Assembly (NCBI GenBank): GCA_016788115.1 | Contig: JAEURR010000005.1 | Coordinates: forward strand, 62,001-126,000 | DNA length: 64,000 nucleotides | Direction of reading: 5' to 3' | Source of the DNA: Chthonomonas sp. | GTDB lineage: Bacteria > Armatimonadota > Fimbriimonadia > Fimbriimonadales > Fimbriimonadaceae | Part shown: piece by piece, positions 1-64,000 of the stretch | Layout of the letters: each line of letters opens with the position of its first letter | Numbering within the stretch: position 1 is the first letter of the stretch | Made by a program: the position numbers and the translations under genes | The notes under the pieces: generated by a model | What the model was told of the DNA's origin: nothing | Databases searched by the model: none | Seen by the model: the letters and a program-made list of their open reading frames with translations, nothing else

Positions 1-314
1 TTCGACGATTCGACGACGCCGAGTGTAATGCACGCACAGTTCATGTTGCCCTCATTGAAGTTGATGTTCCCTTCGATCGGTTTGTCTTCGGGGTCGCAGA
101 CGTTAGGGCGGTTGCGGACACCCGATCCCGGGCCGTAGGTGAAAATCCGGAAGTTCACGGGCATATTCGGGTTCAAAAGTCCGGCAATAGTGGGGTCGCC
201 ACTGGAAGCGAGGAACGTGAAGGGATTCTGGATGAGTTGCGTCGTCTCTTCCCAGTCGAGCTCGATGTGGAGGTGAGGAACGTTGTTGAGATTGAGTATT
301 TCAAAAGTGGCCAT
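1..314 (-). CDS. Partial hypothetical protein (N-terminal 104 residues)
   Basis: The reading frame opens with ATG at 314 and runs off the left edge of the window without a stop, so only 104 residues are visible and the C-terminus is missing. It begins MATFEILNLN, has no signal peptide or membrane segment, and contains three cysteines. I do not recognise a family. It lies 42 bases downstream of the helical-repeat gene on the same strand, so the two are probably co-transcribed with the RadC-like gene. The start is supported by the lack of an earlier start in frame within the short gap; no strong ribosome-binding site is seen. Confidence 0.6.
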   Translation of the reverse strand, partial: MATFEILNLNNVPHLHIELDWEETTQLIQNPFTFLASSGDPTIAGLLNPNMPVNFRIFTYGPGSGVRNRPNVCDPEDKPIEGNINFNEGNMNCACITLGVVESS

Positions 315-356
315 AGACACTTTATTACCAATGTCCAGTCAGTTTGTCAACTACTC

Positions 357-1382
357 TTATGCACCCAATGCACGAACGCACTCGACCTCCAGCGTCGAGT
401 CGTACCTTTCTACGGGTCCCGCGAGATGGTCCAAATAGAACAAGTAGAGTTTCGAGGCTGCGCGCTGGGTTTCGGCAAAGCTCTCTGCACTCATCGGACC
501 TCCGGTCAGAACTTTCTCAAGACCAGCCGCGAGGTCCCACTCCTCTTTGAACCCATAAATGCCGGAGCTCGCCAAGAGGCAAACGGGGCCGCTGACTTCG
601 CGAAGGTGCCGCACTGCGACAGAAAGAAGCATTGGGGTCACGGCGCGAATCCCGCTGATGTAGGCGCGATCGTAGCGCCCGCACAAGTAGTACGCCTCGG
701 CCATGAATCCTTGAATCACCGGATCTGCGAATTTCGTACGGACTGCGGAATGAAATCGAAATGAGCTCTGCTCCGCGTGAAAGAGTGCCGTTTCGCCGCG
801 CTCGATCGCAGCGTAAAGTCGCGTCAGCTCCATATCGGCTTGCGCGTGGAGGCTCAAAGTGGAGTCGCTGATCGGAAAAAGATCTCGGACGCGCTGAATC
901 GACTGCTGGGCTTCCAGGAATCGCTTCGTGCGGGTATCGAGGGACGCGCTCGTGAGGAGACAGTAAGCGAGGCGATGCGTGTGCAGATCAGGGTCCAGCG
1001 CACGAATCGCCTTCTGGACGCACTGCTTGGCCGGTTTGTACCGACGCAAGTGTCGGAAACGGATGGCAGCGTACTGGTACCAGGTTGCAGAGTCCTCGGA
1101 CTCTCCGGCTCGCAGGAGGAACTCTCCGCAACGCTGCGCGCTCCTTATGAAGGTCCCGGAGGGAGCCCATTGAGAAATGTACGGTAGGAGATGGTCAGTG
1201 ATATCGACCAGCAGAGACGAATCCTCGAGGTTGACGGCCAACTCGGCAAGCTGAAGCGTCTCGCGCGCGCACTGGGCAGCATCCGCCTTCGACGCGGTGC
1301 CAGACACGATCGTCGCTGCACGAATGAGTTGGTTCAGCTTCAGGCGGTTGGGTTCCGGATTCGAGGGAGGGAGCAGGCTCAT
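357..1382 (-). CDS. Helical-repeat (TPR-like) hypothetical protein
   Basis: This 341-residue protein is soluble and almost wholly alpha-helical in character. Repeated helix pairs rich in Ala, Leu, Tyr and Arg between about residues 80 and 270 look like tetratricopeptide-type repeats, for example around ATWYQYAAIRFRHLRRYKP and AEAYYLCGRYDRAYISGI. Such repeats usually bind other proteins. No catalytic motif is visible. The start codon overlaps the stop of the upstream RadC-like gene (TGATG, bases 1380-1384), which indicates translational coupling and suggests the two products act together. A precise function cannot be assigned. Confidence 0.7.
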   Translation of the reverse strand: MSLLPPSNPEPNRLKLNQLIRAATIVSGTASKADAAQCARETLQLAELAVNLEDSSLLVDITDHLLPYISQWAPSGTFIRSAQRCGEFLLRAGESEDSATWYQYAAIRFRHLRRYKPAKQCVQKAIRALDPDLHTHRLAYCLLTSASLDTRTKRFLEAQQSIQRVRDLFPISDSTLSLHAQADMELTRLYAAIERGETALFHAEQSSFRFHSAVRTKFADPVIQGFMAEAYYLCGRYDRAYISGIRAVTPMLLSVAVRHLREVSGPVCLLASSGIYGFKEEWDLAAGLEKVLTGGPMSAESFAETQRAASKLYLFYLDHLAGPVERYDSTLEVECVRALGA

Positions 1383-1783
1383 CAGGCGAATTCATTCTCC
1401 TTGAGCGAGACAAACTCGTCCACGCCGAATGTGATCACGTCCATGAGCGGTGCCCCCACGAAGTCCGATTGCTCTTTCAGTCGACGGGCATTGAAGATGT
1501 CGGACGGAGTCGCGACCGGCGAGCCGGACGGATGCGAAATCCCGACAAAAAACCCGAACGCGCGCCGTTCTGTGACGTGGGCATAAATGAGCGCGGGGCT
1601 GAAAACGTACTCCTCTTCGCTGCCGATGTGCACGATCTCCAGAGAGAACAACTGCGATCGCCCATCGACGCATCCGACGACGACATGAATGGCGGGCAGC
1701 ATGGCATAAGGCTGCAATACCTTGAAGGCGTCCTCTGCCCCTAGGATCTCAATCGGCGCGAAGTCGGCAAGCTTTTTCCTCAT
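1382..1783 (-). CDS. RadC-like JAB-domain protein with incomplete metal-binding motif
   Basis: The 133-residue product matches the C-terminal JAB (MPN) domain of RadC/YicR proteins and lacks their N-terminal helix-hairpin-helix half. Visible signatures are LEIVHIGS (residues 48-55, with the conserved Glu49), SHPSGSP (83-89), Asp95, RRL and VSLKE near the end. In canonical RadC the JAMM motif reads HxHPSG then S and D. Here the first His is Ile82 and the Ser is Thr92, while His84 and Asp95 remain, so metal binding is probably weakened or lost. Full RadC is about 220-230 residues. The gene heads an apparent operon with the helical-repeat protein. Role in DNA repair is unproven even for full-length family members. 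Confidence 0.7.
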   Translation of the reverse strand: MRKKLADFAPIEILGAEDAFKVLQPYAMLPAIHVVVGCVDGRSQLFSLEIVHIGSEEEYVFSPALIYAHVTERRAFGFFVGISHPSGSPVATPSDIFNARRLKEQSDFVGAPLMDVITFGVDEFVSLKENEFA

Positions 1784-1813
1784 TTGACAGTTCGAACGGA
1801 AACTACGTGGACT

Positions 1814-1837
1814 AACTGGCAGTTTACGGCGATTATG
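1814..1837 (-). promoter_or_regulatory. Possible promoter and palindrome ahead of the RadC-like gene
   Basis: On the minus strand a CATAAT hexamer (1837-1832) is followed by the 11-base palindrome AACTGCCAGTT (1824-1814), placed about where transcription would begin, some 30 bases ahead of the start codon. A palindrome at that spot could be an operator, but it is short and no regulator is identified. Confidence 0.25.
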
Positions 1838-1875
1838 TTGAACTCGTCGCGAAGTCGAGGGGGAAAATGCATAAA

Positions 1876-1908
1876 AAACGGACTTAGCCGTACTGGCTAA
1901 GCCCGTTT
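1876..1908 (-). terminator. Rho-independent terminator of the first PEP-CTERM gene
   Basis: Arms of 14 bases (1895-1908 and 1876-1889) pair with one G-U and enclose a 5-base loop; on the minus strand the stem is followed by a run of U. It sits 15 bases past the stop codon. The arm sequence resembles that of the terminator at 3016-3046. Confidence 0.85.
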
Positions 1909-1922
1909 GTGGGAGGTTTGCG

Positions 1923-2843
1923 TTACGTTCGCTTTCTGCGTAGGAGAACCGCGGCTCCGAGGCTCAGCGCAAAGATCGCGGACGGCTCGGGAACTGCAAA
2001 GCCCTTAACGACGATGATGCGGTTTCCGCCACCAAACGTCGAGAACAGGAAATCACCGGTCACTGGATCGATCACGGCGCCCTCTGCGCCACTAAGACCC
2101 GACATGAACACGCGGCGAGACGAAAAGATCGGGTTACCAAGAGAATCGACGTCGTACGTACTGACGACGCCCGCGCCAAATTCCGACACGAGCATGGCAT
2201 CGCCGAACAAGGGCGATCCTAGGGGCACATAGGCGAAGCCTTCGGGCCCTCCCTGGAGGTTGCCGATGTAAGTGACGGACGTGATATCGTACGTGCCGAG
2301 GCCATCCGGGGCGTAGGTAGCATCGTAAAACTGCCCGCCGCCATAACTGGAAACCTTCATCCTGCCCGCATACGACCGGCCAGAAGGACCGAACATCACC
2401 GCGCTGTGAGAGCTCGCCACCCCGAGGGCACCCATATTGATGATCTTGTCGGGAGTCGTCGATCCTGGCTTGTACTGCCCGAGCTCGTTCACTGGCCATC
2501 GCGAGGCGAAGAGAACTCCGCCCGGTCCGTAGGTAACGCCGCCATCATTGTAGGGCGCATCGATCACCGCGACGCCGGGCCCCGAGAATCCGGTGATGTG
2601 ACCCGCCCCATCGCGAATGACTGGAACTTGGTACAGCTTTCCAGACGATCCGTTCGCCGCGCCGCCCAGCAAGATCTTGTTGGGATCGCCAGCCACGAAC
2701 GTAAGTCCGCCATAGTTGACCGGGACATCGATCACGGATCCCAGGTCGGTGAACGAATACTGGCCTGAGAAAACGGGGTCGATCGTCTGAGCCACGCTTA
2801 GGCCCGCAACCGACAGAACACCAAGTACATATAGAGCTTTCAT
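1923..2843 (-). CDS. Secreted PEP-CTERM sorting-domain protein
   Basis: The 306-residue protein has a signal peptide (about residues 1-18, ending SVAQ) and a classical PEP-CTERM tail: VPEPSAIFALSLGAA, then a hydrophobic stretch and the basic end LLRRKRT. Such tails are recognised by an exosortase that processes the protein at the cell surface. Between them lie Gly-rich beta segments (for example GGVTYGPGGVLFASRWP) that resemble a beta-propeller-like fold. The start has a good ribosome-binding site (GGAGAGAGGGAA before ATG). No exosortase gene lies in this window. The tail matches the neighbouring PEP-CTERM gene closely at DNA level, which suggests duplication of the tail or of the gene. Confidence 0.85.
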   Translation of the reverse strand: MKALYVLGVLSVAGLSVAQTIDPVFSGQYSFTDLGSVIDVPVNYGGLTFVAGDPNKILLGGAANGSSGKLYQVPVIRDGAGHITGFSGPGVAVIDAPYNDGGVTYGPGGVLFASRWPVNELGQYKPGSTTPDKIINMGALGVASSHSAVMFGPSGRSYAGRMKVSSYGGGQFYDATYAPDGLGTYDITSVTYIGNLQGGPEGFAYVPLGSPLFGDAMLVSEFGAGVVSTYDVDSLGNPIFSSRRVFMSGLSGAEGAVIDPVTGDFLFSTFGGGNRIIVVKGFAVPEPSAIFALSLGAAVLLRRKRT

Positions 2844-3015
2844 TTCCCTCTCTCCATTGCAAAGAATAGTACTAGTGTATTAATTGCAGTACTGACCGCC
2901 AAGACATTCGTGACACTTCATCCATAATTCTTCGGAAAATCACGCAAAATTACTGGCCCCCCTTTGGTCAAGGCGTGAGCCTCTGTCGAACCGGCGAAAG
3001 TCTCACGAACAACAA

Positions 3016-3046
3016 AACGGGCTCAGCCGGAAAGACTGAGCCCGTT
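3016..3046 (-). terminator. Terminator hairpin of the second PEP-CTERM gene
   Basis: Perfect 11-base arms (3036-3046 and 3016-3026) with a 9-base loop; the minus-strand transcript continues into GTTTTGTTG. It lies 15 bases past the stop codon, the same spacing as at the neighbouring PEP-CTERM gene. Confidence 0.8.
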
Positions 3047-3061
3047 CGATGAGGCGTGAAC

Positions 3062-3697
3062 TTACTTGCGCTTGCGCCGCAAGACAACCAAGCTCCCAAG
3101 GGCCACCGCGAAGATCGCGGACGGCTCAGGGACCGGTGCAACCCAGCCACTCTGGCTCCCGTTCGGGCCGATGCTCTGCACGTGCCACGCGGTCGCTGCG
3201 TTGGCAACGCCTGTCGGAGCGTTGATGCTCACGAAGTTGAAATCGCTCGCCATCAGCCCCGCGATGCCCGAAACCGTGTAGGTCAAGCTCTCGCCAACCC
3301 CAAAACGCTTGGAGTTCGCGGTGGCAAAATCGAACTTGATATCGTAGTAACCGCCGCCACCCGCCTTGTAAGCGTTTGCACTCTTGCTTATCGAAGGAAG
3401 ATCAAACGTTCCAACCGAAACGGGCGACCCAAAGGTTAAGCTCGTCACGTTCTTCAACGGATTGAAGTTGATACTTGCTTCCGATACGAACTCGGTACCC
3501 ACGAGATTGATGTTCGCGAGCTTAATCGTGACCGTTCCCGGCACCACGTCGGTGATCGTGACGCGATTCCAAGGAGGCGTTCCTGCAGGGTTCGTCCCAC
3601 CCGTGTACTCGTAGCCAGTGTCAAAGACCAAAGCGTTCGCAGAAACTGCAGCTCCGGCAATAGCCAGAACTGGCAAAGCGATTTTATAAGTTTTCAT
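3062..3697 (-). CDS. Secreted PEP-CTERM sorting-domain protein
   Basis: The 211-residue product starts MKTYKIALPVLAIAG with a signal peptide of about 21 residues (cleavage near SANA) and ends with the PEP-CTERM tail VPEPSAIFAVALG, a hydrophobic stretch and VLRRKRK. The body is beta-rich and Thr/Ser-rich, without an enzymatic motif. I chose the ATG at 3697 over an upstream ATG in frame because it has AGGAGAGG just ahead and gives a proper signal peptide. It is probably an exosortase-processed surface protein. It lies 218 bases from the other PEP-CTERM gene, in the same orientation and with its own terminator, so the two are likely separate transcription units. Confidence 0.85.
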   Translation of the reverse strand: MKTYKIALPVLAIAGAAVSANALVFDTGYEYTGGTNPAGTPPWNRVTITDVVPGTVTIKLANINLVGTEFVSEASINFNPLKNVTSLTFGSPVSVGTFDLPSISKSANAYKAGGGGYYDIKFDFATANSKRFGVGESLTYTVSGIAGLMASDFNFVSINAPTGVANAATAWHVQSIGPNGSQSGWVAPVPEPSAIFAVALGSLVVLRRKRK

Positions 3698-3991
3698 GTC
3701 CTCTCCTAAAGGGCGTGCCGCGCACAGTTGCGCTTGGGCCATTTTTGTGCCGAGCGCAACAATTTGATAACGGTAAACTTACGTGAAAACAGTTAATCGT
3801 ACATAGTTACTAGGACAACCTAGATTCAGTGTTGCAACGGAGAGTTCAGTCGGTACGCTCTGAGGGCTCGCACCCCGAAATGTTTGCAAGTGTTCAAGGT
3901 AACTCGGGCGTCCGCGGGAGCTGATTCTTGCTCGGCTGCTTGCGGCTGAAAGCTCGGAAAAGTCCTGTGGTTTCGTTGCGTTCACAGGTGG

Positions 3992-6802
3992 CTAGTCGCG
4001 CGCTGGTTGCCCAGCGCTGACCTGAACAATCCTGGCGGCCATGGCAAAAAGTGCTTCGCGACTCTCTTGCGCAACTGGCCATTCCGGGAGCTCACCTCGT
4101 TGGACGGGGCAGTGCCATGAAGCATGAAGATTTTCGGCGTGCGCGATGCCGTCGTAGAGCGCGCAGTATGTCTGCGCGTCCGAAGTTCTTCCGGCCTCGA
4201 GTGAGCTTCGGGCTAAAGGAACACAGGCATGTGCAACGTGCCCCCATTGAGCGAGTCGGCCCGCTTCTTCGATCACAGAGACGTATAAAGCACACGCGGC
4301 AGCGCGATCATCGGTCTTCCAACTGGCATCGGCAAGGCTGAGCCGACATGCGATCACCGACCAATCGTCGCCCAGTTTTTCGTACTCGGTGAGCAGAGCG
4401 CGATACTCTGCCTGGGCGACGGGGATTTGGCCGAGCGCATAGTGAGCATCGGCCTTGACGAACCGGGCTTGCAAGAGGGCACCCAGATCGCCTAACTCCT
4501 GAAAAATTGTGATCGCCTCGTCAGTAGAATGCTCCGCCGATTGGTAGTCACCGAGGTCGATCTGCACAAGAGCTAAGTTTGTGAGAGTATTCGCGAGGCC
4601 CAGCTTTCCCGGGAGTTCTCGGCGGATTGACAATCCTTGAGCGAAGTAGTCGGCAGCAGCGCCGAGACGCCCACGTTGCCAAGCGACCAACCCTAAGTTG
4701 TTGCAGGAAGACGCTTGCCCATCCCGTAACCCAAGTTCGCAACGTAACCGTAGTGCTTCAAGGTGGTGATTTTCGGCAGTGGCGAAGTCGGCACGGTCTT
4801 GGGCTACCAGACCAAGATTGTTGCGGGCTTGCGCCTCAGCCGCGACGTCCGAGCGTTGAATGCTGAGATCAAGCGCCCGGCCGAACCAAGCCTCGGCAGC
4901 GGTCAGGTGACCCTGACGCCAGGAGATGGTTCCCGCCGCGTTCGCAATGTCGCTCTTACCGCGCGAGGTGGTTCGGGACGGCTGTCGATTCAGCGCTTCT
5001 ACTACGGCCATACCCTCAGAAAACAGCCCCTTCGCCCGCCAATGTCGAACAAGAACACGAACCATGGAACAGGCCGCATCGAGTTCTCGGTCTGGCAAGG
5101 AGACAGCACCGTGGATCGCCTCCCGCGCATTGTCGTAGTGCTCAGCCAAATCACGCAAGGCTTCCGCTTGCTCGCCACGCTCGTAGCGAGCATCAATCTC
5201 TGGGCACCACTGCTCAAAGTGACCGCAAAGTCTAGCGGATGGAACCTGAACGGACGGGACGCCATCAAGCTGCCGATTGGCAAACTCGCGAATCGTCTTC
5301 AAGAATCGAAACTTCGACTCGCCGCCTGCCTGCAAGAGCGATGCCTCGGCCAAGCTGCTCACTGCCGTGAGGGCGTCCTCCCGTGCGAGGACAGCCCTGG
5401 CTACCGGTTCATCAATGGGCCCAGGCAGGACCGAAAGATACATAAGATCGGTCTGAGCCTGCGGGCTGAGTAAGTCGAAGCTCCAAGCGATTGCGTTTTC
5501 GATTGTTCTCTGTCGACTGATAGCAGTCCTGCGGTCTCGTGATAAAAGCTCCATTCGATTGCGGAGCTGATCCTCGATTTCCGCGAGATCCAAGGTCTTC
5601 AGCCGCGCCGCCGCGAGCTCAATCGCGAGCGGAATTCCGTCTAGCTCGGTCACGATCGACCGCACCCGTTCGAGTGACACTGGATCGGGAGCAGCGTCCG
5701 ATTCCACGAGTCCGGCACGGTCGAAGAACATCCGGACTGCAACGTTCCCCATCACCATCGCGGCTTGATCGTGGACGGTGGGCGTGGGCAGTGGTTCGAC
5801 GCGGACTACCTTTTCGCCGACCAGCCCGAGTGTCTCGCGCGAAGTTGTCCAAATGCTAGCGCTTGGAACTGCGATCAGGAGTTCCTCAATGAGAAGGGCT
5901 GATTCGTCGATACACTGCTCTAGATTATCGAAGACAATCAGAACTGCCTCTTGAGTCCAGTGCCGGCGCAACTGTTCCACGAGCCGAACATCGCCGATTT
6001 CCGGGAGATTGATGGCGGAGCGGATGGCCAGTTCGATGTCTGGCCGCGAGTGAGCGCTGCCGCAATCCACGAACCACGCGCCATGCGGATAACCCTCGCA
6101 AAGTCGGCCCGCAGCTTCCACTGCCAACCGAGTCTTGCCGCAACCGGCTGGCCCGGCTAATGTGATAAGACGATGCTCGGGTGTGGAAGCCGTGAATTCG
6201 AACTCAAGATCAGTTCGTGAAAAGAAATGGGTCGCGTAGGCTGGTAGGTTCTTCGGCACCTCCGCGAGGCCGCGTAGCGGAGGGAAGTCGCGCTGAAGCT
6301 CGGGATCAAGGACCTGGTAGATCTGGCGCGGTCCATCGATATCCTTCATACGATGAAGGCCGAGATCCAGGACCGGCAGCGGATGCCCACAGGCCTCCAG
6401 GAACTCTCGACTCACCAAGATTTGTCCACCGTGGCCCAAACCGCGTATGCGAGCACATAAGTTGATATCGCTCCCATAGTAATCGTCGTCCCGGTATTCG
6501 CTTGTCCCGGTATGAATCGCAGCGCGGATTCGGATGGGACGAGGCAGGGCCCAGGGCTCAGATTCCAGCGCCTTGACAAGGTCGACAGCGCCCGCCACCG
6601 CAGAAACGGGGTCATTGAACGTGACGAACAAGCTGTCGCCTTCTCCTCGTTTCTTGTGGAGCGTTGAATCATGTCGGCCAAGGACCTCGGCCGCTATTTC
6701 ATCATGTCGGGCCATGGCGCGACGCATTTCGGGCTCGCACTCGGCCCACAACCGAGTACTGCCTTCCACATCCGTGAACAAATAGGTGCGGGTGCTGGGC
6801 AC
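3992..6802 (-). CDS. Class III nucleotide cyclase - STAND-type ATPase - TPR regulator
   Basis: This 936-residue protein joins three modules. Residues 5-165 form a class III adenylate/guanylate cyclase domain with metal-binding Asp11 (FTDVEGSTRLW) and Asp56 (GEGDSLF) and the Asn114/Arg118 pair (DINLCARI), so it looks catalytically competent. Residues 195-460 are a MalT/NB-ARC-like ATPase with Walker A GPAGCGKT (217-224) and Walker B VLIVFDNLEQ (Asp292). Residues about 560-920 are TPR-like repeats (for example ARNNLGLVAQDRADFATAE). The layout resembles mycobacterial Rv0386/Rv1358-type regulators but there is no LuxR DNA-binding domain. The start is GTG, 3 bases after the stop of the dockerin-tailed protein, implying coupling. 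The ligand sensed is unknown. Confidence 0.88.
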   Translation of the reverse strand: MPSTRTYLFTDVEGSTRLWAECEPEMRRAMARHDEIAAEVLGRHDSTLHKKRGEGDSLFVTFNDPVSAVAGAVDLVKALESEPWALPRPIRIRAAIHTGTSEYRDDDYYGSDINLCARIRGLGHGGQILVSREFLEACGHPLPVLDLGLHRMKDIDGPRQIYQVLDPELQRDFPPLRGLAEVPKNLPAYATHFFSRTDLEFEFTASTPEHRLITLAGPAGCGKTRLAVEAAGRLCEGYPHGAWFVDCGSAHSRPDIELAIRSAINLPEIGDVRLVEQLRRHWTQEAVLIVFDNLEQCIDESALLIEELLIAVPSASIWTTSRETLGLVGEKVVRVEPLPTPTVHDQAAMVMGNVAVRMFFDRAGLVESDAAPDPVSLERVRSIVTELDGIPLAIELAAARLKTLDLAEIEDQLRNRMELLSRDRRTAISRQRTIENAIAWSFDLLSPQAQTDLMYLSVLPGPIDEPVARAVLAREDALTAVSSLAEASLLQAGGESKFRFLKTIREFANRQLDGVPSVQVPSARLCGHFEQWCPEIDARYERGEQAEALRDLAEHYDNAREAIHGAVSLPDRELDAACSMVRVLVRHWRAKGLFSEGMAVVEALNRQPSRTTSRGKSDIANAAGTISWRQGHLTAAEAWFGRALDLSIQRSDVAAEAQARNNLGLVAQDRADFATAENHHLEALRLRCELGLRDGQASSCNNLGLVAWQRGRLGAAADYFAQGLSIRRELPGKLGLANTLTNLALVQIDLGDYQSAEHSTDEAITIFQELGDLGALLQARFVKADAHYALGQIPVAQAEYRALLTEYEKLGDDWSVIACRLSLADASWKTDDRAAACALYVSVIEEAGRLAQWGHVAHACVPLARSSLEAGRTSDAQTYCALYDGIAHAENLHASWHCPVQRGELPEWPVAQESREALFAMAARIVQVSAGQPARD

Positions 6803-6805
6803 GGT

Positions 6806-9370
6806 CTATGCCTCGCCGACTTCGTCATAGAAAACAGAGAAAAGTAGGTAATCGAACAGATTGACCTCCCCATCACCGTTGAAGTCGGCCAACGCCGCGA
6901 ATCTCGCGTCACCATTCGCCGTGTCAAAGGCATCACTCAGGATTAGGTAGTCAAAGAAAGATACGGAGTCATCTCCGTCAGCATCTCCTGTGCGCAGGAC
7001 CAGATTTCGGACAAGCGTTCCGCCAGCTAGCGCCAAGTTGTTAATCCGCGCAGAGAGCATTCGTGTCCCCTGAACCACGAGATCGTAGTTCCCAGGAATC
7101 ACATTCGCGTCGATTCGATAACTGCTGCCGGTAAGGACGACGGCCGCCGAAATGGGCGAGGCAGAAAACCGCGGAATGAGCAGAGCCTGTACCTGTACTA
7201 CCGAAGCAGGCATGCCCGATAGCCTGGAATCCCAGGTTCCCGTGATGGTCTGGCTCGATGACGCTAGGACTTGAATGGGGTACGGATTATCCGCGGGTGG
7301 GTACGAATATGACGGACTAAAACTTAGGGCGACGTCTCGATTGACGCCCGTCGGGTTGGTGTTTATCCAAAGGGCACCGCTCGCATCCGGCACGACCGTC
7401 TGGGTGGGAACGACATCTGCAGCATTCGACTGCACAGTAATCGACTCATAGGGATCCCCTACATAGCCGACTTTGAGTAACGTGCCTCCCACGACAGAGG
7501 GTGTTGAAATTGCCACTTCACCAATCCCGCGCGTGCGCTCCCAGTCTTGCGGCGTGCGGCGACGGTACACGTAGAGCGCAGTGGTTCCGCCCGAACCTGC
7601 CTCCATGATCAAGTGCTCACGACCATCGTCTTGGCGGACAATTCGTCGAGGCGGGAGATCAATATCCTTGCGAGTCCACCGGTTCCACGCGAGCACGTTG
7701 CGGTAAATCAGCGGGTAAGGCTGAGGTACTCCATTCACAATCTCGCTTCCAGCCTTTCCACTGAACGCCTCGGTTGGGTTGGTCGAAGTTCCGAGTGCAG
7801 TCCAATCGCCCGTGGATGGATTCCAGGTCACGCCAGTCGATGAAGACGCCGTGGGCCATCCCAAGATCGTTCCACTCAGGAGATCGTTCGCGACTGCGTT
7901 CGTGCCGTTAGGAATTGCCAGCACGGTCGAAATGCCATCCTTCCACGTGAAGACGCGCTGACGTGCGCCTTGTGTGAACTCACCGAAGACCAAGCCGTCT
8001 GCGCCGACGGCAGTGGCACGGCTTGAGTTCGAAGCAGGCCCAACGGGAATCAGTTTCCCGTTCTTCCAAATGCAAGCCTGACGAGCTCCCGAGGTGTTTT
8101 CATACCAACCTGCGACGGTTCCGGCATCATTGATGTCAAGCGCCTGGGCGGACCGATTACCTACTGTCGGCAGCCAGTTGTAGTTCGTAGCATACGTGAA
8201 CGGGAGGTCTCGGCCACTCCGTCGAACATAGCCAACTCCGGTACCCGGATTGTTGAGAGCCGTGACGAAAACCTCGCCGCCCTGCGGGTCGGTCAGGTAG
8301 GAAAATCCAATCACGCCAGCGTGGGTGGACCCGTTTTGCGTCAGGTAGGTTCCCGCGACTGTTCCAAACCCGTTCACGTCGGCGTATTCGACAAAACTGG
8401 TCTTTTCAAAATAGTACGCTGGCAAGTTATATTCAATGTCGACCCTTCCCTGAGCAGAGCCATACTGGGTTTCGAGTATGTACGTGAAATAGGCGCTGGA
8501 TACGAACTGCGGGTTTGGTGAGATGACAACCGTATTGTCATCGAGTACCTGTACAGTGCAGTCGGACCGTGAATTCACGTAGACATGGAACGACGGGACT
8601 TGACCGAGAGTGTCGTTGCCGATGAGTTCCGAGATTGATATCTCGCTTGTCTTGCCCGATTCAAGTCGAATGGCGTCATTTCGAGCAACAGGTCCGTACA
8701 AACTTGTAACATCGGACACCGTTAGCTGGTCAATGGCAACGTAAGGCGTGCCTCCAAGCGGGGCCGCCGGTTCCAGCTTGACGAAGGGGTTAGAGAAGTC
8801 AGCATGCGGAAAGTCCAAGTAGCCGTACACCCAACCTTGGCTTGCTGATTGAGCGGAGGCAAGGACTCCTCGATCAGCACCGTCTACTGTCGCAGTCACG
8901 TTGACAGGGTAGTTCTGGCCCGCTCGGGCGCTCAAGTGGATCCATGCTCCGAGACGGTAGATTCGGTTGGGCTGGCAATCCCAGAGGGGACTCCCGGCCG
9001 ATTCCGTTCCAGCTGATGTCTTGCGGAGCGCGATGAACCGATTCCCGTGCTTGGGAACGACGCCTGGAAAGTTACCGGAGCTGGATGGATGCAGCCCAAA
9101 GGTATTGTCCAGACTGTAAGTATCAGCACCCGGCAGGATATTGCCAGACTCGAACCACCACTCCGGCAGGAAGCCCTCGCCGAGGCGACCCTCCTCTCCT
9201 TGCGAGATGTACTCAAAGCTGGGATTGCTGAAGAATGGTGTGGATTGAGACACCATCGTGAGGACCAGAGTTGCCATGCCGCACGTGACGCGGGCACACA
9301 CCTTCGCATTTGTTGCTCGCCGCCAATTCATCGAGACTAATTTTATCGCACACGACTTGGAATTCAGCAT
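6806..9370 (-). CDS. Large secreted protein with HAF-like repeats and C-terminal dockerin-like repeats
   Basis: The 854-residue protein has a hydrophobic N-terminus (about residues 20-45), a beta-rich domain (about 45-210) like carbohydrate-binding or PEP-associated modules, HAF-type repeats in the middle (ALDINDAGTVAGWY, then RACIWKNGKLIPVG and RVFTWKDGIS), and two EF-hand-like dockerin repeats at the end (DADGDDSVSFFDY and DFNGDGEVNLFDY). Dockerins bind calcium and dock to cohesins; here they may only anchor the protein, since no cohesin is seen. The start is uncertain: ATG at 9331 also gives a signal peptide. The coupling to the cyclase-ATPase gene downstream is unusual. Confidence 0.75.
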   Translation of the reverse strand: MLNSKSCAIKLVSMNWRRATNAKVCARVTCGMATLVLTMVSQSTPFFSNPSFEYISQGEEGRLGEGFLPEWWFESGNILPGADTYSLDNTFGLHPSSSGNFPGVVPKHGNRFIALRKTSAGTESAGSPLWDCQPNRIYRLGAWIHLSARAGQNYPVNVTATVDGADRGVLASAQSASQGWVYGYLDFPHADFSNPFVKLEPAAPLGGTPYVAIDQLTVSDVTSLYGPVARNDAIRLESGKTSEISISELIGNDTLGQVPSFHVYVNSRSDCTVQVLDDNTVVISPNPQFVSSAYFTYILETQYGSAQGRVDIEYNLPAYYFEKTSFVEYADVNGFGTVAGTYLTQNGSTHAGVIGFSYLTDPQGGEVFVTALNNPGTGVGYVRRSGRDLPFTYATNYNWLPTVGNRSAQALDINDAGTVAGWYENTSGARQACIWKNGKLIPVGPASNSSRATAVGADGLVFGEFTQGARQRVFTWKDGISTVLAIPNGTNAVANDLLSGTILGWPTASSSTGVTWNPSTGDWTALGTSTNPTEAFSGKAGSEIVNGVPQPYPLIYRNVLAWNRWTRKDIDLPPRRIVRQDDGREHLIMEAGSGGTTALYVYRRRTPQDWERTRGIGEVAISTPSVVGGTLLKVGYVGDPYESITVQSNAADVVPTQTVVPDASGALWINTNPTGVNRDVALSFSPSYSYPPADNPYPIQVLASSSQTITGTWDSRLSGMPASVVQVQALLIPRFSASPISAAVVLTGSSYRIDANVIPGNYDLVVQGTRMLSARINNLALAGGTLVRNLVLRTGDADGDDSVSFFDYLILSDAFDTANGDARFAALADFNGDGEVNLFDYLLFSVFYDEVGEA

Positions 9371-9975
9371 CGTTCTTCACCAGACTCGAATGGATGTAGG
9401 ATACGCGCTAAACACTGCTCCGAGGCGATTGCGGTACCAATGGTCCCGTACAAGCTGCAAGCCTGGCAGTACGCGCGATTCATGGTGGCGATCCGCGACT
9501 GGTTGGGCGACCGCGCGATCATGAGCCGCATGCAGTGATTTCGCCAGGCTGCATACCCAATCGACGCTCGAATATCGTCAGCACAGAACTGCGCAAGAGG
9601 CTTAGGGCGTGGGTCGTTGCGACGCCGCGCGTGCTTTTGCACCGGATGTACTTTGGGAACTCGTGGCCCGTGCTCGCGGCATTCTTCGTGTGAACACTCG
9701 CCATCCGCACCCTAATGCGTGGAACCTGATCCGATTGGTATGGCGGCTTCGCCAGCCCCCGCACCCCGCGGGGACCGACCTCATCGTCGCGAGGCTAATG
9801 CACAGCACATTGCTCGCGCTCATCGACGAACCACTTCGGCTTCACATCTACCTGGCGCAGCCTCAACTGTACGCCCTCGCAAACTGCGTCCGTTCTTCGC
9901 GTGAGTCCCCAACACCATTTCATGTTGGATGCTCCCAGTTCTGAGGGCCGATCGGTGCCCCTCCACAAACACAAA
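9371..9975. other. Longest stretch without a supported gene
   Basis: About 600 bases between the dockerin-tailed gene and the tRNA-Asn terminator. Open frames exist on both strands (for example 9609-9944 plus and 9519-9764 minus), but none has a convincing ribosome-binding site, domain or family resemblance. A decayed gene is possible. I see no repeats, tRNA or mobile-element ends here. Confidence 0.4.
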
Positions 9976-10000
9976 AAACCCGCACAATCTGTGCAGGTTT
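9976..10000 (-). terminator. Terminator of tRNA-Asn
   Basis: On the minus strand 11-base arms (AAACCTGCACA and TGTGCGGGTTT) with one G-U pair close a 3-base loop and are followed by TTTTT. It begins about 12 bases after the tRNA 3' end. Confidence 0.8.
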
Positions 10001-10011
10001 CCCAAAAAAAT

Positions 10012-10087
10012 TGGCTGCCGCAATAGGACTCGAACCTATGACCCGCTGATTAACAGTCAGCTGCTCTACCGACTGAGCTATGCGGCA
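10012..10087 (-). tRNA. tRNA-Asn (anticodon GTT), CCA encoded
   Basis: A full cloverleaf is readable on the minus strand: acceptor TGCCGCA (10087-10081) pairs with TGCGGCA (10022-10016), D-arm AGCTCAGTCGGTAGAGC, anticodon stem-loop with CTGTTAA giving anticodon GTT, and a T-arm with TTCGAGT. The discriminator base is G and the CCA end (10014-10012) is encoded. Confidence 0.97.
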
Positions 10088-10099
10088 ACGCGTTCACGA

Positions 10100-10128
10100 A
10101 TGATACCTCTCATCATCGTCACGTGCAA
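10100..10128 (-). promoter_or_regulatory. Promoter of tRNA-Asn
   Basis: TTGCAC (10128-10123) and TATCAT (10105-10100) are separated by 17 bases, and the tRNA begins 12 bases beyond the -10 element. This is one of the few places in the window with a clear -35 box. Confidence 0.75.
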
Positions 10129-10161
10129 CGGCTTTCTTTAGGGAGTACGATCTAGGCACAG

Positions 10162-11046
10162 ATGACTATGCTGCTTTCTACGTGGCGACGCCCGGGCGAG
10201 GTCGCCATACGGGCTTCTTGGCGCGAACGGAGCGCGGGCGCAGACCTGCTCACTGCCATCGAGCGCGGACTCGCCACCGCCGAGCTTGATCCCGATCTCA
10301 TCGCCATCGGCTGCGGCAGCGTGCCCAATTCCGAAGGCGAAATCGAGCTCGATGCCGCCATCATGGATGGCCGCGACTATCGGTCCGGCGCGGTCGGCGG
10401 CCTGCGCGAGATCATGCCCGCCATCTCCGTTGCCCGTCGGGTCATGGAAGACACGGACCATTGTATGATCGTCGGTCAAGCGGCCCAAGAATTCGCCCTC
10501 CAGCACGGATACTCCAAGGTCTCGCTGGACACCGCGAACTCGAGGCAGCGTTACGCCGAGTGGCTCCAGAATCGGCCTGATATCCCGACTTACGTCCACG
10601 CAAGCGACGACAAGATGGGAGACACCGTCACCATGCTCGGCCTAGAGACTGGCCCCCACTGCGTCGCCGCCAGCTCGACCAGCGGTATGCCGTTCAAGCT
10701 CCCGGGCCGTGTCGGCGATTCACCCATCGTCGGAGCGGGCATCTACGCGGACGACGAGATCGGGTGCGCCGGAGCCACGGGCAACGGCGAAGCGCTTTGG
10801 CGCTCGGTTGCCAGCTTCCGCACACTCGAGCACATGCGCGCCGGGCTCTCGCCCAAGGAGGCTTGCGACGCGACGATTCGTCATCTTGCCCGCCGCCAGC
10901 CGCACATGCTTGTTCTGCCCAGCGTCGTGCTCGCCATGAACTTGCGCGGAGAGTACGCTGCCTCCGTCGTGGGCGGCGAGTTCGAGTTGTGGGTCTGCCG
11001 CGACGGCGAGATATGGATGGAAGAGGTCGCCGCGATTGAGCTCTGA
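10162..11046 (+). CDS. N4-(beta-N-acetylglucosaminyl)-L-asparaginase-type amidohydrolase
   Basis: The 294-residue protein belongs to the asparaginase 2 / glycosylasparaginase family of Ntn-hydrolases, which self-cleave before a Thr and use it as nucleophile to split Asn-linked GlcNAc or related amides. The cleavage motif is DKMGDTVTMLGLE, with the Thr in GDTVT as candidate nucleophile, and the following beta-subunit segment CVAASSTSGMPFKLPGRVGD and GCAGATGNGE fit the family. Length is normal for a precursor. No signal peptide is seen, so it probably acts in the cytoplasm. Its 3' end overlaps the SelB-like gene by 11 bases, so it heads a three-gene operon with that gene and cutC. Confidence 0.85.
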   Translation: MTMLLSTWRRPGEVAIRASWRERSAGADLLTAIERGLATAELDPDLIAIGCGSVPNSEGEIELDAAIMDGRDYRSGAVGGLREIMPAISVARRVMEDTDHCMIVGQAAQEFALQHGYSKVSLDTANSRQRYAEWLQNRPDIPTYVHASDDKMGDTVTMLGLETGPHCVAASSTSGMPFKLPGRVGDSPIVGAGIYADDEIGCAGATGNGEALWRSVASFRTLEHMRAGLSPKEACDATIRHLARRQPHMLVLPSVVLAMNLRGEYAASVVGGEFELWVCRDGEIWMEEVAAIEL

Positions 11047-11440
11047 GCCCATCAAATTGAATCCGAAGCAGGACCGACTGCTCACCCGAGTCGAGCAGCG
11101 CCTGGCGATGGAGGGCATCAGCGCGCCCGATGCCATGGCCCTGGCGCGCGAACTTGTTATCCCGATCCAAGCCGTCCGCGAGATCGTCCGACTCGGCATC
11201 CTCGCGGGCCGGATCATCCCCTTGGGCGACGAACTCTGGTTCGTCCCCAGCACGCTCGCCAAGCTGCGCGAGGTGGCGCAAAAGCTCGATACCGGCGGAG
11301 GATTCTCGGTTGGCGAGTTTCGCGATGCGACGCTGGGCTCACGACGGACCGCGGTCCCCATCTTGGAATACTTTGACGAATTGGGTTGGACCGAATTTGA
11401 CGGAACCAGCCGGCGCGCGCTCAGCCCCAATCGATCATGA
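11036..11440 (+). CDS. Stand-alone SelB C-terminal winged-helix domain protein
   Basis: The 134-residue product resembles the last two winged-helix modules of selenocysteine elongation factor SelB. The second half (FSVGEFRDATLGSRRTAVPILEYFD, described here as residues about 90-115 with SRR and LLE-like LEYFDELG) is the SelB WH4 signature that contacts SECIS RNA in true SelB. The GTPase domains are absent and the gene is not a fragment of a larger reading frame. It starts with TTG at 11036 inside the end of the previous gene, and its stop overlaps the ATG of cutC (ATGA), so it is translated within the operon. It may be a small RNA- or DNA-binding protein; the role is unknown. Confidence 0.7.
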   Translation: MSSEPIKLNPKQDRLLTRVEQRLAMEGISAPDAMALARELVIPIQAVREIVRLGILAGRIIPLGDELWFVPSTLAKLREVAQKLDTGGGFSVGEFRDATLGSRRTAVPILEYFDELGWTEFDGTSRRALSPNRS

Positions 11441-12123
11441 TCATCGAACTCGAGGTGATCGCTACCAGCGTCCAAGATGCCGTCCAGGCACAGAGCGCAG
11501 GTGCGCACCGCATTGAGCTCGTCCAAGCAATCGAGCTCGGCGGCCTTACTCCCAGCGTCGGGCTCGTGCGTGCAGTCAAAGCGGCGTGCGGTCTCCCGCT
11601 CATCGCCATGATCCGCAATCGGGCAGGCTGTTTCGAAGTGAGCGCGGCCGAGTTTGAAGTCATGCTCGCCGATGTGGATTCGCTCCGTGAGGCAGGGGCC
11701 GATGGGTTCGCCTTTGGAGTCCTCAATGCCTCCGGGACCATCGATTTCGGACGCGCGCGGCGGCTCGTAGCAGCGGCAGAGGGACGGGAGACAGTTTTTC
11801 ACCGTGCCTTTGATTCCACCCCCGATGCGTTGGCGGCGCTGGACGTCTGCGTCGAGGTCGGTTGCACCCGTATCCTCACGTCTGGCCACGCCCCCAGCGC
11901 ACTCGAAGGTGCGGAAAAACTACGCAATCTTCAATCGCGCGCTGCGGGCCGCATCCAGGTCCTGGCCGGGGGCAAGGTCCGACCCGCGAACGCCGCCGAG
12001 ATCGTCCGCCGCTCCGGTGTACATCGCCTCCACGCGGGCCTGCTGACCACGACCGAGCGCGGCCCCGAACTTGACAGTCAAGCCGTGAAAGCGCTCCTGG
12101 CTAGCGTCGCCACAGGACCATGA
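11437..12123 (+). CDS. cutC: Copper homeostasis protein CutC family
   Basis: The 228-residue protein is a TIM-barrel of the CutC family. Recognisable segments are LEVIATSVQDAVQAQSAGA at the N-terminus, ELVQAIELGGLTPS, the strand with IAMIRNRAG, TVFHRAFDST and VLAGGKVRPANA. CutC has been linked to copper tolerance, although its biochemical role in bacteria is unsettled. Length is typical (about 230-250). It overlaps the preceding gene by four bases and converges on the pullulanase gene, with which it shares 23 bases at the 3' ends. Confidence 0.88.
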   Translation: MIIELEVIATSVQDAVQAQSAGAHRIELVQAIELGGLTPSVGLVRAVKAACGLPLIAMIRNRAGCFEVSAAEFEVMLADVDSLREAGADGFAFGVLNASGTIDFGRARRLVAAAEGRETVFHRAFDSTPDALAALDVCVEVGCTRILTSGHAPSALEGAEKLRNLQSRAAGRIQVLAGGKVRPANAAEIVRRSGVHRLHAGLLTTTERGPELDSQAVKALLASVATGP

Positions 12124-14731
12124 CGCTCAGCGGCGCAACATTGACCCCGCCACGCACGCTCCGGATCACCCCGTTCTGCGCCTTGTCGCCTTCGACCGCC
12201 ACGTTCCAATCGCCACTCGCCAATTCCACCGCCGAGGTCGACTCAGAGCCGTTCAAGATCACCACGATCCGCCCCCAAGAGTCGCCGACCCTGCTCCCAT
12301 CCAATTCAAAGACAGCCTGATTCTCGTTCGTTCCCGGTAGGAACTTCAGCGCAGAGCTCACCGTCTGACGGTCCGCCATTCGGAACGCGGGATGCGCGCG
12401 CCGAATGGCGACCAGTCCCTGCACGTACCGGTTCAATCGGGTGAATTCGCGCGCCCGCTTCCAGTCATAGCCGTTCACTCGGTCGCCCGCGTCGTAAGAG
12501 TTGCGGTTACCACCTTTCGTACGGCCAATTTCGACTCCGCCTTCAAGGAACGCCACACCTTGGGAGAGTAGTACTGCCGCCGTCGCGAGTCGAACTGCCG
12601 ACTGCTGCGCATCTTTGGTCGCCTTCGGCATGGTCAGCGCAACTTTGTCCAGCAGAGTCATGTTATCGTGCGCGGAGACGTAGTTGATCGTCTCGACCGG
12701 TGCATCGGTGAAGTCCGAAGTCGAACCCTCGATCGCGGCGCGCAAGGCGTCTACCGAAACCGAACCGCCAGTCGCGAACCCCTTGCCGGGTCCGTCTAGC
12801 TCGCCGCGAAACACGTTGCGGAAGTGGTCATTGAAGACCGCCATGCCAGTGCCACGCTGCGCACCTTTGGGGAAGTAGGTCGGGCCGCCGCCAGTCCATG
12901 GCTCGCCGTACAGCACGGCATCCGGTCGCACCGCGCGAATCGCCTTCACCCAGTCTCGCACGCTCTGTGGCTGGTGCATGCCCACCAAGTCAAACCGGAA
13001 GCCGTCCACGCCGTACTCCTGCGCCCAATAGACCAGCGAATCGCGTACGTACTTCCGCGCCATGGGCCGCTCGTCGGCCCATGCATTTCCGACCCCCGAC
13101 TCGTTAAGGACGGCACCGAGATCGTTCGTCCTGAAATAGTAGTACGGGACCGTTTGCCAAAAAGCGCTGTCCTTGCCTTGCGGAGGCCACGTGTGGTTGT
13201 ACACCACATCCATCACCAGTCGGAGGCCGTTCTTGTGGAGCGCTGCCACCATGGTCTTGAACTCACGAATGACCGTGATCGGGTCGTTCGGGTTCGTGGA
13301 GTAGCTCTCCTCGGGCACGTTGAACAGGTTCGTCGCGTAGCCCCACGAGTAATCCCCTTCGTGGCTCAACAAAAAGTTCTGCGCTGGGAGAACATGGATA
13401 TCGGTGACACCCAGTTTAACCAAATGGTTAAGGCCCGTAGCCTCACCGGTAACCGGATCCTTCGTGCCTTCTTGAGCCAATCCCAGGTACTTGCCCATCC
13501 ATTCCGGGCGCACCCCCGAACCGGGCAACGAAGTGAAGTCGCGGACGCTGATTTCGTACAGGATAGCGTCCGTCGGATTCTTGTGCGTCAGCTTCGGACG
13601 GCTCGGCCAACCATTTGGTTGAGTCCGGGTCAGATCGATGACCATGGAACGCGTGGAGTCCTTGTTTGCGGCGCGTGACTCGATGTCCTGCGTGATCCGC
13701 TCCTCGCCATAGGATTGGAAACGGTACAGATAGTACTTGCCGTGAAGGTCGCCCTCCATGGTCGCCTTCCAAGTCCCTCGCTCGGACCGCTCCATGGGCA
13801 CCACCCGCGCCGTCCCACCGGTCGCGGCATCGTATAGCAGTACGTCCGCACGCGAAGAAACCGGACTCCAAACCCTAAACGTCGTGCTGGTCTTCGTCCA
13901 TCGCGAACCCAGATCGGTCTCGTCGTACTGCAAGTCCGGGTGGTTCAGCACGTCGCGCGCGTACAGCCGCCGCGCCTCACCCTTCACCCGAAACTCAAGT
14001 TCAGCGTGAAGTTGGTTCAGCGGCACTGCCCGCTCCAGCGTCACTTCCAAAGAGGCAAAGGAGTCCGCCTCTCGCGGACCCTCGGTCTTCTTGCCTACCG
14101 TTTTCGGCGGGGTCACCTTGTCCGAGTTGTTGATCGAATCCAGAATCGTCTTCGCCTTGAAATCGACGACGAATTTGACGATCGTACCGTCCGCCGGAAC
14201 GACAATCGACATGTTGGTCCCGCCTGGCTCGAATCCCCGCCCGTAGTTCTCGGACCAGGACCCGTTCCGGGCGATCTTGAACTCATATCGCCCCTTCGGC
14301 AGCGCCACCACCAGTTCGTGGATCCCCGGCGAGACCTCGGTCATCAGGGTCGATTCGCCGTCTGGATCCCACTCGCCTTCGCCCAGCGCCGACTGCAGCG
14401 TGCCAGGGAGCACCACCCGGCCCTCGCGCCGCGGAGCCACGCGCGGCCGAATCGGCTTGCCAACGCCTTCCACGCGCACCGCGTTGATGATCTTGCTGCC
14501 AACCACGACCTCATAGTCCTTCGGATCGCCCGGCTTCACTGGCCCGTCAAAAGCAAACCGAACTCGATCCGGCGCGTCGAGGAACGCAGGCAGTGTTGCC
14601 GGTCCGTTCTGCGTCGACACTGCGACGACACCGGTTGCGGCCTGACGAGGCATGGAGGTGCATTGGGTAAAGCCGAGGACCGCGACTCCCCCGGCGATGA
14701 TGGCGACGATTCTTATCCAAACCGACTGCAT
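12101..14731 (-). CDS. pulA: Lipoprotein type I pullulanase (GH13)
   Basis: The 876-residue enzyme should cleave alpha-1,6 links in pullulan, glycogen or starch. A lipoprotein signal ends at LGFTQC (Cys24), placing it on the cell envelope. An E-set glycan-binding module lies at about 130-210, a CBM48-like module at about 275-370, and the GH13 barrel at about 385-780. Catalytic residues are readable: nucleophile Asp581 (FRFDLVG), acid/base Glu610 (YGEPW) and Asp689 (SAHDN), along with DVVYNHTW and the pullulanase-type YxxD region. The gene is monocistronic. Its upstream hexamer TAGACT lies 6 bases before the ATG, suggesting a leaderless transcript. Confidence 0.93.
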   Translation of the reverse strand: MQSVWIRIVAIIAGGVAVLGFTQCTSMPRQAATGVVAVSTQNGPATLPAFLDAPDRVRFAFDGPVKPGDPKDYEVVVGSKIINAVRVEGVGKPIRPRVAPRREGRVVLPGTLQSALGEGEWDPDGESTLMTEVSPGIHELVVALPKGRYEFKIARNGSWSENYGRGFEPGGTNMSIVVPADGTIVKFVVDFKAKTILDSINNSDKVTPPKTVGKKTEGPREADSFASLEVTLERAVPLNQLHAELEFRVKGEARRLYARDVLNHPDLQYDETDLGSRWTKTSTTFRVWSPVSSRADVLLYDAATGGTARVVPMERSERGTWKATMEGDLHGKYYLYRFQSYGEERITQDIESRAANKDSTRSMVIDLTRTQPNGWPSRPKLTHKNPTDAILYEISVRDFTSLPGSGVRPEWMGKYLGLAQEGTKDPVTGEATGLNHLVKLGVTDIHVLPAQNFLLSHEGDYSWGYATNLFNVPEESYSTNPNDPITVIREFKTMVAALHKNGLRLVMDVVYNHTWPPQGKDSAFWQTVPYYYFRTNDLGAVLNESGVGNAWADERPMARKYVRDSLVYWAQEYGVDGFRFDLVGMHQPQSVRDWVKAIRAVRPDAVLYGEPWTGGGPTYFPKGAQRGTGMAVFNDHFRNVFRGELDGPGKGFATGGSVSVDALRAAIEGSTSDFTDAPVETINYVSAHDNMTLLDKVALTMPKATKDAQQSAVRLATAAVLLSQGVAFLEGGVEIGRTKGGNRNSYDAGDRVNGYDWKRAREFTRLNRYVQGLVAIRRAHPAFRMADRQTVSSALKFLPGTNENQAVFELDGSRVGDSWGRIVVILNGSESTSAVELASGDWNVAVEGDKAQNGVIRSVRGGVNVAPLSVMVLWRR

Positions 14732-14737
14732 GAATTG

Positions 14738-14743
14738 AGTCTA
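14738..14743 (-). promoter_or_regulatory. -10-like hexamer 6 bases before the pullulanase start
   Basis: TAGACT on the minus strand, then CAATTC and ATG. The distance places the transcription start at or next to the start codon. No clear -35 box is seen. Confidence 0.4.
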
Positions 14744-14814
14744 CGGTGTTAGGCCGCTACGATGCTTCATTCTCGTGCGCACGGGTACAACCATGAGGTG
14801 ACGAATCTCGCCCC

Positions 14815-15810
14815 ATGGACACCTCGACGATGAGGGTGGGCATTATCGGCGCTGGCATGGCAGGCTTGGCAGCGGCGCGACGATTGCAGGAAGCTGGTCA
14901 CGCCTGCGTCGTTTTCGAAAAATCCAAGGGCCTCGGCGGTCGGCTTGCGACTCGGCGGATAGACGAGTTCACCTTCGACACAGGCGTCACTTCTCTCTCC
15001 CCCGGCACCTCGGCGCTCGGCATCGAAATGACCGAGAAACTCGATACGACGGACCTCATTGAGATCCATCGCCGCATCGATGTCCACGAGTACGGCCGCA
15101 TCTCACCCGGCTCGTCGACCGCGAACAAGGGTGTCCGGTATGGCTACCGCAACGGCGTCACCACTATCGCAAAACTACTCGCCGAGGGGCTTGAAATCCG
15201 GCTCTCGACTCCGGTCGAATGCATCAACGAGGTCGCCAACCGATACGAACTGCATGGAGAGCTCTTTGATCGGGTGATCATCACTTCGCCCACGCCTCAA
15301 ACCCAGTTCCTGCTCCAGACCGTCGGCGAGCGCCGGGCACTCGATTCCGTCCGCTACCGCAGTTGCCTCAGCGTCCTGCTCGGCTACGGCACACCCGATC
15401 CCGACGTCCCGTACTTTGCGCTGATTGACCCAGAGCAGCGCAACCCGCTTGTTTGGCTCAGCCTGGAGTCGGTCAAGGTCCCTGGCCGCGCGCCAGAGGG
15501 CGCATGCGCCATGGTTGCCCAGTTGAACGCCGCCTACAGCGCCGAGTACTTTGCGGCTCCGGATGCAGAGATCGTCAGCGAAGCGGTCGCCCAGGTACGA
15601 CGTCTGCTCGGCCACGAGTTCGATCATCCACAGGTCTCCGAAGTCAAGCGTTGGAAGTACAGCCAGCCCGAATTGAGCATCTCGTTCGACTCCGCGAACC
15701 CGCCCGGGACACGTGTCCTCGTCGCCGGTGACGGCATGAATGGCGGCCGTGCGGAGTTGGCTTACGACAGCGGATTGCGTGCAGCCCTGCGACTGATGGA
15801 GGAAGCATGA
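14815..15810 (+). CDS. FAD-dependent amine-oxidase-like oxidoreductase
   Basis: The 331-residue flavoprotein has an N-terminal Rossmann dinucleotide motif, VGIIGAGMAGLAAARRL, followed by the FAD ribose-binding Glu (FEKSKGLGGR) and the GGR-type second motif of the amine oxidase/renalase group. The C-terminal FAD motif is VLVAGDGMNGGRAELAYDSG. Renalase-like members oxidise dihydronicotinamide isomers or amines, but the substrate here cannot be read. ATG at 14830 (MRVGIIG) is an alternative start. The stop overlaps the next gene (ATGA), so the two are coupled. Confidence 0.85.
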   Translation: MDTSTMRVGIIGAGMAGLAAARRLQEAGHACVVFEKSKGLGGRLATRRIDEFTFDTGVTSLSPGTSALGIEMTEKLDTTDLIEIHRRIDVHEYGRISPGSSTANKGVRYGYRNGVTTIAKLLAEGLEIRLSTPVECINEVANRYELHGELFDRVIITSPTPQTQFLLQTVGERRALDSVRYRSCLSVLLGYGTPDPDVPYFALIDPEQRNPLVWLSLESVKVPGRAPEGACAMVAQLNAAYSAEYFAAPDAEIVSEAVAQVRRLLGHEFDHPQVSEVKRWKYSQPELSISFDSANPPGTRVLVAGDGMNGGRAELAYDSGLRAALRLMEEA

Positions 15811-16499
15811 GAATCCCGCTTACGATCGCATTATGCACGTGGTCGGTAGCCGCGACCGCGCAGCCGCACCTTCTCTACCGGGTGTCGAGCGGTGGAGCGG
15901 TGGTCGGCAAGGCGTACTTCAAGCACTTGCCTGAGCCGGACGGCGGTCGGCGGCTCATCTGGACGCTCTTTCTGAAGTCCGGGGGACTGGACATCCGCGT
16001 TCGCAACGAGGCGGTGTACAGTTCCGAAGGGCTCCCAACCTACAAACTGCTCGAAACGGAGTACCCTGCCATGAAGAGGACGGACCGCGCAGAGGTCACT
16101 CTGACCAAGGGACTTGCGACGGGCACGATTACGACGGACCGCAAGGTGCGGAAGGTCAACGAGCAGCTGGATCCCTCGCTGCCCGTCGCCGATCCGTCAA
16201 TTTTCTGGTTCCGGACAGTTCGACCGGAGGTGGGCGACCGCGTTACCTTCTACCATTTCGACCTGGATGCCCGGCGCTGGAGCTTGGTCGAGACTTCTTA
16301 CGTAGGACCACGCACGCTGACCATTGATGGCCGCGAAGTAGAGGGCCACATGACCATCACGACCCGGGCGGGTGAGGACGGCGAGGTCTTCATGGGCGGC
16401 GACGGAAACGTCCTGCGGATGCGTAGCGGACCGTTCGTGATCGAGCGACAGTGGGACGATCCCGCTCTGAAGCCGAAGGAAAAGCCGGCAACACCCTAG
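15807..16499 (+). CDS. Secreted hypothetical protein
   Basis: The 230-residue protein has a short signal peptide (MRIPLTIALCTWSVAATAQ) and a beta-rich body with alternating Arg, Thr and Val, suggesting a lipocalin- or DUF3108-like barrel, for example in LLYRVSSGGAVVGKAYF. I cannot name a family with confidence. It is translationally coupled to the upstream FAD oxidoreductase by a four-base overlap, which hints that its exported product works in the same process. The C-terminus is Lys/Pro-rich. Confidence 0.7.
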   Translation: MRIPLTIALCTWSVAATAQPHLLYRVSSGGAVVGKAYFKHLPEPDGGRRLIWTLFLKSGGLDIRVRNEAVYSSEGLPTYKLLETEYPAMKRTDRAEVTLTKGLATGTITTDRKVRKVNEQLDPSLPVADPSIFWFRTVRPEVGDRVTFYHFDLDARRWSLVETSYVGPRTLTIDGREVEGHMTITTRAGEDGEVFMGGDGNVLRMRSGPFVIERQWDDPALKPKEKPATP

Positions 16500-16551
16500 T
16501 CCAAGATCGACGGGGAGCGTCCCTTTCAGGGCTTGGCGAGTAGGAAAAACT

Positions 16552-16904
16552 TGGTGGAGGCGGGGAGAATTGAACTCCCTTCCAAAACTGTCGGCCTCAA
16601 AGTTACCACGAGCGTCTCCCCACGATTATGTTCGGTGGAGGCCTAGCGCAGGGCAACCTAGCTTTCCACCTAGTCTGGTTGTTTTAGGCGGTGTCTCTAC
16701 AGACGGAAGAGACCCCGACGATCCGGATTTCGCGACGTCTGAATCAAGCCTACCGGCTCGGCACTGATCAAACGCGCTGCGTTAATTAAGCAGCGTAGGC
16801 GTAACTGTTATTGGCAGTTATTGTTTTGCCGATTTTAACGAGGCCATCGGCTCCTCGGCTCGCAACTGTAAGTCGAACCAGCCCTGTCGAGCCCGTTCGC
16901 CCCC
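16552..16904 (-). ncRNA. ssrA: tmRNA (SsrA)
   Basis: The RNA begins GGGGGCGAACGGGCTCGACA and ends with a tRNA-like T-arm (GTTCAATTC) and encoded CCA (16554-16552). The 5' GGGGGCG pairs with the 3' CGCCTCC before the discriminator A. The tag frame reads GKTITANNSYAYAA and stops at TAA (tag codons 16830-16789; the exact resume codon, Gly or Lys, is inferred). tmRNA with SmpB rescues stalled ribosomes and marks the products for proteolysis. Length of 353 bases is normal. A CATAAT -10-like hexamer lies 11 bases upstream (16921-16916). Confidence 0.96.
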
Positions 16905-16915
16905 ACTTGTTCTTT

Positions 16916-16921
16916 ATTATG
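16916..16921 (-). promoter_or_regulatory. -10 element of tmRNA
   Basis: CATAAT on the minus strand, 11 bases before the mature 5' end. No good -35 match at 16-18 bases. Confidence 0.5.
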
Positions 16922-17008
16922 GACGCTTTGGCGCGATTCTTGGTTCCGAAGTCCCGAACCCGCAACATTGCCTGCAAGCAAAGTTGAGGTCTGCGGAATA
17001 CAACGCGC

Positions 17009-17662
17009 ATGTCACCGCGTTCTTCTCTCCGCCCAGCGGGTCTGCTTGCGGTCTGTGCGTCACTGTGTGCGTCCAGCTTTGCCGCGCCCACCGCACTTAA
17101 CTCCATCCCGTCCACCGATGTGCTTGGCCATCGCGAAGCGAGCTTGGTGTACACCCTCGCGGGAACCGAACGGAAGATCAGTAAGCGGTACAGCCATGCA
17201 AACTCGCTTCAATTGGGATTGTTCGACCGGCTTGAGTTCGGATTCGACAACGACTTCGATGGGTTCACCCCGCTCAACCTAAAGGTCGGCCTGGCCATGC
17301 CCGGAGATGTCAAGCGGCTGCCGGGACTCGCCCTGTGCGCCGGTTACGCGAACCATGACGGCCTCGCCGCCGAGCCGTACGTCGTCTTCTCGCACCCCGT
17401 CGCCTGCGGACGCCTCACGTGCGGCTACGCCCATTCGGGTGGCCGCCACCGCGCACTCCTCGGATGGGATCAGGAAATCATGCGCGACACGGTCCTCATG
17501 CTCGATCACACGAGTTCGGTCAACGGATTCACTTGGGTGGGCCTGAGCTACAACATCGCCGCCGTGCCTGGACTTTCCGTGTGGGTCGGAGCGGCACGGC
17601 CGAACACTTCGGGTGATGGGACACAGCATTCTGCGTCTCTCACGTACAACTTCCGATTCTAG
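17009..17662 (+). CDS. Secreted, probable outer-membrane beta-barrel protein
   Basis: The 217-residue product has a signal peptide (LLAVCASLCASSFA, cleavage near residue 26) and a body of amphipathic strands such as LQLGLFDRLEFGFDND and WVGLSYNIAAVPGLSVWVGAARP. It ends in Phe (YNFRF), the usual terminal residue of barrels inserted by BamA. This suggests an outer-membrane protein of eight or so strands. No transport or enzymatic motif is visible. Its stop shares four bases (CTAG) with the stop of the convergent small secreted protein. Confidence 0.7.
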   Translation: MSPRSSLRPAGLLAVCASLCASSFAAPTALNSIPSTDVLGHREASLVYTLAGTERKISKRYSHANSLQLGLFDRLEFGFDNDFDGFTPLNLKVGLAMPGDVKRLPGLALCAGYANHDGLAAEPYVVFSHPVACGRLTCGYAHSGGRHRALLGWDQEIMRDTVLMLDHTSSVNGFTWVGLSYNIAAVPGLSVWVGAARPNTSGDGTQHSASLTYNFRF

Positions 17663-17943
17663 TCGCCCGAGATCGCGTCGATGGTCACGTTCACCGTGCC
17701 CTTCTTGAGGTCAACCGACTGGATGCGCACGGTTTGACCCGCATGGAAGGAATGTCGGCCCGAGTTAGCCGTGTGGTACGGATGGATGTGCACCGTCGTA
17801 CGGTGCTCGCCCGAGCGGACCACCAACGTTTGCGACACGCGCTGGCCCAACCGGCCAGCAAAGGTGATGCGCTCCTGAACGCTCTCGACGGAGAGCGTGG
17901 GAGCGGGTGAAGCGAGCAAAAAGAGTCCAAGGGTGATGATCAT
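17659..17943 (-). CDS. Small secreted hypothetical protein
   Basis: The 94-residue product has a signal peptide (MIITLGLFLLASPAPTLS) and a mature part of about 75 residues, rich in beta-branched residues and with His-x-His (VHIHPYH). A ribosome-binding site (AGGA) lies upstream of the ATG. I do not recognise the family. It is monocistronic, between convergent and tandem neighbours. Confidence 0.6.
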   Translation of the reverse strand: MIITLGLFLLASPAPTLSVESVQERITFAGRLGQRVSQTLVVRSGEHRTTVHIHPYHTANSGRHSFHAGQTVRIQSVDLKKGTVNVTIDAISGD

Positions 17944-17994
17944 GGCGGGTTCCTACGCCCTTAACCTATCACGCTTCGTGCCAATTGCCAAGAA

Positions 17995-21024
<3,030 letters not shown>

Positions 21025-21031
21025 GAAGTCT

Positions 21032-22843
21032 TTAGGCGGGGTCTGGCGTCAGGCCCCGGTGCTGCTCTTTGTACAACTGCGCAAACAGCCCGTCTAGCTG
21101 GAGCAGTTCTTCGTACTTGCCCCGCTCGACGATCACGCCATCTTTCAAGACCAAGATGAGGTCGGCATGCAAGATGGTCGAGAGCCGGTGCGCGATCGCA
21201 AACGTCGTGCGTCCTTCCATGAGTGAATCCAGCGACTGCTGAATCAGGCGCTCGCTCTTTGTATCGAGAGCGCTGGTCGCCTCATCCAAGATCAGAATGC
21301 GAGGGTTCTTCAGGATCGCCCGCGCGATCGCGAGTCGCTGTTTCTCCCCGCCGCTGAGCTTGTAACCCCGCTCACCCGCTATGGTCTCGTACCCCTCGGG
21401 GAGCGACATGATGTGGTCATGAATCGCTGCCGCCTCGCACGCGGCCACCATCTCTTCTTGGGTCGCATCGGGCTTGCTAATGCGCAGGTTCTGGCTGATG
21501 GACGTGTGCAGGAGGTACGTCTCCTGTGTCACCGCGCCTACGATCTGCCCGAGGTCGGCCAGCTTGATGTCCCGGAGGTCGATCCCATCGATCGTGATCG
21601 CACCAGAGTCCACATCGTATAGTCGGGGCACCAAATAGTTCAGGGTCGTCTTGCCCGCCCCGCTCGGCCCCACCAAGGCGATCAGTTGCCCAGGCTTGGC
21701 CTCAAACGAGATGTCCCGCAGCGTCCGATCCTGTGATTGAGCGTCGTACGAAAAACTCACGTGCTCGAACCGCACTTCGCCCTTGACGTCCTGAGACCGG
21801 AGCGAGCGGGCGTTAGGCCGCTCGGTGATGTCGTGCGGCAGATCCAGGTACTCGAAGATCCTCTCGAATAGCGCGATCGACCCGAGCAACTCGACCTGGA
21901 GCCCAACGATGCCGGTCAGCGGGAAGAACAGCCTGTTTTGGAGCGCGGTGAAGGCCACCAGCGTCCCGACAGTGATATTCATATCTCCGCGGCCAAGCAG
22001 CCACCCGGCAAACCAGTACACGACTGCCGGAATCATCTGCGTGATCATCCGGATCATGCCAAAGAAGGCGTATTGCAACACGACCGATTTGATCTGCCAA
22101 CCGGCCAGATTCTGATTCTCAACCTCGAACCGCTCGGCGACCAAATCCGCCCGCCCCAGCGTCTTGGCGAGCAAGACCCCCGAGACCGACAGATTCTCTT
22201 GCATCATCGAATTGAGTTCGCTGGTTTGCTCCTGCGTCCCCTTGCGGACCTTCCGTGCAAAATCGCCGACCTTGTTCCCTAAACCCATGAAGATTGGCGT
22301 CAAGCCAATGGCCACCAAGGTCAGTCGCCAGTCCATCAGGAACATGGCAATCAGCGCAGAAACACAGATCGCCACGTTCGAGAGCGCGTCGGTGATCGTG
22401 CTGCTCACGACGTTTTGCACACCGCCCACGTCGCTGATCAAACGAGTCTGAATGTCGCCAGTCCGCGTACTGCTGAAGAAGCGAAGCGACATCCCCTGCA
22501 AGTGGGTGAACAGCTTGCGGCGCATGTCGCACATGATCCGCTGACCCATGATCGCGCCGAGCCAACCGTACAGCAGAGTCATCCCTGCGCCCGCGAGCAC
22601 CAAGATGATCGTCCAAATTGAGAGCCGAGTGACCAGGGCAAAGTCACCCTTGGCCAGCCCTTTGTCTATGATCTGCTGGAGTAAGAATGGCGGCAGTAAC
22701 CCCAAAAGGACCGCGATGGCTACCGAACCAAGGATTCCAAGAACGATCTGACGGTGGGGCTTGAAGAGGCCCAACACACGCCGGATGATGGCACGGTCAA
22801 TTGCTTTGCGTGCGGGCTTCCCTTCTTGTGCCGGTTCGTCCAT
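21032..22843 (-). CDS. ABC exporter (fused permease-ATPase, MsbA-like)
   Basis: About 603 residues: an N-terminal six-helix transmembrane domain (residues about 40-330) and a C-terminal ATPase with Walker A GPSGAGKTT, signature LSGGEKQRLAIARAI, Walker B ILILDEATSALD and a switch His (IAHRLST). Such half-transporters work as dimers and export lipids, drugs or peptides; the substrate is unknown. ATG at 22843 is preferred, with a TTG one codon earlier. It begins a few bases past the sdhC stop and converges on gyrB with a 7-base gap. Confidence 0.92.
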   Translation of the reverse strand: MDEPAQEGKPARKAIDRAIIRRVLGLFKPHRQIVLGILGSVAIAVLLGLLPPFLLQQIIDKGLAKGDFALVTRLSIWTIILVLAGAGMTLLYGWLGAIMGQRIMCDMRRKLFTHLQGMSLRFFSSTRTGDIQTRLISDVGGVQNVVSSTITDALSNVAICVSALIAMFLMDWRLTLVAIGLTPIFMGLGNKVGDFARKVRKGTQEQTSELNSMMQENLSVSGVLLAKTLGRADLVAERFEVENQNLAGWQIKSVVLQYAFFGMIRMITQMIPAVVYWFAGWLLGRGDMNITVGTLVAFTALQNRLFFPLTGIVGLQVELLGSIALFERIFEYLDLPHDITERPNARSLRSQDVKGEVRFEHVSFSYDAQSQDRTLRDISFEAKPGQLIALVGPSGAGKTTLNYLVPRLYDVDSGAITIDGIDLRDIKLADLGQIVGAVTQETYLLHTSISQNLRISKPDATQEEMVAACEAAAIHDHIMSLPEGYETIAGERGYKLSGGEKQRLAIARAILKNPRILILDEATSALDTKSERLIQQSLDSLMEGRTTFAIAHRLSTILHADLILVLKDGVIVERGKYEELLQLDGLFAQLYKEQHRGLTPDPA

Positions 22844-22849
22844 CAATGA

Positions 22850-23560
22850 CTATGTGGTCTGGAAGTTGGACTGCGCAGGGGCACTGTCAGCCTGCATGGT
22901 GTCGCCCTTCGGCGCGAGCGGGGCGTAAAAGAATCCGACCAACGCGAGCACACCCAGCACCGTCAGAGCTAGGAACGCACCCTGCGCAAACCGAGCCATC
23001 CGCTGTTGGGCTGCTTCGCTGATCGTGATCCCCCACCGGATGCAGAAATTCCAGATCCCGTAGCTGAAGTGGTAAGCGCTGGCGGTGATCCCGAGCACGT
23101 AGAAGGCCAAGACCGAGTAAAAGCCAGCGGAGAGGTGCGCCGCCCAGTTGTCGTACAGGATCGTCTTTTCGACGCCGTAAAGCGAACCCGCGACCGAAGT
23201 CGTCGCCATGTGATAACACAGGAAAATGAACGCGAAGATGCCCGACCAGCGCTGAAGGTTGTAGTAGCGATTCTCGCGGAATCCCTTGGCCTTGGGAGCG
23301 GTGTACGGCGACATCCGGTTGACGATGAACAGACCATAGACCGCGTGAAAAATCAGCGGAATCCACACCAAGCCGTACTTGAGCACGAGCAACACGTGCT
23401 TGGGCATCCCTTCAAAGAAGTGGATCACAGAATTGTATGCGTCGGGACCGGCCAGCGCGAAGCTGTTGAGAGTCAAGTGCTGAACCAGATAAAAGCCGAC
23501 GGGGACAATACCGGTCAGCGAATGGAGCTTGTGCCAGAAATAGCTTTCGCGGGCTGCCAT
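22850..23560 (-). CDS. sdhC: Succinate dehydrogenase cytochrome b558-type subunit
   Basis: The 236-residue membrane protein matches the Bacillus-type SdhC/FrdC family: five hydrophobic segments with conserved His residues as candidate heme ligands (FWHKLHSLTG near the start, LVQHLTLN, FHAVYG, CYHMATT, AYHFSYG). It anchors succinate dehydrogenase and passes electrons to quinone. I chose ATG at 23560, where family similarity begins; an open frame further upstream is antisense to the next gene. sdhA and sdhB, which normally follow, are not here; the downstream neighbour is an ABC exporter. Confidence 0.88.
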   Translation of the reverse strand: MAARESYFWHKLHSLTGIVPVGFYLVQHLTLNSFALAGPDAYNSVIHFFEGMPKHVLLVLKYGLVWIPLIFHAVYGLFIVNRMSPYTAPKAKGFRENRYYNLQRWSGIFAFIFLCYHMATTSVAGSLYGVEKTILYDNWAAHLSAGFYSVLAFYVLGITASAYHFSYGIWNFCIRWGITISEAAQQRMARFAQGAFLALTVLGVLALVGFFYAPLAPKGDTMQADSAPAQSNFQTT

Positions 23561-23614
23561 AGCGTTGACGATGATCTTACCTTCATTCGCGTCGCGCCTC
23601 TGACCTGGGGCGGA

Positions 23615-23620
23615 TACACT
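23615..23620 (+). promoter_or_regulatory. -10-like hexamer 6 bases before the D-cysteine desulfhydrase-like start
   Basis: TACACT, then CGGAGG and ATG. The GGAGG touches the ATG and is too close to work as a normal ribosome-binding site, so a leaderless start is the simpler reading. Confidence 0.35.
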
Positions 23621-23626
23621 CGGAGG

Positions 23627-24577
23627 ATGGTCTCGCCGATCCCACTCATCGTCAAACCGACCCCGTGCCACCGACTGGAACGGGCGAGCCAGCAGTTGGG
23701 CATCGACCTCTGGATCAAGCGAGACGATCTCACCGGTTTTGCCCTCGGCGGCAACAAGGGCCGCAAACTGGAGTACTTGATGGCCCAAGCCATGGCGGAT
23801 GGCTGCGACACCATCGTGACCTGCGGTGCAACCGAGTCGAACTTTATCCGGCAACTGGCCGCCGCCTGCGCGGTGTGTGGAATCCGGTGCGTGGCCGTCG
23901 TCATGGAGACCCCTTACGAAGACGGATTTGCCCCGCCGACCACCCCCCACACGGGCATTGGCAATCCGACCATCACCCAGCTCTTTGGCGCGGATATCCA
24001 CGTACTCCCGAACGGCACCTGGGACGCCCTTTTCGCGGCGATGGATGCCAAGTCGGCGGAACTCCAGCGTGGCGGGGCCAACGTTCACACGATCCCCATC
24101 GGCGGTAGTTCAGGACTCGGAGCTTACGCCTTCCTGCAGGCCGCCGACGAACTACCAGCGTGCGACGTTATCGTTTGCCCCACCAGCAGCGGCAGCACCC
24201 TGGCTGGGCTCCAGTTGGCCTTCGAGGGGTTCGCCACGCGTGTGATCGGCATCGCCGCCGATCCCGAGCCCGCTCTCAAGGACGATGTTTTGCGCGTGGC
24301 GAACGAACTCCGCGCGCTGCTTGAGTTGCCAGAGGTCGATGCCAGCACTTTCGATCTAAGGCGTGAGTTCGTGGGGCCTGGTTACGGGGTGCCCAGCGCA
24401 GAGGGCGATGCGGCCCTCCGCTGGCTGGCCCAGACCGAAGGGATACTGCTCGACCCCATCTACTCCGCCAAGGCCTTCGCGGGCCTGCTCGACATGGCAA
24501 AGAGAGGCGATTTCAACGGCGAAACCGTCGTTTTCTGGCACACTGGCGGGATCCCCGCGCTCTGGGCGTTCTGCTAG
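23627..24577 (+). CDS. D-cysteine desulfhydrase / ACC deaminase family PLP enzyme
   Basis: The 316-residue enzyme is a fold-type II PLP protein. The cofactor lysine is Lys44 in ALGGNKGRKLEYL, and the phosphate-binding loop is seen in PTSSGSTLAG. The family includes D-cysteine desulfhydrase (D-cysteine to pyruvate, sulfide and ammonia) and 1-aminocyclopropane-1-carboxylate deaminase; the sequence alone does not decide, though desulfhydrase is commoner outside plant-associated bacteria. The frame extends upstream but that portion is antisense to sdhC. Its stop shares four bases (CTAG) with the convergent DUF2752 gene. Confidence 0.85.
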   Translation: MVSPIPLIVKPTPCHRLERASQQLGIDLWIKRDDLTGFALGGNKGRKLEYLMAQAMADGCDTIVTCGATESNFIRQLAAACAVCGIRCVAVVMETPYEDGFAPPTTPHTGIGNPTITQLFGADIHVLPNGTWDALFAAMDAKSAELQRGGANVHTIPIGGSSGLGAYAFLQAADELPACDVIVCPTSSGSTLAGLQLAFEGFATRVIGIAADPEPALKDDVLRVANELRALLELPEVDASTFDLRREFVGPGYGVPSAEGDAALRWLAQTEGILLDPIYSAKAFAGLLDMAKRGDFNGETVVFWHTGGIPALWAFC

Positions 24578-25050
24578 CGACTGGTCACTTGGTGGAGCCA
24601 GGCGACGGGATTCTCCGAGCGGTAGTCGATCGCCGCGAAACGGACTGCCCCAAACAAGAAAAAGACCCACGCTGTGGCGACCATCCCCCGGTTGAAACCC
24701 GGAGTATCGGTGATGAACCGCTTCTTGCGCACGAACCCGTAGAGGCACATGAGCGCGGTCACGCCCCAAGCCAGAAAGAGGAGCGGGCCTAGTGGATGAG
24801 TTTGAAACGCCATGGCAAAATTGCCGTGTGCCACATGGGTGAAGCTCGTCGTCAGGCCGCAACCTGGACACGGGCGCCCGTACAGCAGGACGCTGGGGCA
24901 AGGTGGCAAACCCAACTGCTGGTGCGTTCCGTGGCCGAAGTGGCTTGGTCGCAGCCAAAGAGCGACGACAACCACGAAAACCCAACTCAGGAACCAATAA
25001 AGGTGTCCGAGGATCGATCTCCGATCGGGAGCGGGCTCAAAGCGGACCAT
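24574..25050 (-). CDS. DUF2752 membrane protein
   Basis: The 158-residue protein has three predicted membrane segments (about 17-33, 83-100, 118-140) and the DUF2752 cysteine signature CPSVLLYGRPCPGCGLTTS, with Cys51, Cys61 and Cys64. Function of the family is unknown; the Cys pattern suggests redox or metal binding at the membrane face. The ATG at 25050 overlaps the end of truB by 14 bases, so it is the last gene of the long minus-strand operon. Confidence 0.8.
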   Translation of the reverse strand: MVRFEPAPDRRSILGHLYWFLSWVFVVVVALWLRPSHFGHGTHQQLGLPPCPSVLLYGRPCPGCGLTTSFTHVAHGNFAMAFQTHPLGPLLFLAWGVTALMCLYGFVRKKRFITDTPGFNRGMVATAWVFFLFGAVRFAAIDYRSENPVAWLHQVTSR

Positions 25051-25909
25051 GGAGAAGCTCTCTTGGAATAACGCAATCCGGCTGAAGTCGGTTCTCTTGG
25101 ACTCGGGCCATGCTGAAAACATCGCCCTGTTCATCCAACAATGCCGCAAATCTACCCGCCACGGGGTACGGAGCGGTGATGTAGTTTCCATCCCGGACGC
25201 GCCGCACCTCCAGGTCGTTGAGTTCCACCATCGGAATCCCCCGCAGCGCGGACCGAAGTGGGATCAGTCGATCGGGGACGATATCCTCCAGCGAGACCGC
25301 ATCGTCTAGCGTGAACGATCCGACACTCGTTCGTCGCAGCGCGCTCAAGTGAGCACCGCAGCCAACCGCCTCGCCCAGATCGTTCGCAAGCGTCCGGACA
25401 TACGTGCCGCCGCTGCACACCACCCGGAATTGTGCGGTTTGCTCGCCGAATTCGCTCAGGTCGAAGGAGTCAATGAAAACGGTGCGTGGCTCTCGCACTA
25501 CTTCCTTGCCCTCCCGCGCCAGGGCGTACAGCGGCTGACCGTTCTGCTTAATCGCACTGAACATGGGCGGCACCTGCTGAATCTGGCCAAGGAACTGGAT
25601 CCTCTCAAGCAAGATGAGATCGCGGAGGTTTCTCGGGACTGCGCACGTCTTGACAATCTCCCCCTCTGCGTCGAGCGTATCTGTGGAGGCGCCAAACGTG
25701 ATCTCGCCTTCGTACACCTTGGGTTCCAGAGGCAAGTACTGCAGGAAACGCGTCGCCGCGCCAACGGCCAATACCAATACGCCTGTCGCCATGGGGTCCA
25801 AGGTCCCCGAATGCCCCACTCGGCGCGTGCCGAGCTTGCGTCGCGCTGCGTTCACCGCGTCGTGAGACGTGATGCCCTGCTGCTTATGGACTACGAGGAT
25901 TCCAAGCAT
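25037..25909 (-). CDS. truB: tRNA pseudouridine(55) synthase TruB
   Basis: The 290-residue enzyme converts U55 of tRNAs to pseudouridine. The catalytic Asp38 lies in GHSGTLDPMATGVL, and KVYEGEITFGASTDTLDAEG and CSGGTYVRTLANDLG are further family motifs. Length is normal. It overlaps nrnA by 19 bases. The nrnA-truB pairing is common downstream of nusA-infB-rbfA, but here the pair follows the DprE-like genes instead. Confidence 0.95.
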   Translation of the reverse strand: MLGILVVHKQQGITSHDAVNAARRKLGTRRVGHSGTLDPMATGVLVLAVGAATRFLQYLPLEPKVYEGEITFGASTDTLDAEGEIVKTCAVPRNLRDLILLERIQFLGQIQQVPPMFSAIKQNGQPLYALAREGKEVVREPRTVFIDSFDLSEFGEQTAQFRVVCSGGTYVRTLANDLGEAVGCGAHLSALRRTSVGSFTLDDAVSLEDIVPDRLIPLRSALRGIPMVELNDLEVRRVRDGNYITAPYPVAGRFAALLDEQGDVFSMARVQENRLQPDCVIPRELLHGPL

Positions 25910-26874
25910 AGACGCACGGCGGCAATGAGATCGGCTTCCGCCCGAGCTAGTGACCCATCAAAAGTAATGCCAGCGGCGTTGCGATGACCTCCGCCGCCAA
26001 ATTTCTGCGCAACGGTCGCGACATCGACCAGTCCACGCGAACGTAAGCTAGCGCGGACCATCTTGTCCGGCGCAGGTTGTCGCAAGATCGCCGCCACCCG
26101 CACTGTATCGATGCTGAGAAGTTCATTGACGAGCCCTTCCGTGTGCTGCTCCAGTGCGCCGGTCGAGGCAAAATCAGCGGCTTCCAGCACGCTCCAGGCG
26201 ATCGAACCGTCCTCGCTGATCTTCATACGATCTAGGCAGCGATTCAGGAGTTGCAGGCTCGCCAGGGGTCGTTTGCCGTACACCTCCTCGCCGATGCGCA
26301 CGATATCTCCGCCCGCGGCGAGCAAGTCGGCAACGGTGTGGAGCGACTCCTCAGTCGTGTTGCGATAACGAAAGCTCCCGGTGTCCGTCACGATCCCGGT
26401 CATCAAGCAGGTCGCCATAGCGGGGCTGATCGGTGCGCCGAGTTGCTTGATGATCCGGTACAGCACCACCGCCGTTGCGGGGGCGGCCACGTCCACGATT
26501 CGCAACGTCCCGGGCTCCTCATGGGGGACGTGATGGTCGATGATGACTAGTTCACGGCACTGCTCGAAGCTCGGCTGCGTACGGCCCAACCGGTGCAAGG
26601 CATCCAAATCCAGAACGATCCCCACGTCGTGAGAGCGCTCAGCTTCCAGCTTCAGTCGATCGAGACCGGGCAAGAAACCGAGGTTGTAGGGAGCGAGATT
26701 GTTGCAGATGAGCTCGTTGGGAATTCCGCGCGAATCCAGCAGGTGGCAGACCGCCAGTGCGGACCCCAAAGCATCGCCATCCGGGTTCAAGTGGGTGCCC
26801 ACTAGTACCGACTTTGCGCCCGCAACGACGGCGTCGAATCGCTCAGCAAGGCTCGCAAGGTTCGGTTCCAACAA
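25891..26874 (-). CDS. nrnA: DHH-family oligoribonuclease / pAp phosphatase (NrnA-like)
   Basis: The 327-residue protein has the DHH phosphoesterase metal motifs: His28, Asp32 and Asp34 (HLNPDGDALGS), DLDALHRLG, IIDHHVPHEE, TGIVTDTGSFRY, and the DHHA1 substrate loop GGGHRNAAG near the C-terminus. NrnA enzymes degrade short RNA oligomers and dephosphorylate pAp to AMP. Length is typical. It starts 5 bases after the DprE1-like gene ends and overlaps truB, so it belongs to the seven-gene operon. Confidence 0.92.
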   Translation of the reverse strand: MLEPNLASLAERFDAVVAGAKSVLVGTHLNPDGDALGSALAVCHLLDSRGIPNELICNNLAPYNLGFLPGLDRLKLEAERSHDVGIVLDLDALHRLGRTQPSFEQCRELVIIDHHVPHEEPGTLRIVDVAAPATAVVLYRIIKQLGAPISPAMATCLMTGIVTDTGSFRYRNTTEESLHTVADLLAAGGDIVRIGEEVYGKRPLASLQLLNRCLDRMKISEDGSIAWSVLEAADFASTGALEQHTEGLVNELLSIDTVRVAAILRQPAPDKMVRASLRSRGLVDVATVAQKFGGGGHRNAAGITFDGSLARAEADLIAAVRLCLESS

Positions 26875-26879
26875 GAAGA

Positions 26880-28223
26880 CTATACCGCCGTCGGGACCGT
26901 GAGCCCCAGGCGGTCCGACTGGGCTGTCGCTAACACCCCCGTCGGATCCCAGCGTGATTTGAACTCTCGGTACCGCTCCAGGGATTCCTCTCCGTAGGAT
27001 CGCCGCGCCTCGGCAGGAGTCATGATGGAGTCCTTCGCCAAGTAGAACTTGCCACCGGCATCGAGCACGATCTTCGTCATCTCGCGTAACAACGCGTCAA
27101 GCCCTTCGCGCCACTGGAAGTCCATCGCGAGTGAGAATCCGTCAACACAGTACGGGAAAAGCCCTCCTGCCGCGCGATGCCTCTTGAGCACCGCCAGATG
27201 GCTGACCAGCCCCGCGCTGCCCTGCATGCGAATCAGCTGCTCGAAGACCCCCAATGCGGCTTCCTTAGGGACAAACGGCTGGAACTGTACAAAACCACCG
27301 CCCTGCTGGTACGCCTGCTCCCAACCCGGAGCCGAATCGAGCAAGAACGAGAAGTCTGCCAAATACTGATCGAAGACATCGTCTCGGGTCATGGTGTACT
27401 TGGCGAGGTTTACCAAGGACATTCTCCGCCCCCGGGCAAACCAACGCATCGGCTTCCAGAGTTCGCTCTTCGAGACCCCCAGGATGCGAGTGGCTGGCTC
27501 GAGGACTTGCAGAACGGTGTCTGGCCGCGCTTGGGTGTACTCGGCGGCATGCACGACGCCTCGACCGCGTCGATACAAGTCGAGCCAGCCGACGGAGTAG
27601 TCTTTCGAATGCGCCTCGGCATCCACCTGCGCCAGGCTCTCCTCAAGACTGTCGGTCCGCAGGCAGAAAACGTGCAACTGATGGGTTGCCACCTTTTTGA
27701 GTTGAATCGTCAATGACACCGCAACGCCAAGCAGCCCCGCCGACCCACTCGCCGCGTCAAACTCGGGCGTACCCCGGTGCAGTTCGCGCAGCTCCCCATC
27801 GGGCGTCAGCCACCGGACAGAAAGCACGTGCTCCGCGAAACAGCCCGCTTTCCAGTGGTTCTTCCCGTGCACGTTCATCGCGAATGCGCCGCCGACTGTG
27901 ATCTTCGCCGTACCGGTCACGACAGGCAACCACCATCCGTCACTGATAACGGCTCGCCACAGTTGCGCCAGCGTCACTCCGGCATCGCACTCGACCACAC
28001 CGCTGGCTGGATCCCAGTTCGTAATCTGGTGCAATCCATCCAGCATCAAGACTCGGGGGCCATAGCAGGCATCGCCATAGCTCTTTCCCGCGCCGCGCAG
28101 TGCCCACGTGCCTCCCTCCTCCAGTGCGGCGCGAATCTGGCTTAAATCTCCCACCGACCGGCCGAGGACCGTCTCCCTCTCGCGCCCTCCAAAACCCCCA
28201 AGTTCGACGATGGGATCAGACAT
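26880..28223 (-). CDS. dprE1: DprE1-like FAD-dependent oxidase (decaprenylphosphoryl-ribose 2'-oxidase homologue)
   Basis: The 447-residue flavoenzyme resembles DprE1, which oxidises the 2'-OH of polyprenyl-phospho-ribose as the first half of epimerisation to arabinose. Visible are the VAO-type FAD-binding loop GAGKSYGDACYG, the GGAFAMNVHGKNHW segment typical of DprE1, and the AKDS motif with Lys397 matching the catalytic lysine region. It overlaps the DprE2-like gene by 8 bases and follows a UbiA-type transferase, the same three activities that act together in mycobacteria. The L-gulonolactone oxidase group is a more distant alternative. Confidence 0.85.
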   Translation of the reverse strand: MSDPIVELGGFGGRERETVLGRSVGDLSQIRAALEEGGTWALRGAGKSYGDACYGPRVLMLDGLHQITNWDPASGVVECDAGVTLAQLWRAVISDGWWLPVVTGTAKITVGGAFAMNVHGKNHWKAGCFAEHVLSVRWLTPDGELRELHRGTPEFDAASGSAGLLGVAVSLTIQLKKVATHQLHVFCLRTDSLEESLAQVDAEAHSKDYSVGWLDLYRRGRGVVHAAEYTQARPDTVLQVLEPATRILGVSKSELWKPMRWFARGRRMSLVNLAKYTMTRDDVFDQYLADFSFLLDSAPGWEQAYQQGGGFVQFQPFVPKEAALGVFEQLIRMQGSAGLVSHLAVLKRHRAAGGLFPYCVDGFSLAMDFQWREGLDALLREMTKIVLDAGGKFYLAKDSIMTPAEARRSYGEESLERYREFKSRWDPTGVLATAQSDRLGLTVPTAV

Positions 28224-28935
28224 TCAGCCGCCGGAAGATCGGACTGGGGATCGCGCGGATGACCGCGAACATCACCGCATGGACTGGCGAAAGATAGAAT
28301 TCTCCCGAACGCCGCGCTTTCTTCAAAATGATAGCCGCCGCCTTCTCGACCGGCATCATACGCTTCAGTCCCAGACCTCGCGTCATGTCGGTGTCCACCG
28401 GGCCGGGCTTGACCGTGACGACCGTCACACCATGCCGGACTAACCGATTGCGCATGGATTCCATGAAGGTCGCGAGGCCTGCTTTGCTCGCGTGATAAGC
28501 GGGCACCGCACGACGACCCCGGTCTCCCGCGACGCTGCCGATCGCCACCAACGTCCCCGTGCCCCTGGCCTGAAACTTTGGCGCAGCAGCATTCATCCAC
28601 GCCATCGCACCCGTCAAGTTCACCGCTACCGATTCGGCATCTGCGGCGGTATCGTAGACGTCGAGTCCCGGCCGAACCAGAATCCCCGTCGAATAGACCA
28701 CGAGATCAACTGGTCCCTGATCGGCCTCAATCTGCTCGAACAGCGCCTCGACTTCACCCACCGCGTGGACGTCGTGCTGGTAAACCCGCACGAGGTCCGA
28801 AGCGAGTTCGGCGAGCAGTTCCTCACGTCGGGCAAGTGCCGTCACCCGGCAGCCTTGCGCAGCGAGTTGCTTCACCAGCTCGCGGCCGATCCCCGAGCTC
28901 GCACCGACCACGATCGCGGAGTTCCACGCGCTCAT
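28216..28935 (-). CDS. dprE2: DprE2-like short-chain dehydrogenase
   Basis: The 239-residue SDR has the NAD(P) motif GASSGIG (11-17), catalytic Ser134, Tyr147 and Lys151 (YHASK). In context with the DprE1-like oxidase it should reduce the 2'-keto intermediate to polyprenyl-phospho-arabinose. The C-terminal hydrophobic stretch (AVMFAVIRAIPSPIFRRL) is also seen in DprE2-type enzymes. The sequence alone would allow other SDR functions; the assignment rests on the operon. It overlaps the UbiA-like gene by four bases and the DprE1-like gene by eight. Confidence 0.78.
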   Translation of the reverse strand: MSAWNSAIVVGASSGIGRELVKQLAAQGCRVTALARREELLAELASDLVRVYQHDVHAVGEVEALFEQIEADQGPVDLVVYSTGILVRPGLDVYDTAADAESVAVNLTGAMAWMNAAAPKFQARGTGTLVAIGSVAGDRGRRAVPAYHASKAGLATFMESMRNRLVRHGVTVVTVKPGPVDTDMTRGLGLKRMMPVEKAAAIILKKARRSGEFYLSPVHAVMFAVIRAIPSPIFRRLNV

Positions 28936-29813
28936 GAAGCCACCTGCAAAAATCCGATCCTCCAGCCTGCCATGGCCGCCACCGCGAGCACCACGAAGAG
29001 TACGAAGCTCACCATCAGTTGCCGGTCCCGGAAGAGTAGGAGCTCGGGCTCGTCGGTCTCCTCCGAGCCGTGCGCTAACAGCAAGTACCGGATGATCGTG
29101 AAGACAACCACCGGAACCGTCATGAGCAAAGTCGGATGGGCGCGCGCCGTTTCGCTCTCAATGGAGTAGAGCCCATACGATATGGCGGCGATCGTCGCAC
29201 TCAGCAGCATTAGCGCGTCCAGAGCCGAGCGCGTGTAGCCTTGCAGACTCGCCCGCGTGGCCCCGTCGGTTCCGAGGGTTATGAATTCGTGTCGCCGCTT
29301 GGCCACCGCCAAAAACAAGGCCAACGTGCCCGTGCAGTACAGCAGCCACGGCGAGATCGTGACCTGGATCGCAACCGCGCCGATCGCCGCACGGACCACA
29401 AACGCCATCGCTATGGTCATCACATCGACCCCTGCCAAATGCTTCAGCGCAACGTTGTACGCCACTTGCAAACCCATGAACACAGCGAGCATCGTGTGGA
29501 TCGGCAGCAACCAGCCCACTCCGATTCCAATCGCGAGTAAGAGGATCGCCAGGATCGTGGCCGCATCGGTCGAAATCTTTCCGCTCGCGATCGCCCGGAA
29601 CCGCTTCTTCGGGTGGCGACGATCTGACTCGATGTCCAGGAGATCGTTGGTCACGTAGACGGCCGAGCTCAACGCGCACAGTGCGATAAAGCTAAGAAAC
29701 GCGGCTTGAGTCGCCCCGGGAGTGTTCCAACCCGCCGTAAACAACCACGCGGCGAAGACCAATAGGTTCTTCGTCCACTGGCGCACCCGGATCAGGGATA
29801 GAACGGCCCCCAT
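28932..29813 (-). CDS. UbiA-family prenyltransferase, probable polyprenyl-phosphate phosphoribosyltransferase
   Basis: The 293-residue membrane protein has about eight or nine hydrophobic segments and the first UbiA Asp motif NDLLDIESDRRHPKKRFR (Asn56, Asp57, Asp60, Asp64). The HPKKRFRAIASG ending is characteristic of the Rv3806c/DppR-type branch that moves phosphoribose from PRPP to polyprenyl phosphate, rather than of quinone or heme prenyltransferases. Followed directly by DprE2- and DprE1-like genes, it completes the route to polyprenyl-phospho-arabinose. It starts 8 bases after the SRPBCC gene. Confidence 0.82.
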   Translation of the reverse strand: MGAVLSLIRVRQWTKNLLVFAAWLFTAGWNTPGATQAAFLSFIALCALSSAVYVTNDLLDIESDRRHPKKRFRAIASGKISTDAATILAILLLAIGIGVGWLLPIHTMLAVFMGLQVAYNVALKHLAGVDVMTIAMAFVVRAAIGAVAIQVTISPWLLYCTGTLALFLAVAKRRHEFITLGTDGATRASLQGYTRSALDALMLLSATIAAISYGLYSIESETARAHPTLLMTVPVVVFTIIRYLLLAHGSEETDEPELLLFRDRQLMVSFVLFVVLAVAAMAGWRIGFLQVAS

Positions 29814-29821
29814 GCGTTCGG

Positions 29822-30262
29822 TTAGTTAGCCTCAGCGCGGTGCTTGATCGCCGCCATCAGCGCTTCGATGTTCTTCGTGGCCAGTGAGTGGATCACCTTT
29901 TTCACCAAAGCCCCGAGCGCGGGGACGTTGTACTCGTAGTCCACGTGAGAGGTGAAGCGCGTATGCCCTTGTCCCTCATCTTTGAACTCCCAGTAGCCGG
30001 ACATCGAGTCGTAATCCCCCTTGAGCTGGACAAAATCGCAGCGGTTTCCATGCCATTTATCCTCTTGAGTCCAACGGACTTTCACATTGAACGCCGAGAT
30101 CACGCCGATCCACTCGCTCACAACCCGATCACCTTCGTCTTGCACGACCGTGAGCGACTTCACATCATCCATAAAGTCTGGAAACGACCGATTGTCACGC
30201 GCAATTTGGAGTACGCGATCAATCGGCGCGTGGATCAGCAGAGTGGTATCGATGGACGCCAT
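29822..30262 (-). CDS. SRPBCC-family (START-like) protein
   Basis: The 146-residue protein resembles the polyketide cyclase/dehydrase-like SRPBCC family: a helix-grip fold with the N-terminal strand ASIDTTLLIHAPIDRVLQIARDN and GYWEFKDEGQGHTRFTSHVDYEY. Members bind hydrophobic ligands such as lipids or quinones. I placed the start at ATG 30262, where the family pattern begins; the longer open frame upstream is not supported. It leads the operon of lipid-linked arabinose genes, so carrying a polyprenyl lipid is conceivable but unproven. A small hairpin (30271-30285) lies just upstream. Confidence 0.75.
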   Translation of the reverse strand: MASIDTTLLIHAPIDRVLQIARDNRSFPDFMDDVKSLTVVQDEGDRVVSEWIGVISAFNVKVRWTQEDKWHGNRCDFVQLKGDYDSMSGYWEFKDEGQGHTRFTSHVDYEYNVPALGALVKKVIHSLATKNIEALMAAIKHRAEAN

Positions 30263-30336
30263 AGCTAATAGCTTAGACGCTAAGCACCCCCGTGTGGGAG
30301 CCCGATCCGTAGCCGTCCGGCATAATCTTAGGGCAC

Positions 30337-31269
30337 ATGGGCGCAGATTGGATGGGTGAGGATGGAGTGAAGCTGGCGGTGTCTGCGCTGGCGGACGAGA
30401 GCCTCGTCGTGCTCCCCACCGAGACGGTCTACGGGCTGGCCGGGCTCGCGCTCTCCGAAGTGGCTGTCGCAAAGATCTTCACCGCAAAAGGGCGACCGTC
30501 TCACAACCCACTTATCGTGCATCTCGGCCAAGTGAGCGATGTCGTTCGCGTCGCCGTGCCCGCGAACGATCGCTGGCAGCGTCTGGCCGATGCGCTATGG
30601 CCCGGCCCACTAACGCTCGTACTGCCCAAACACGACTCCGTTCCGGGGATCGTCACCGCTGGGGGGGACACCGTCGCGGTTCGTATCCCCGCCCACCCGC
30701 TCTTTCTACGTGTACTGTCCGAACTTGGCCAGCCGCTGGCGGCCCCGAGCGCAAACATCTTCACCACGCTCTCCCCCACGCGTGCCCAAGATGTATCTCT
30801 GGAGATTCGTGCGCACACCGCAGGAATCCTGGACGGCGGTCCGTGCCAAGTCGGGATCGAATCCACCGTCCTCGACCTCACCACCGACGTGCCTCGAGTC
30901 CTACGCCGGGGGGTGCTTTCAGCGGCCACCCTTTCTGGAGTCCTCGGTGAGCGGGTGGCGGAAGCATCTTCGGAGCCCGCGCCAAATTCGCCGGGCCAAC
31001 ATCCGCGGCATTACGCTCCCCGCGCAACCATCACATTCGTTGAGGGCCATCACAACGAACCGGGACTCGTTTTTGAGAGTGCGAGCAGCGCTCAACGGCT
31101 GATGCCCAGCGATCCGAGTGGATACGCTCAGGCGTTGTACGCTGCCCTTGCCTCGCTGGACCGAGCCGGTGAACCACACATCCTGGTCCAGAGACCCCCA
31201 ACGACCCCTGAGTGGGACGCCGTCTGGGACCGTCTGAACCGAGCTAGCTACGAACCTGGCGGCAGATGA
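30337..31269 (+). CDS. tsaC: L-threonylcarbamoyladenylate synthase (TsaC/Sua5)
   Basis: The 310-residue enzyme makes threonylcarbamoyl-AMP from Thr, bicarbonate and ATP for the t6A modification of tRNA. The YrdC domain shows VLPTETVYGLAG, KGRPSHNPLIVH, WPGPLTLVL and APSANIF; a C-terminal Sua5 domain follows the SPGQHPRHYAPRA linker, so this is the long Sua5 form. A CATAAT hexamer lies 10 bases before the ATG, giving a very short leader. The 3' end overlaps the convergent terC-like gene by 22 bases. Confidence 0.93.
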   Translation: MGADWMGEDGVKLAVSALADESLVVLPTETVYGLAGLALSEVAVAKIFTAKGRPSHNPLIVHLGQVSDVVRVAVPANDRWQRLADALWPGPLTLVLPKHDSVPGIVTAGGDTVAVRIPAHPLFLRVLSELGQPLAAPSANIFTTLSPTRAQDVSLEIRAHTAGILDGGPCQVGIESTVLDLTTDVPRVLRRGVLSAATLSGVLGERVAEASSEPAPNSPGQHPRHYAPRATITFVEGHHNEPGLVFESASSAQRLMPSDPSGYAQALYAALASLDRAGEPHILVQRPPTTPEWDAVWDRLNRASYEPGGR

Positions 31270-32009
31270 GGCGTTTCGTGCAACTGCACGGGGCTGTCGG
31301 ACTTCTTGCGCAACCGCATGTTTAGGAACTCTACGCCGGTCGCGAACGCCATCGCAAAGTACGTGTAAGCCTTCTCGATGTGCTGCCCCATTCCCTCGGC
31401 CATCAGGTTTGCGCCTATGAGCACCAGGAACGATAGTGCAAGCATCTTGATCGTTGGGTGCTTTTCCACGAACGCACTCAGTCGTCCCGAGAAGACGAGC
31501 ATGAACGCCAAGGCGATCACCACGGAGATGATCATGATCTCGACCTGCTTCACCATCCCGATAGCGGTTATCACCGAGTCGAACGAGAAGATCAGGTCCA
31601 TCATGACGATCTGCGCCATGATCGCTCCAAAGGCGACTTGCTTGACGGTCCCCGTCTCGACGTGCTGAGCCCCCTCCAGCTTGTGATGGATCTCCGTCAC
31701 CGACTTGTAGATGAGGAACCCGCCCCCGACGAGAAGCACCAGGTCGCGCCCCGTGAATTCGTGATTCAGGATCCCGAAGAGTGGCTTGGTCAGACCCATG
31801 ATCCAAGTGATCGACAGAAGCAACAGAGAGCGCGTGATGATCGCGATACCGACCCACAGTTTCCGGGCACGCGGACGCTGCTCTTCAGGCAATCGCCCGG
31901 ACAGGATCGACACGAAGATAACGTTGTCGATCCCGAGGACGATCTCAAGGATGACGAGCGTCAGCAAACCCACAAGCGCCTGCGGCGAACTTATCCAATC
32001 AAAGGACAT
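31248..32009 (-). CDS. TerC-family integral membrane protein
   Basis: The 253-residue protein has seven or so membrane segments and the TerC family motifs LGIDNVIF and DLIFSFDSVITAIG with conserved acidic residues. TerC proteins are linked to metal-ion (manganese, tellurite) homeostasis and to protein metalation during export. It starts 3 bases past the stop of the STAS/USP-like gene and so belongs to the kimA operon, and it overlaps tsaC at the 3' end. Confidence 0.9.
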   Translation of the reverse strand: MSFDWISSPQALVGLLTLVILEIVLGIDNVIFVSILSGRLPEEQRPRARKLWVGIAIITRSLLLLSITWIMGLTKPLFGILNHEFTGRDLVLLVGGGFLIYKSVTEIHHKLEGAQHVETGTVKQVAFGAIMAQIVMMDLIFSFDSVITAIGMVKQVEIMIISVVIALAFMLVFSGRLSAFVEKHPTIKMLALSFLVLIGANLMAEGMGQHIEKAYTYFAMAFATGVEFLNMRLRKKSDSPVQLHETPHLPPGS

Positions 32010-32012
32010 GCG

Positions 32013-32813
32013 TTAAACCTGATCGCGCACAAAATGCAGCGGCAAAGACACTTTCCCAAGTACGGACTTCACAAGCTTTGAGTCCACATCGAATCCATCG
32101 GTCGAGCCCGGCAAGGGCAAGAACACTTGGCTCACCCCGGTCTCCGTGACCGCGTCCAAGATCATCGTCGCGATGTCGCGCCCTCGCTCCATGACCTTCT
32201 CGCTCACGATGTCGCGTTCCTCACAGACGGTTTCTGCCTTCTCCAGACTGCTCACCGCGGCCTGCTCCTCGTCCGGGAGCGGGGACTGAAGGGGCAAGTC
32301 GCGCGGCACAAGCACCGGTGCCAAGAGGGTCAGCGCGGCATGGTTCATCTCTGCGTGCTCGCACGCCAGCTTCAGTGCATAACCGTCGCTCGAACTCTGC
32401 AGCAGACACACCAAATACCGTGTAGAGATCGCCTTGGTGGGTCGCTTCTTTTTCGCCTTGCCATCGTGCTCATCGGCATCGCTCAAGCGGTACAGCGAGG
32501 TGCGCGCCTCTTCCACCGAGGACGCAATCGGAAGCTGGGAGCGAACCTCCTCCACCTGTCGAAGTACGAGCATGACGTTTTCGGGCACCGCAGCCACGAT
32601 GACCCGCGCATTTTGCCGCTCGATGAATCCCTGAATGTCCCTGAACGTATCCGCCCCGGCGGCGTTGCACTCGGTGATGCCGCTGCAATCGATGACAACC
32701 CCTTCTGGAGAGCGACGCAGGGCCAGCGAGATCGCCGTGTGCACCGTGTGCCAAAAGTTCGAGCGCAGCGCCCCCGAAAGGACGATCAGGTCATCGTACG
32801 ACTCGACGATCAT
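32013..32813 (-). CDS. STAS domain fused to a universal-stress-like domain
   Basis: The 266-residue soluble protein has a STAS (SpoIIAA-like) domain at residues 1-110 with the strand VVIDCSGITECNAAG. The Ser that anti-sigma kinases phosphorylate in SpoIIAA (DSSG) is Ala here (NAAG, 50-53). A Lys-rich linker (about 118-128) leads to a domain that resembles universal stress proteins (about 130-266) without the usual ATP-binding GxxGxxxxxxxxxGS. Its ATG overlaps the kimA stop (ATGA), so it is translationally coupled; KimA itself ends in a USP-like cytosolic domain. A role in tuning K+ uptake is inference. Confidence 0.72.
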   Translation of the reverse strand: MIVESYDDLIVLSGALRSNFWHTVHTAISLALRRSPEGVVIDCSGITECNAAGADTFRDIQGFIERQNARVIVAAVPENVMLVLRQVEEVRSQLPIASSVEEARTSLYRLSDADEHDGKAKKKRPTKAISTRYLVCLLQSSSDGYALKLACEHAEMNHAALTLLAPVLVPRDLPLQSPLPDEEQAAVSSLEKAETVCEERDIVSEKVMERGRDIATMILDAVTETGVSQVFLPLPGSTDGFDVDSKLVKSVLGKVSLPLHFVRDQV

Positions 32814-34654
32814 TGAAGGAAGTACCTCACGTTGGTAATCACGACGTTCTTTCGCGCACCCAGCGCGTACTTCAGGGCGACGGCGGCGTTGTTGTGGAGG
32901 AGGCTGTGGTACCAGCGCTTCGGTACGGCTTGCGGGACAATCACCGTGACCATACACGTGGGATCCTCATTGAGCGTTTCATCGATGTAGTCCGTCACGG
33001 GTTCAATGAGTGACCGGTACGGCGACTCAAGGATCACCAGCGGAATGTCCGCACCGAAGGTGTTCCAATCGCCCTTGATTCGCTCCGCGCTCTTTTGGTC
33101 GAGGGTCACGTGCACGGCGCGCACGTCTTGCGACATCGCCTTGGCATACGCGATCGCATGCAGCACGCCGCGGTGCACACGCGGCACGAGCAGCAGCACC
33201 GTCGTCTTCACTTCCGGGAGCACGTCGCCAGGGGCGATGTTCAGTTCGTTTGCCAGGTAAGTGTAGTGCCTTCGAACCGCCGCTAGCACGAGGATGATCG
33301 CGGTGGCCGCAATCAGAACAATCCAGGCCCCCTCTTTAAACTTTGTCGTGAAAATAACAATCGTGACGACGCCGGTGATGGTGCCACCGATCGCGCTCAT
33401 CGCTTGCGACCAGAGCGGTCGTTTGTGCTTTCGCTCATACACCACCATGCCGAACTGGCTCAAGGTGAAGCACAGGAAGACACCCACCGCATACAGCGGT
33501 ACCAACCGACTCACGTTGCCGCCGAACCCAATCACGAGAACAATCGCCAAAAACGCCAACGTGACGATGCCGTTCTGGAAGACCAGTCGGTCGCCCTGCG
33601 CATTGAGCTGCCGAGGCAAGAATCCGTCGCGCGCCAGGATGCTGGCAATACGGGGAAAGTCGGCATAGGCCGTATTCGCGGCAAGCAGCAGGATCCCCGC
33701 CGTCGCAACCTGAACCGCGTAAAAATACCAGTGGTTCTGACCGTAGATGTGCGCCGCAATTTGGGCGATCACCGTCATAAACCCGTCCTGCGAGAACTCC
33801 ATCGGCAAGACGTGGAACCGCTCGGCTAGGTACGAAACGCCGATAAAGAGTGTGCCCAACGTGAGGGACATAACCGCCAAGGTGATCGACGCATTGCGCG
33901 ATACCGGCTCCTTAAACGCACTGGTTCCGTTCGAGACCGCCTCGATACCCGTTAGAGCAGTACACCCAGCAGCGAAGGCTCGACCGAGCAGAAAGATGTA
34001 TGCAAACCCGGCGAGATCGGGATGCGCGGCAGCTCTCGAGTCCAGAATGACCTGGGGAATCGGCGCGATGGGACGGGTCATACCCACGAAAATCAACCCG
34101 AGCATCAAGACAATGAAAGCGTAAGTCGGCACCGCGAAGACAGCCCCGCTCTCCTTCGCACCGCGCAAGTTTGCGATCGTCACGACTAGGATCGCGGCCA
34201 CACACATGTGCACCACGTACGGCTGGGTCTGAGGAGCCATCGAGACAATTGCGGCCACGCCTGCCGAGATCGACACCGCAACCGTAAGAACATAGTCGAT
34301 CAGGAGCGATGCGCCTGCGACCATCCCCGCACGGACACCCAGGTTTGATCGCGCAACAGTGTACGATCCACCTCCGCCCGGATAGGCGTAGATCGTCTGA
34401 ACGTAGCTGACGCTCACGAGGAGGATCAGGACCGAAATCAGCACCGAGATGTTCAGCGTGAAGCTCAGAAGGTGCAGCGCCTTGTGGTCTCGAAAGATGT
34501 GCATGATTTCTTCCGAGGCATACGCGACGCTCGAAAGGGCATCGGATGCAAAAACTGGGAGCGCGATCCTTTTCGGCAAACGCTCGTGGTGCGCGTGCTT
34601 CGTGGCGATCGGCTTCCCGAAGACGCTGCGCTTAAACTGAGTAAATACGGACAT
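32810..34654 (-). CDS. kimA: KimA-like (YdaO) potassium importer, APC superfamily
   Basis: The 614-residue protein has about twelve membrane segments and a C-terminal cytosolic USP-like domain (about 465-614). The N-terminal LPVFASDALSSVAYASEE and QTIYAYPGGGGSYTVA are very close to Bacillus KimA, a high-affinity H+/K+ symporter inhibited by c-di-AMP. KUP and amino acid APC transporters are less similar. A CATAAT hexamer lies 14 bases upstream of the ATG and there is no ribosome-binding site. It leads an operon with the STAS/USP-like protein and TerC. I see no c-di-AMP riboswitch in the short leader. Confidence 0.85.
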   Translation of the reverse strand: MSVFTQFKRSVFGKPIATKHAHHERLPKRIALPVFASDALSSVAYASEEIMHIFRDHKALHLLSFTLNISVLISVLILLVSVSYVQTIYAYPGGGGSYTVARSNLGVRAGMVAGASLLIDYVLTVAVSISAGVAAIVSMAPQTQPYVVHMCVAAILVVTIANLRGAKESGAVFAVPTYAFIVLMLGLIFVGMTRPIAPIPQVILDSRAAAHPDLAGFAYIFLLGRAFAAGCTALTGIEAVSNGTSAFKEPVSRNASITLAVMSLTLGTLFIGVSYLAERFHVLPMEFSQDGFMTVIAQIAAHIYGQNHWYFYAVQVATAGILLLAANTAYADFPRIASILARDGFLPRQLNAQGDRLVFQNGIVTLAFLAIVLVIGFGGNVSRLVPLYAVGVFLCFTLSQFGMVVYERKHKRPLWSQAMSAIGGTITGVVTIVIFTTKFKEGAWIVLIAATAIILVLAAVRRHYTYLANELNIAPGDVLPEVKTTVLLLVPRVHRGVLHAIAYAKAMSQDVRAVHVTLDQKSAERIKGDWNTFGADIPLVILESPYRSLIEPVTDYIDETLNEDPTCMVTVIVPQAVPKRWYHSLLHNNAAVALKYALGARKNVVITNVRYFLQ

Positions 34655-34704
34655 ACAAGACCGATTCGATTATGCGGGTTCAGGGCGGCTCGTGTCCACC
34701 AGGG

Positions 34705-35757
34705 TCAGCATGCTAAGTGGTGAACCTTGACGAGGTTCAAGTCTAGGTCAAACACGCTCCACACCGCTGGAGGGGTGGCAATGCGCAAGGCCCTCCGAGG
34801 GTTCAGGCTCGTGGCCCGCATCGCAAACTCCGGGCCGAAGTCGGCGGCCAGGTTCCGAAAGGCATCCAGCAGCGTGATCGCGCTCCCCGCGAGAGCTCCG
34901 TTGGATTTCAACCGGATCTGTCCGCGCGAGGTCACGCACACCAGACCCCACATGTCAATCGTCTGCCCTGGAGGTAACCCGCTTGCCAACGTACTGTCGC
35001 TGACCGCGATCACGCCGTCGGCACCCTTGCACTGGATCAGCAACCCCGCCGCCTCGGGACAGACGTGGACCCGGTCGTAGATGAGTTCTGCAGTGACCGA
35101 AGCCGAACTCAACGCGAACCCGACCATCCCGGCCTCTCGGTGGTGAAGAGGACGCATCGCATTGTAAGTGTGGGTGGTGTGGCGCGCTCCGGCCTCGACC
35201 GCCCTCTGACCCTCCGCGAACGTGCAATTGGTGTGCCCCATGCTCACGATCACTCCGCGCGCGGACAGCCGCTGGATGAGCGGTAAGGCGTTTGGCCGCT
35301 CGGGGGCCACGGTAATGACTCGTAGCCTAGGGTCTTCGAGGACAGGGTCCCATGCGCTGCCGACCGCCGGCGGATCGAGGATCGCGCTAGGGGGCTGCGC
35401 GCCGGGAAAATCGGGGCTGATGAACGGCCCTTCCAGGTGGAAGCCGCCGACCATGAGCGAGACGGGCAGGTTCGACAGCGCATCCAACACGGCTTCGGGC
35501 GACGCGGTCACCGTAGTCGGCAAGTAAGTCTCGTAGCCGATGTCGCCCAGCGCAGAACCCAGATCGTCCATCTCGGCGCGGGTCGCGCTCATGAAATCGG
35601 TTCCAAACGCGCCGTGGATGTGAATGTCAACGAATCCAGGCGCGAGGATCGCATCCGCGGCCTCCACCGGCTCGCCCACGTGGACAGTTCCGCCGCGCAT
35701 TTCGTATCGATATGCGCCGTACCCGTTCGGTCCAATGAGATAAGCCGATTCGCTCAC
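34705..35757 (-). CDS. nagA: N-acetylglucosamine-6-phosphate deacetylase
   Basis: The 350-residue amidohydrolase deacetylates GlcNAc-6-P to glucosamine-6-P. Metal and substrate residues are visible: His46/His48 (DIHIHG), Glu109 (HLEGPF), His175 (GHTNCT), His196 (THTYNAM), His231, and catalytic Asp254 (VSDSTLASG). Length is slightly short for the family (about 380). It starts with GTG at 35757, overlapping the dprA stop (GTGA). Together with glmS at the end of the window it touches amino-sugar metabolism, but no nagB is present. Confidence 0.92.
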   Translation of the reverse strand: MSESAYLIGPNGYGAYRYEMRGGTVHVGEPVEAADAILAPGFVDIHIHGAFGTDFMSATRAEMDDLGSALGDIGYETYLPTTVTASPEAVLDALSNLPVSLMVGGFHLEGPFISPDFPGAQPPSAILDPPAVGSAWDPVLEDPRLRVITVAPERPNALPLIQRLSARGVIVSMGHTNCTFAEGQRAVEAGARHTTHTYNAMRPLHHREAGMVGFALSSASVTAELIYDRVHVCPEAAGLLIQCKGADGVIAVSDSTLASGLPPGQTIDMWGLVCVTSRGQIRLKSNGALAGSAITLLDAFRNLAADFGPEFAMRATSLNPRRALRIATPPAVWSVFDLDLNLVKVHHLAC

Positions 35758-36791
35758 GGATTCAGAGCATATCCGATCCCGTCGCGCAGGACGATACCGT
35801 CGAGTTCTAGGTCAGTCAGTTCGGCGAGGACCTCCGCACTCTCAATTCCCGTGAGCTCGCTAATCTTCTCCGCCGAGAGCGACTCTGCGCCGAGGACATC
35901 CAAGATCTTGACCTGCAGATCGTTCGTGGGCTCGGAGCGGGTGGACTCCGGTAGCGCGCCGCTCCAGCTCAAGGCCTCCAGCACGTGGGCTGGGTGCGTC
36001 ACCAGGGTCGCCCCATCGCGGATGAGTTGGTGTGAGCCTTCAAACGAAGGCATCGTGATGTTGCCCGGAACGACCAACACTGGCTTGTTTTGGTCAATCG
36101 CCGCCGAGGCGGTCGAGATCGCTCCCGAGCGTTCGGGAGCCTCGATCACCAACACTAGGTCGGCAAGCGCAGCCAACGTCGCGTTCCGCTGCAGAAAACT
36201 GTAATCGGAGTTCGTTCGGAAGCCGCAGGCGTATTGACTCACGAGGCACCCCCGCTGACGGATCTCGGTGTACAAGTCGCGATGTCGCTCGGGATAGGCG
36301 CGATCCACCCCGCATGGAAGTACGGCCAGGCTCCGACCCCCAGCATCGACTGCGCCTCGGTGGGCGGCATAGTCAATGCCCAGCGCCCCGCCGCTAGCGA
36401 CCGTGATGCCCGCACCCGCAAGTGCGCCTGCGAATTTAGCCGCGGCCGCCGTCCCGTACGTCGTGGACCGACGTGTCCCCACAATGGCGACGATCGGCGC
36501 ATCGAAGGCCGCTGCCTGCCCCCATCGGAACAGTACCGGCGAGAATCGCGTAGGATCCACCTCCCGATACTCGGGATTCTCCCAGACTTCGACCCCGCGT
36601 GCCAGCGCGCTCTCGAATGCCGCCATGTCGCAGTTCTTCATCAACCCGCGCTCCCGATCGGACAGCGACTTCCACGCGAGCATGAAGCCGATGGGTGGCA
36701 AAGAGGAAAGCCCAAGCTCTGCGAGCAGAGCTTGGGCCTTTGTCGCTGGCAATTCAGCTGCGGCCAGATACTGCCAAAACGCTGGCTGCAT
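35754..36791 (-). CDS. dprA: DNA processing protein DprA/Smf
   Basis: The 345-residue protein has the Rossmann-like DprA core: VGTRRSTTYG, SGGALGIDYAAHRGA, LAVLPCGVDRAYPERHRDLY and SAIDQNKPVLVVPG. DprA loads RecA onto incoming single-stranded DNA in natural transformation. N-terminal helices (SAM-like) and a C-terminal winged-helix domain (about 285-345: SAEKISELTGIESAEVLAELTDLE) are both present. It sits between the beta-propeller gene and nagA on the minus strand, coupled to nagA by a GTGA overlap. Confidence 0.94.
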   Translation of the reverse strand: MQPAFWQYLAAAELPATKAQALLAELGLSSLPPIGFMLAWKSLSDRERGLMKNCDMAAFESALARGVEVWENPEYREVDPTRFSPVLFRWGQAAAFDAPIVAIVGTRRSTTYGTAAAAKFAGALAGAGITVASGGALGIDYAAHRGAVDAGGRSLAVLPCGVDRAYPERHRDLYTEIRQRGCLVSQYACGFRTNSDYSFLQRNATLAALADLVLVIEAPERSGAISTASAAIDQNKPVLVVPGNITMPSFEGSHQLIRDGATLVTHPAHVLEALSWSGALPESTRSEPTNDLQVKILDVLGAESLSAEKISELTGIESAEVLAELTDLELDGIVLRDGIGYALNP

Positions 36792-36800
36792 GCGCAGCGA

Positions 36801-38330
36801 TTAGCCTCGCGAGCCGTCGCTAGGGCCGCCGCGACCCGGGCCGGGCCCTGTGCGCGGATTGTTAGTAGCCGGCTTCGAATCGGGGATGCTTGCGTCGATG
36901 ATCAACGCGAACTCCTTGACGGCCGTGTTACCCAGCCAGTCCGAAGCGGTGACCTTGAACATGCGCCGACCATTCTGCAGGGGTTTATTCTTGCCGTCGA
37001 GTGAGAATCGTACAAGGGTGTAGCCCTCGCGGGTCTTGGTTGACTCGCATACGGTGCCGTCAACCTCAATTTTCAGCGTGCGCGTATTCAACCCCGAAGC
37101 AATGTCGTCGATTTGGAAGAACACATCGAACGGCGGCTTGCCCTTGACCGCTTCGCCCGGGTTCGGATAGAGCATCTTGATCTCAGGGGGCGTCAGGTCC
37201 ACACCATTCTTTCGGTCAAAGCTCAGGATGCTTCCGTCACGACCCACCACGTAGATCGAATCCGAGATCAGCAAGGGTGCAATCGCTGCCTGAACAAACT
37301 CTGGCTTCGCCGCTGCGCTTCCCTCGGCCGCAGCTGGTGTGGTCTTCACGAGCGGTGGCACAAGATAGTTCCAGACTAACTCGCCCGTCTTAACGTTGAT
37401 CATCGAAAGTTCGCCATTCTGCGATCCGATCGCGGCAAAGTCTCCCACGATCAGCGGATCCACGGCCGCAATCGAGCCTACATTGAACGGCTGCTTGAGC
37501 ACGCGGCGTCCACTGAGATCAAAAACCATCAAGCGCCCGTCGCGAGTGCTCACGGCAACTCCAGTCGAGTTCACTGAAGGATTTCGCAGCAACGGCATCT
37601 GGGCATCGACTTGCCATCGCTTCCTACCGTCGATCGCACTGACCGTGACGAGGAACGTGCTCGAACTCAGATACACCTGGTCGCCGAATATGGTCGGCTT
37701 CACGTCGCCATTCAGCACGGCAAACTTTTGGCCCCAGTTCTTGTTCTGCGACCCCACGTTCACGCTCACAAGCTCCTGGCGCTGCGTGACGAAGATGATG
37801 TTATCCAGGTAGCTGGAGATGAATCCTTGAATCCCGTCAAACACGCGCTGCGGGGCGATCCATGCTGCGGTCCCGTCGTTGGCGTAGATCGCCATCAACG
37901 TGTTGTCCGACATCGCGAACACCACGTACTTCCCGACCATGATCGGGGCGCCCACCACCGTAGCGGTCGTGTTGTACGTCCACTTGGAGGCACCGGTGGT
38001 CGCATCGATGCCGTAAAGCGTGCGATTGTCCGCCGCAGCGACAACAATCCCGTCACCTAGAACCGTGCCCGTTCGAAAGTTCGAGTCGAGCGGTTCGGCG
38101 GTTGGAAAGCGCCATCGCTGATTCCCGGTGATCCGGTCGATCGCGTAGATACGATTGCCTACCGCAGCGAAGAGGGTAGTGCCGTCGGTGGCCATCGCGC
38201 CGCCTGGAGCGACCGAAGTGGGCTGTGCCCACCGCCATGCCAACGGAGCAGGTCCGCTAAACTGCGCGCACGCACCGCTTACCAACGCGGCGCACACCGC
38301 AATCAAGCTCGACTTTGAACGAATACTCAT
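36801..38330 (-). CDS. Secreted PQQ-like beta-propeller protein
   Basis: The 509-residue protein has a signal peptide ending near SGACAQ (the Cys could be a lipobox, but the -3 residue is atypical) and six or seven PQQ/YVTN-type propeller repeats over about residues 40-380 (IYAIDRITGNQRWRF, LYGIDATTGASKWTY, VSAIDGRKRWQVDA, LSMINVKTGELVWNY). A C-terminal immunoglobulin-like domain (390-480) and a Gly/Pro-rich tail follow. No PQQ-dehydrogenase catalytic residues are evident; it may be a scaffold like BamB. It has a ribosome-binding site (GGAGGA) and a TATACT -10 at 38381-38376, and precedes dprA by 9 bases. Confidence 0.82.
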   Translation of the reverse strand: MSIRSKSSLIAVCAALVSGACAQFSGPAPLAWRWAQPTSVAPGGAMATDGTTLFAAVGNRIYAIDRITGNQRWRFPTAEPLDSNFRTGTVLGDGIVVAAADNRTLYGIDATTGASKWTYNTTATVVGAPIMVGKYVVFAMSDNTLMAIYANDGTAAWIAPQRVFDGIQGFISSYLDNIIFVTQRQELVSVNVGSQNKNWGQKFAVLNGDVKPTIFGDQVYLSSSTFLVTVSAIDGRKRWQVDAQMPLLRNPSVNSTGVAVSTRDGRLMVFDLSGRRVLKQPFNVGSIAAVDPLIVGDFAAIGSQNGELSMINVKTGELVWNYLVPPLVKTTPAAAEGSAAAKPEFVQAAIAPLLISDSIYVVGRDGSILSFDRKNGVDLTPPEIKMLYPNPGEAVKGKPPFDVFFQIDDIASGLNTRTLKIEVDGTVCESTKTREGYTLVRFSLDGKNKPLQNGRRMFKVTASDWLGNTAVKEFALIIDASIPDSKPATNNPRTGPGPGRGGPSDGSRG

Positions 38331-38466
38331 GCCTGGGTTGATCCTCCGAGGAAGCGGCGAACCGCAATTGGATGCAGTATAGCGGGCATCCTTGCGGCCT
38401 GTCTATCGCCCTTCACCAACCGGTTAGACGCACCACTGCCGCGATTCGTCACGAATTCTCGATCCA

Positions 38467-38496
38467 TTGCGAAGACCCGTGACCCTTGGGTATCCT
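38467..38496 (+). promoter_or_regulatory. Promoter of tRNA-Ile
   Basis: TTGCGA (38467-38472) and TATCCT (38491-38496) are 18 bases apart; the tRNA starts 13 bases later. Confidence 0.6.
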
Positions 38497-38509
38497 TTTC
38501 CCTCGGCGC

Positions 38510-38586
<77 letters not shown>

Positions 38587-38736
38587 AACGCCATCCCCTA
38601 CGTCCCCACCTTGCTGGTCTTTTGATCATTAGGCGATATGTCCTACCGGCCTAACAATCGTTTGCGAAACCGTTTCGATTGCAAAATATCTCGCGCTTTT
38701 CAGCGTTAACCATGCAAGCCTGAAACCGCGCAAGCG

Positions 38737-38742
38737 CATAAT
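38737..38742 (+). promoter_or_regulatory. -10-like hexamer 5 bases before the argR start
   Basis: CATAAT, then GCCGT and ATG (38748). Transcription would begin on the ATG, a leaderless arrangement. No -35 match is clear. Confidence 0.5.
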
Positions 38743-38747
38743 GCCGT

Positions 38748-39194
38748 ATGCCAGCTCACGACGCTACGCGCGAGGAGCGCTGGGGAGTCATCCGGCACCT
38801 CGTTCGCTCTGAGCGCCTGGAAAGTCAACAATCCGTAGTGGATCGACTTTCAGAACTAGGCTACAACGTCACCCAAAGTTCCGTGTCTCGCGACTTGAAC
38901 CGCTTGGGCATCGTCAAGTCTGGTGGTGCATACGTATTACCGGCCGGTCCTTTGGGTCTCGGCGGCTCCCCGCTGGGTGCCGTGCTCGGTGCGACCGCGG
39001 CTGGAGATCACCTCATCGTAGTGCGTACGGCGGTGGGCGCGGCCAATCTCGTTGGCGTTCACCTTGATGAAAACGATCTTGAGGGCATGGTCGGTACCCT
39101 CGCCGGCGACGATACGCTGTTTATCGCGACGACCGACAAGGGCAACCAAGAGTCCATCCTCGCTTTTCTAGGACATCCCATCCAAAGCGCATAA
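38748..39194 (+). CDS. argR: Arginine repressor ArgR
   Basis: The 148-residue protein has the N-terminal winged helix of ArgR (SQQSVVDRLSELGYNVTQSSVSRDLNRLGIVK, residues about 26-58; the SSVSRD recognition helix is clear) and the C-terminal hexamerisation and arginine-binding domain with VGTLAGDDTLFIAT. It represses arginine synthesis genes when arginine is abundant. Length is normal. No arg biosynthesis gene lies in the window, so it acts in trans. The gene is monocistronic, with its own terminator and an apparently leaderless start. Confidence 0.93.
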   Translation: MPAHDATREERWGVIRHLVRSERLESQQSVVDRLSELGYNVTQSSVSRDLNRLGIVKSGGAYVLPAGPLGLGGSPLGAVLGATAAGDHLIVVRTAVGAANLVGVHLDENDLEGMVGTLAGDDTLFIATTDKGNQESILAFLGHPIQSA

Positions 39195-39221
39195 TATGCG
39201 CCACTTCACCTACAAGAAAAC

Positions 39222-39244
39222 GGGCGCTCGCTTAGCGGGCGCCC
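39222..39244 (+). terminator. Terminator of argR
   Basis: Ten-base GC-rich arms (39222-39231, 39235-39244) with one G-U and a TTA loop. The plus-strand tail AACTAATTTTCTT is a weak U-run; the minus-strand tail is GTTTTCTTG. Confidence 0.7.
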
Positions 39245-39401
39245 AACTAATTTTCTTAGGAAGCTTCGGAGATTCCGCGCGGATCAGGCGCCGTTGCCTG
39301 GCTTTGTCGCCCCTCGTCTCCGTGGCGTTTTCGGTGCGGCTGAGCCGCTTTTTAGTAACGACAATCGTGAAAGTCGTTTCGATTCAAGTATTTTCTTGAA
39401 C

Positions 39402-39752
39402 ATGCCCCACCTCCAGCTCGAGCTTTCACCCAACCTTTTGGACGTCCCTGCCCAAACTGAGCTGCTCCAAAAGCTGGTCGCATTGGCATCGAGCTTCGAG
39501 ACGGTGAACTCCGCCGCGGTGAAAGGCTACTGCCGCCCCAGCACCGCCACCATCATGGGAGCCGGGGCACCGAGCGGGTTTGCCCACGTGACCTTTTGCC
39601 TAATGACCGGAAGGCCAGCCGATCTCCGCGGACACTGGGCCGACGCGATCTTCGCACTGATGAAAGAACATCTCGCGAACCTCGTGGACGCGGGCGAATG
39701 TGCCGTGACCGTCGAGATTCGCGAGATGGATGGGCTGACGTATCGGAAGTAG
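39402..39752 (+). CDS. 5-carboxymethyl-2-hydroxymuconate isomerase family tautomerase
   Basis: The 116-residue protein belongs to the CHMI branch of the tautomerase superfamily, whose catalytic base is the N-terminal Pro exposed after Met removal; here MPHLQLELSPNL supplies Pro2. CHMI works in homoprotocatechuate degradation. I chose ATG at 39402, because the longer frame from 39294 would bury the catalytic Pro. No other hpa/hpc genes are near, so the substrate may be different. TATTTT lies 7 bases before the start. It converges on the TlpA-like gene with a 2-base gap. Confidence 0.8.
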   Translation: MPHLQLELSPNLLDVPAQTELLQKLVALASSFETVNSAAVKGYCRPSTATIMGAGAPSGFAHVTFCLMTGRPADLRGHWADAIFALMKEHLANLVDAGECAVTVEIREMDGLTYRK

Positions 39753-39754
39753 AG

Positions 39755-40837
39755 TTACTTCGCGAAGCGCAGCTTAGCTTTCTGCAGGAAGTCCAAGAAG
39801 CCCGGATCGTCCTTGAACCGCGAGCCCGGCGTCACTTCGATCGCCTTGTCCAATTTCCGCTGCGCCTGTTCAAAATCTTTGCGCAGGTACGAGAGCTGCG
39901 CCAGATAGTACAGCACGTAGGGGTCGCGGTCCTTGTTCACCTTGTCGGCCGCATCGGCAGCCGCGGTGATCAGGGGCTGGTCTTCTGCGACTGGCGTTTT
40001 CGATTTCATTGTCACCATCAAGCTGTACATCGCCAGGCCCTCGGCAACGCGTACATCGTCTGAGCCCGCAAACCCAGCGATCTCAGCTGGCACCAACGCG
40101 CGATCCTTATCGTGAACCGCGACCAGTCGCTCGGAGACCACGTCTGCGGTCCGCGCGGGTGAGTCCTTCATCGTACGATTCCAAATCTCGATCGCCTTGT
40201 CGGTGCTGCCAGCAGCGTAGAAGTCACGAGCCTGCTTCAGTTCGGCATCGATCGCGGCCTCCTTAGCCTCTCGCGCGCGCTCTTCCTCAAATCGAGCCTT
40301 CTGCTCGGCGATGTTGTGCTTACCTGCAAGAACTGCGGTCAACGTTTCGCCAAGGTCGTCCATGGGATGACCGATCCACGCGATCTTCCCTTCGCCGTTG
40401 ACGATGAACGCGGCGGGAATGCCACGCTGGCTGTATGCCTTCATCCAAGTCTCCGCCATCGTCGTGCCGTCGTCAAGCGCTACGTTGTAGGCCATCTTGT
40501 CGCCCATCTCGTCGACAAACTTCTTGACCACACCAGGAATGTCATTTCCGCGTTCCCAGACGCTCACTCCGATGAACGTGACCTTTCCCTTGAACTCCTT
40601 GGCAAGTTCAGTCAGGTGAGGAATGCTCTGCTTGCAGGGGCCACACCACGTCGCCCAGAACTCGACGACGTAAACGCTGCCCTTTTTGAATGTGGTGACG
40701 GGAGTCCCCTTGGCCCACGACGAGACCTTAAGGGCCGGTGCAGGTGAGCCGATGGAGGGAGCGGCGGCGATTGCGAGCACCGAGGACGCCAGCACGCACG
40801 CGATGCCAACTGAGCGAAGAGCTGATTTGGGCCACAT
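39755..40837 (-). CDS. TlpA/ResA-like exported thioredoxin with C-terminal helical repeats
   Basis: The 360-residue protein has a signal peptide (to about Ala26), a thioredoxin domain (about 30-175) with the redox pair Cys65/Cys68 in FWATWCGPCKQS and the cis-Pro GIPAAFIV, and a C-terminal helical region (about 185-360) with TPR-like character (FYAAGSTDKAIEIWNRTM, YLRKDFEQAQRKLDKAIE). Exported TlpA-like proteins reduce disulfides, for example in cytochrome c maturation. The TPR extension is an addition to the usual 140-190 residue form. TAGAAT lies 9 bases before the ATG. Confidence 0.87.
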   Translation of the reverse strand: MWPKSALRSVGIACVLASSVLAIAAAPSIGSPAPALKVSSWAKGTPVTTFKKGSVYVVEFWATWCGPCKQSIPHLTELAKEFKGKVTFIGVSVWERGNDIPGVVKKFVDEMGDKMAYNVALDDGTTMAETWMKAYSQRGIPAAFIVNGEGKIAWIGHPMDDLGETLTAVLAGKHNIAEQKARFEEERAREAKEAAIDAELKQARDFYAAGSTDKAIEIWNRTMKDSPARTADVVSERLVAVHDKDRALVPAEIAGFAGSDDVRVAEGLAMYSLMVTMKSKTPVAEDQPLITAAADAADKVNKDRDPYVLYYLAQLSYLRKDFEQAQRKLDKAIEVTPGSRFKDDPGFLDFLQKAKLRFAK

Positions 40838-40906
40838 AATGCGGCTATTCTACTGCGAGACTTGCGGGGAGAGCAGCAGTTTCTGCATGCGCCTAAGATC
40901 TTCGAC

Positions 40907-40912
40907 CACAAT
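40907..40912 (+). promoter_or_regulatory. -10-like hexamer 6 bases before the 40919 start
   Basis: CACAAT, then GTAGCC and ATG. Same layout as at 48627-48632. Confidence 0.4.
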
Positions 40913-40918
40913 GTAGCC

Positions 40919-41167
40919 ATGAATGCATGGTCTCGCGTCTCCTACTACCGGCTCTACTGGGACACTCAAGCAGGCATTGGCGAGATCGTCCTCACCCATA
41001 ACTTGCCCGGCGAAGCCAGCACGGAGACTCCACTCACCGGCCTGAGCCAGCCGACGTACATGGCGATGGTGGACATGCTCCGATTCGAGCGTCCCATCCT
41101 GTTCAATGCACACACCATGATGCTCGGCACCGAAAACGAGCCGACTGGCGAAGAAGAGTTCGATTAA
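40919..41167 (+). CDS. Small hypothetical protein
   Basis: The 82-residue protein is acidic at its C-terminus (EPTGEEEFD), soluble and without a recognised domain. It begins MNAWSRVSYYRLYWDTQAG. I set the start at ATG 40919 because an upstream in-frame candidate runs into the divergent promoter region and because CACAAT lies 6 bases before this ATG. Its stop shares four bases (TTAA) with the stop of the convergent TfoX-like gene. Function unknown. Confidence 0.6.
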   Translation: MNAWSRVSYYRLYWDTQAGIGEIVLTHNLPGEASTETPLTGLSQPTYMAMVDMLRFERPILFNAHTMMLGTENEPTGEEEFD

Positions 41168-41508
41168 CGCTTCTTTGGCTTCTTGAGCGCGGCAGTCTCG
41201 GCGACGTGGATCGCCTTGTCCACCCAGACCTTGAGCTCTTCCGGGTTTTCCAGAAGACCATCAGGGATCTCGTAGTAGCCCATCGGCTTTGCGCCATCAA
41301 ACGGGACGAACGCTTCTTTGCCGACCGCCTCAAAGTCGGCTCGGTTCGAATCATCCACCTTTAAGTACACCACCCCATCATCGGCAACCGCGAAGATCAT
41401 GTCGTTGTGGAAGACCCCGAGCCCGCCAAACATCGCACGCGACCGAATCTCCACCACCGCTGCTAGCCGATCCTCTACGTAAGCCCTAAACTCCTTCGTC
41501 ATGGCCAT
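41164..41508 (-). CDS. TfoX/Sxy N-terminal domain protein
   Basis: The 114-residue protein matches the TfoX N-terminal domain: RAMFGGLGVFHNDMIFAVAD, VYLKVDDSNRADFEA, and GYYEIPDGLLENPEELKVW. TfoX/Sxy promotes competence gene expression in gamma-proteobacteria together with CRP; stand-alone N-domains are widespread and of unknown role. The C-terminus is Lys-rich (LKKPKKR). A GTG start at 41523 is possible, but ATG at 41508 has CAAAAT 6 bases upstream, like other genes here. Its presence in the same window as dprA is suggestive but not proof of competence. Confidence 0.82.
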   Translation of the reverse strand: MAMTKEFRAYVEDRLAAVVEIRSRAMFGGLGVFHNDMIFAVADDGVVYLKVDDSNRADFEAVGKEAFVPFDGAKPMGYYEIPDGLLENPEELKVWVDKAIHVAETAALKKPKKR

Positions 41509-41514
41509 GCGAGC

Positions 41515-41537
41515 ATTTTGCACGAAAGGTGTATCCT
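41515..41537. promoter_or_regulatory. Back-to-back -10-like hexamers of two divergent genes
   Basis: CAAAAT on the minus strand (41520-41515) serves the TfoX-like gene (ATG 41508) and TATCCT on the plus strand (41532-41537) serves the YbjQ-like gene (ATG 41544). Both have exactly 6 bases before the start codon; the two starts are only 35 bases apart. Confidence 0.4.
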
Positions 41538-41543
41538 CGCAGC

Positions 41544-41879
41544 ATGAGTGATATGCATGCTTGGGTCACCACTGCAAACAGCTTCGACGGCTACAAAGTT
41601 GTGCGAAACTTCGGCGTCGTGCGCGGGATCACGGTTCGATCTCGATCCGTGTTTGGACAGATCGGCGCGGGCTTCCAAACCATGTTCGGTGGGAACATCA
41701 CGCTTTACACCGAGCTCGCCGAACAAGCTCGTGCCGAGGCTTACGAGCGAATGATCGCCCACGCCGCTGCCGTGGGGGCCAATGCCCTGCTGGCTGTTCG
41801 CTATGACGCCACGGAGATCGCGCAAGGCTGTACCGAAGTCATTGCTTACGGGACTGCCGTGACCATCGCTCCAGCTTAG
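41544..41879 (+). CDS. YbjQ/UPF0145 family protein
   Basis: The 111-residue protein belongs to the YbjQ (UPF0145) family, pentamer-forming small proteins once called heavy-metal-binding. Typical segments are GYKVVRNFGVVRGITVRSRSV, AEQARAEAYERMIAHAAAVGANALLAVRYD, and AYGTAVTI. The molecular role is not known. Start at ATG 41544 (MSDMHAW) is preferred over an upstream alternative because of the TATCCT hexamer. Confidence 0.88.
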   Translation: MSDMHAWVTTANSFDGYKVVRNFGVVRGITVRSRSVFGQIGAGFQTMFGGNITLYTELAEQARAEAYERMIAHAAAVGANALLAVRYDATEIAQGCTEVIAYGTAVTIAPA

Positions 41880-41936
41880 TAGCCCTCCGCTACGATCTGG
41901 CTTGTTTCCACGTACTATGGAGTAGGTACCCGCACC

Positions 41937-42698
41937 ATGAAATCACAAAGCAATCCGACCATGCGCGAAGACAAATTCGAACGGCCGATGTACTCGCCGT
42001 CCGACGTGACTGGCTACGGCACGATGACTCTGAAGGGCACGATCAACAAGATTGGGATCATGCTAGCCATCGTCACCGCCGCGGCGGTCGTCGGATGGAA
42101 CATCCCCAACGTGTTCTTTCTGATCCTCGCCTTCGTCGGTGGTTTAGGGCTCGCATTCTGGCTGTATCGACAACCGGAAAAGTCCTCGGTCCTCGCGCCG
42201 TTCTACGCCGTGATCTCCGGGCTTGCGGTCGGCACGATCTCGGTCTTCTCGCAAGAGATGCTGAAGGACAGCGCGATCGGTTCGATGGGTGTCCCCATCG
42301 CGATCCTGGGCACGCTCGTGACGCTCGGGGTCATGCTGTTCCTTTTTGCCAAGCGTATCATCGTCGTCACAGACACGATGCGTAGCATTATCATCGGCGC
42401 AACAGCGGCGGTCGCGATTACTTACGTGCTCGCATTCTGCGCCAGCTTCATCTTTCCGTCGTTTGTCGGCGGGTTGGCGATCTTCAACGGCGGGCCGATC
42501 GGTATCGCCTTCAGTATCTTCGTCATCGGCCTCGCTGCGTTCAACTTCTTGCTGGACTTTGACCTGATCGAACGCGGAGTGAAGAACCAGGCACCGGCAT
42601 ACATGGAGTGGTACGCGGCGTTCGGTATGACCGTGACCATCGTATGGCTCTACCTCGAAATCCTGCGACTTCTGCGCAAGATCTTCGGCTCGCGCTAA
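41937..42698 (+). CDS. Bax inhibitor-1 / YccA family membrane protein
   Basis: The 253-residue protein has a 35-residue soluble N-terminus, then seven membrane segments, ending with a basic tail (LLRKIFGSR). The pattern of Bax inhibitor-1/YccA proteins is present, with the conserved last-helix region FLLDFDLIERGVKNQAPAYMEWYAAFG carrying acidic residues that in BsYetJ form a pH-dependent calcium-leak gate. In E. coli YccA modulates FtsH. The gene has TACTAT (41913-41918) and a short leader, and ends at a strong terminator. Confidence 0.9.
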   Translation: MKSQSNPTMREDKFERPMYSPSDVTGYGTMTLKGTINKIGIMLAIVTAAAVVGWNIPNVFFLILAFVGGLGLAFWLYRQPEKSSVLAPFYAVISGLAVGTISVFSQEMLKDSAIGSMGVPIAILGTLVTLGVMLFLFAKRIIVVTDTMRSIIIGATAAVAITYVLAFCASFIFPSFVGGLAIFNGGPIGIAFSIFVIGLAAFNFLLDFDLIERGVKNQAPAYMEWYAAFGMTVTIVWLYLEILRLLRKIFGSR

Positions 42699-42719
42699 GC
42701 TCGCCCTCCGGCTCGCGCC

Positions 42720-42751
42720 AAAAGCCCCATCGGAGATCCGATGGGGCTTTT
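42720..42751 (+). terminator. Strong intrinsic terminator after the Bax-inhibitor-like gene
   Basis: Perfect 14-base arms (42720-42733, 42738-42751) with an AGAT loop, ending in TTTT. It isolates the exopolysaccharide operon downstream from read-through. Confidence 0.92.
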
Positions 42752-42790
42752 CTATGACTCTCTTGGAAACTCACTTGCACGCCTCCCCGT

Positions 42791-42796
42791 TATAAT
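42791..42796 (+). promoter_or_regulatory. Consensus -10 (TATAAT) 5 bases before the EPS operon start
   Basis: TATAAT, then GAAAC and GTG (42802). A perfect -10 this close to the start codon implies that the first gene is translated from a leaderless message. No -35 match at 16-18 bases. Confidence 0.6.
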
Positions 42797-42801
42797 GAAA
42801 C

Positions 42802-43848
42802 GTGCTGCGGTGGGAGGTGCTGGAATCCGAAAACTGGATTCAGACGATCGAGACGGAATGGCAAGAGCTCTTTCGGACGACGGCGTCTGCGAACCCCTTC
42901 CAGTCGCCAGCTTGGATTCAAACTTGGTGGGAAGTCTATCGTGGGGTGAGACAGCCGCACATCGTGACTGGCCGACAGGGTGACGAACTAAATGTACTGT
43001 TTCCCATGATGCGCACCGCCGCTCCTTGGCGCGCACTCCGAAGCATGGGCACAGGGCACTCGGACTATCTCACGCCTTTGGCGACCGAGCCCCGCGGTCT
43101 CGAGCTCGCCGACCATCTCTGCCAATCAAATGTCGATCTGCTTGATCTTCACCAGGTTCCCGAGCAGAACCCGCTCGCCATCGCCATGGAAGACGGCGCC
43201 GTCCAAGCCGCATGTCCCGTACTGACCCTGCCGCAGACATTCGAGGAGTACACCAAGACCCTCAGCAAGAGCCTACGGTACGACGTTAGCAAGGCCATGC
43301 GCTCGAACCCCGACATTCAAGTGGCCTCCACACCGGAAGAGGCGCACGAGCACCTCGCAATCTTCTTCGACTTGCACGGTCGTCGCTGGCGTAAACGCGG
43401 CATGCCTGGAGCCTTCAGCCTGCCCCGGGCGCGCAAATTCCACCGTCGCTTTGTCGTGCGCGCGGTCGAGTCGGGCATGCTTCACCTGGCCGTCTTGCGC
43501 CATGAAGGACGACCAGTTGGCACGCTCTATGGGCTGCGCGCTGGCCGGTCGATGTTCTTCTACCAGAGCGGATTTGACCCCGAGGCGAAGGGACTTAATC
43601 CCGGTACGACCCTCATCGCCCACACAATCCGATGCGCCATCGACCAGGGCTGTACCGAGTTCAATTTCTTGCGCGGGGACGAACCGTACAAACTCCGCTG
43701 GAAACCCCAAATCGTCGTGCCAAACGTCCGAATTCTCCGCCGATTAAACCGTGTGCGCGGCGAGATGGGCCGAAGAATGAACTCATGGGAGGCCCGCGTT
43801 GAGCTCTCTCTCCGACGGCGGCTTGAAGGCAAGGGCTTGCTTCGATGA
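42802..43848 (+). CDS. GNAT-fold acyltransferase (CelD/FemAB-like, EPS-associated)
   Basis: The 348-residue protein belongs to the Acetyltransf_6 (CelD/BcsL) group found in polysaccharide loci, with a duplicated GNAT fold. Recognisable are NPFQSPAWIQTWWEVYRG near the N-terminus and, in the C-terminal half, VAVLRHEGRPVGTLYGLRAG-like strands, FYQSGFDPEAKGLNPGTTL and FNFLRGDEPYKLRW. Such enzymes probably acylate sugars or lipid intermediates. It starts with GTG at 42802 and is the first gene of the plus-strand EPS operon; its stop overlaps the next start (ATGA). Confidence 0.82.
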   Translation: MLRWEVLESENWIQTIETEWQELFRTTASANPFQSPAWIQTWWEVYRGVRQPHIVTGRQGDELNVLFPMMRTAAPWRALRSMGTGHSDYLTPLATEPRGLELADHLCQSNVDLLDLHQVPEQNPLAIAMEDGAVQAACPVLTLPQTFEEYTKTLSKSLRYDVSKAMRSNPDIQVASTPEEAHEHLAIFFDLHGRRWRKRGMPGAFSLPRARKFHRRFVVRAVESGMLHLAVLRHEGRPVGTLYGLRAGRSMFFYQSGFDPEAKGLNPGTTLIAHTIRCAIDQGCTEFNFLRGDEPYKLRWKPQIVVPNVRILRRLNRVRGEMGRRMNSWEARVELSLRRRLEGKGLLR

Positions 43849-44537
43849 GATCCCGCCCGCTCAACAATAGGGTTGCGATCATCATCCCGGCCTACAACGA
43901 GGAACCGCGCATCAGCCGCGTCCTCGACGCGGCTACCCGCTGCAACTTGGCCGACGAAATCGTTGTCGTCTGCGACGGCAGCACGGACCACACGGCCGAA
44001 GTCGCCAGCCTCTACGCGAAAGTCAAGGTCGTTGACCTGAAAACCAATATCGGTAAGGGCGGCGCAATGTCGATGGGAGTTGCGAACTGCTCCTGCGGCG
44101 TCATCTGCTTCGTCGATGCCGACCTCCAAGGGCTGCGCCCCGAACATTTTGAACGTATCATTACGCCTGTACTTCTAAACAAATGCGACATGGCCATCGG
44201 GGTCTTTCGCGGCGGAACGTTCCTCAGCGACTCTGCCCAGCGGATCTCTCCCTATCTGAGTGGCCAGCGGTGTTTGCGCAGAGAATTCTTCGAGTCGATT
44301 CCCTACCTGGCGGAAATCCGCTTCGGTGTGGAAGTCACATTGAATACCTTTGCGCGACGCCAGAAAATCCGAGTGGCACGGGTCGTGCTGCACGGACTCA
44401 GTAACAACCTCAAGGAGCGCAAACTTGGACTTGTCAAAGGGACTGCCGCAAGAGCAAAAATGTATGCCGAAATCGGACGCGCCATGGTCCGCATACGCCG
44501 AAGGACCACAAAAAAACGTCCGAAGAGGGCTCGGTAG
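43845..44537 (+). CDS. Glycosyltransferase family 2
   Basis: The 230-residue enzyme has the GT-A fold signature: VAIIIPAYNEEPRI, nucleotide-binding Asp44 in CDGSTDHT, and metal-binding D91-A-D93 (FVDADLQG). GKGGAMSMGV resembles DPM1/DPG synthase-like GT2 enzymes that act on polyprenyl phosphate. No membrane segment is seen; the C-terminus is very basic (RRRTTKKRPKRAR), fitting membrane association. The next gene begins inside its 3' end. Confidence 0.87.
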   Translation: MRSRPLNNRVAIIIPAYNEEPRISRVLDAATRCNLADEIVVVCDGSTDHTAEVASLYAKVKVVDLKTNIGKGGAMSMGVANCSCGVICFVDADLQGLRPEHFERIITPVLLNKCDMAIGVFRGGTFLSDSAQRISPYLSGQRCLRREFFESIPYLAEIRFGVEVTLNTFARRQKIRVARVVLHGLSNNLKERKLGLVKGTAARAKMYAEIGRAMVRIRRRTTKKRPKRAR

Positions 44538-45684
44538 CCTCGTGTTGACGGCACTTGTCCTGATGGGCTGCGCCAAGCAGCACACCCCGGGGATGCCCCC
44601 TGCCAGCGCGCTCCGGGTAGGCAATACCCAGAAGATCGTTGGGATCGGTGTCGCCGACAACAAAGCGTCGGCTGACTCCAAGCGAGTTCTCGTAGTGGTC
44701 AACACCGGATCGCCCGACAGCATCGAGATCGCGCGGTATTACGCGTCTAAACGCAACATTCCCGCAACCAATATCTTCCCCGTTGACATCAGCGCCGTTG
44801 AAGAAGTCAGCGCCAGCGAGTTTAACTACGCCGTCAAGTACCCACTTCAGGATCTGCTGCGCAAGCGAACCGACATCGACTTCGTCGTGCTCACAAAGGG
44901 CATGCCGATCCGAATGACACACGCGAACGGATACGGCACCGATGCCGCCATCGCGGCGATGTACCTTTCCAACACCCCGATCCCTGAAGTGCTCGCGCCG
45001 GAGACTAAGAACAAGGAGCAAGCCATCGAGGGAGCGCGTAATCCCTATCTGAATGCCGTTGGGCGATTCAGCCGCAAGAAGTACAACATGGTCCTCGTCA
45101 CTCGGCTGGATGGCTACACCATCGCCGATGCCAAGAAGCTTGTGGACAACTCGGTCAACGCCAAGCCCGAATCCGGACCGTTCTTCTTCGACCTCGCGGG
45201 CAATCGAAACACGGGCGGTTACGGAGGCATGCAGCAAACGCTCGTTGCCGCTTACGACGTGATCAAGCGGAAGGGTTTTCAAGCCGTGATTGACCGGTCT
45301 GAGAAATTCATTGACCCCGGCACTCCGGTCGCCGGTTATGCCAGCTGGGGCAGCAACGATGGAGCGTTTGACTTGGACACTTACCGCAAGATTCGCTTCA
45401 AACCCGGAGCGCTCTGCGAGACGTTCGTGAGTACGAGCGGCCGCACGTTCCGGCCTGCCACCGGTGGCCAAAGCCTTATCGCCGATCTGATTTCTCAGGG
45501 GGTGACGGGCATCAAGGGGTACGTGAGTGAGCCGTACACGTTTGCGCTTGCCCAACCTCAGATCATCTTCGATCGCTACACCGCAGGCTGGAATCTCGCC
45601 GAGAGCTTCTACGCCGCCTCGCCGGTCATCAAGTGGAAAGACGTCGTCGTCGGCGATCCGCTCTGCCGACCCTACGGTCGCTAA
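44464..45684 (+). CDS. TIGR03790-family lipoprotein
   Basis: The 406-residue protein fits the TIGR03790 family of unknown function (VLVVVNTGSPDSIEIARYYASKRNIPATNI, residues about 75-105; then LLRKRTDIDFVVLTKGMPIR). A lipoprotein signal ends at LVLMGC, about residue 36, predicting an envelope location. The start at ATG 44464 overlaps the GT2 gene by 74 bases; an earlier ATG would add residues with no signal character. TIGR03790 genes are scattered in bacteria rich in surface polysaccharide. Here it lies between two glycosyltransferases, which suggests a job in EPS assembly or modification. Confidence 0.75.
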   Translation: MPKSDAPWSAYAEGPQKNVRRGLGSLVLTALVLMGCAKQHTPGMPPASALRVGNTQKIVGIGVADNKASADSKRVLVVVNTGSPDSIEIARYYASKRNIPATNIFPVDISAVEEVSASEFNYAVKYPLQDLLRKRTDIDFVVLTKGMPIRMTHANGYGTDAAIAAMYLSNTPIPEVLAPETKNKEQAIEGARNPYLNAVGRFSRKKYNMVLVTRLDGYTIADAKKLVDNSVNAKPESGPFFFDLAGNRNTGGYGGMQQTLVAAYDVIKRKGFQAVIDRSEKFIDPGTPVAGYASWGSNDGAFDLDTYRKIRFKPGALCETFVSTSGRTFRPATGGQSLIADLISQGVTGIKGYVSEPYTFALAQPQIIFDRYTAGWNLAESFYAASPVIKWKDVVVGDPLCRPYGR

Positions 45685-45687
45685 TCG

Positions 45688-46608
45688 GTGAGACTCCTCT
45701 GGCTAATGCGAGAGCCCGCGCCGGGCATGCTTGCGTGTGCGCGGCGCGTACTGCCAACCCTCGCCGAGCGAGGAGTCAGCGCGGAGATCGTGGACGCCGC
45801 CCACTGGATGCCGAAGGAGACCGGTAATCAGGTCGATAGAGAGGTCAGCGCACGCCTGACCGAAACGGCCAGTCGCTACGACTTCGTCCACGCCTGGGGA
45901 TACCGACCCGCTTGGGCGTGCGCAGAAGCGCTCCCGAAGCGGACCCGATGGTGGACGACCGTCGTCGATCCTCCGCGGACACGCCACCCCGCTCTGATCG
46001 ACAGGCTCAACCGAAGTCGTCTAACGATGACGTTTTCCGCCCCGGTCCGCGCGGCGCTCTTCGATGCGGGCGTAAGTCCCGTCGCTCGGCTCGCACCTGG
46101 AATTGAGCTACCCGAGCCGATGGACAAGCTCTTTGCACGTAAGGAACTCGGCCTCCCCGCCGACGCCGCCATCGCATTCGCCGCTCCCTCGCGCGACGGT
46201 TCAGAACTGACATCCATCGCCGATGCCATGAGTCGCGTTCGCGAACGAGTCCCGAATGCACTCCTCCTTGGTCCGGACGAGAATATGTCCATCCCGATGG
46301 CCCTGGCAGCAAGCGACGTCATCGTCATCAATCGGCCAAGCGCGGGATTCAGCGTTCTGGCACTGGAGGCAATGGCGGCTTCCCGCACGTGCCTCTTCCG
46401 TTCTGGCAACCTGAATTTCATGGCCGATCACATGATCAGCGGTCTGTTCTTCCACTCCGAGGAGGCGTTGGCCGATTCACTCGCCGGGGCGCTGCAAATG
46501 CGGATCGGACTGGAAGCAATGGGGAGCGCAGCGCGCGTGATCGCGCACGATCAGTACTCACTAGAGGCATTCGCCGATGGACTGATTCGAGCCTACAACG
46601 GCCCTTGA
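45688..46608 (+). CDS. Glycosyltransferase family 4-like (GT-B)
   Basis: The 306-residue protein has GT-B features: an N-terminal domain beginning RLLWLMREPAPGM with FVHAWGYRPAW, and a C-terminal donor-binding domain with the family 4 pattern ASDVIVINRPSAGFSVLALEAMAASRTCL (an E-x7-E-like region; only the second Glu is clear). It is short for GT4 (usually about 350-400) and the SGxxEGxxxxxxEAMA motif is altered to RPSAGFSVLALEAMA. It starts with GTG three bases after the previous stop. Confidence 0.75.
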   Translation: MRLLWLMREPAPGMLACARRVLPTLAERGVSAEIVDAAHWMPKETGNQVDREVSARLTETASRYDFVHAWGYRPAWACAEALPKRTRWWTTVVDPPRTRHPALIDRLNRSRLTMTFSAPVRAALFDAGVSPVARLAPGIELPEPMDKLFARKELGLPADAAIAFAAPSRDGSELTSIADAMSRVRERVPNALLLGPDENMSIPMALAASDVIVINRPSAGFSVLALEAMAASRTCLFRSGNLNFMADHMISGLFFHSEEALADSLAGALQMRIGLEAMGSAARVIAHDQYSLEAFADGLIRAYNGP

Positions 46609-46639
46609 GCGGGTACATTCTGGCTTAACTAACCCCGTT

Positions 46640-47683
46640 ATGCCAAAAGCTCAAGCCGTAACCGAAGCCATCGCCACCACCATGCAAGCGCTCATCCTTG
46701 AGCAGCCGGGGAGCATGACAATGCGCGAAGTGCCGGTCCCCGCACTCGGCCCCGGCGAACTCCTCATCCGAGTGCGCGCGGCTACAACCTGCGGAACCGA
46801 CCTCAAGGCCTTTCTGCGCGGCCACCCACAGATCCCGATGCCTGGCGGATTTGGTCACGAATACAGCGGCACCGTGGTGCGTGTCGGCGAGGGCGCACCG
46901 TTCGCAGTGGGAGACGACATCATGGGTGTGCACTCCGCCCCCTGCCAGCAGTGTTACTGGTGCCTCGTGGGCCAAGAGAACCTGTGCGAGCACATCATGG
47001 CGACAAAGGTTCTGGGCTCGTACGCGCAGTACCTACGCATCCCCGCCCACATCGCGCGTCTGAACGTTTTCCCCAAGCCGGAGCACGTAAGCTTTGAACG
47101 CGCGAGCCTTCTCGAACCACTCGCGTGCGTCGCCGAGGCTCTTCGGCTACTCCAACCGCGAGTCCCCACTGACCGCGTCTTGATCATCGGGCCCGGTGCC
47201 ATCGGCATGCTTTTTGTCGCCGCGGTGCGTGGGCTCGGAATTCACGACGTCACGCTCGCAGGGCGTAATCGCGAGCGTCTGGCGATTGGCGAGCAACTGG
47301 GCGCACGCACCGTGAGCATGAACGATATCGATTCGAAGCTCGGGCAGGGTTACGACGCCGTCATTGAGTGCACCGGCAACGTGGAGGTGTGGGAATCGAC
47401 CGTCAACTACGTCCGTCGTGGCGGAAAAGTGGTGCTGTTCGGAGGTTGCCCTAAGGGTACGCACGTTGCCTTCGACACCCACCGATTGCATTACGATCAG
47501 ATCACGCTACTTTCGCCGTTCCACTTCGGCACTGGCGCGGTGCAACAAGCCCGCAATTGGCTGCTCGATCCTAACTTCGTCGTCGAGCCCATCTTCTCGG
47601 GTGAGTGCGAACTCAGCGACGCCGGTGAGATCTTTGAGCGACTGCGCACGGGCCGCGGTCTGAAGTACATCTTCCGTCCATGA
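46640..47683 (+). CDS. Zinc-dependent medium-chain dehydrogenase (first of two)
   Basis: The 347-residue enzyme is an MDR alcohol/polyol dehydrogenase. Catalytic zinc ligands Cys51 (CGTD) and His73-Glu74 (GHE), structural zinc cysteines 102, 105, 108 and 116 (CQQCYWCLVGQENLC), and the NAD site LIIGPGAIG are all present. It should oxidise a secondary alcohol, probably of a sugar or cyclitol. ATG at 46682 would remove 14 N-terminal residues. It overlaps the second MDR gene by four bases, and no -10 is evident close to the start except TACATT at 46614. Confidence 0.87.
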   Translation: MPKAQAVTEAIATTMQALILEQPGSMTMREVPVPALGPGELLIRVRAATTCGTDLKAFLRGHPQIPMPGGFGHEYSGTVVRVGEGAPFAVGDDIMGVHSAPCQQCYWCLVGQENLCEHIMATKVLGSYAQYLRIPAHIARLNVFPKPEHVSFERASLLEPLACVAEALRLLQPRVPTDRVLIIGPGAIGMLFVAAVRGLGIHDVTLAGRNRERLAIGEQLGARTVSMNDIDSKLGQGYDAVIECTGNVEVWESTVNYVRRGGKVVLFGGCPKGTHVAFDTHRLHYDQITLLSPFHFGTGAVQQARNWLLDPNFVVEPIFSGECELSDAGEIFERLRTGRGLKYIFRP

Positions 47684-48624
47684 AGCTCGCACGGTATCAC
47701 GGCGCGGGGGTCGTGCGCATCGAGGATGAGCCGGAACCGATCTGTCCACCCCGTGGTCTGCTGATTCAAACCGAGGCATGTGGGCTCTGCTCCGGAGAAC
47801 TCATGGACTGGTACATGGACCGCAAGGTCCCCCACGTGCTCGGGCACGAAGTCTGCGGTCGAGTCATCGAATCGCAAGACGACAGATTCTCCGTCGGTGC
47901 ACGCGTCTTTCCCCACCACCATGCTCCCTGCTTGAACTGCGACCTCTGCCGCCGTGGACACACCGTTCACTGCCCGCAGTGGAAGCGGACCAAACTCGTC
48001 CCCGGCGGCATGGCTGAGCGATTCCAGGTAAGCGCAGAGAATCTCAACGACACGCTCGGAGTCAATCACATCGCGCCCGGCGATGCAGCGTTGATCGAGC
48101 CACTTGCATGCGTCGAGAAGTCGAAACGCCGAGCGCGTTGGGCTCCCGAAGATCGGACCGCGGTCATCGGCCTCGGCGTCATGGGGCTCATGCATGCGCT
48201 CCTCTGCCCGGGCGCGATCGGCTTCGAGCTAAACCCAGACCGCCGATCGCACGCAGAATCCCTGGGAATCGCTGCGGAGTCTGATGGGCAATACGATGTA
48301 GTTTTCGTCTGCCCGGGTTCCCAAGCAGCTATCGAGCGAGCGCTCGAGCTGGCGGCACCCGGAGCGCGTATCGTCCTGTTTGCGCCGCTCCCCCCGAAAC
48401 GGCCCATGCCGCTCGACCTCGACGCGCTCTACTTCCGCGATCTGGAGATCATCACGTGCTACTCGTGCGGCCCCGAAGACACTCGCGCGGCGATGCAGAG
48501 CATCGAGCAGGGTCTGGTCCGTGCCGACCAGCTCGTCAGCCACCGAATCACACTCGACGAACTCCCCGACGCCTATCTGCGCATGAAGCGGGGCGAAATC
48601 CTTAAGCCCATGGTCTTCTTCTGA
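47680..48624 (+). CDS. Zinc-dependent medium-chain dehydrogenase (second of two)
   Basis: The 314-residue enzyme has the same MDR layout: catalytic Cys37 (GLCSGE), His56-Glu57 (GHE), structural cysteines 84, 87, 90 and 98 (CLNCDLCRRGHTVHC) and a nucleotide-binding AVIGLGVMG. It is about 30 residues shorter than the first copy, mainly because the Rossmann domain is trimmed around residues 170-200. The two may form a heteromer or act in sequence, as paired MDR enzymes do in some sugar pathways. Its ATG overlaps the first gene's stop. Confidence 0.85.
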   Translation: MKLARYHGAGVVRIEDEPEPICPPRGLLIQTEACGLCSGELMDWYMDRKVPHVLGHEVCGRVIESQDDRFSVGARVFPHHHAPCLNCDLCRRGHTVHCPQWKRTKLVPGGMAERFQVSAENLNDTLGVNHIAPGDAALIEPLACVEKSKRRARWAPEDRTAVIGLGVMGLMHALLCPGAIGFELNPDRRSHAESLGIAAESDGQYDVVFVCPGSQAAIERALELAAPGARIVLFAPLPPKRPMPLDLDALYFRDLEIITCYSCGPEDTRAAMQSIEQGLVRADQLVSHRITLDELPDAYLRMKRGEILKPMVFF

Positions 48625-48626
48625 GT

Positions 48627-48632
48627 CACAAT
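48627..48632 (+). promoter_or_regulatory. -10-like hexamer 6 bases before the cupin start
   Basis: CACAAT, then GATCCC and ATG (48639). It lies just past the stop of the dehydrogenase gene and may be an internal promoter. Confidence 0.35.
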
Positions 48633-48638
48633 GATCCC

Positions 48639-49055
48639 ATGAGCAGTAACGCTCCGATCAGCGCGCGCACCGGATCTGGCTGGGAAGGCGTCGAGGTCAC
48701 CTCTTACAAGAACGAGCCCGGTACGTGGATGCACGTCACCCGGCAGGTGCTATTCAGCTCCGATGCCAGCCAGTTCGAGGTTCGGTTTTTCGAGGTCGCG
48801 CCGGGCGGATACACCAGCTACGAGCGTCACCAGCACGAGCACTGCGTCCTCATCTTGAGTGGCCGCGGTCGGGTCCGCATTGGCGACACCTGGTCCGAGA
48901 TCTGCGCCGAAACGCTTGTCCGCATCCACTCCGGCACCCCCCACCAATTCGCCGCCGATGACGGTTTCCAATTAGGCATTCTGTGTATCGTCGATCGGCA
49001 GCGAGATGTGCCCGAACTCCTTGGGAACGAGAGCCCGGCCGAGGCGTTGAATTAG
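48639..49055 (+). CDS. Cupin-domain protein
   Basis: The 138-residue protein is a single-domain Cupin_2: metal ligands His64, His66 and His68 (ERHQHEHCVLILSG), then GTPHQF with His102 and the GxxxP turn. Small cupins isomerise or epimerise sugars or bind metals. It follows the two dehydrogenases directly, so a sugar-type substrate shared with them is plausible. No NDP-hexose epimerase signature (RmlC) is present. Confidence 0.85.
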   Translation: MSSNAPISARTGSGWEGVEVTSYKNEPGTWMHVTRQVLFSSDASQFEVRFFEVAPGGYTSYERHQHEHCVLILSGRGRVRIGDTWSEICAETLVRIHSGTPHQFAADDGFQLGILCIVDRQRDVPELLGNESPAEALN

Positions 49056-49059
49056 ACAG

Positions 49060-50310
49060 ATGATCAAACGATGGACGGTTCTGGCCCTGCTTGCCTGGTG
49101 CAGCGTCAGTGCGTCTGCACATGGCGACGGCCCTTCGCGGTTACAAGCGAAGATCGACCGGGCGTGGGCGGCTTTTGCCCAGGACCCCACTGCATCAGCA
49201 CCGGCAGCAGCGGCCGCACCCACATTGACCGATGCGCAAGATGAGCGCCACGCCCGAGAACTGAAGGACGATGTCGCACTCGGCTCTGGCTACGCCAAAG
49301 AAGTCGAGAAGGAGCTGAAGATCAGCACCCGCACCGAGGAGATCGAGCGGGTGCAAGCGATCGGGCGCACCATGGCCGACATCGCCAACAAGACCCTCGT
49401 GAACGTGAGTTGGGGCGACCGGCGGCTGAACCCATTCAACTACACGTTCAAGGTCGTGGAAGGTAAGGACGTGAACGCGTTCTCACTCCCAGGCGGCTTC
49501 ATCTACATTTACGAAGGGCTGCTCGACTACGCCGAGTCGGATGACGAACTCGCAGGCGTCATCGCGCACGAGATCGCCCATGCCAGCCTTCGGCATATTG
49601 CCACGCTCCGCCGCGAATCCAGCAAACTCGATATCGTCACCATCCCGCTGATCCTCGTAGGCATCCTCACCGGCAGCGTCGAAGCAGTAGGTGGGGCTCA
49701 GCTGTTGCAGCAAGCGACCGGCAGCGGCTGGAGCGTCAAGGCCGAGCAGGCCGCCGACTACGCAGGTCTGCAGTACATCCAGCAAAGCAATTTCAACCCG
49801 GTCGGCATGCTCACGTTTATGGAGCGTCTTGCCTTTGACGACCGGTATCGCGCACATTGGGACCTTGGAATCTACCGCACTCACCCGCCCTCAATGGAAC
49901 GTGCACAATCGCTACGAGAGCGCCTGGTCACGGCCAAGATTCCGATCCGCCGGAGCGAAGTGACAAAGACCCTCTCGACGACCGTGCACCCTCAACCCGA
50001 CGGGTCCGTCTCAATCACATTTTTGAAGCAGAGTCTGTTCACGTTCCGCGGGGACAATGCCGCCGAGCGCGCCCAGCAAGCGAAGGAGCGACTTGACGCC
50101 TTCTTTGATGATCTGCCCAAAGTCCACGAAGTCCGGCTGTACGGAATCGACTCGATCGAGGGGAAGGGCGAGAACCTCTTTCAAGTCACTGAAGAGGACG
50201 CCGTCGGCACCGACCACACCGTCAAGCAACTCACCCGCGATGCCGCCGAAGCCGTGAAGCGAGCGGCGTACGAACTCGGTTATCGCGTGTGGGAGTTCCC
50301 CGTTCGGTAA
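49060..50310 (+). CDS. Exported M48-family zinc metalloprotease
   Basis: The 416-residue protein has a signal peptide (MIKRWTVLALLAWCSVSASA), an Ala/Pro-rich linker, and a peptidase M48 domain with zinc ligands His170, His174 (HEIAH) and Glu229 (EQAADYAG). The preceding VNAFSLPGGFIYIYEGLLD is characteristic of BepA/YfgC-like M48B enzymes. BepA assists outer-membrane protein assembly and degrades failed LptD. A C-terminal domain of about 120 residues follows, without TPRs. It sits four bases after the cupin stop and before the GT26 gene. Confidence 0.87.
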   Translation: MIKRWTVLALLAWCSVSASAHGDGPSRLQAKIDRAWAAFAQDPTASAPAAAAAPTLTDAQDERHARELKDDVALGSGYAKEVEKELKISTRTEEIERVQAIGRTMADIANKTLVNVSWGDRRLNPFNYTFKVVEGKDVNAFSLPGGFIYIYEGLLDYAESDDELAGVIAHEIAHASLRHIATLRRESSKLDIVTIPLILVGILTGSVEAVGGAQLLQQATGSGWSVKAEQAADYAGLQYIQQSNFNPVGMLTFMERLAFDDRYRAHWDLGIYRTHPPSMERAQSLRERLVTAKIPIRRSEVTKTLSTTVHPQPDGSVSITFLKQSLFTFRGDNAAERAQQAKERLDAFFDDLPKVHEVRLYGIDSIEGKGENLFQVTEEDAVGTDHTVKQLTRDAAEAVKRAAYELGYRVWEFPVR

Positions 50311-50325
50311 ACTGACCGCTACGCG

Positions 50326-51138
50326 TTGCCGCAGCAGCGCGACGGAGGCATTATCTCGGACGGATCGACTGACCTTCCCGCAAAGGAGTTTGCGACGGGC
50401 AACGTGCTCGGGGTGCAAGTAGCCGCTACCACGCTAGCGGATGCGACCCGCATCATCTGCGATGCCGCCGCAAGGAAGCAGAGTGGTTACGTGTGCGCAG
50501 CCCCTGTCCACAGCATCATGGAGGCCTACGACGCTCCCGAATTCCGAATGGTGCTGAACGAAGCGTTCATGGTGGTGCCCGATGGCGCGCCAGTCGCCAA
50601 GACCTTGCGCCGACGCGGCTTCCCCAACCAATCCCGCGTTCCAGGTCCAGACCTTACGCTCACGGTGTGTGAAGAGGCTGCCCGACGTGGCATGACCGTG
50701 GGTTTCTACGGCAGTAGCGATGAGTGCTTGAAACTGCTCGCCGAAAAGTTGACCGCTCGATTTAGCGGGCTCAAGATTTCGTATTCCTACTCACCTCCGT
50801 TCCGCCAGCTTCTGCCCGCGGAAGACGCCGAACTCGTGGAGACCATCCGCAGTTCGCAGACGGACCTCCTCTTCATCGGCCTTGGCTGCCCCAAGCAAGA
50901 GAACTTCATGCACTCCCACGCGGAGCGGATCGGGACGATGATGCTCGGCGTAGGTGCCGCCTTTGACTTCCACGCAGGCTTGCTGGAGCGCGCGCCACGC
51001 TGGATGCAGGACCACGGCCTGGAGTGGCTGTACCGCCTGCTCGCCGAGCCCAAGCGCCTGTTCGCACGCTATGCCAAGCACAATCCCCGGTTCGTCTGGA
51101 ACGCCATGTTGCAAACCTGGGGCCTGAAGAATTTCTGA
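50326..51138 (+). CDS. WecG/TagA/CpsF-family glycosyltransferase (GT26)
   Basis: The 270-residue enzyme has the GT26 features: VLGVQVAATTLADA near the start, DGAPVAKTLRRRG, RVPGPDL, GLGCPKQE and VGAAFDFHAGLLERAP, and WLYRLLAEPKRLFARYAKH at the end. The family adds ManNAc-type or glucose residues to undecaprenyl-linked sugars at the inner membrane. The only early start is TTG at 50326; GTG in NVLGVQ near 50403 is an alternative. It closes the first block of the EPS operon. Confidence 0.85.
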   Translation: MPQQRDGGIISDGSTDLPAKEFATGNVLGVQVAATTLADATRIICDAAARKQSGYVCAAPVHSIMEAYDAPEFRMVLNEAFMVVPDGAPVAKTLRRRGFPNQSRVPGPDLTLTVCEEAARRGMTVGFYGSSDECLKLLAEKLTARFSGLKISYSYSPPFRQLLPAEDAELVETIRSSQTDLLFIGLGCPKQENFMHSHAERIGTMMLGVGAAFDFHAGLLERAPRWMQDHGLEWLYRLLAEPKRLFARYAKHNPRFVWNAMLQTWGLKNF

Positions 51139-51271
51139 TGCTCCCTCGTCCACGTACTAGCCCGCACTCTTCCTGACGGTGATGGTGTCAGGTTTGCACT
51201 GCCCCCGGCAATCGTGCATAAGACCCTCCCGCCTGCTGCGCGGAACCAGTTCCTTCAGCAGGTGTATCACT

Positions 51272-53392
51272 ATGAAGAAGCAAACTTCACGACTGAATGG
51301 AATGGGATTGAGCGCATTGCTCTTGTTGGTCGGTTCGGCATTCGCGAGTGCACAAACCACAATTTTCGTATCTCCACGGGGGTCGGACCGCTACGATGGT
51401 CTGAGCAGAACCGTGAACGCCCGAGAACGGACCGGCCCGTTCCGGAACCTCGAAAAGGCGCAAGCCACGATCCGCGCGATGAAGCAAGCCGGGAGGTTGA
51501 GCCCGAACGGCGCACAAGTCATCATCCTTGATGGGACCTACAACCTTCGCGGTTCTTTGGACCTGAAGGTCGAAGACAGCGGCACGGCAACCGCCCCGAT
51601 CATCTGGAAGGCAGACAACCCGGGCAAGGCGATCATCGACGGAGGGCGTATCCTCACGACGTGGCGCAAGGTCCCCACGAGCATGCAGAGCTTTCTCAAG
51701 CCGGAGGCTCGCGACAAAGTGGTCCGTGCAAGCCTCCGCTCGCTTCGCATCAAGAACTTCCGACTCGCAAAGCGTGCGATGAACACGACGACTTCCGCCA
51801 CGCTGCCCGAACTGTTCTGGGACGGCGAGCCGCAGAAGATCTCCACGTACCCGAACACCGGGTGGCTGCGCGTTCCTGCCAACCACGACGGTAACGCTCA
51901 GAACTTCCGCACGGCGGACAATCAGGTTCGGAACTGGAGTTGGGACGACGAATTTTGGGTGAACGGCTTCATGAAGTACGAGTGGGCCGACGCAACCGAG
52001 CGGGCCACCGCGAACAAGAGCACTAATGTCGTCAGCCTCGTCGCTCCCAATGAGTACGGGATCGCGGCCAATGGTCGATACCGATTCCAGAACGTGCTTG
52101 AAGAGCTCGATCAGCCGGGCGAGTATTACATCGACGCCAAGCGCGGCATGGTCTACTTCTATCCGCCAGCGGACAAGATCGGCAAGCGCGTCACCGTGTC
52201 CATTTCGAGCGACCCGCTCGTGAAGGCCTATCTCACGAAGTACGTCCGATTCGAAGGCATCAAGCTCATCAACGGTCAGCGCAGCGCGTTCGATATGGCC
52301 GATGTCCAGAACATCGCCATCATCGGATGCACCGTCAGCAACATGGGCGTAAATGGCATCGCCATCGCCCGCGGTAAAAGCTGCACCATCGATTCGAACA
52401 ACATCGAGAACGTCGGCGAAATGGGCATTCGCGTCTCGGGCGGTGACCGGCTTACTCTCGTCTCGGGTGACAACGTGATCACGAATAACGAGATCACGAA
52501 CTATTCTCGCATCAACCGCGCTCACCGACCCGGTATCTGGGTCCACGGCGTGGGCACCGAGATCTCGTACAACCGAATTCACGACGCGAGCAGCATGGCG
52601 GTGCTCATCAACGGCAACAACCACACGATTGAGAACAACGAGATCGCTCGAATCGGTAAGGACATGGATGATGTGTCCGCCATCGGTATCGGTCGCAACC
52701 CGACGTTCCAAGGCAACATCGTACGCAACAACCTGATTCAAGACTTGGTCTCGACGGTGACCGATGCCCAGACGGGACGACCCAAGGGTCTCGTGGTCGG
52801 CATGTACATGGACGATGGTGCTTCCGGCGTCCAGGTCTATGGCAACATCTTCCGACGCTGCGCCATCGGGGTGCTTATCGGTGGTGGCCGGGACAACGCG
52901 GTGCGAAACAACGTCTTCTGGGACAACCAAGTGGACTTGCACATGGATGCACGCATGGTCGCCGATCCGAACCTGCTCAACGATTGGAACTTGGCCGGGA
53001 TGCTCTCGGAAGTGAACTACAACCAGGCACCCTACAGCACCGCATACCCGAACCTGGCCAACTTGATGAGCGACGACCCGACCTATCCGAAGCGCAACAC
53101 GTTCCGAAACAACGTCTCGAACAACTTGACCAACGCGTTCTGGTGGCGACACAACGTCGATACGCTCGCTAGCCCTGGCGGTGCAGCCGCCATCGGTGTG
53201 ACGTCGAACTACATCGGCAACAACCCGGGCTTCGTGAACCCTGCTGCGGACGATTTCCGTCCACTGCCCGGCTCGAACGCTGAGAGCGTGGGCTTCACCG
53301 GAGTGAACGGTTCGGACATCGGACTCAAAGTAACCGCAGGACGCGACGCCGTGTCGCCACTGTGGGGAACCGCACGCCGCATCAACTACTGA
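51272..53392 (+). CDS. Secreted right-handed parallel beta-helix protein
   Basis: The 706-residue protein has a signal peptide (cleavage near ASAQ, about residue 27) and a long beta-helix with PbH1-type repeats at about residues 330-560 (NIAIIGCTVSNMGVNGIAI, NNIENVGEMGIRVSG, NEITNYSRINRAHRPGIW). Such folds occur in polysaccharide lyases, epimerases and hydrolases; the DDG and GDD-like motifs are present but I cannot assign catalytic residues. In this locus it could trim or bind the exopolysaccharide. I chose ATG at 51272; an upstream frame lacks signal character. No -10 is clear. Confidence 0.82.
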   Translation: MKKQTSRLNGMGLSALLLLVGSAFASAQTTIFVSPRGSDRYDGLSRTVNARERTGPFRNLEKAQATIRAMKQAGRLSPNGAQVIILDGTYNLRGSLDLKVEDSGTATAPIIWKADNPGKAIIDGGRILTTWRKVPTSMQSFLKPEARDKVVRASLRSLRIKNFRLAKRAMNTTTSATLPELFWDGEPQKISTYPNTGWLRVPANHDGNAQNFRTADNQVRNWSWDDEFWVNGFMKYEWADATERATANKSTNVVSLVAPNEYGIAANGRYRFQNVLEELDQPGEYYIDAKRGMVYFYPPADKIGKRVTVSISSDPLVKAYLTKYVRFEGIKLINGQRSAFDMADVQNIAIIGCTVSNMGVNGIAIARGKSCTIDSNNIENVGEMGIRVSGGDRLTLVSGDNVITNNEITNYSRINRAHRPGIWVHGVGTEISYNRIHDASSMAVLINGNNHTIENNEIARIGKDMDDVSAIGIGRNPTFQGNIVRNNLIQDLVSTVTDAQTGRPKGLVVGMYMDDGASGVQVYGNIFRRCAIGVLIGGGRDNAVRNNVFWDNQVDLHMDARMVADPNLLNDWNLAGMLSEVNYNQAPYSTAYPNLANLMSDDPTYPKRNTFRNNVSNNLTNAFWWRHNVDTLASPGGAAAIGVTSNYIGNNPGFVNPAADDFRPLPGSNAESVGFTGVNGSDIGLKVTAGRDAVSPLWGTARRINY

Positions 53393-53453
53393 TCCTCCGG
53401 CAGCCGTGAATGATCCCTGTGCCCTCGTCCCGAGGGCGCGGGGATCCGCGGTT

Positions 53454-55007
53454 TTAGGGCATCACCCGGCGCGCAAACGCGGGCATTCGTCGATTGAGCA
53501 CCCGCATGAGCGGGCTCGGTGCAGCCACTTGCCCGGTCGCCAAGAAAGCGAGCAGTCCCACCCCCATCAGCAAAGGAGCTACAGCAATGCTTAGCCAAGC
53601 GAGGTGCATGTTCACCAGCCAAGCCGACACCAGGATGCACACCGCGACCATGACTCCCGCGACGGCGAACAACGTCAGAACCGCCCGGAAGTGCGCACGA
53701 ATGGGGAATTCGGTCGAGACCCGCCGCTTCACCATGATCAAGTAAGGAATGAGCAGCAGCACGTTCAAACCAACATTCATGTACCCCACGCCCAAGACAC
53801 CGAACGCCTGGAACATCGGGTACGTAGCGAGCACGGTAACGCCAGCATTCCAGATCGTGACCCGCAGGTGTAGATGGGGCTTGATCATCGCCAAGATGCC
53901 GATTGCGAAGATCGCATAGTACTGCTCAAACGCGCAGTAGGTCGCGCGGCACAGCATCAAAATGGTCCCTCCAGAGTACGCGCCCTCTTTGAACAAGATG
54001 TGAAGGATGGAGGTTCCAAACGCGCTCGGAATCACGATGAACGTGAACGCAATCATGAGGGACATGCGGCTCAGGCGATCCAGGTCTCGCGCGAACTTCT
54101 GCGGATCGGTCATGTGCGAGCGCGTGATGTCCGCGTACAGCGTGTTCCGGATCTGGGTGGTGGCATCGTGCAAGCCATTGGTCACACGCGTCGTCTTCTC
54201 GTAGATGCCCAGTTGCGTTTGGCTAACCAAACCCACGATGATCCGGTCCGCCCCGCCCATGATGTAGGTGAGGCACCGATTGAAGTAGCTCTTGACCCCG
54301 ATGCGGAAAAACGACTTGGCCAACTCTCGATCGAACCTGGGCGTAATCTCCAGCTTGCGGCGGATCTGGCGAGCGACGACCATGCCGATCGAAGTTGAGA
54401 CGATGCAGCCCACCGCTGGTCCAAGCAGAATCCACTCGGGACGGCGAGTCGTAAATGTCATCGCCAAGGAGATGATCTGACCCAGAATCGTACTGCAGCT
54501 ATTCACGAGCGCAAGCTGCGAGAACCGCTTCAGCGCCATGAAGAAGTGGCCGGTGGCCATGTGCATCGACCACCAGAGGAAATAGAATCCCGCGGCCGCG
54601 AAGATGGGGAACGACGCTCCCTTATAGTCCGACAGCGGAATCACCAGCCCCAGCAGCGTCACGACGACCAGGCCCGACATCCCTACCGAAAGCCATAGCA
54701 GCATATGCGTTCGACGCATGCGCACGATCTCGCGCCCAGAGGGGTCGGTACCCGCCCGGAGCAGTGACGTCCACCCACCCTCGCCAAAACCGAAATCCAG
54801 CAACATGGCGAACGTCGCGATGACCTGCGCCGTACTGGCCGCGCCAAAGCCCGTGTCCCCTACCGCGCGTACGACGATTGGGAGCGTGATGACCTGGATC
54901 GCGAGCGCCGCGAGTCGCGCGGCAATGAGGACGACAGACCCACGTGAGCGACCCTCTTCCGAGTCAGCCGCGAGCGTATCGCTGGCATCGGGAGGTGTTT
55001 CGCTCAC
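53454..55007 (-). CDS. Wzx-like polysaccharide flippase
   Basis: The 517-residue membrane protein has about fourteen hydrophobic segments and the MATE/Wzx (oligosaccharide flippase) pattern: RGSVVLIAARLAALAIQV and DFGFGEGGW at the start. It should move lipid-linked repeat units across the inner membrane. The longer frame from 55073 has an acidic, disordered start. GTG at 55007 overlaps the stop of the Wzy-like gene (GTGA), which I take as the true start. It is the last gene of the minus-strand EPS set. Confidence 0.85.
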   Translation of the reverse strand: MSETPPDASDTLAADSEEGRSRGSVVLIAARLAALAIQVITLPIVVRAVGDTGFGAASTAQVIATFAMLLDFGFGEGGWTSLLRAGTDPSGREIVRMRRTHMLLWLSVGMSGLVVVTLLGLVIPLSDYKGASFPIFAAAGFYFLWWSMHMATGHFFMALKRFSQLALVNSCSTILGQIISLAMTFTTRRPEWILLGPAVGCIVSTSIGMVVARQIRRKLEITPRFDRELAKSFFRIGVKSYFNRCLTYIMGGADRIIVGLVSQTQLGIYEKTTRVTNGLHDATTQIRNTLYADITRSHMTDPQKFARDLDRLSRMSLMIAFTFIVIPSAFGTSILHILFKEGAYSGGTILMLCRATYCAFEQYYAIFAIGILAMIKPHLHLRVTIWNAGVTVLATYPMFQAFGVLGVGYMNVGLNVLLLIPYLIMVKRRVSTEFPIRAHFRAVLTLFAVAGVMVAVCILVSAWLVNMHLAWLSIAVAPLLMGVGLLAFLATGQVAAPSPLMRVLNRRMPAFARRVMP

Positions 55008-56440
55008 TTGTAGATCTTGTTGATCGCCTTCACGTCCCCCGTTTCGGTCATCGTCCCCGGAAGCGCGCGCCACAGTCGTTCGCCCAGCGCAGCCGTCTGC
55101 TTCGCCTGACGCTCGGGATCAATCCCCTCGGAGCGCGCACTCGGCAGGCTGAGACCCGCAAAGACGAAGTACACGGTACAGATCGCGGGGTTCACCCACT
55201 GGCTGCCCCAATACATGGCGACCGTAAAGAGGATGACAAGCCACAGTACCCCGAGCTTGAACGCCCGGTGCCAACCATCCTCGTCGGGAGCCCGCAAGAG
55301 GCGTATCGCCCCCAGGAGCGCCGCGATGAGACACATGATGATCAGACCAATCGCGGGCCAGCCGCCGTAGCAACCGGCGATCCAGAAACCGGAGTCAATG
55401 AGCGGGGTCTCCACCCATTTGTTGGGCAAAATCTGCGTGGTCCAACCGGCAAATGCGGGCTCGATTCCGATTCCCGTCAGCGGGTACTCATCGAGAATCT
55501 GATAGGCCTGCGTCCACAAGACTTCCTTGCGGTAAGCCATCGTCGCATTGCTGGAGCTAAACAGGTACTCGAACGAATCCGCCTTGTACGCCACGAAACC
55601 GAGGACCGCGGTGATGCCCAGCACCACCACGCCGAGCCCTTTCGCGCCGTACAGGCGCATGAAGCGGACCAAGAGATAGACGGCGCAGATCAGGATGAAC
55701 GGCAGTAGCGTGCGGACCTGCACCAGCAGCGTCGAAAGCATCATGAACGCTACGGCCGTGTATTCGTACCACTTCATCTTGCGGAACTCCAGCGCCGTGG
55801 TGACCATGATGCTCACGATCATGCCGTAGACGGCGGCGGTACCGATGTTCGAGAACAGCCCTGGGGACCGGATGGTCTCTTCTCGCTCGCCCGTGGTGAA
55901 GACGATATCGAACTGCCGCACCATGTTCGCATACGCGATCGTCGGTTGGAAGTTCAAGAACTGCGTTAGTGCCACGACGGACGAGAGCACCACGATGACG
56001 ACCATCACCCTGCCATAGACGCGACGCACCTCGGGGGCGAACCATACGAGCGCCGCGGCCTGCAAAAAGGCAAGCGCATACACGTACAGCATCGTATCCA
56101 TAGCGGTAAAAATCGTGAATCGCGCGACCTGCGTCTCCGCATAAAGAGTGGTGATGTTAAACCACACCGCCAAGACGAGCATGATGACCAAGAAAAGGGG
56201 AAAGCGCAGCGTCGCGCGCTTCGAGACGACCGCCACCACGAGCCACACAAGGATGCTGGAGTAGGTGAACTTGTTCGCACCGATGGGGCTCAGGATGTAG
56301 TTCAAGAACTGCTGACCCAACGCGAAAAACAAGTTGACGACGCCCCAGTAGTAAAGCGTCTTGTGCGCGGGCGCGAGCCGGTCGCGACCCATAGCATCTA
56401 GCCTCGCCCGAATATTCCTTTCTTGGAGCGTTGTTTCCAT
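55004..56440 (-). CDS. Wzy-like O-antigen polymerase/ligase-type protein
   Basis: The 478-residue protein has about twelve membrane segments and a large loop in the C-terminal half, as in O-antigen ligase/polymerase (Wzy_C) proteins; the GIGIEPAFAGW stretch in this loop fits the usual GxG...  pattern. It probably polymerises exopolysaccharide units. I preferred METTLQERN at 56440, since an earlier ATG would overlap the GT2 gene by 46 bases. It is coupled to the flippase by GTGA. Confidence 0.78.
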   Translation of the reverse strand: METTLQERNIRARLDAMGRDRLAPAHKTLYYWGVVNLFFALGQQFLNYILSPIGANKFTYSSILVWLVVAVVSKRATLRFPLFLVIMLVLAVWFNITTLYAETQVARFTIFTAMDTMLYVYALAFLQAAALVWFAPEVRRVYGRVMVVIVVLSSVVALTQFLNFQPTIAYANMVRQFDIVFTTGEREETIRSPGLFSNIGTAAVYGMIVSIMVTTALEFRKMKWYEYTAVAFMMLSTLLVQVRTLLPFILICAVYLLVRFMRLYGAKGLGVVVLGITAVLGFVAYKADSFEYLFSSSNATMAYRKEVLWTQAYQILDEYPLTGIGIEPAFAGWTTQILPNKWVETPLIDSGFWIAGCYGGWPAIGLIIMCLIAALLGAIRLLRAPDEDGWHRAFKLGVLWLVILFTVAMYWGSQWVNPAICTVYFVFAGLSLPSARSEGIDPERQAKQTAALGERLWRALPGTMTETGDVKAINKIYK

Positions 56441-56451
56441 ATCGTTCCGTC

Positions 56452-57288
56452 TTAGGCAGTCCGCCCTATTGTACGCCGTAGCGAACCCAGGACGCACTTC
56501 CAGTAGTACCGATTCGCCACCATTGATCGCGCTCGGACCAGGTGCCGCAGCGCGTCAGGCCACGGCAAGAACTCTGCGGCCAGCAGATCGGCCAGTGCCC
56601 GCATCTTCTTCTTATCAGAATCGGCGGCGAAGTCCCATCCGCTCAGCATTGTTTCCAGGTTCTGTTCGTGGCGACGTACTACCTTCGAGACGCTCCCGCG
56701 CACGATTCGGTAGCGCGTCAATACTTCTGGCAGATTGATGAAGGTGCCGCAGTGTGCGGCGCACCGTACCCAGAAATCAACGTCCTGGAACTTTGTAAGT
56801 TCCGGGTTGAATCCTCCGACCCCCCAATAGGCCTCGCGTAAGACCGAGAACCCTGAGCCGCTCGGCCACGCTTTGTGATTCAACAACCTGCGCCAAGGGA
56901 GTTCCCCCGACACCGGTAATCCTCCGAGCCAAGAGAACGACTCGCCGGAATCCGTGAACGGCTGGGCGTTATCTAAGATGAGCGGAGCTCCTACTGCCAA
57001 GTGTCGCTCGATCTTGGTCGGCACCCAAAGGTCGTCGGCGTCGAGGAAGAACAGCCGCTCCCCGATGGCTTCCTTGGCAGCCGCGTTCCGTGCAATAGCC
57101 CCGTTGCCTTTCGGTAGCTCCAGCACGCGAGCGCCCGCGCCCCGTGCCACATTGGCGGTCCCATCGGTGCTGCCGTCGCTCGCGACGATGATCTCGTCCG
57201 GTGGAATCGTCTGATTCCAAGCACTCTCAAGCGCAGCATGCAAAAAGGCCTCGGCATTGTACGCAGGCACAATGACCGAGACCTTCAT
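56452..57288 (-). CDS. Glycosyltransferase family 2
   Basis: The 278-residue enzyme has a GT-A domain: MKVSVIVPAYNAEAFL, SDGSTDGT, and the DxD motif in FFLDADDLWVP. The acceptor-side region includes SGSGFSVLREAYWGVGGFNPELTKFQDVDFW. No membrane helix is present. The start at ATG 57288 is where the family begins; an upstream frame is antisense-like. It lies between the Wzz/kinase-like gene (19 bases) and the Wzy-like gene (11 bases). Confidence 0.87.
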   Translation of the reverse strand: MKVSVIVPAYNAEAFLHAALESAWNQTIPPDEIIVASDGSTDGTANVARGAGARVLELPKGNGAIARNAAAKEAIGERLFFLDADDLWVPTKIERHLAVGAPLILDNAQPFTDSGESFSWLGGLPVSGELPWRRLLNHKAWPSGSGFSVLREAYWGVGGFNPELTKFQDVDFWVRCAAHCGTFINLPEVLTRYRIVRGSVSKVVRRHEQNLETMLSGWDFAADSDKKKMRALADLLAAEFLPWPDALRHLVRARSMVANRYYWKCVLGSLRRTIGRTA

Positions 57289-57307
57289 CCGGGAACCCGG
57301 ATTTGTT

Positions 57308-59395
57308 TCAGGTGCGGCGGAGATAGGCGCTCTTGGTTGCGAACGGCTCTTCGTCCGCTTGGGCGTCGGCCATGACGATACTGATCGCCTTGGCACCGGC
57401 CTTGTTCAAGAGATCTTGAGCCAGCGGCACCGCACGGTAGTTCGTCTGGGCGGCCGAAACGACGAGCACAACATCGTCCACCAGGCGCGCGATGCAGCTT
57501 GCGTCCGCAAGCACGTCGCACGGCGGGATCGCGACGACGACGACGTCGCAATACAGCCGCAGAGCCTGGAAGATCGCCTCAAGCTTGGGCTGAGGAGCAT
57601 TGGTCAAGAATCGCAGCGTCGTGTCGGTACCACCTGGCAGCAGCATCAGGTTCTCGTGGACGGTCGGAACGACCAGGTCCTCGACCTTCTGCGAGCTATC
57701 CGCAGCCAACAGATCACTCATGCCCGGCTTGCCCGTCGCCTCAAAGATCTTTGTGATCGGCGACTGGAACATGTCGGCGTCCACCAGCAGCACACGCGTT
57801 CCGCCTTTGGCCACAGCAACCGCAAACTGAGCGGCGCTGGCATAGGTGGTCATCGCGGTCTTGATACCGGTGAACATGAACGTCCGCATGGTCTTCGTAT
57901 TGTTCGTGACCATGCTGAATGCCATGTATCGCAGCGACTCCGGTGGATTTGCGCCCGGCTTGGCGATCGCGCGCAGGCCCTTGGCACCCGTTCGCTGACC
58001 CGCCGGGATCGAAGCGATGACTGGGAGACCGGTCAGAGCAGTCAGCTGGGTTGAGCTCTGGATCCGCAGCTTGAGCGATTCCAGAACGAAGCTGTACAGC
58101 ATGCCTAGACAGAGACCACCGATCGTACCGATGAGCAGGAACTTCATCAGGTCCGGTGCAATTGGGTTTGTATCGGGGGTTGCGATGTTCAGAACGAGTG
58201 CTGCGCGGGTTGCCGTCTCCGAACGGTTGCGAAGGTCGTCCGCCTGAGACTTCAGTCGCCGATATCGCTCGTCCGCCAGGTTGTAGTCGCGGGTCAGCTG
58301 AAGGAAACTGGCTTCCTTCGTCGGAATCGCGGCGACGGTCGCCGACTGCTCGGTAAAGCTTGATTCGTTCGAGGCGAGTTCAGCCTTGATCGCATCGCGG
58401 TCTGCCTTGGCTTGGCCGAGCAACTGCTGGAGGCTTTGCCACAGCGGGTTCATTCCTTCGTTGCTCTGTGCGTATTGCGACTTGGTGAGGCTCGTTTTCT
58501 TCAGAAGCTGTTCGACTTCAGAGATCGCTTTGTCGATGTCCTTGACCCTCGGCGCATCTTCGAGATAGACACCGAGAAGTCGAGCCCGTTCGGCGCGCAG
58601 CGTCGCCAGTTGCTGTTCGTAAGCGGCTGCGACCGGGTTTCGCGACTCGGTCGTATTCAAGTCAGCCTTCTTGGGCGTCTGCGCGATCGACGACTGCAGG
58701 GCCGCAATGCGCGCGTCGGCAGCCATGAGCGATCCTCTCAATCCCTGAACACGCAGCTTCAACTGGGCCTGCGCATTCGATTCGTCCGAGGCAGATTTGG
58801 CCAGATCGGCAAAGCCCTGGTTCTTCTTAAAATCTTGGAGGGCGCGTTCCTTTTCGCGGAGTTCGCGCTCGGTTGCCTGCAGGTTCGTATCGAGGTAGCT
58901 CAGAGCCTGCTGAACCGACTCACGCGCATTCTGCTGGCGAATCTCGTTGTACTTCGTCGCAATCGCGTTGGCGATGGCCGCCGCCACTTCAGCGTTGTAA
59001 GCGCGAACCTTGAGCAGAGCAACACCGGCGTCCACCTGTTGGTTGGTGGTTCGAGCCGTTTCAATGTCGTACATCCGGTAGAGTTGCGCCCAGTTGTCGA
59101 CGAGTTCACGCTCATTGCGCTGGCGAGAGACCTCGTCCACCGCTTGGAAGAAGACTGCGTTCGAGCTGAGGAGCTGACGCTCGGTGGTAAGGCTCGAAGC
59201 TGCAACCGAGTTCAAAATCTGAGCAACGTCCTGAGTGAACAGCGTGCTGTTGGTCTGCTGCTGCCGCGTTTGGTCGCCCAAAAGGATTTCCAATCGGCCC
59301 TCGTAGATGGGTTTCGAAAGGACGTATGCGACGACCGCGACAATAATGCCGAAGATGCCGCATAGCAGCGTGCGAAAAATATGGGCCCTAATCAT
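57308..59395 (-). CDS. Wzz/GumC chain-length protein fused to a degenerate BY-kinase domain
   Basis: The 695-residue protein has a Wzz N-terminal domain between two membrane segments (8-27 and 418-436), long coiled-coil regions (about 150-395) with GumC motifs (IPTKEASFLQLTRDYNLADERYRRL-like, 357-381) and a C-terminal tyrosine-kinase-like domain (about 485-690). In the latter the Walker A' VLLVDAD (535-541) and FEATGKPGMSDLLA are kept, but Walker A is AMTTYA (514-519) instead of GxGKST, so the catalytic Lys is absent. The C-terminal tyrosine cluster is also missing (one Tyr). It probably acts as a co-polymerase without kinase activity. Confidence 0.85.
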   Translation of the reverse strand: MIRAHIFRTLLCGIFGIIVAVVAYVLSKPIYEGRLEILLGDQTRQQQTNSTLFTQDVAQILNSVAASSLTTERQLLSSNAVFFQAVDEVSRQRNERELVDNWAQLYRMYDIETARTTNQQVDAGVALLKVRAYNAEVAAAIANAIATKYNEIRQQNARESVQQALSYLDTNLQATERELREKERALQDFKKNQGFADLAKSASDESNAQAQLKLRVQGLRGSLMAADARIAALQSSIAQTPKKADLNTTESRNPVAAAYEQQLATLRAERARLLGVYLEDAPRVKDIDKAISEVEQLLKKTSLTKSQYAQSNEGMNPLWQSLQQLLGQAKADRDAIKAELASNESSFTEQSATVAAIPTKEASFLQLTRDYNLADERYRRLKSQADDLRNRSETATRAALVLNIATPDTNPIAPDLMKFLLIGTIGGLCLGMLYSFVLESLKLRIQSSTQLTALTGLPVIASIPAGQRTGAKGLRAIAKPGANPPESLRYMAFSMVTNNTKTMRTFMFTGIKTAMTTYASAAQFAVAVAKGGTRVLLVDADMFQSPITKIFEATGKPGMSDLLAADSSQKVEDLVVPTVHENLMLLPGGTDTTLRFLTNAPQPKLEAIFQALRLYCDVVVVAIPPCDVLADASCIARLVDDVVLVVSAAQTNYRAVPLAQDLLNKAGAKAISIVMADAQADEEPFATKSAYLRRT

Positions 59396-59481
59396 AGTTG
59401 CAGCTCAGGTGATCTTATCAGATTCTCGGAACTCGATGCCACGGTCCCCACACCCATGACGAAATACAGTCACCGAAAGGC

Positions 59482-60285
59482 TCAACGTCGCTGTTGCGCG
59501 GATCGTGCCAATGCGCGCGCTTTTGGCCCCTGAAGCACGTCATCTACCAGGAACCCAAGCCCGACCCAGTAGAGGAGCAAGTACCGCCGCCATAGGCGCC
59601 GCGGCTCCACGTACAAGCGCCAGAGCCACTCCAAGCCGCTCATGCGCATCCACATGGGTGCACGCGGTTTCAAGCCTGCGATGAGTTCAAATGTGCCTCC
59701 GACTCCCAGGATCAGCGCGTTCGGAATCTGTTCTCGGATCTTGGCTGCGACCACATCTTGCTTGGGCACCCCGAGAGCCACAAAGATCAAATCGGCCCCG
59801 TGATCGCGCACCTTCCCGATCAGCGCGTCGAGCGCCTCATCGCGCATGTCCACCTTTTGATCGAAGATAAACATTTCATCATGCTCTTCGATCTGAAGCG
59901 CGCGCAAAGCCTGCGGTGGGTTGGCACCGCCAATGATTGCGATCCGATCCAAGGGGTGATTTCGAATGAGATCACCAGAGAGATCACTCCCGGTGGTCCG
60001 CTCGGGGATCGGCGAGACGCCGCGCTTGAGGCGGCTTGCCCACACGAACGGCATGCCGTCAGCAACCACAACGTCCGCCCCCTGAATGAGTCGGCGGTAG
60101 TCGGGATCCAGACGCGCCGTTGAGAGGATCTCCAAGTTGACGGTGAGCACCCAACCACCCTTCCCCGACCGCAAGCGGTCCTGCATCAGGCTCAGGCTGT
60201 CCGCGTACGACAGGGCACTGATGTTAAACCCGCACAGCGGTGTGATTCGGTCAGCTAGGGCGCGCGGCGTTGCGTCTTCAGACAT
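59482..60285 (-). CDS. WecG/TagA/CpsF-family glycosyltransferase (GT26), second copy
   Basis: The 267-residue enzyme has the GT26 signatures VVADGMPFVWASRLKRG, RTTGSDL, ALGVPKQD, VGGTFELIAGLKPRAP and WLWRLYVEPRRLWRRY. It differs clearly from the first copy at 50326, so the two probably add different residues. Its C-terminus is hydrophobic and basic, which would attach it to the membrane. It stands divergent from the GT2 gene at 60374 and lies 86 bases upstream of the Wzz/kinase-like gene. Confidence 0.87.
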   Translation of the reverse strand: MSEDATPRALADRITPLCGFNISALSYADSLSLMQDRLRSGKGGWVLTVNLEILSTARLDPDYRRLIQGADVVVADGMPFVWASRLKRGVSPIPERTTGSDLSGDLIRNHPLDRIAIIGGANPPQALRALQIEEHDEMFIFDQKVDMRDEALDALIGKVRDHGADLIFVALGVPKQDVVAAKIREQIPNALILGVGGTFELIAGLKPRAPMWMRMSGLEWLWRLYVEPRRLWRRYLLLYWVGLGFLVDDVLQGPKARALARSAQQRR

Positions 60286-60373
60286 AAAACATTGGATCGA
60301 CTCTTCATCGAGTCACCGTTGAATTCAGTATGCTCTACGGTTAAGGTGCGACAGACGTCGACATGAATCTACC

Positions 60374-61225
60374 ATGAACGAGGCGGTGACCGAGCGAAGC
60401 CCCCATATTGCGGTCGTGATCCCCACCTTCAATGAGCCCGACCTGGTTGTCGCCTGCCTTAGGAGCTTAGAGTCGCTGGGCGTCAGCCACGAAGTGATCG
60501 TCGCCAACGCGGGCGAAGCGATCCCAGACCTCAATCCAAGCGTCACTCAACTTCAGCTTCCCAGCGATCATTTTTGGGCGGCCTCCACTCAAGCAGGCAT
60601 CGACCGGGCTCTCGAATCCGGAGCTGACTACGTCGTCCTCGCCAACGCCGACACCGAGTTCATGCCGGGCACGCTGGCGGCATTGCTTGAAGCTACTCAG
60701 TCAAATGCGCAGGCCATTGCCTGTGTTCCCGCCTACGACGAGTCCGAACACCTTCTCTACAGCCGCCAGGACTCGTGGGGATTTCTACTATACGGCAAGC
60801 TCGTGCGAGGCTGGAGCCGTCCATCGGACGCCCCCTCCGCGCCATACCGAACCGATCTGATCGGCGGACAAGGGGTCATGATTCCCGCAGCCGCGCTCCG
60901 CGCGGCGCGCATGGACCTGGAGAACTTCCCCCAGTACGCTGCCGACCACGATTTCTGGTTGCAGCTCGCCCAACGCGGTTGGGAGTTGTGGGTGACGCCC
61001 CGTGGGGGCGTGCGCAATCGTCGAGGATTCAACCGCCAGCGACGTCGCTCACTGGCAAGCACGCTCTGGCACCGTATGACGAGCCCATTTGCCCCTGAGA
61101 GCATCCCGATCATGTGGCGATTGCGGCGCAAGCACTTGCCGTTGCCGATCGCGGTGGTGTCGTTCGTGGTGAGTTTCGGCCTGCGCTGGACGCTCGGCCT
61201 CCCCAAGATCATTCGGCGCAGTTAG
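60374..61225 (+). CDS. Glycosyltransferase family 2, rhamnosyltransferase-like
   Basis: The 283-residue enzyme has PHIAVVIPTFNEPDLV, VIVANAGEAI where the usual nucleotide motif is DNGS/D, and ANADTEF in place of DxD. The NAD-type motif is typical for the WbbL/rhamnosyltransferase branch of GT2. A C-terminal hydrophobic stretch (IAVVSFVVSFGLRW) may attach it to the membrane. It is divergent from the GT26 gene and its stop shares four bases with the convergent sugar transferase. Confidence 0.82.
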   Translation: MNEAVTERSPHIAVVIPTFNEPDLVVACLRSLESLGVSHEVIVANAGEAIPDLNPSVTQLQLPSDHFWAASTQAGIDRALESGADYVVLANADTEFMPGTLAALLEATQSNAQAIACVPAYDESEHLLYSRQDSWGFLLYGKLVRGWSRPSDAPSAPYRTDLIGGQGVMIPAAALRAARMDLENFPQYAADHDFWLQLAQRGWELWVTPRGGVRNRRGFNRQRRRSLASTLWHRMTSPFAPESIPIMWRLRRKHLPLPIAVVSFVVSFGLRWTLGLPKIIRRS

Positions 61226-61938
61226 TACGCGCCATCGCCACGCAGAACGGCGGCAGGGGTCTTGAGCATTATTGAGATGTCCGTCCAGAACGACATCTCT
61301 TGGATGTACCGACGGTCCAGTTCCATCCACTCGTCAAACGTGAGGTTCGAGCGGCCCATGATCTGCCAGTAGCAGGTGATGCCGGGCTTGATGGTCAGAC
61401 GCTCGAGAGTTTGGGCATCGTACTGCTCGACTTCAGCCGGAATTGGCGGGCGCGGGCCGACCAGCGACATCTCGCCGGTCAGGACGCTGATGAACTGGGG
61501 TAGTTCGTCGAGGCTGAATTTGCGCAAGAATCGCCCGACTGAGGTGATGCGCGGATCGTTCTTGATCTTGAAGATCGGGCCGTCCTTCTCGTTCTTTGCC
61601 TTCAGATCCTCAAGGACCTTGTCAGCATCAACCCGCATCGAGCGGAATTTGATGAACGCGAACCTCTGACCGCAAAGGCCGATTCGGGTGGACTTGTAGA
61701 AGATCGGGCCTGGGCTCGTGGCGGCCACCGCAATCGCGATGATCACAAAGAACGGAGCCAGAAGTGTGAGCAGAATGACTGCGCCGATGATATCGACCAG
61801 CCGCTTGGCGGCCGCATACCGGATACGATGAGCCTTGAGGTGGACACAGCAATCCAGGCGGCCGCTTTTCAAAGTGCGCGGCCCAGACCGAACGGTCTCC
61901 GTGGATTTTGCCTCTGCTTCAAGGATCGGGTCAACCAA
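61222..61938 (-). CDS. Undecaprenyl-phosphate sugar phosphotransferase (initiating enzyme)
   Basis: The 238-residue enzyme is the short form of the bacterial sugar transferase (WcaJ/PglC-type) family that transfers a sugar-phosphate onto undecaprenyl phosphate to start the repeat unit. One membrane hairpin (about 46-70) precedes FIKFRSM, FSLDELPQ, GEMSLVGPRP and KPGITCYWQIMGRSN. The four-helix N-terminal extension of WbaP is absent. Start is TTG at 61938, with GGAG seven bases upstream. A 73-base leader separates it from its -10. Confidence 0.93.
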   Translation of the reverse strand: MVDPILEAEAKSTETVRSGPRTLKSGRLDCCVHLKAHRIRYAAAKRLVDIIGAVILLTLLAPFFVIIAIAVAATSPGPIFYKSTRIGLCGQRFAFIKFRSMRVDADKVLEDLKAKNEKDGPIFKIKNDPRITSVGRFLRKFSLDELPQFISVLTGEMSLVGPRPPIPAEVEQYDAQTLERLTIKPGITCYWQIMGRSNLTFDEWMELDRRYIQEMSFWTDISIMLKTPAAVLRGDGAY

Positions 61939-62010
61939 TCGTCTGCTCCCTTAAGAAAAACTGCTCGGGAAGCAACGTCGCCCCTCGCGCAAACCAGAAT
62001 CGTTACAAAC

Positions 62011-62019
62011 ATTATACCA
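62011..62019 (-). promoter_or_regulatory. Extended -10 promoter of the sugar transferase gene
   Basis: TGGTATAAT on the minus strand: a consensus TATAAT (62016-62011) with the extended TG. About 73 bases of leader follow. Confidence 0.6.
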
Positions 62020-62089
62020 ATGGACCCTTGCATCCCCAAGACTGTTTCTTCTACTGGACGTTAAGAGTTGGTTCTGGTTCTGTAGAGGG

Positions 62090-63919
62090 TTATTCCACGG
62101 TCACGGACTTGGCCAAGTTTCGAGGCTGATCGATCTCCAGATCGTTCAATCGGGCCAGATGATAAGCCAGCAATTGCAACGGGATGATCGAGAGCAGCGC
62201 CCCGAGATAGGTGTGCTGAACCTGCGGAAGCTTTAGCGTGATCTCGGCAGCCTTGGGAGTCAGATCATCCCCCTCCGTGGTGACCGCCACCGCGAACCCA
62301 CCGCGCGCCTGGATCTCTTTCATGTTGCTGATGAGCTTGTCTCGGAGGTGCGCCTCGGTCGCGCCGAACATCGCGAAGACCCCCTCTTCAACCAGGGCGA
62401 GTGGGCCGTGCTTCATCTCGCCAGCGGGCGACTCTTGCGTCGGAATGTATGCGATCTCCTTGAGCTTGAGTGCGCCTTCGAGCGCAACATAGGCATCTGC
62501 GCCCCGGCCGAGGAAGAAGAATAGCTTGGCTTGGCGCGCACGCTGAGCCAGTTCAATCACTTGCTGCTCGAGCATCAGAGCGTCCTCCGCCATCTCAGGG
62601 AGCCGCTTCAGTTCTTGCACCACGCTCTCCACTCGGACGCCCGGCATCTCTTTGACCTGCGCCACGTGGAGGACCAGCAGGATCAGCGCGATCACTTGAG
62701 CGGTGTACGCCTTGGTGCTTGCGACGCTAATCTCCGGGCCCGCCTGTGTAAAGATCGTCCGGTCACATTCGCGCGCGATCGAGCTGCCGATCACGTTCAC
62801 GATTCCCAGCGTGCGGATGCGCCGCTCGCGGCAGAGTTTGAGTGCAGCAAGCGAGTCCGCCGTCTCGCCCGATTGCGAGATGAAAATCGCCAAAGAGCGC
62901 GGCGAGAGCACGGGGTCGCCGTATCGAAATTCGCTGGAGTGGAAGACGTCCGTCGGCAACCGCAACAGTTTTTCGAACAGGTACTTGCCCATCAGGCCCG
63001 CGTGGTAGCTGGTTCCGCAGGCGATCACCACCACTCGGTCGATCTCACCCCACACGTGCTCGCTGAAAACGTTGTCGAGTCGCACCGCACCCTTTTCGTC
63101 CAGCCGACCCGCGAGGCATTGGCGGATAACCGACGGCTGCTCGTGAATCTCCTTGAGCATAAAGTGGTCGTAGCCGCCCTTCTCCGCGGCATCCAGGTCC
63201 CAATCGATGTGCATCGGCACGTAAGGCTGCTCAATGCCGTGAAGATCGGTGAGCACCACCCCTTCCGGAGTCAAAATCGCCACGCGGTTGTCGTCCATCG
63301 CCAGGACCTGCCGGGTGTACGGCAGCAGCGCAGGGATATCGCTCGCCAGCATGTTCTCACCTTCGCCAAAGCCGATCACAAGCGGGCTGGAATTGCGTGC
63401 GCAGACAATCTTGTCCGGCTCGCGCTTGCTCACAACCACCAGCGCGTAGGCTCCTCGGAACTGCAATGCCGCGCGGCGTACGGCCTCTTCCAGACTTACA
63501 CCTGCCGCAAGTTCCGCCCCGATCACATGAGCCGCCACCTCGGTGTCAGTCTCGCTCTGGAACGTGTGACCCTGCGCGCTCAGGTGCTCCTTCAGCTCCA
63601 GATAGTTTTCGATGATCCCGTTGTGGATGAGCGCAATCTGCTCGTACTGATCAAAGTGCGGGTGCGCGTTGAGGTCGGTCGGCGCACCATGAGTCGCCCA
63701 GCGCGAATGGGCGATCGCCATGTGGGCGTCGGTCGGAAGGTCGGGCATGAGCTTGCCCAGTTCGCTTAACTTGCCCGCACGCTTCGTGATCTGGATCACG
63801 CCCCCATCGAGGAACGCAATTCCGGCGGAATCATAACCCCGGTACTCCAGCCGTTTGAGTTGGTCGTACACGATCTCCACGGCGTTCTTCGGCCCAACGT
63901 ATCCAGCGATCCCACACAT
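62090..63919 (-). CDS. glmS: Glutamine--fructose-6-phosphate aminotransferase (isomerizing)
   Basis: The 609-residue enzyme makes glucosamine-6-phosphate from fructose-6-phosphate and glutamine. The glutaminase domain starts at the nucleophile Cys2 (MCGIAGYVG) and has EYRGYDSAG and HNGIIENYLELK; two SIS domains (about 285-600) bind sugar phosphate (SQSGETADSLAAL, STKAYTAQV), and the C-terminus ends AKSVTVE as usual. It feeds peptidoglycan and EPS amino sugars. I see no room for a glmS ribozyme leader: TACCAT lies 6 bases before ATG, implying a leaderless message. Confidence 0.97.
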   Translation of the reverse strand: MCGIAGYVGPKNAVEIVYDQLKRLEYRGYDSAGIAFLDGGVIQITKRAGKLSELGKLMPDLPTDAHMAIAHSRWATHGAPTDLNAHPHFDQYEQIALIHNGIIENYLELKEHLSAQGHTFQSETDTEVAAHVIGAELAAGVSLEEAVRRAALQFRGAYALVVVSKREPDKIVCARNSSPLVIGFGEGENMLASDIPALLPYTRQVLAMDDNRVAILTPEGVVLTDLHGIEQPYVPMHIDWDLDAAEKGGYDHFMLKEIHEQPSVIRQCLAGRLDEKGAVRLDNVFSEHVWGEIDRVVVIACGTSYHAGLMGKYLFEKLLRLPTDVFHSSEFRYGDPVLSPRSLAIFISQSGETADSLAALKLCRERRIRTLGIVNVIGSSIARECDRTIFTQAGPEISVASTKAYTAQVIALILLVLHVAQVKEMPGVRVESVVQELKRLPEMAEDALMLEQQVIELAQRARQAKLFFFLGRGADAYVALEGALKLKEIAYIPTQESPAGEMKHGPLALVEEGVFAMFGATEAHLRDKLISNMKEIQARGGFAVAVTTEGDDLTPKAAEITLKLPQVQHTYLGALLSIIPLQLLAYHLARLNDLEIDQPRNLAKSVTVE

Positions 63920-63925
63920 ACCTAG

Positions 63926-63931
63926 ATGGTA
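63926..63931 (-). promoter_or_regulatory. -10-like hexamer 6 bases before the glmS start
   Basis: TACCAT on the minus strand, then CTAGGT and ATG. Confidence 0.4.
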
Positions 63932-64000
63932 GCATTTTGGTCTCGACGATGCTAAAAACCGTGTCGTAAGCCTAGCCTGCGACTGTCTTCACGTGCCATA

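Follow-up and report, generated by a model that had tools for sequence, protein, structure and literature searches.

The window analysed here is a stretch of 64,000 nucleotides from a Chthonomonas sp. genome, a host that belongs to the Armatimonadota (Fimbriimonadaceae) and is thus a non-actinobacterium, as the first-pass annotation of this DNA had presumed. Three genes follow one another on its minus strand: a ubiA-like gene (28932-29813, 293 aa) for a predicted polyprenyl-phosphate phosphoribosyltransferase of the Rv3806c family (PPPRS/DPPRS), an SDR gene (28216-28935, 239 aa) for a predicted DprE2-like 2-keto reductase partner, and a dprE1-like gene (26880-28223, 447 aa) for a predicted FAD polyprenyl-phosphoryl-ribose 2'-oxidase. 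The first two genes overlap by 4 bases (ATGA) and the last two by 8 bases, and nrnA, truB and then a DUF2752 gene are found downstream. Coordinates, strand, motifs, overlaps and the position ahead of nrnA and truB all agreed with the first-pass annotation. The span that it proposed (24574-30262) contains the trio and also takes in an upstream SRPBCC gene (29822-30262), which adjoins the trio in none of the relatives examined and was set aside as unrelated to the pathway. Its description of the set as complete was overstated, the trio locus being without phosphatase, flippase and transferase genes. The row is nevertheless no chance assembly, since the UbiA protein matches the PDB structure of Rv3806c (8j8j, E 3.9e-38), the flavoprotein matches that of DprE1 (E 1.3e-45), and the three genes are contiguous in 23 of the 37 Fimbriimonadaceae genomes despite protein identities of only ~40-55%.

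The UbiA protein carries the motifs N56-D57-x-x-D60-x-x-x-D64 and HPKKRFR. It scored 217 bits with the NCBIfam phosphoribosyltransferase model (NF008977), 17 short of the cut-off of 234, against 19-44 bits with models of unrelated UbiA families (43.7 for the nearest), and a profile comparison gave a similar separation (208 bits against 44). Ten PRPP- or Mg-binding residues of Rv3806c (R22, K28, Y70, N73, D77, K87, R90, Q135, Y138 and K143; PMC10994848) are identical, while Y157 is replaced by F, a tolerated change also seen in some mycobacteria. These scores and the kept PRPP residues place the protein, as first proposed, in the polyprenyl-phosphate phosphoribosyltransferase branch, far from both quinone and heme O prenyltransferases. 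Phylogenetically, it falls within an order-wide clade of its own (95% SH-aLRT), apart from the actinobacterial clade, and a recent transfer from mycobacteria was rejected on this ground.

The flavoprotein, with its HGKNHW and AKDS motifs, matched the DprE1 family profile over its full length (359 bits), compared with 74 bits, restricted to the N-terminal part, for the next non-DprE1 chain. The eleven core positions of DprE1 (H132, K134, W230, L317, Q334, Q336, L363, V365, K367, Y415 and K418) are all invariant in 35 of 35 sequences, and the tree groups the protein, on long branches, with the Mtb, Msm and Rhodococcus DprE1, apart from three FAD oxidases. Profile, tree and active site thus upheld its assignment to the DprE1 branch, far from the sugar-lactone oxidases. 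Compared with the Mtb enzyme, Tyr314 and Asn385 are both changed to Ser, and Cys387, the benzothiazinone cysteine, to Ala, a natural substitution that predicts insensitivity to covalent DprE1 inhibitors. Its score of 249 bits lies below the NCBIfam equivalog cut-off (500 bits), as is the case for all three trio proteins with their respective models; members of the divergent branch to which it belongs score between 230 and 305 bits, whereas the canonical-like DprE1 of armatimonads score between 430 and 497. This cut-off seems fitted to actinobacteria, since C. glutamicum, the only one of 14 control genomes with a match, passes it and the best armatimonad DprE1 reaches 497.

The SDR shows a GASSGIG motif and the residues Ser134, Tyr147 and Lys151, the latter three invariant among 33 homologues. 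If the intact Ser/Tyr/Lys set agrees with the earlier reading as a DprE2-like enzyme, the family score does not: the DprE2 model (NF053786) was third in the list at 114 bits (cut-off 250), and DprE2 came only fifth in the profile search of the PDB. The protein is predicted to be DprE2-like by its partnership and tree position only. The gene adjoins DprE1 in nearly all loci, and the two stand side by side in Fimbriimonadaceae (f1), in the sister family f5 and in other phyla; the tree groups the protein with DprE1-paired SDRs, including the actinobacterial (Rhodococcus) DprE2, apart from other SDRs with 100% SH-aLRT.

Taken together, we propose, with a probability of about 0.72, that the trio makes polyprenyl-phosphate-linked arabinofuranose, probably for an exosortase-associated exopolysaccharide (EPS). 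What was observed is the identity of the genes, the conservation of their active sites, their co-occurrence and their neighbourhoods; every activity is inferred, and so are the sugar, the direction and the acceptor. In the firmest step, UbiA would transfer ribose-5-phosphate from PRPP to polyprenyl phosphate. More tentatively, the 5'-phosphate may then be removed by a phosphatase encoded elsewhere, either the HAD domain of a HAD-GtrA fusion (G000:C3:26034-27125, on another contig of the same genome) or one of the three PAP2 proteins of this genome. There is good reason to expect that the DprE1-like flavoprotein would next oxidise C2 and the SDR reduce the ketone from the other face, converting lipid-bound ribose into arabinose. 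With fair confidence, the GtrA part of the fusion would carry the lipid-sugar across the membrane, and a GT-C enzyme could tentatively transfer the sugar to the exosortase-associated exopolysaccharide.

The HAD-GtrA protein is a fair, and the best, flippase candidate, as judged from gene order. In four sister families (f2, f3, f4 and f5) the gene immediately after UbiA is GtrA, 33 of the 37 Fimbriimonadaceae genomes have GtrA fused to HAD, and it also adjoins pathway genes in Rhizobium, Paracoccus, Tateyamaria, Rhodococcus and Lactococcus; in one sister family, MltG, HAD, UbiA and GtrA stand in a single row. The flippase step of the route is described as being without direct experimental proof (Kelly et al., PMC11127046), and the fusion together with the UbiA-GtrA neighbourhoods provides genetic evidence for GtrA in this role. 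The HAD domain may instead be a PGP phosphatase, as it is kept in a 1.5-Mb genome (G030) devoid of PPPRS and a search for PgpA found none. In G030, PPPRS, DprE1, GtrA, the GT-C candidate and exosortase are all missing together. Literature searches for a HAD-GtrA-type phosphatase-flippase fusion in this pathway, or for armatimonad arabinose, returned nothing on point.

Gene neighbourhoods point to EPS decoration as the likeliest use of the lipid-linked sugar, giving independent support to a suggestion made tentatively in the first-pass annotation. In 25 genomes across the order, no more than 10 kb separates UbiA from an exosortase gene (13/13 in f2, 1/1 in f3, 1/1 in f4 and 10/33 in Fimbriimonadaceae; none seen in f5), a frequency far above the <1% expected by chance in a ~3-Mb genome, a rough estimate that treats genomes as independent. 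An exosortase gene of the Chthonomonas genome (C6:354491) stands beside sugar-nucleotide and glycosyltransferase genes, this EPS cluster and the GT-C candidate both being on contigs other than that of the trio. Searches for GT87 and PMT_2 returned four GT-C candidates, only one of which, of PMT_2 type (G000:C7:81859-83286), could be linked to the pathway. Its role as the transferase is tentative, since its neighbours in most relatives are, by eye, secreted-protein and pyruvate-dehydrogenase-like genes and not EPS genes; a GT-C gene comes to within 10 kb of UbiA at just two of the relatives' loci (L202 and L098). Its AlphaFold model (pLDDT 90) adopts the general GT-C fold, with matches to AglB, ArnT and Pmt4 (Z 24) and to AftB (Z 19), a resemblance that is no guide to its donor. 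As this fold is common to ArnT, Pmt and oligosaccharyltransferases, and as comparable routes serve pilin in P. paraeruginosa (PMC12369383) and Nod factors in Azorhizobium (PMC2443382), a real donor may have another acceptor, such as pilin, some other glycosylated protein or a glycan of the wall, an alternative that retains an appreciable minority share of the probability against the recurrent exosortase neighbourhoods across four families.

The identity of the sugar raises a second alternative, in which the same donor route operates and the divergent pair yields another epimer or keto-sugar, such as a xylo- or 2-keto-pentofuranose. The DprE1-SDR pair of the window does form a branch separate from characterised DprE1/DprE2, scores well under their cut-offs and differs at Tyr314, Asn385 and Cys387, and the ribose donor can also be turned into Xylf by different epimerases (Kelly et al., PMC11127046). 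This reading is rather improbable. The catalytic and flavin-contact residues, including Lys418 and His132, are invariant, and the Xylf enzyme is a single GalE-like SDR, with no flavoprotein-SDR pair. In addition, nine other Fimbriimonadaceae genomes have in its place another DprE1-SDR pair of more canonical type (seven of the nine were placed in trees), while the remaining pathway genes are unaltered and UbiA is still vertically inherited. One pair replaces the other and both never occur together, which argues for the two doing the same job.

A mycobacterial-type wall arabinan built by EmbABC/AftA-like enzymes has in its favour only the shared donor chemistry, and is very unlikely: the suggested check for C-type arabinosyltransferases gave no Arabinose_trans (PF04602) match in the Chthonomonas genome at E up to 1, the same search having found that of C. 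glutamicum. Least credible of all is an ordinary quinone, heme O or phospholipid prenyltransferase beside unrelated oxidoreductases, for which the UbiA fold itself and the unspecific scores of the SDR might speak, against the model scores, the kept PRPP-specific residues and the conservation of the trio.

For the Armatimonadota as a whole, an old polyprenyl-phospho-pentofuranose route could be tied to exosortase EPS, with DprE1-less families using a ribose donor, Fimbriimonadaceae and the sister family f5 making arabinose through a separate, divergent DprE1-DprE2 branch, and one HAD-GtrA polypeptide both removing the 5'-phosphate and flipping the lipid, a scenario that is less likely than not. 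If the trio works as proposed, lipid-linked pentofuranose chemistry would extend to a poorly studied phylum and be tied to exosortase-associated EPS, a class with little-known glycans. The occurrence of ribose-only and arabinose lineages in one order, together with the swap of epimerase pairs, would then offer natural tests of the genes that set the sugar.

Among the closest known systems is the mycobacterial decaprenyl-phosphoryl-arabinose pathway (Rv3806c, Rv3807c, DprE1 Rv3790, DprE2 Rv3791 and Rv3789), which shares all three kinds of enzyme, their active sites being conserved, and a Rhodococcus GtrA protein likewise adjoins DprE1-DprE2. By contrast, the armatimonad proteins are only ~30-32% identical to their mycobacterial counterparts, DprE1 Cys387 is Ala, EmbABC and a PAP2 gene beside UbiA are lacking, a HAD-GtrA fusion is present, and the likely use is EPS and not arabinogalactan. 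The logic is also that of the three-component pentofuranose systems (PPPRS, flippase and GT-C; Kelly et al. 2024, PMC11127046), a study that already named DprE1/E2 homologues in Araf-containing systems of diverse bacteria. Here, however, the locus itself has just PPPRS and the epimerase pair, the GtrA and GT-C candidates being on other contigs; the components lie dispersed over the chromosome, their link is to exosortase/EPS genes, a MATE flippase gives way to GtrA, and the GT-C candidate is of PMT_2 type. Nor is a trio outside actinobacteria unusual: complete trios occur in Rhizobium, Paracoccus, Tateyamaria, Kovacikia, Flammeovirgaceae, Persicobacter and Ammoniphilus. Azorhizobium noeCHO, proposed D-arabinose precursor genes (PMC2443382), and the UbiA, GtrA, DprE1 and SDR operons of Rhizobium and Paracoccus are such non-actinobacterial sets, with all parts in one operon and HAD fused to UbiA, whereas the armatimonad HAD is fused to GtrA and located elsewhere. 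The pilin arabinosylation genes of P. paraeruginosa (PMC12369383) likewise provide a UbiA-based D-Araf donor route, with pilin as the acceptor through TfpW. This type of pathway is therefore already known outside actinobacteria, from Azorhizobium, P. paraeruginosa and the 2024 pentofuranose systems; the new details are the armatimonad branch itself, the rearrangement of its partner genes and the probable link to a polysaccharide.

Three overlapping genes on the minus strand of the window, encoding a UbiA-like protein (28932-29813), a short-chain dehydrogenase/reductase or SDR (28216-28935) and a DprE1-like flavoprotein (26880-28223), share 4 bases (ubiA-like/SDR) and 8 bases (SDR/dprE1-like), and are followed by nrnA, truB and a DUF2752 gene. 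The latter (24574-25191) encodes a membrane protein and keeps its position 3' of nrnA-truB in 11 loci. The host genome (2.4 Mb, nine contigs, 97% complete, window on contig 5) belongs to an armatimonad, not an actinobacterium. In this lineage the activity, sugar and acceptor of the proposed route to polyprenyl-phosphate-linked arabinofuranose are predictions from genes.

The first-pass annotation had placed the UbiA in the phosphoribosyltransferase branch, and this assignment held: it scored 217 bits against the NCBIfam decaprenyl-phosphate phosphoribosyltransferase and at most 44 against unrelated UbiA families (208 versus 44 with our own family profile). Its top solved structure was Mycobacterium tuberculosis (Mtb) Rv3806c (8j8j, E 3.9e-38), whose PRPP- and Mg-binding residues (PMC10994848) are all identical in the window protein, except for a Tyr157-to-Phe change common to some mycobacteria. 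In a quick tree, supported like the other trees here by SH-aLRT only, the UbiA of the host's order formed its own clade, apart from actinobacteria.

The flavoprotein was likewise confirmed as DprE1-like. It aligned with DprE1 over its full length, and the family profile scored DprE1 at 359 bits, against 74 bits for the next chain, which matched only within the FAD domain; the window protein nevertheless stayed below the NCBIfam cut-off (249 bits, 500 needed). Across 14 control genomes, the DprE1 model matched that of C. glutamicum alone. Eleven core active-site positions were invariant in 35 sequences (window plus 34 homologues), all of which carry alanine at Cys387 (Mtb numbering), the covalent target of benzothiazinones in Mtb DprE1; Tyr314 and Asn385 are also changed in this group. 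For the SDR, the DprE2-like reading stood on other grounds than family scores (114 bits against a cut-off of 250; DprE2 ranking fifth in PDB), namely a Ser/Tyr/Lys set kept without exception, a partnership with DprE1 that is constant across several phyla, and a tree separating all DprE1-paired SDRs, Rhodococcus DprE2 included, from other SDRs, although long branches left its inner order unsure.

Within the host's family, Fimbriimonadaceae, 35 of 37 genomes had a strong DprE1 match (>100 bits) and 23 a contiguous trio; absence in any single relative is weak evidence, since relatives are partly fragmented metagenome assemblies. Nine genomes (among them G005, G026, G018, G006, G012, G034 and G009, at loci L039-L042 and L063-L065) carried a different pair, ordered DprE1-SDR and distant from UbiA where read, never together with the window-type pair. 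It grouped with cyanobacterial, Bacillota and Bacteroidota pairs in the DprE1 tree (seven of the nine genomes; six were placed in the SDR tree), G024 and G032 being assigned by score alone. None of the 37 genomes held two strong DprE1 copies, the two matches of G029 being fragments of a single gene, and the UbiA of two alternative-pair genomes nested within the family clade. This replacement by a more canonical pair, the rest unchanged, is our best evidence that both pairs would catalyse the same reaction. Of 121 genomes drawn from the phylum, 45 had a DprE1 with E ≤1e-40, and the scores fell into two classes.

Gene neighbourhoods also suggest candidates for the missing steps. UbiA lies between separate phosphatase-domain (HAD) and GtrA genes in the sister family (MltG-HAD-UbiA-GtrA in 7/7 loci read, DprE1-SDR elsewhere). 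One alignment covers HAD and GtrA in 33/37 Fimbriimonadaceae, preceded by the same MltG gene where read; the host fusion is G000:C3:26034-27125 (L001:880-1974). Three other families of the order (f2, f3 and f4) have UbiA-GtrA followed by an exosortase gene, and lack DprE1. Elsewhere, Rhizobium, Paracoccus and Tateyamaria plasmids align UbiA, GtrA, DprE1 and SDR in one row, with HAD confirmed as fused to UbiA in Rhizobium; Rhodococcus groups GtrA, DprE1, DprE2 and an AftA-type gene, and a Lactococcus plasmid UbiA, HAD and GtrA. Together with the fusion, these neighbourhoods support GtrA as the putative flippase. A 5'-phosphatase role for HAD is only possible: it may instead be a PGP phosphatase, because the family member G030 retains MltG-HAD without GtrA or UbiA and no PgpA was found in the host genome, where three PAP2 proteins are further 5'-phosphatase candidates.

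Among genomes having both genes, UbiA lay ≤10 kb from an exosortase gene in f2 (13/13), f3 (1/1), f4 (1/1) and Fimbriimonadaceae (10/33), and in 0/6 of the sister family. Priming transferase, Wzz-, Wza- and Wzx-like genes, recognised by eye and not by profile, lie nearby; the host's exosortase cluster is on contig 6. G030 (L189; 1.5 Mb, 97% complete) lacks the UbiA-type phosphoribosyltransferase, DprE1, GtrA, exosortase and GT-C candidate all together. This candidate transferase (G000:C7:81859-83286), conserved in the family and ≤10 kb from UbiA in two loci, has a predicted fold common to ArnT, Pmt and AftB; EmbABC was not found in the host genome.

Phosphoribosyltransferase homologues at loci L100-L157 (Chloroflexota, Zixibacteria, Paenibacillus, Brevibacillus, Myxococcota and others) nearly all lack DprE1 inside the ~6 kb read, except L129 and L102.

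The closest mechanism is the mycobacterial pathway. The trio is indeed present outside actinobacteria, but the surprise first attached to this is mostly answered by the literature: a non-actinobacterial version was proposed for Azorhizobium noeCHO (PMC2443382) and documented for P. paraeruginosa pilin (PMC12369383), and Kelly et al. 2024 generalised the route, listing DprE1/E2 homologues in Araf-containing systems (PMC11127046). To this known route, our results add a branch in armatimonads, a HAD domain fused to GtrA, a link with exosortase exopolysaccharide and the exchange of one epimerase pair for another.
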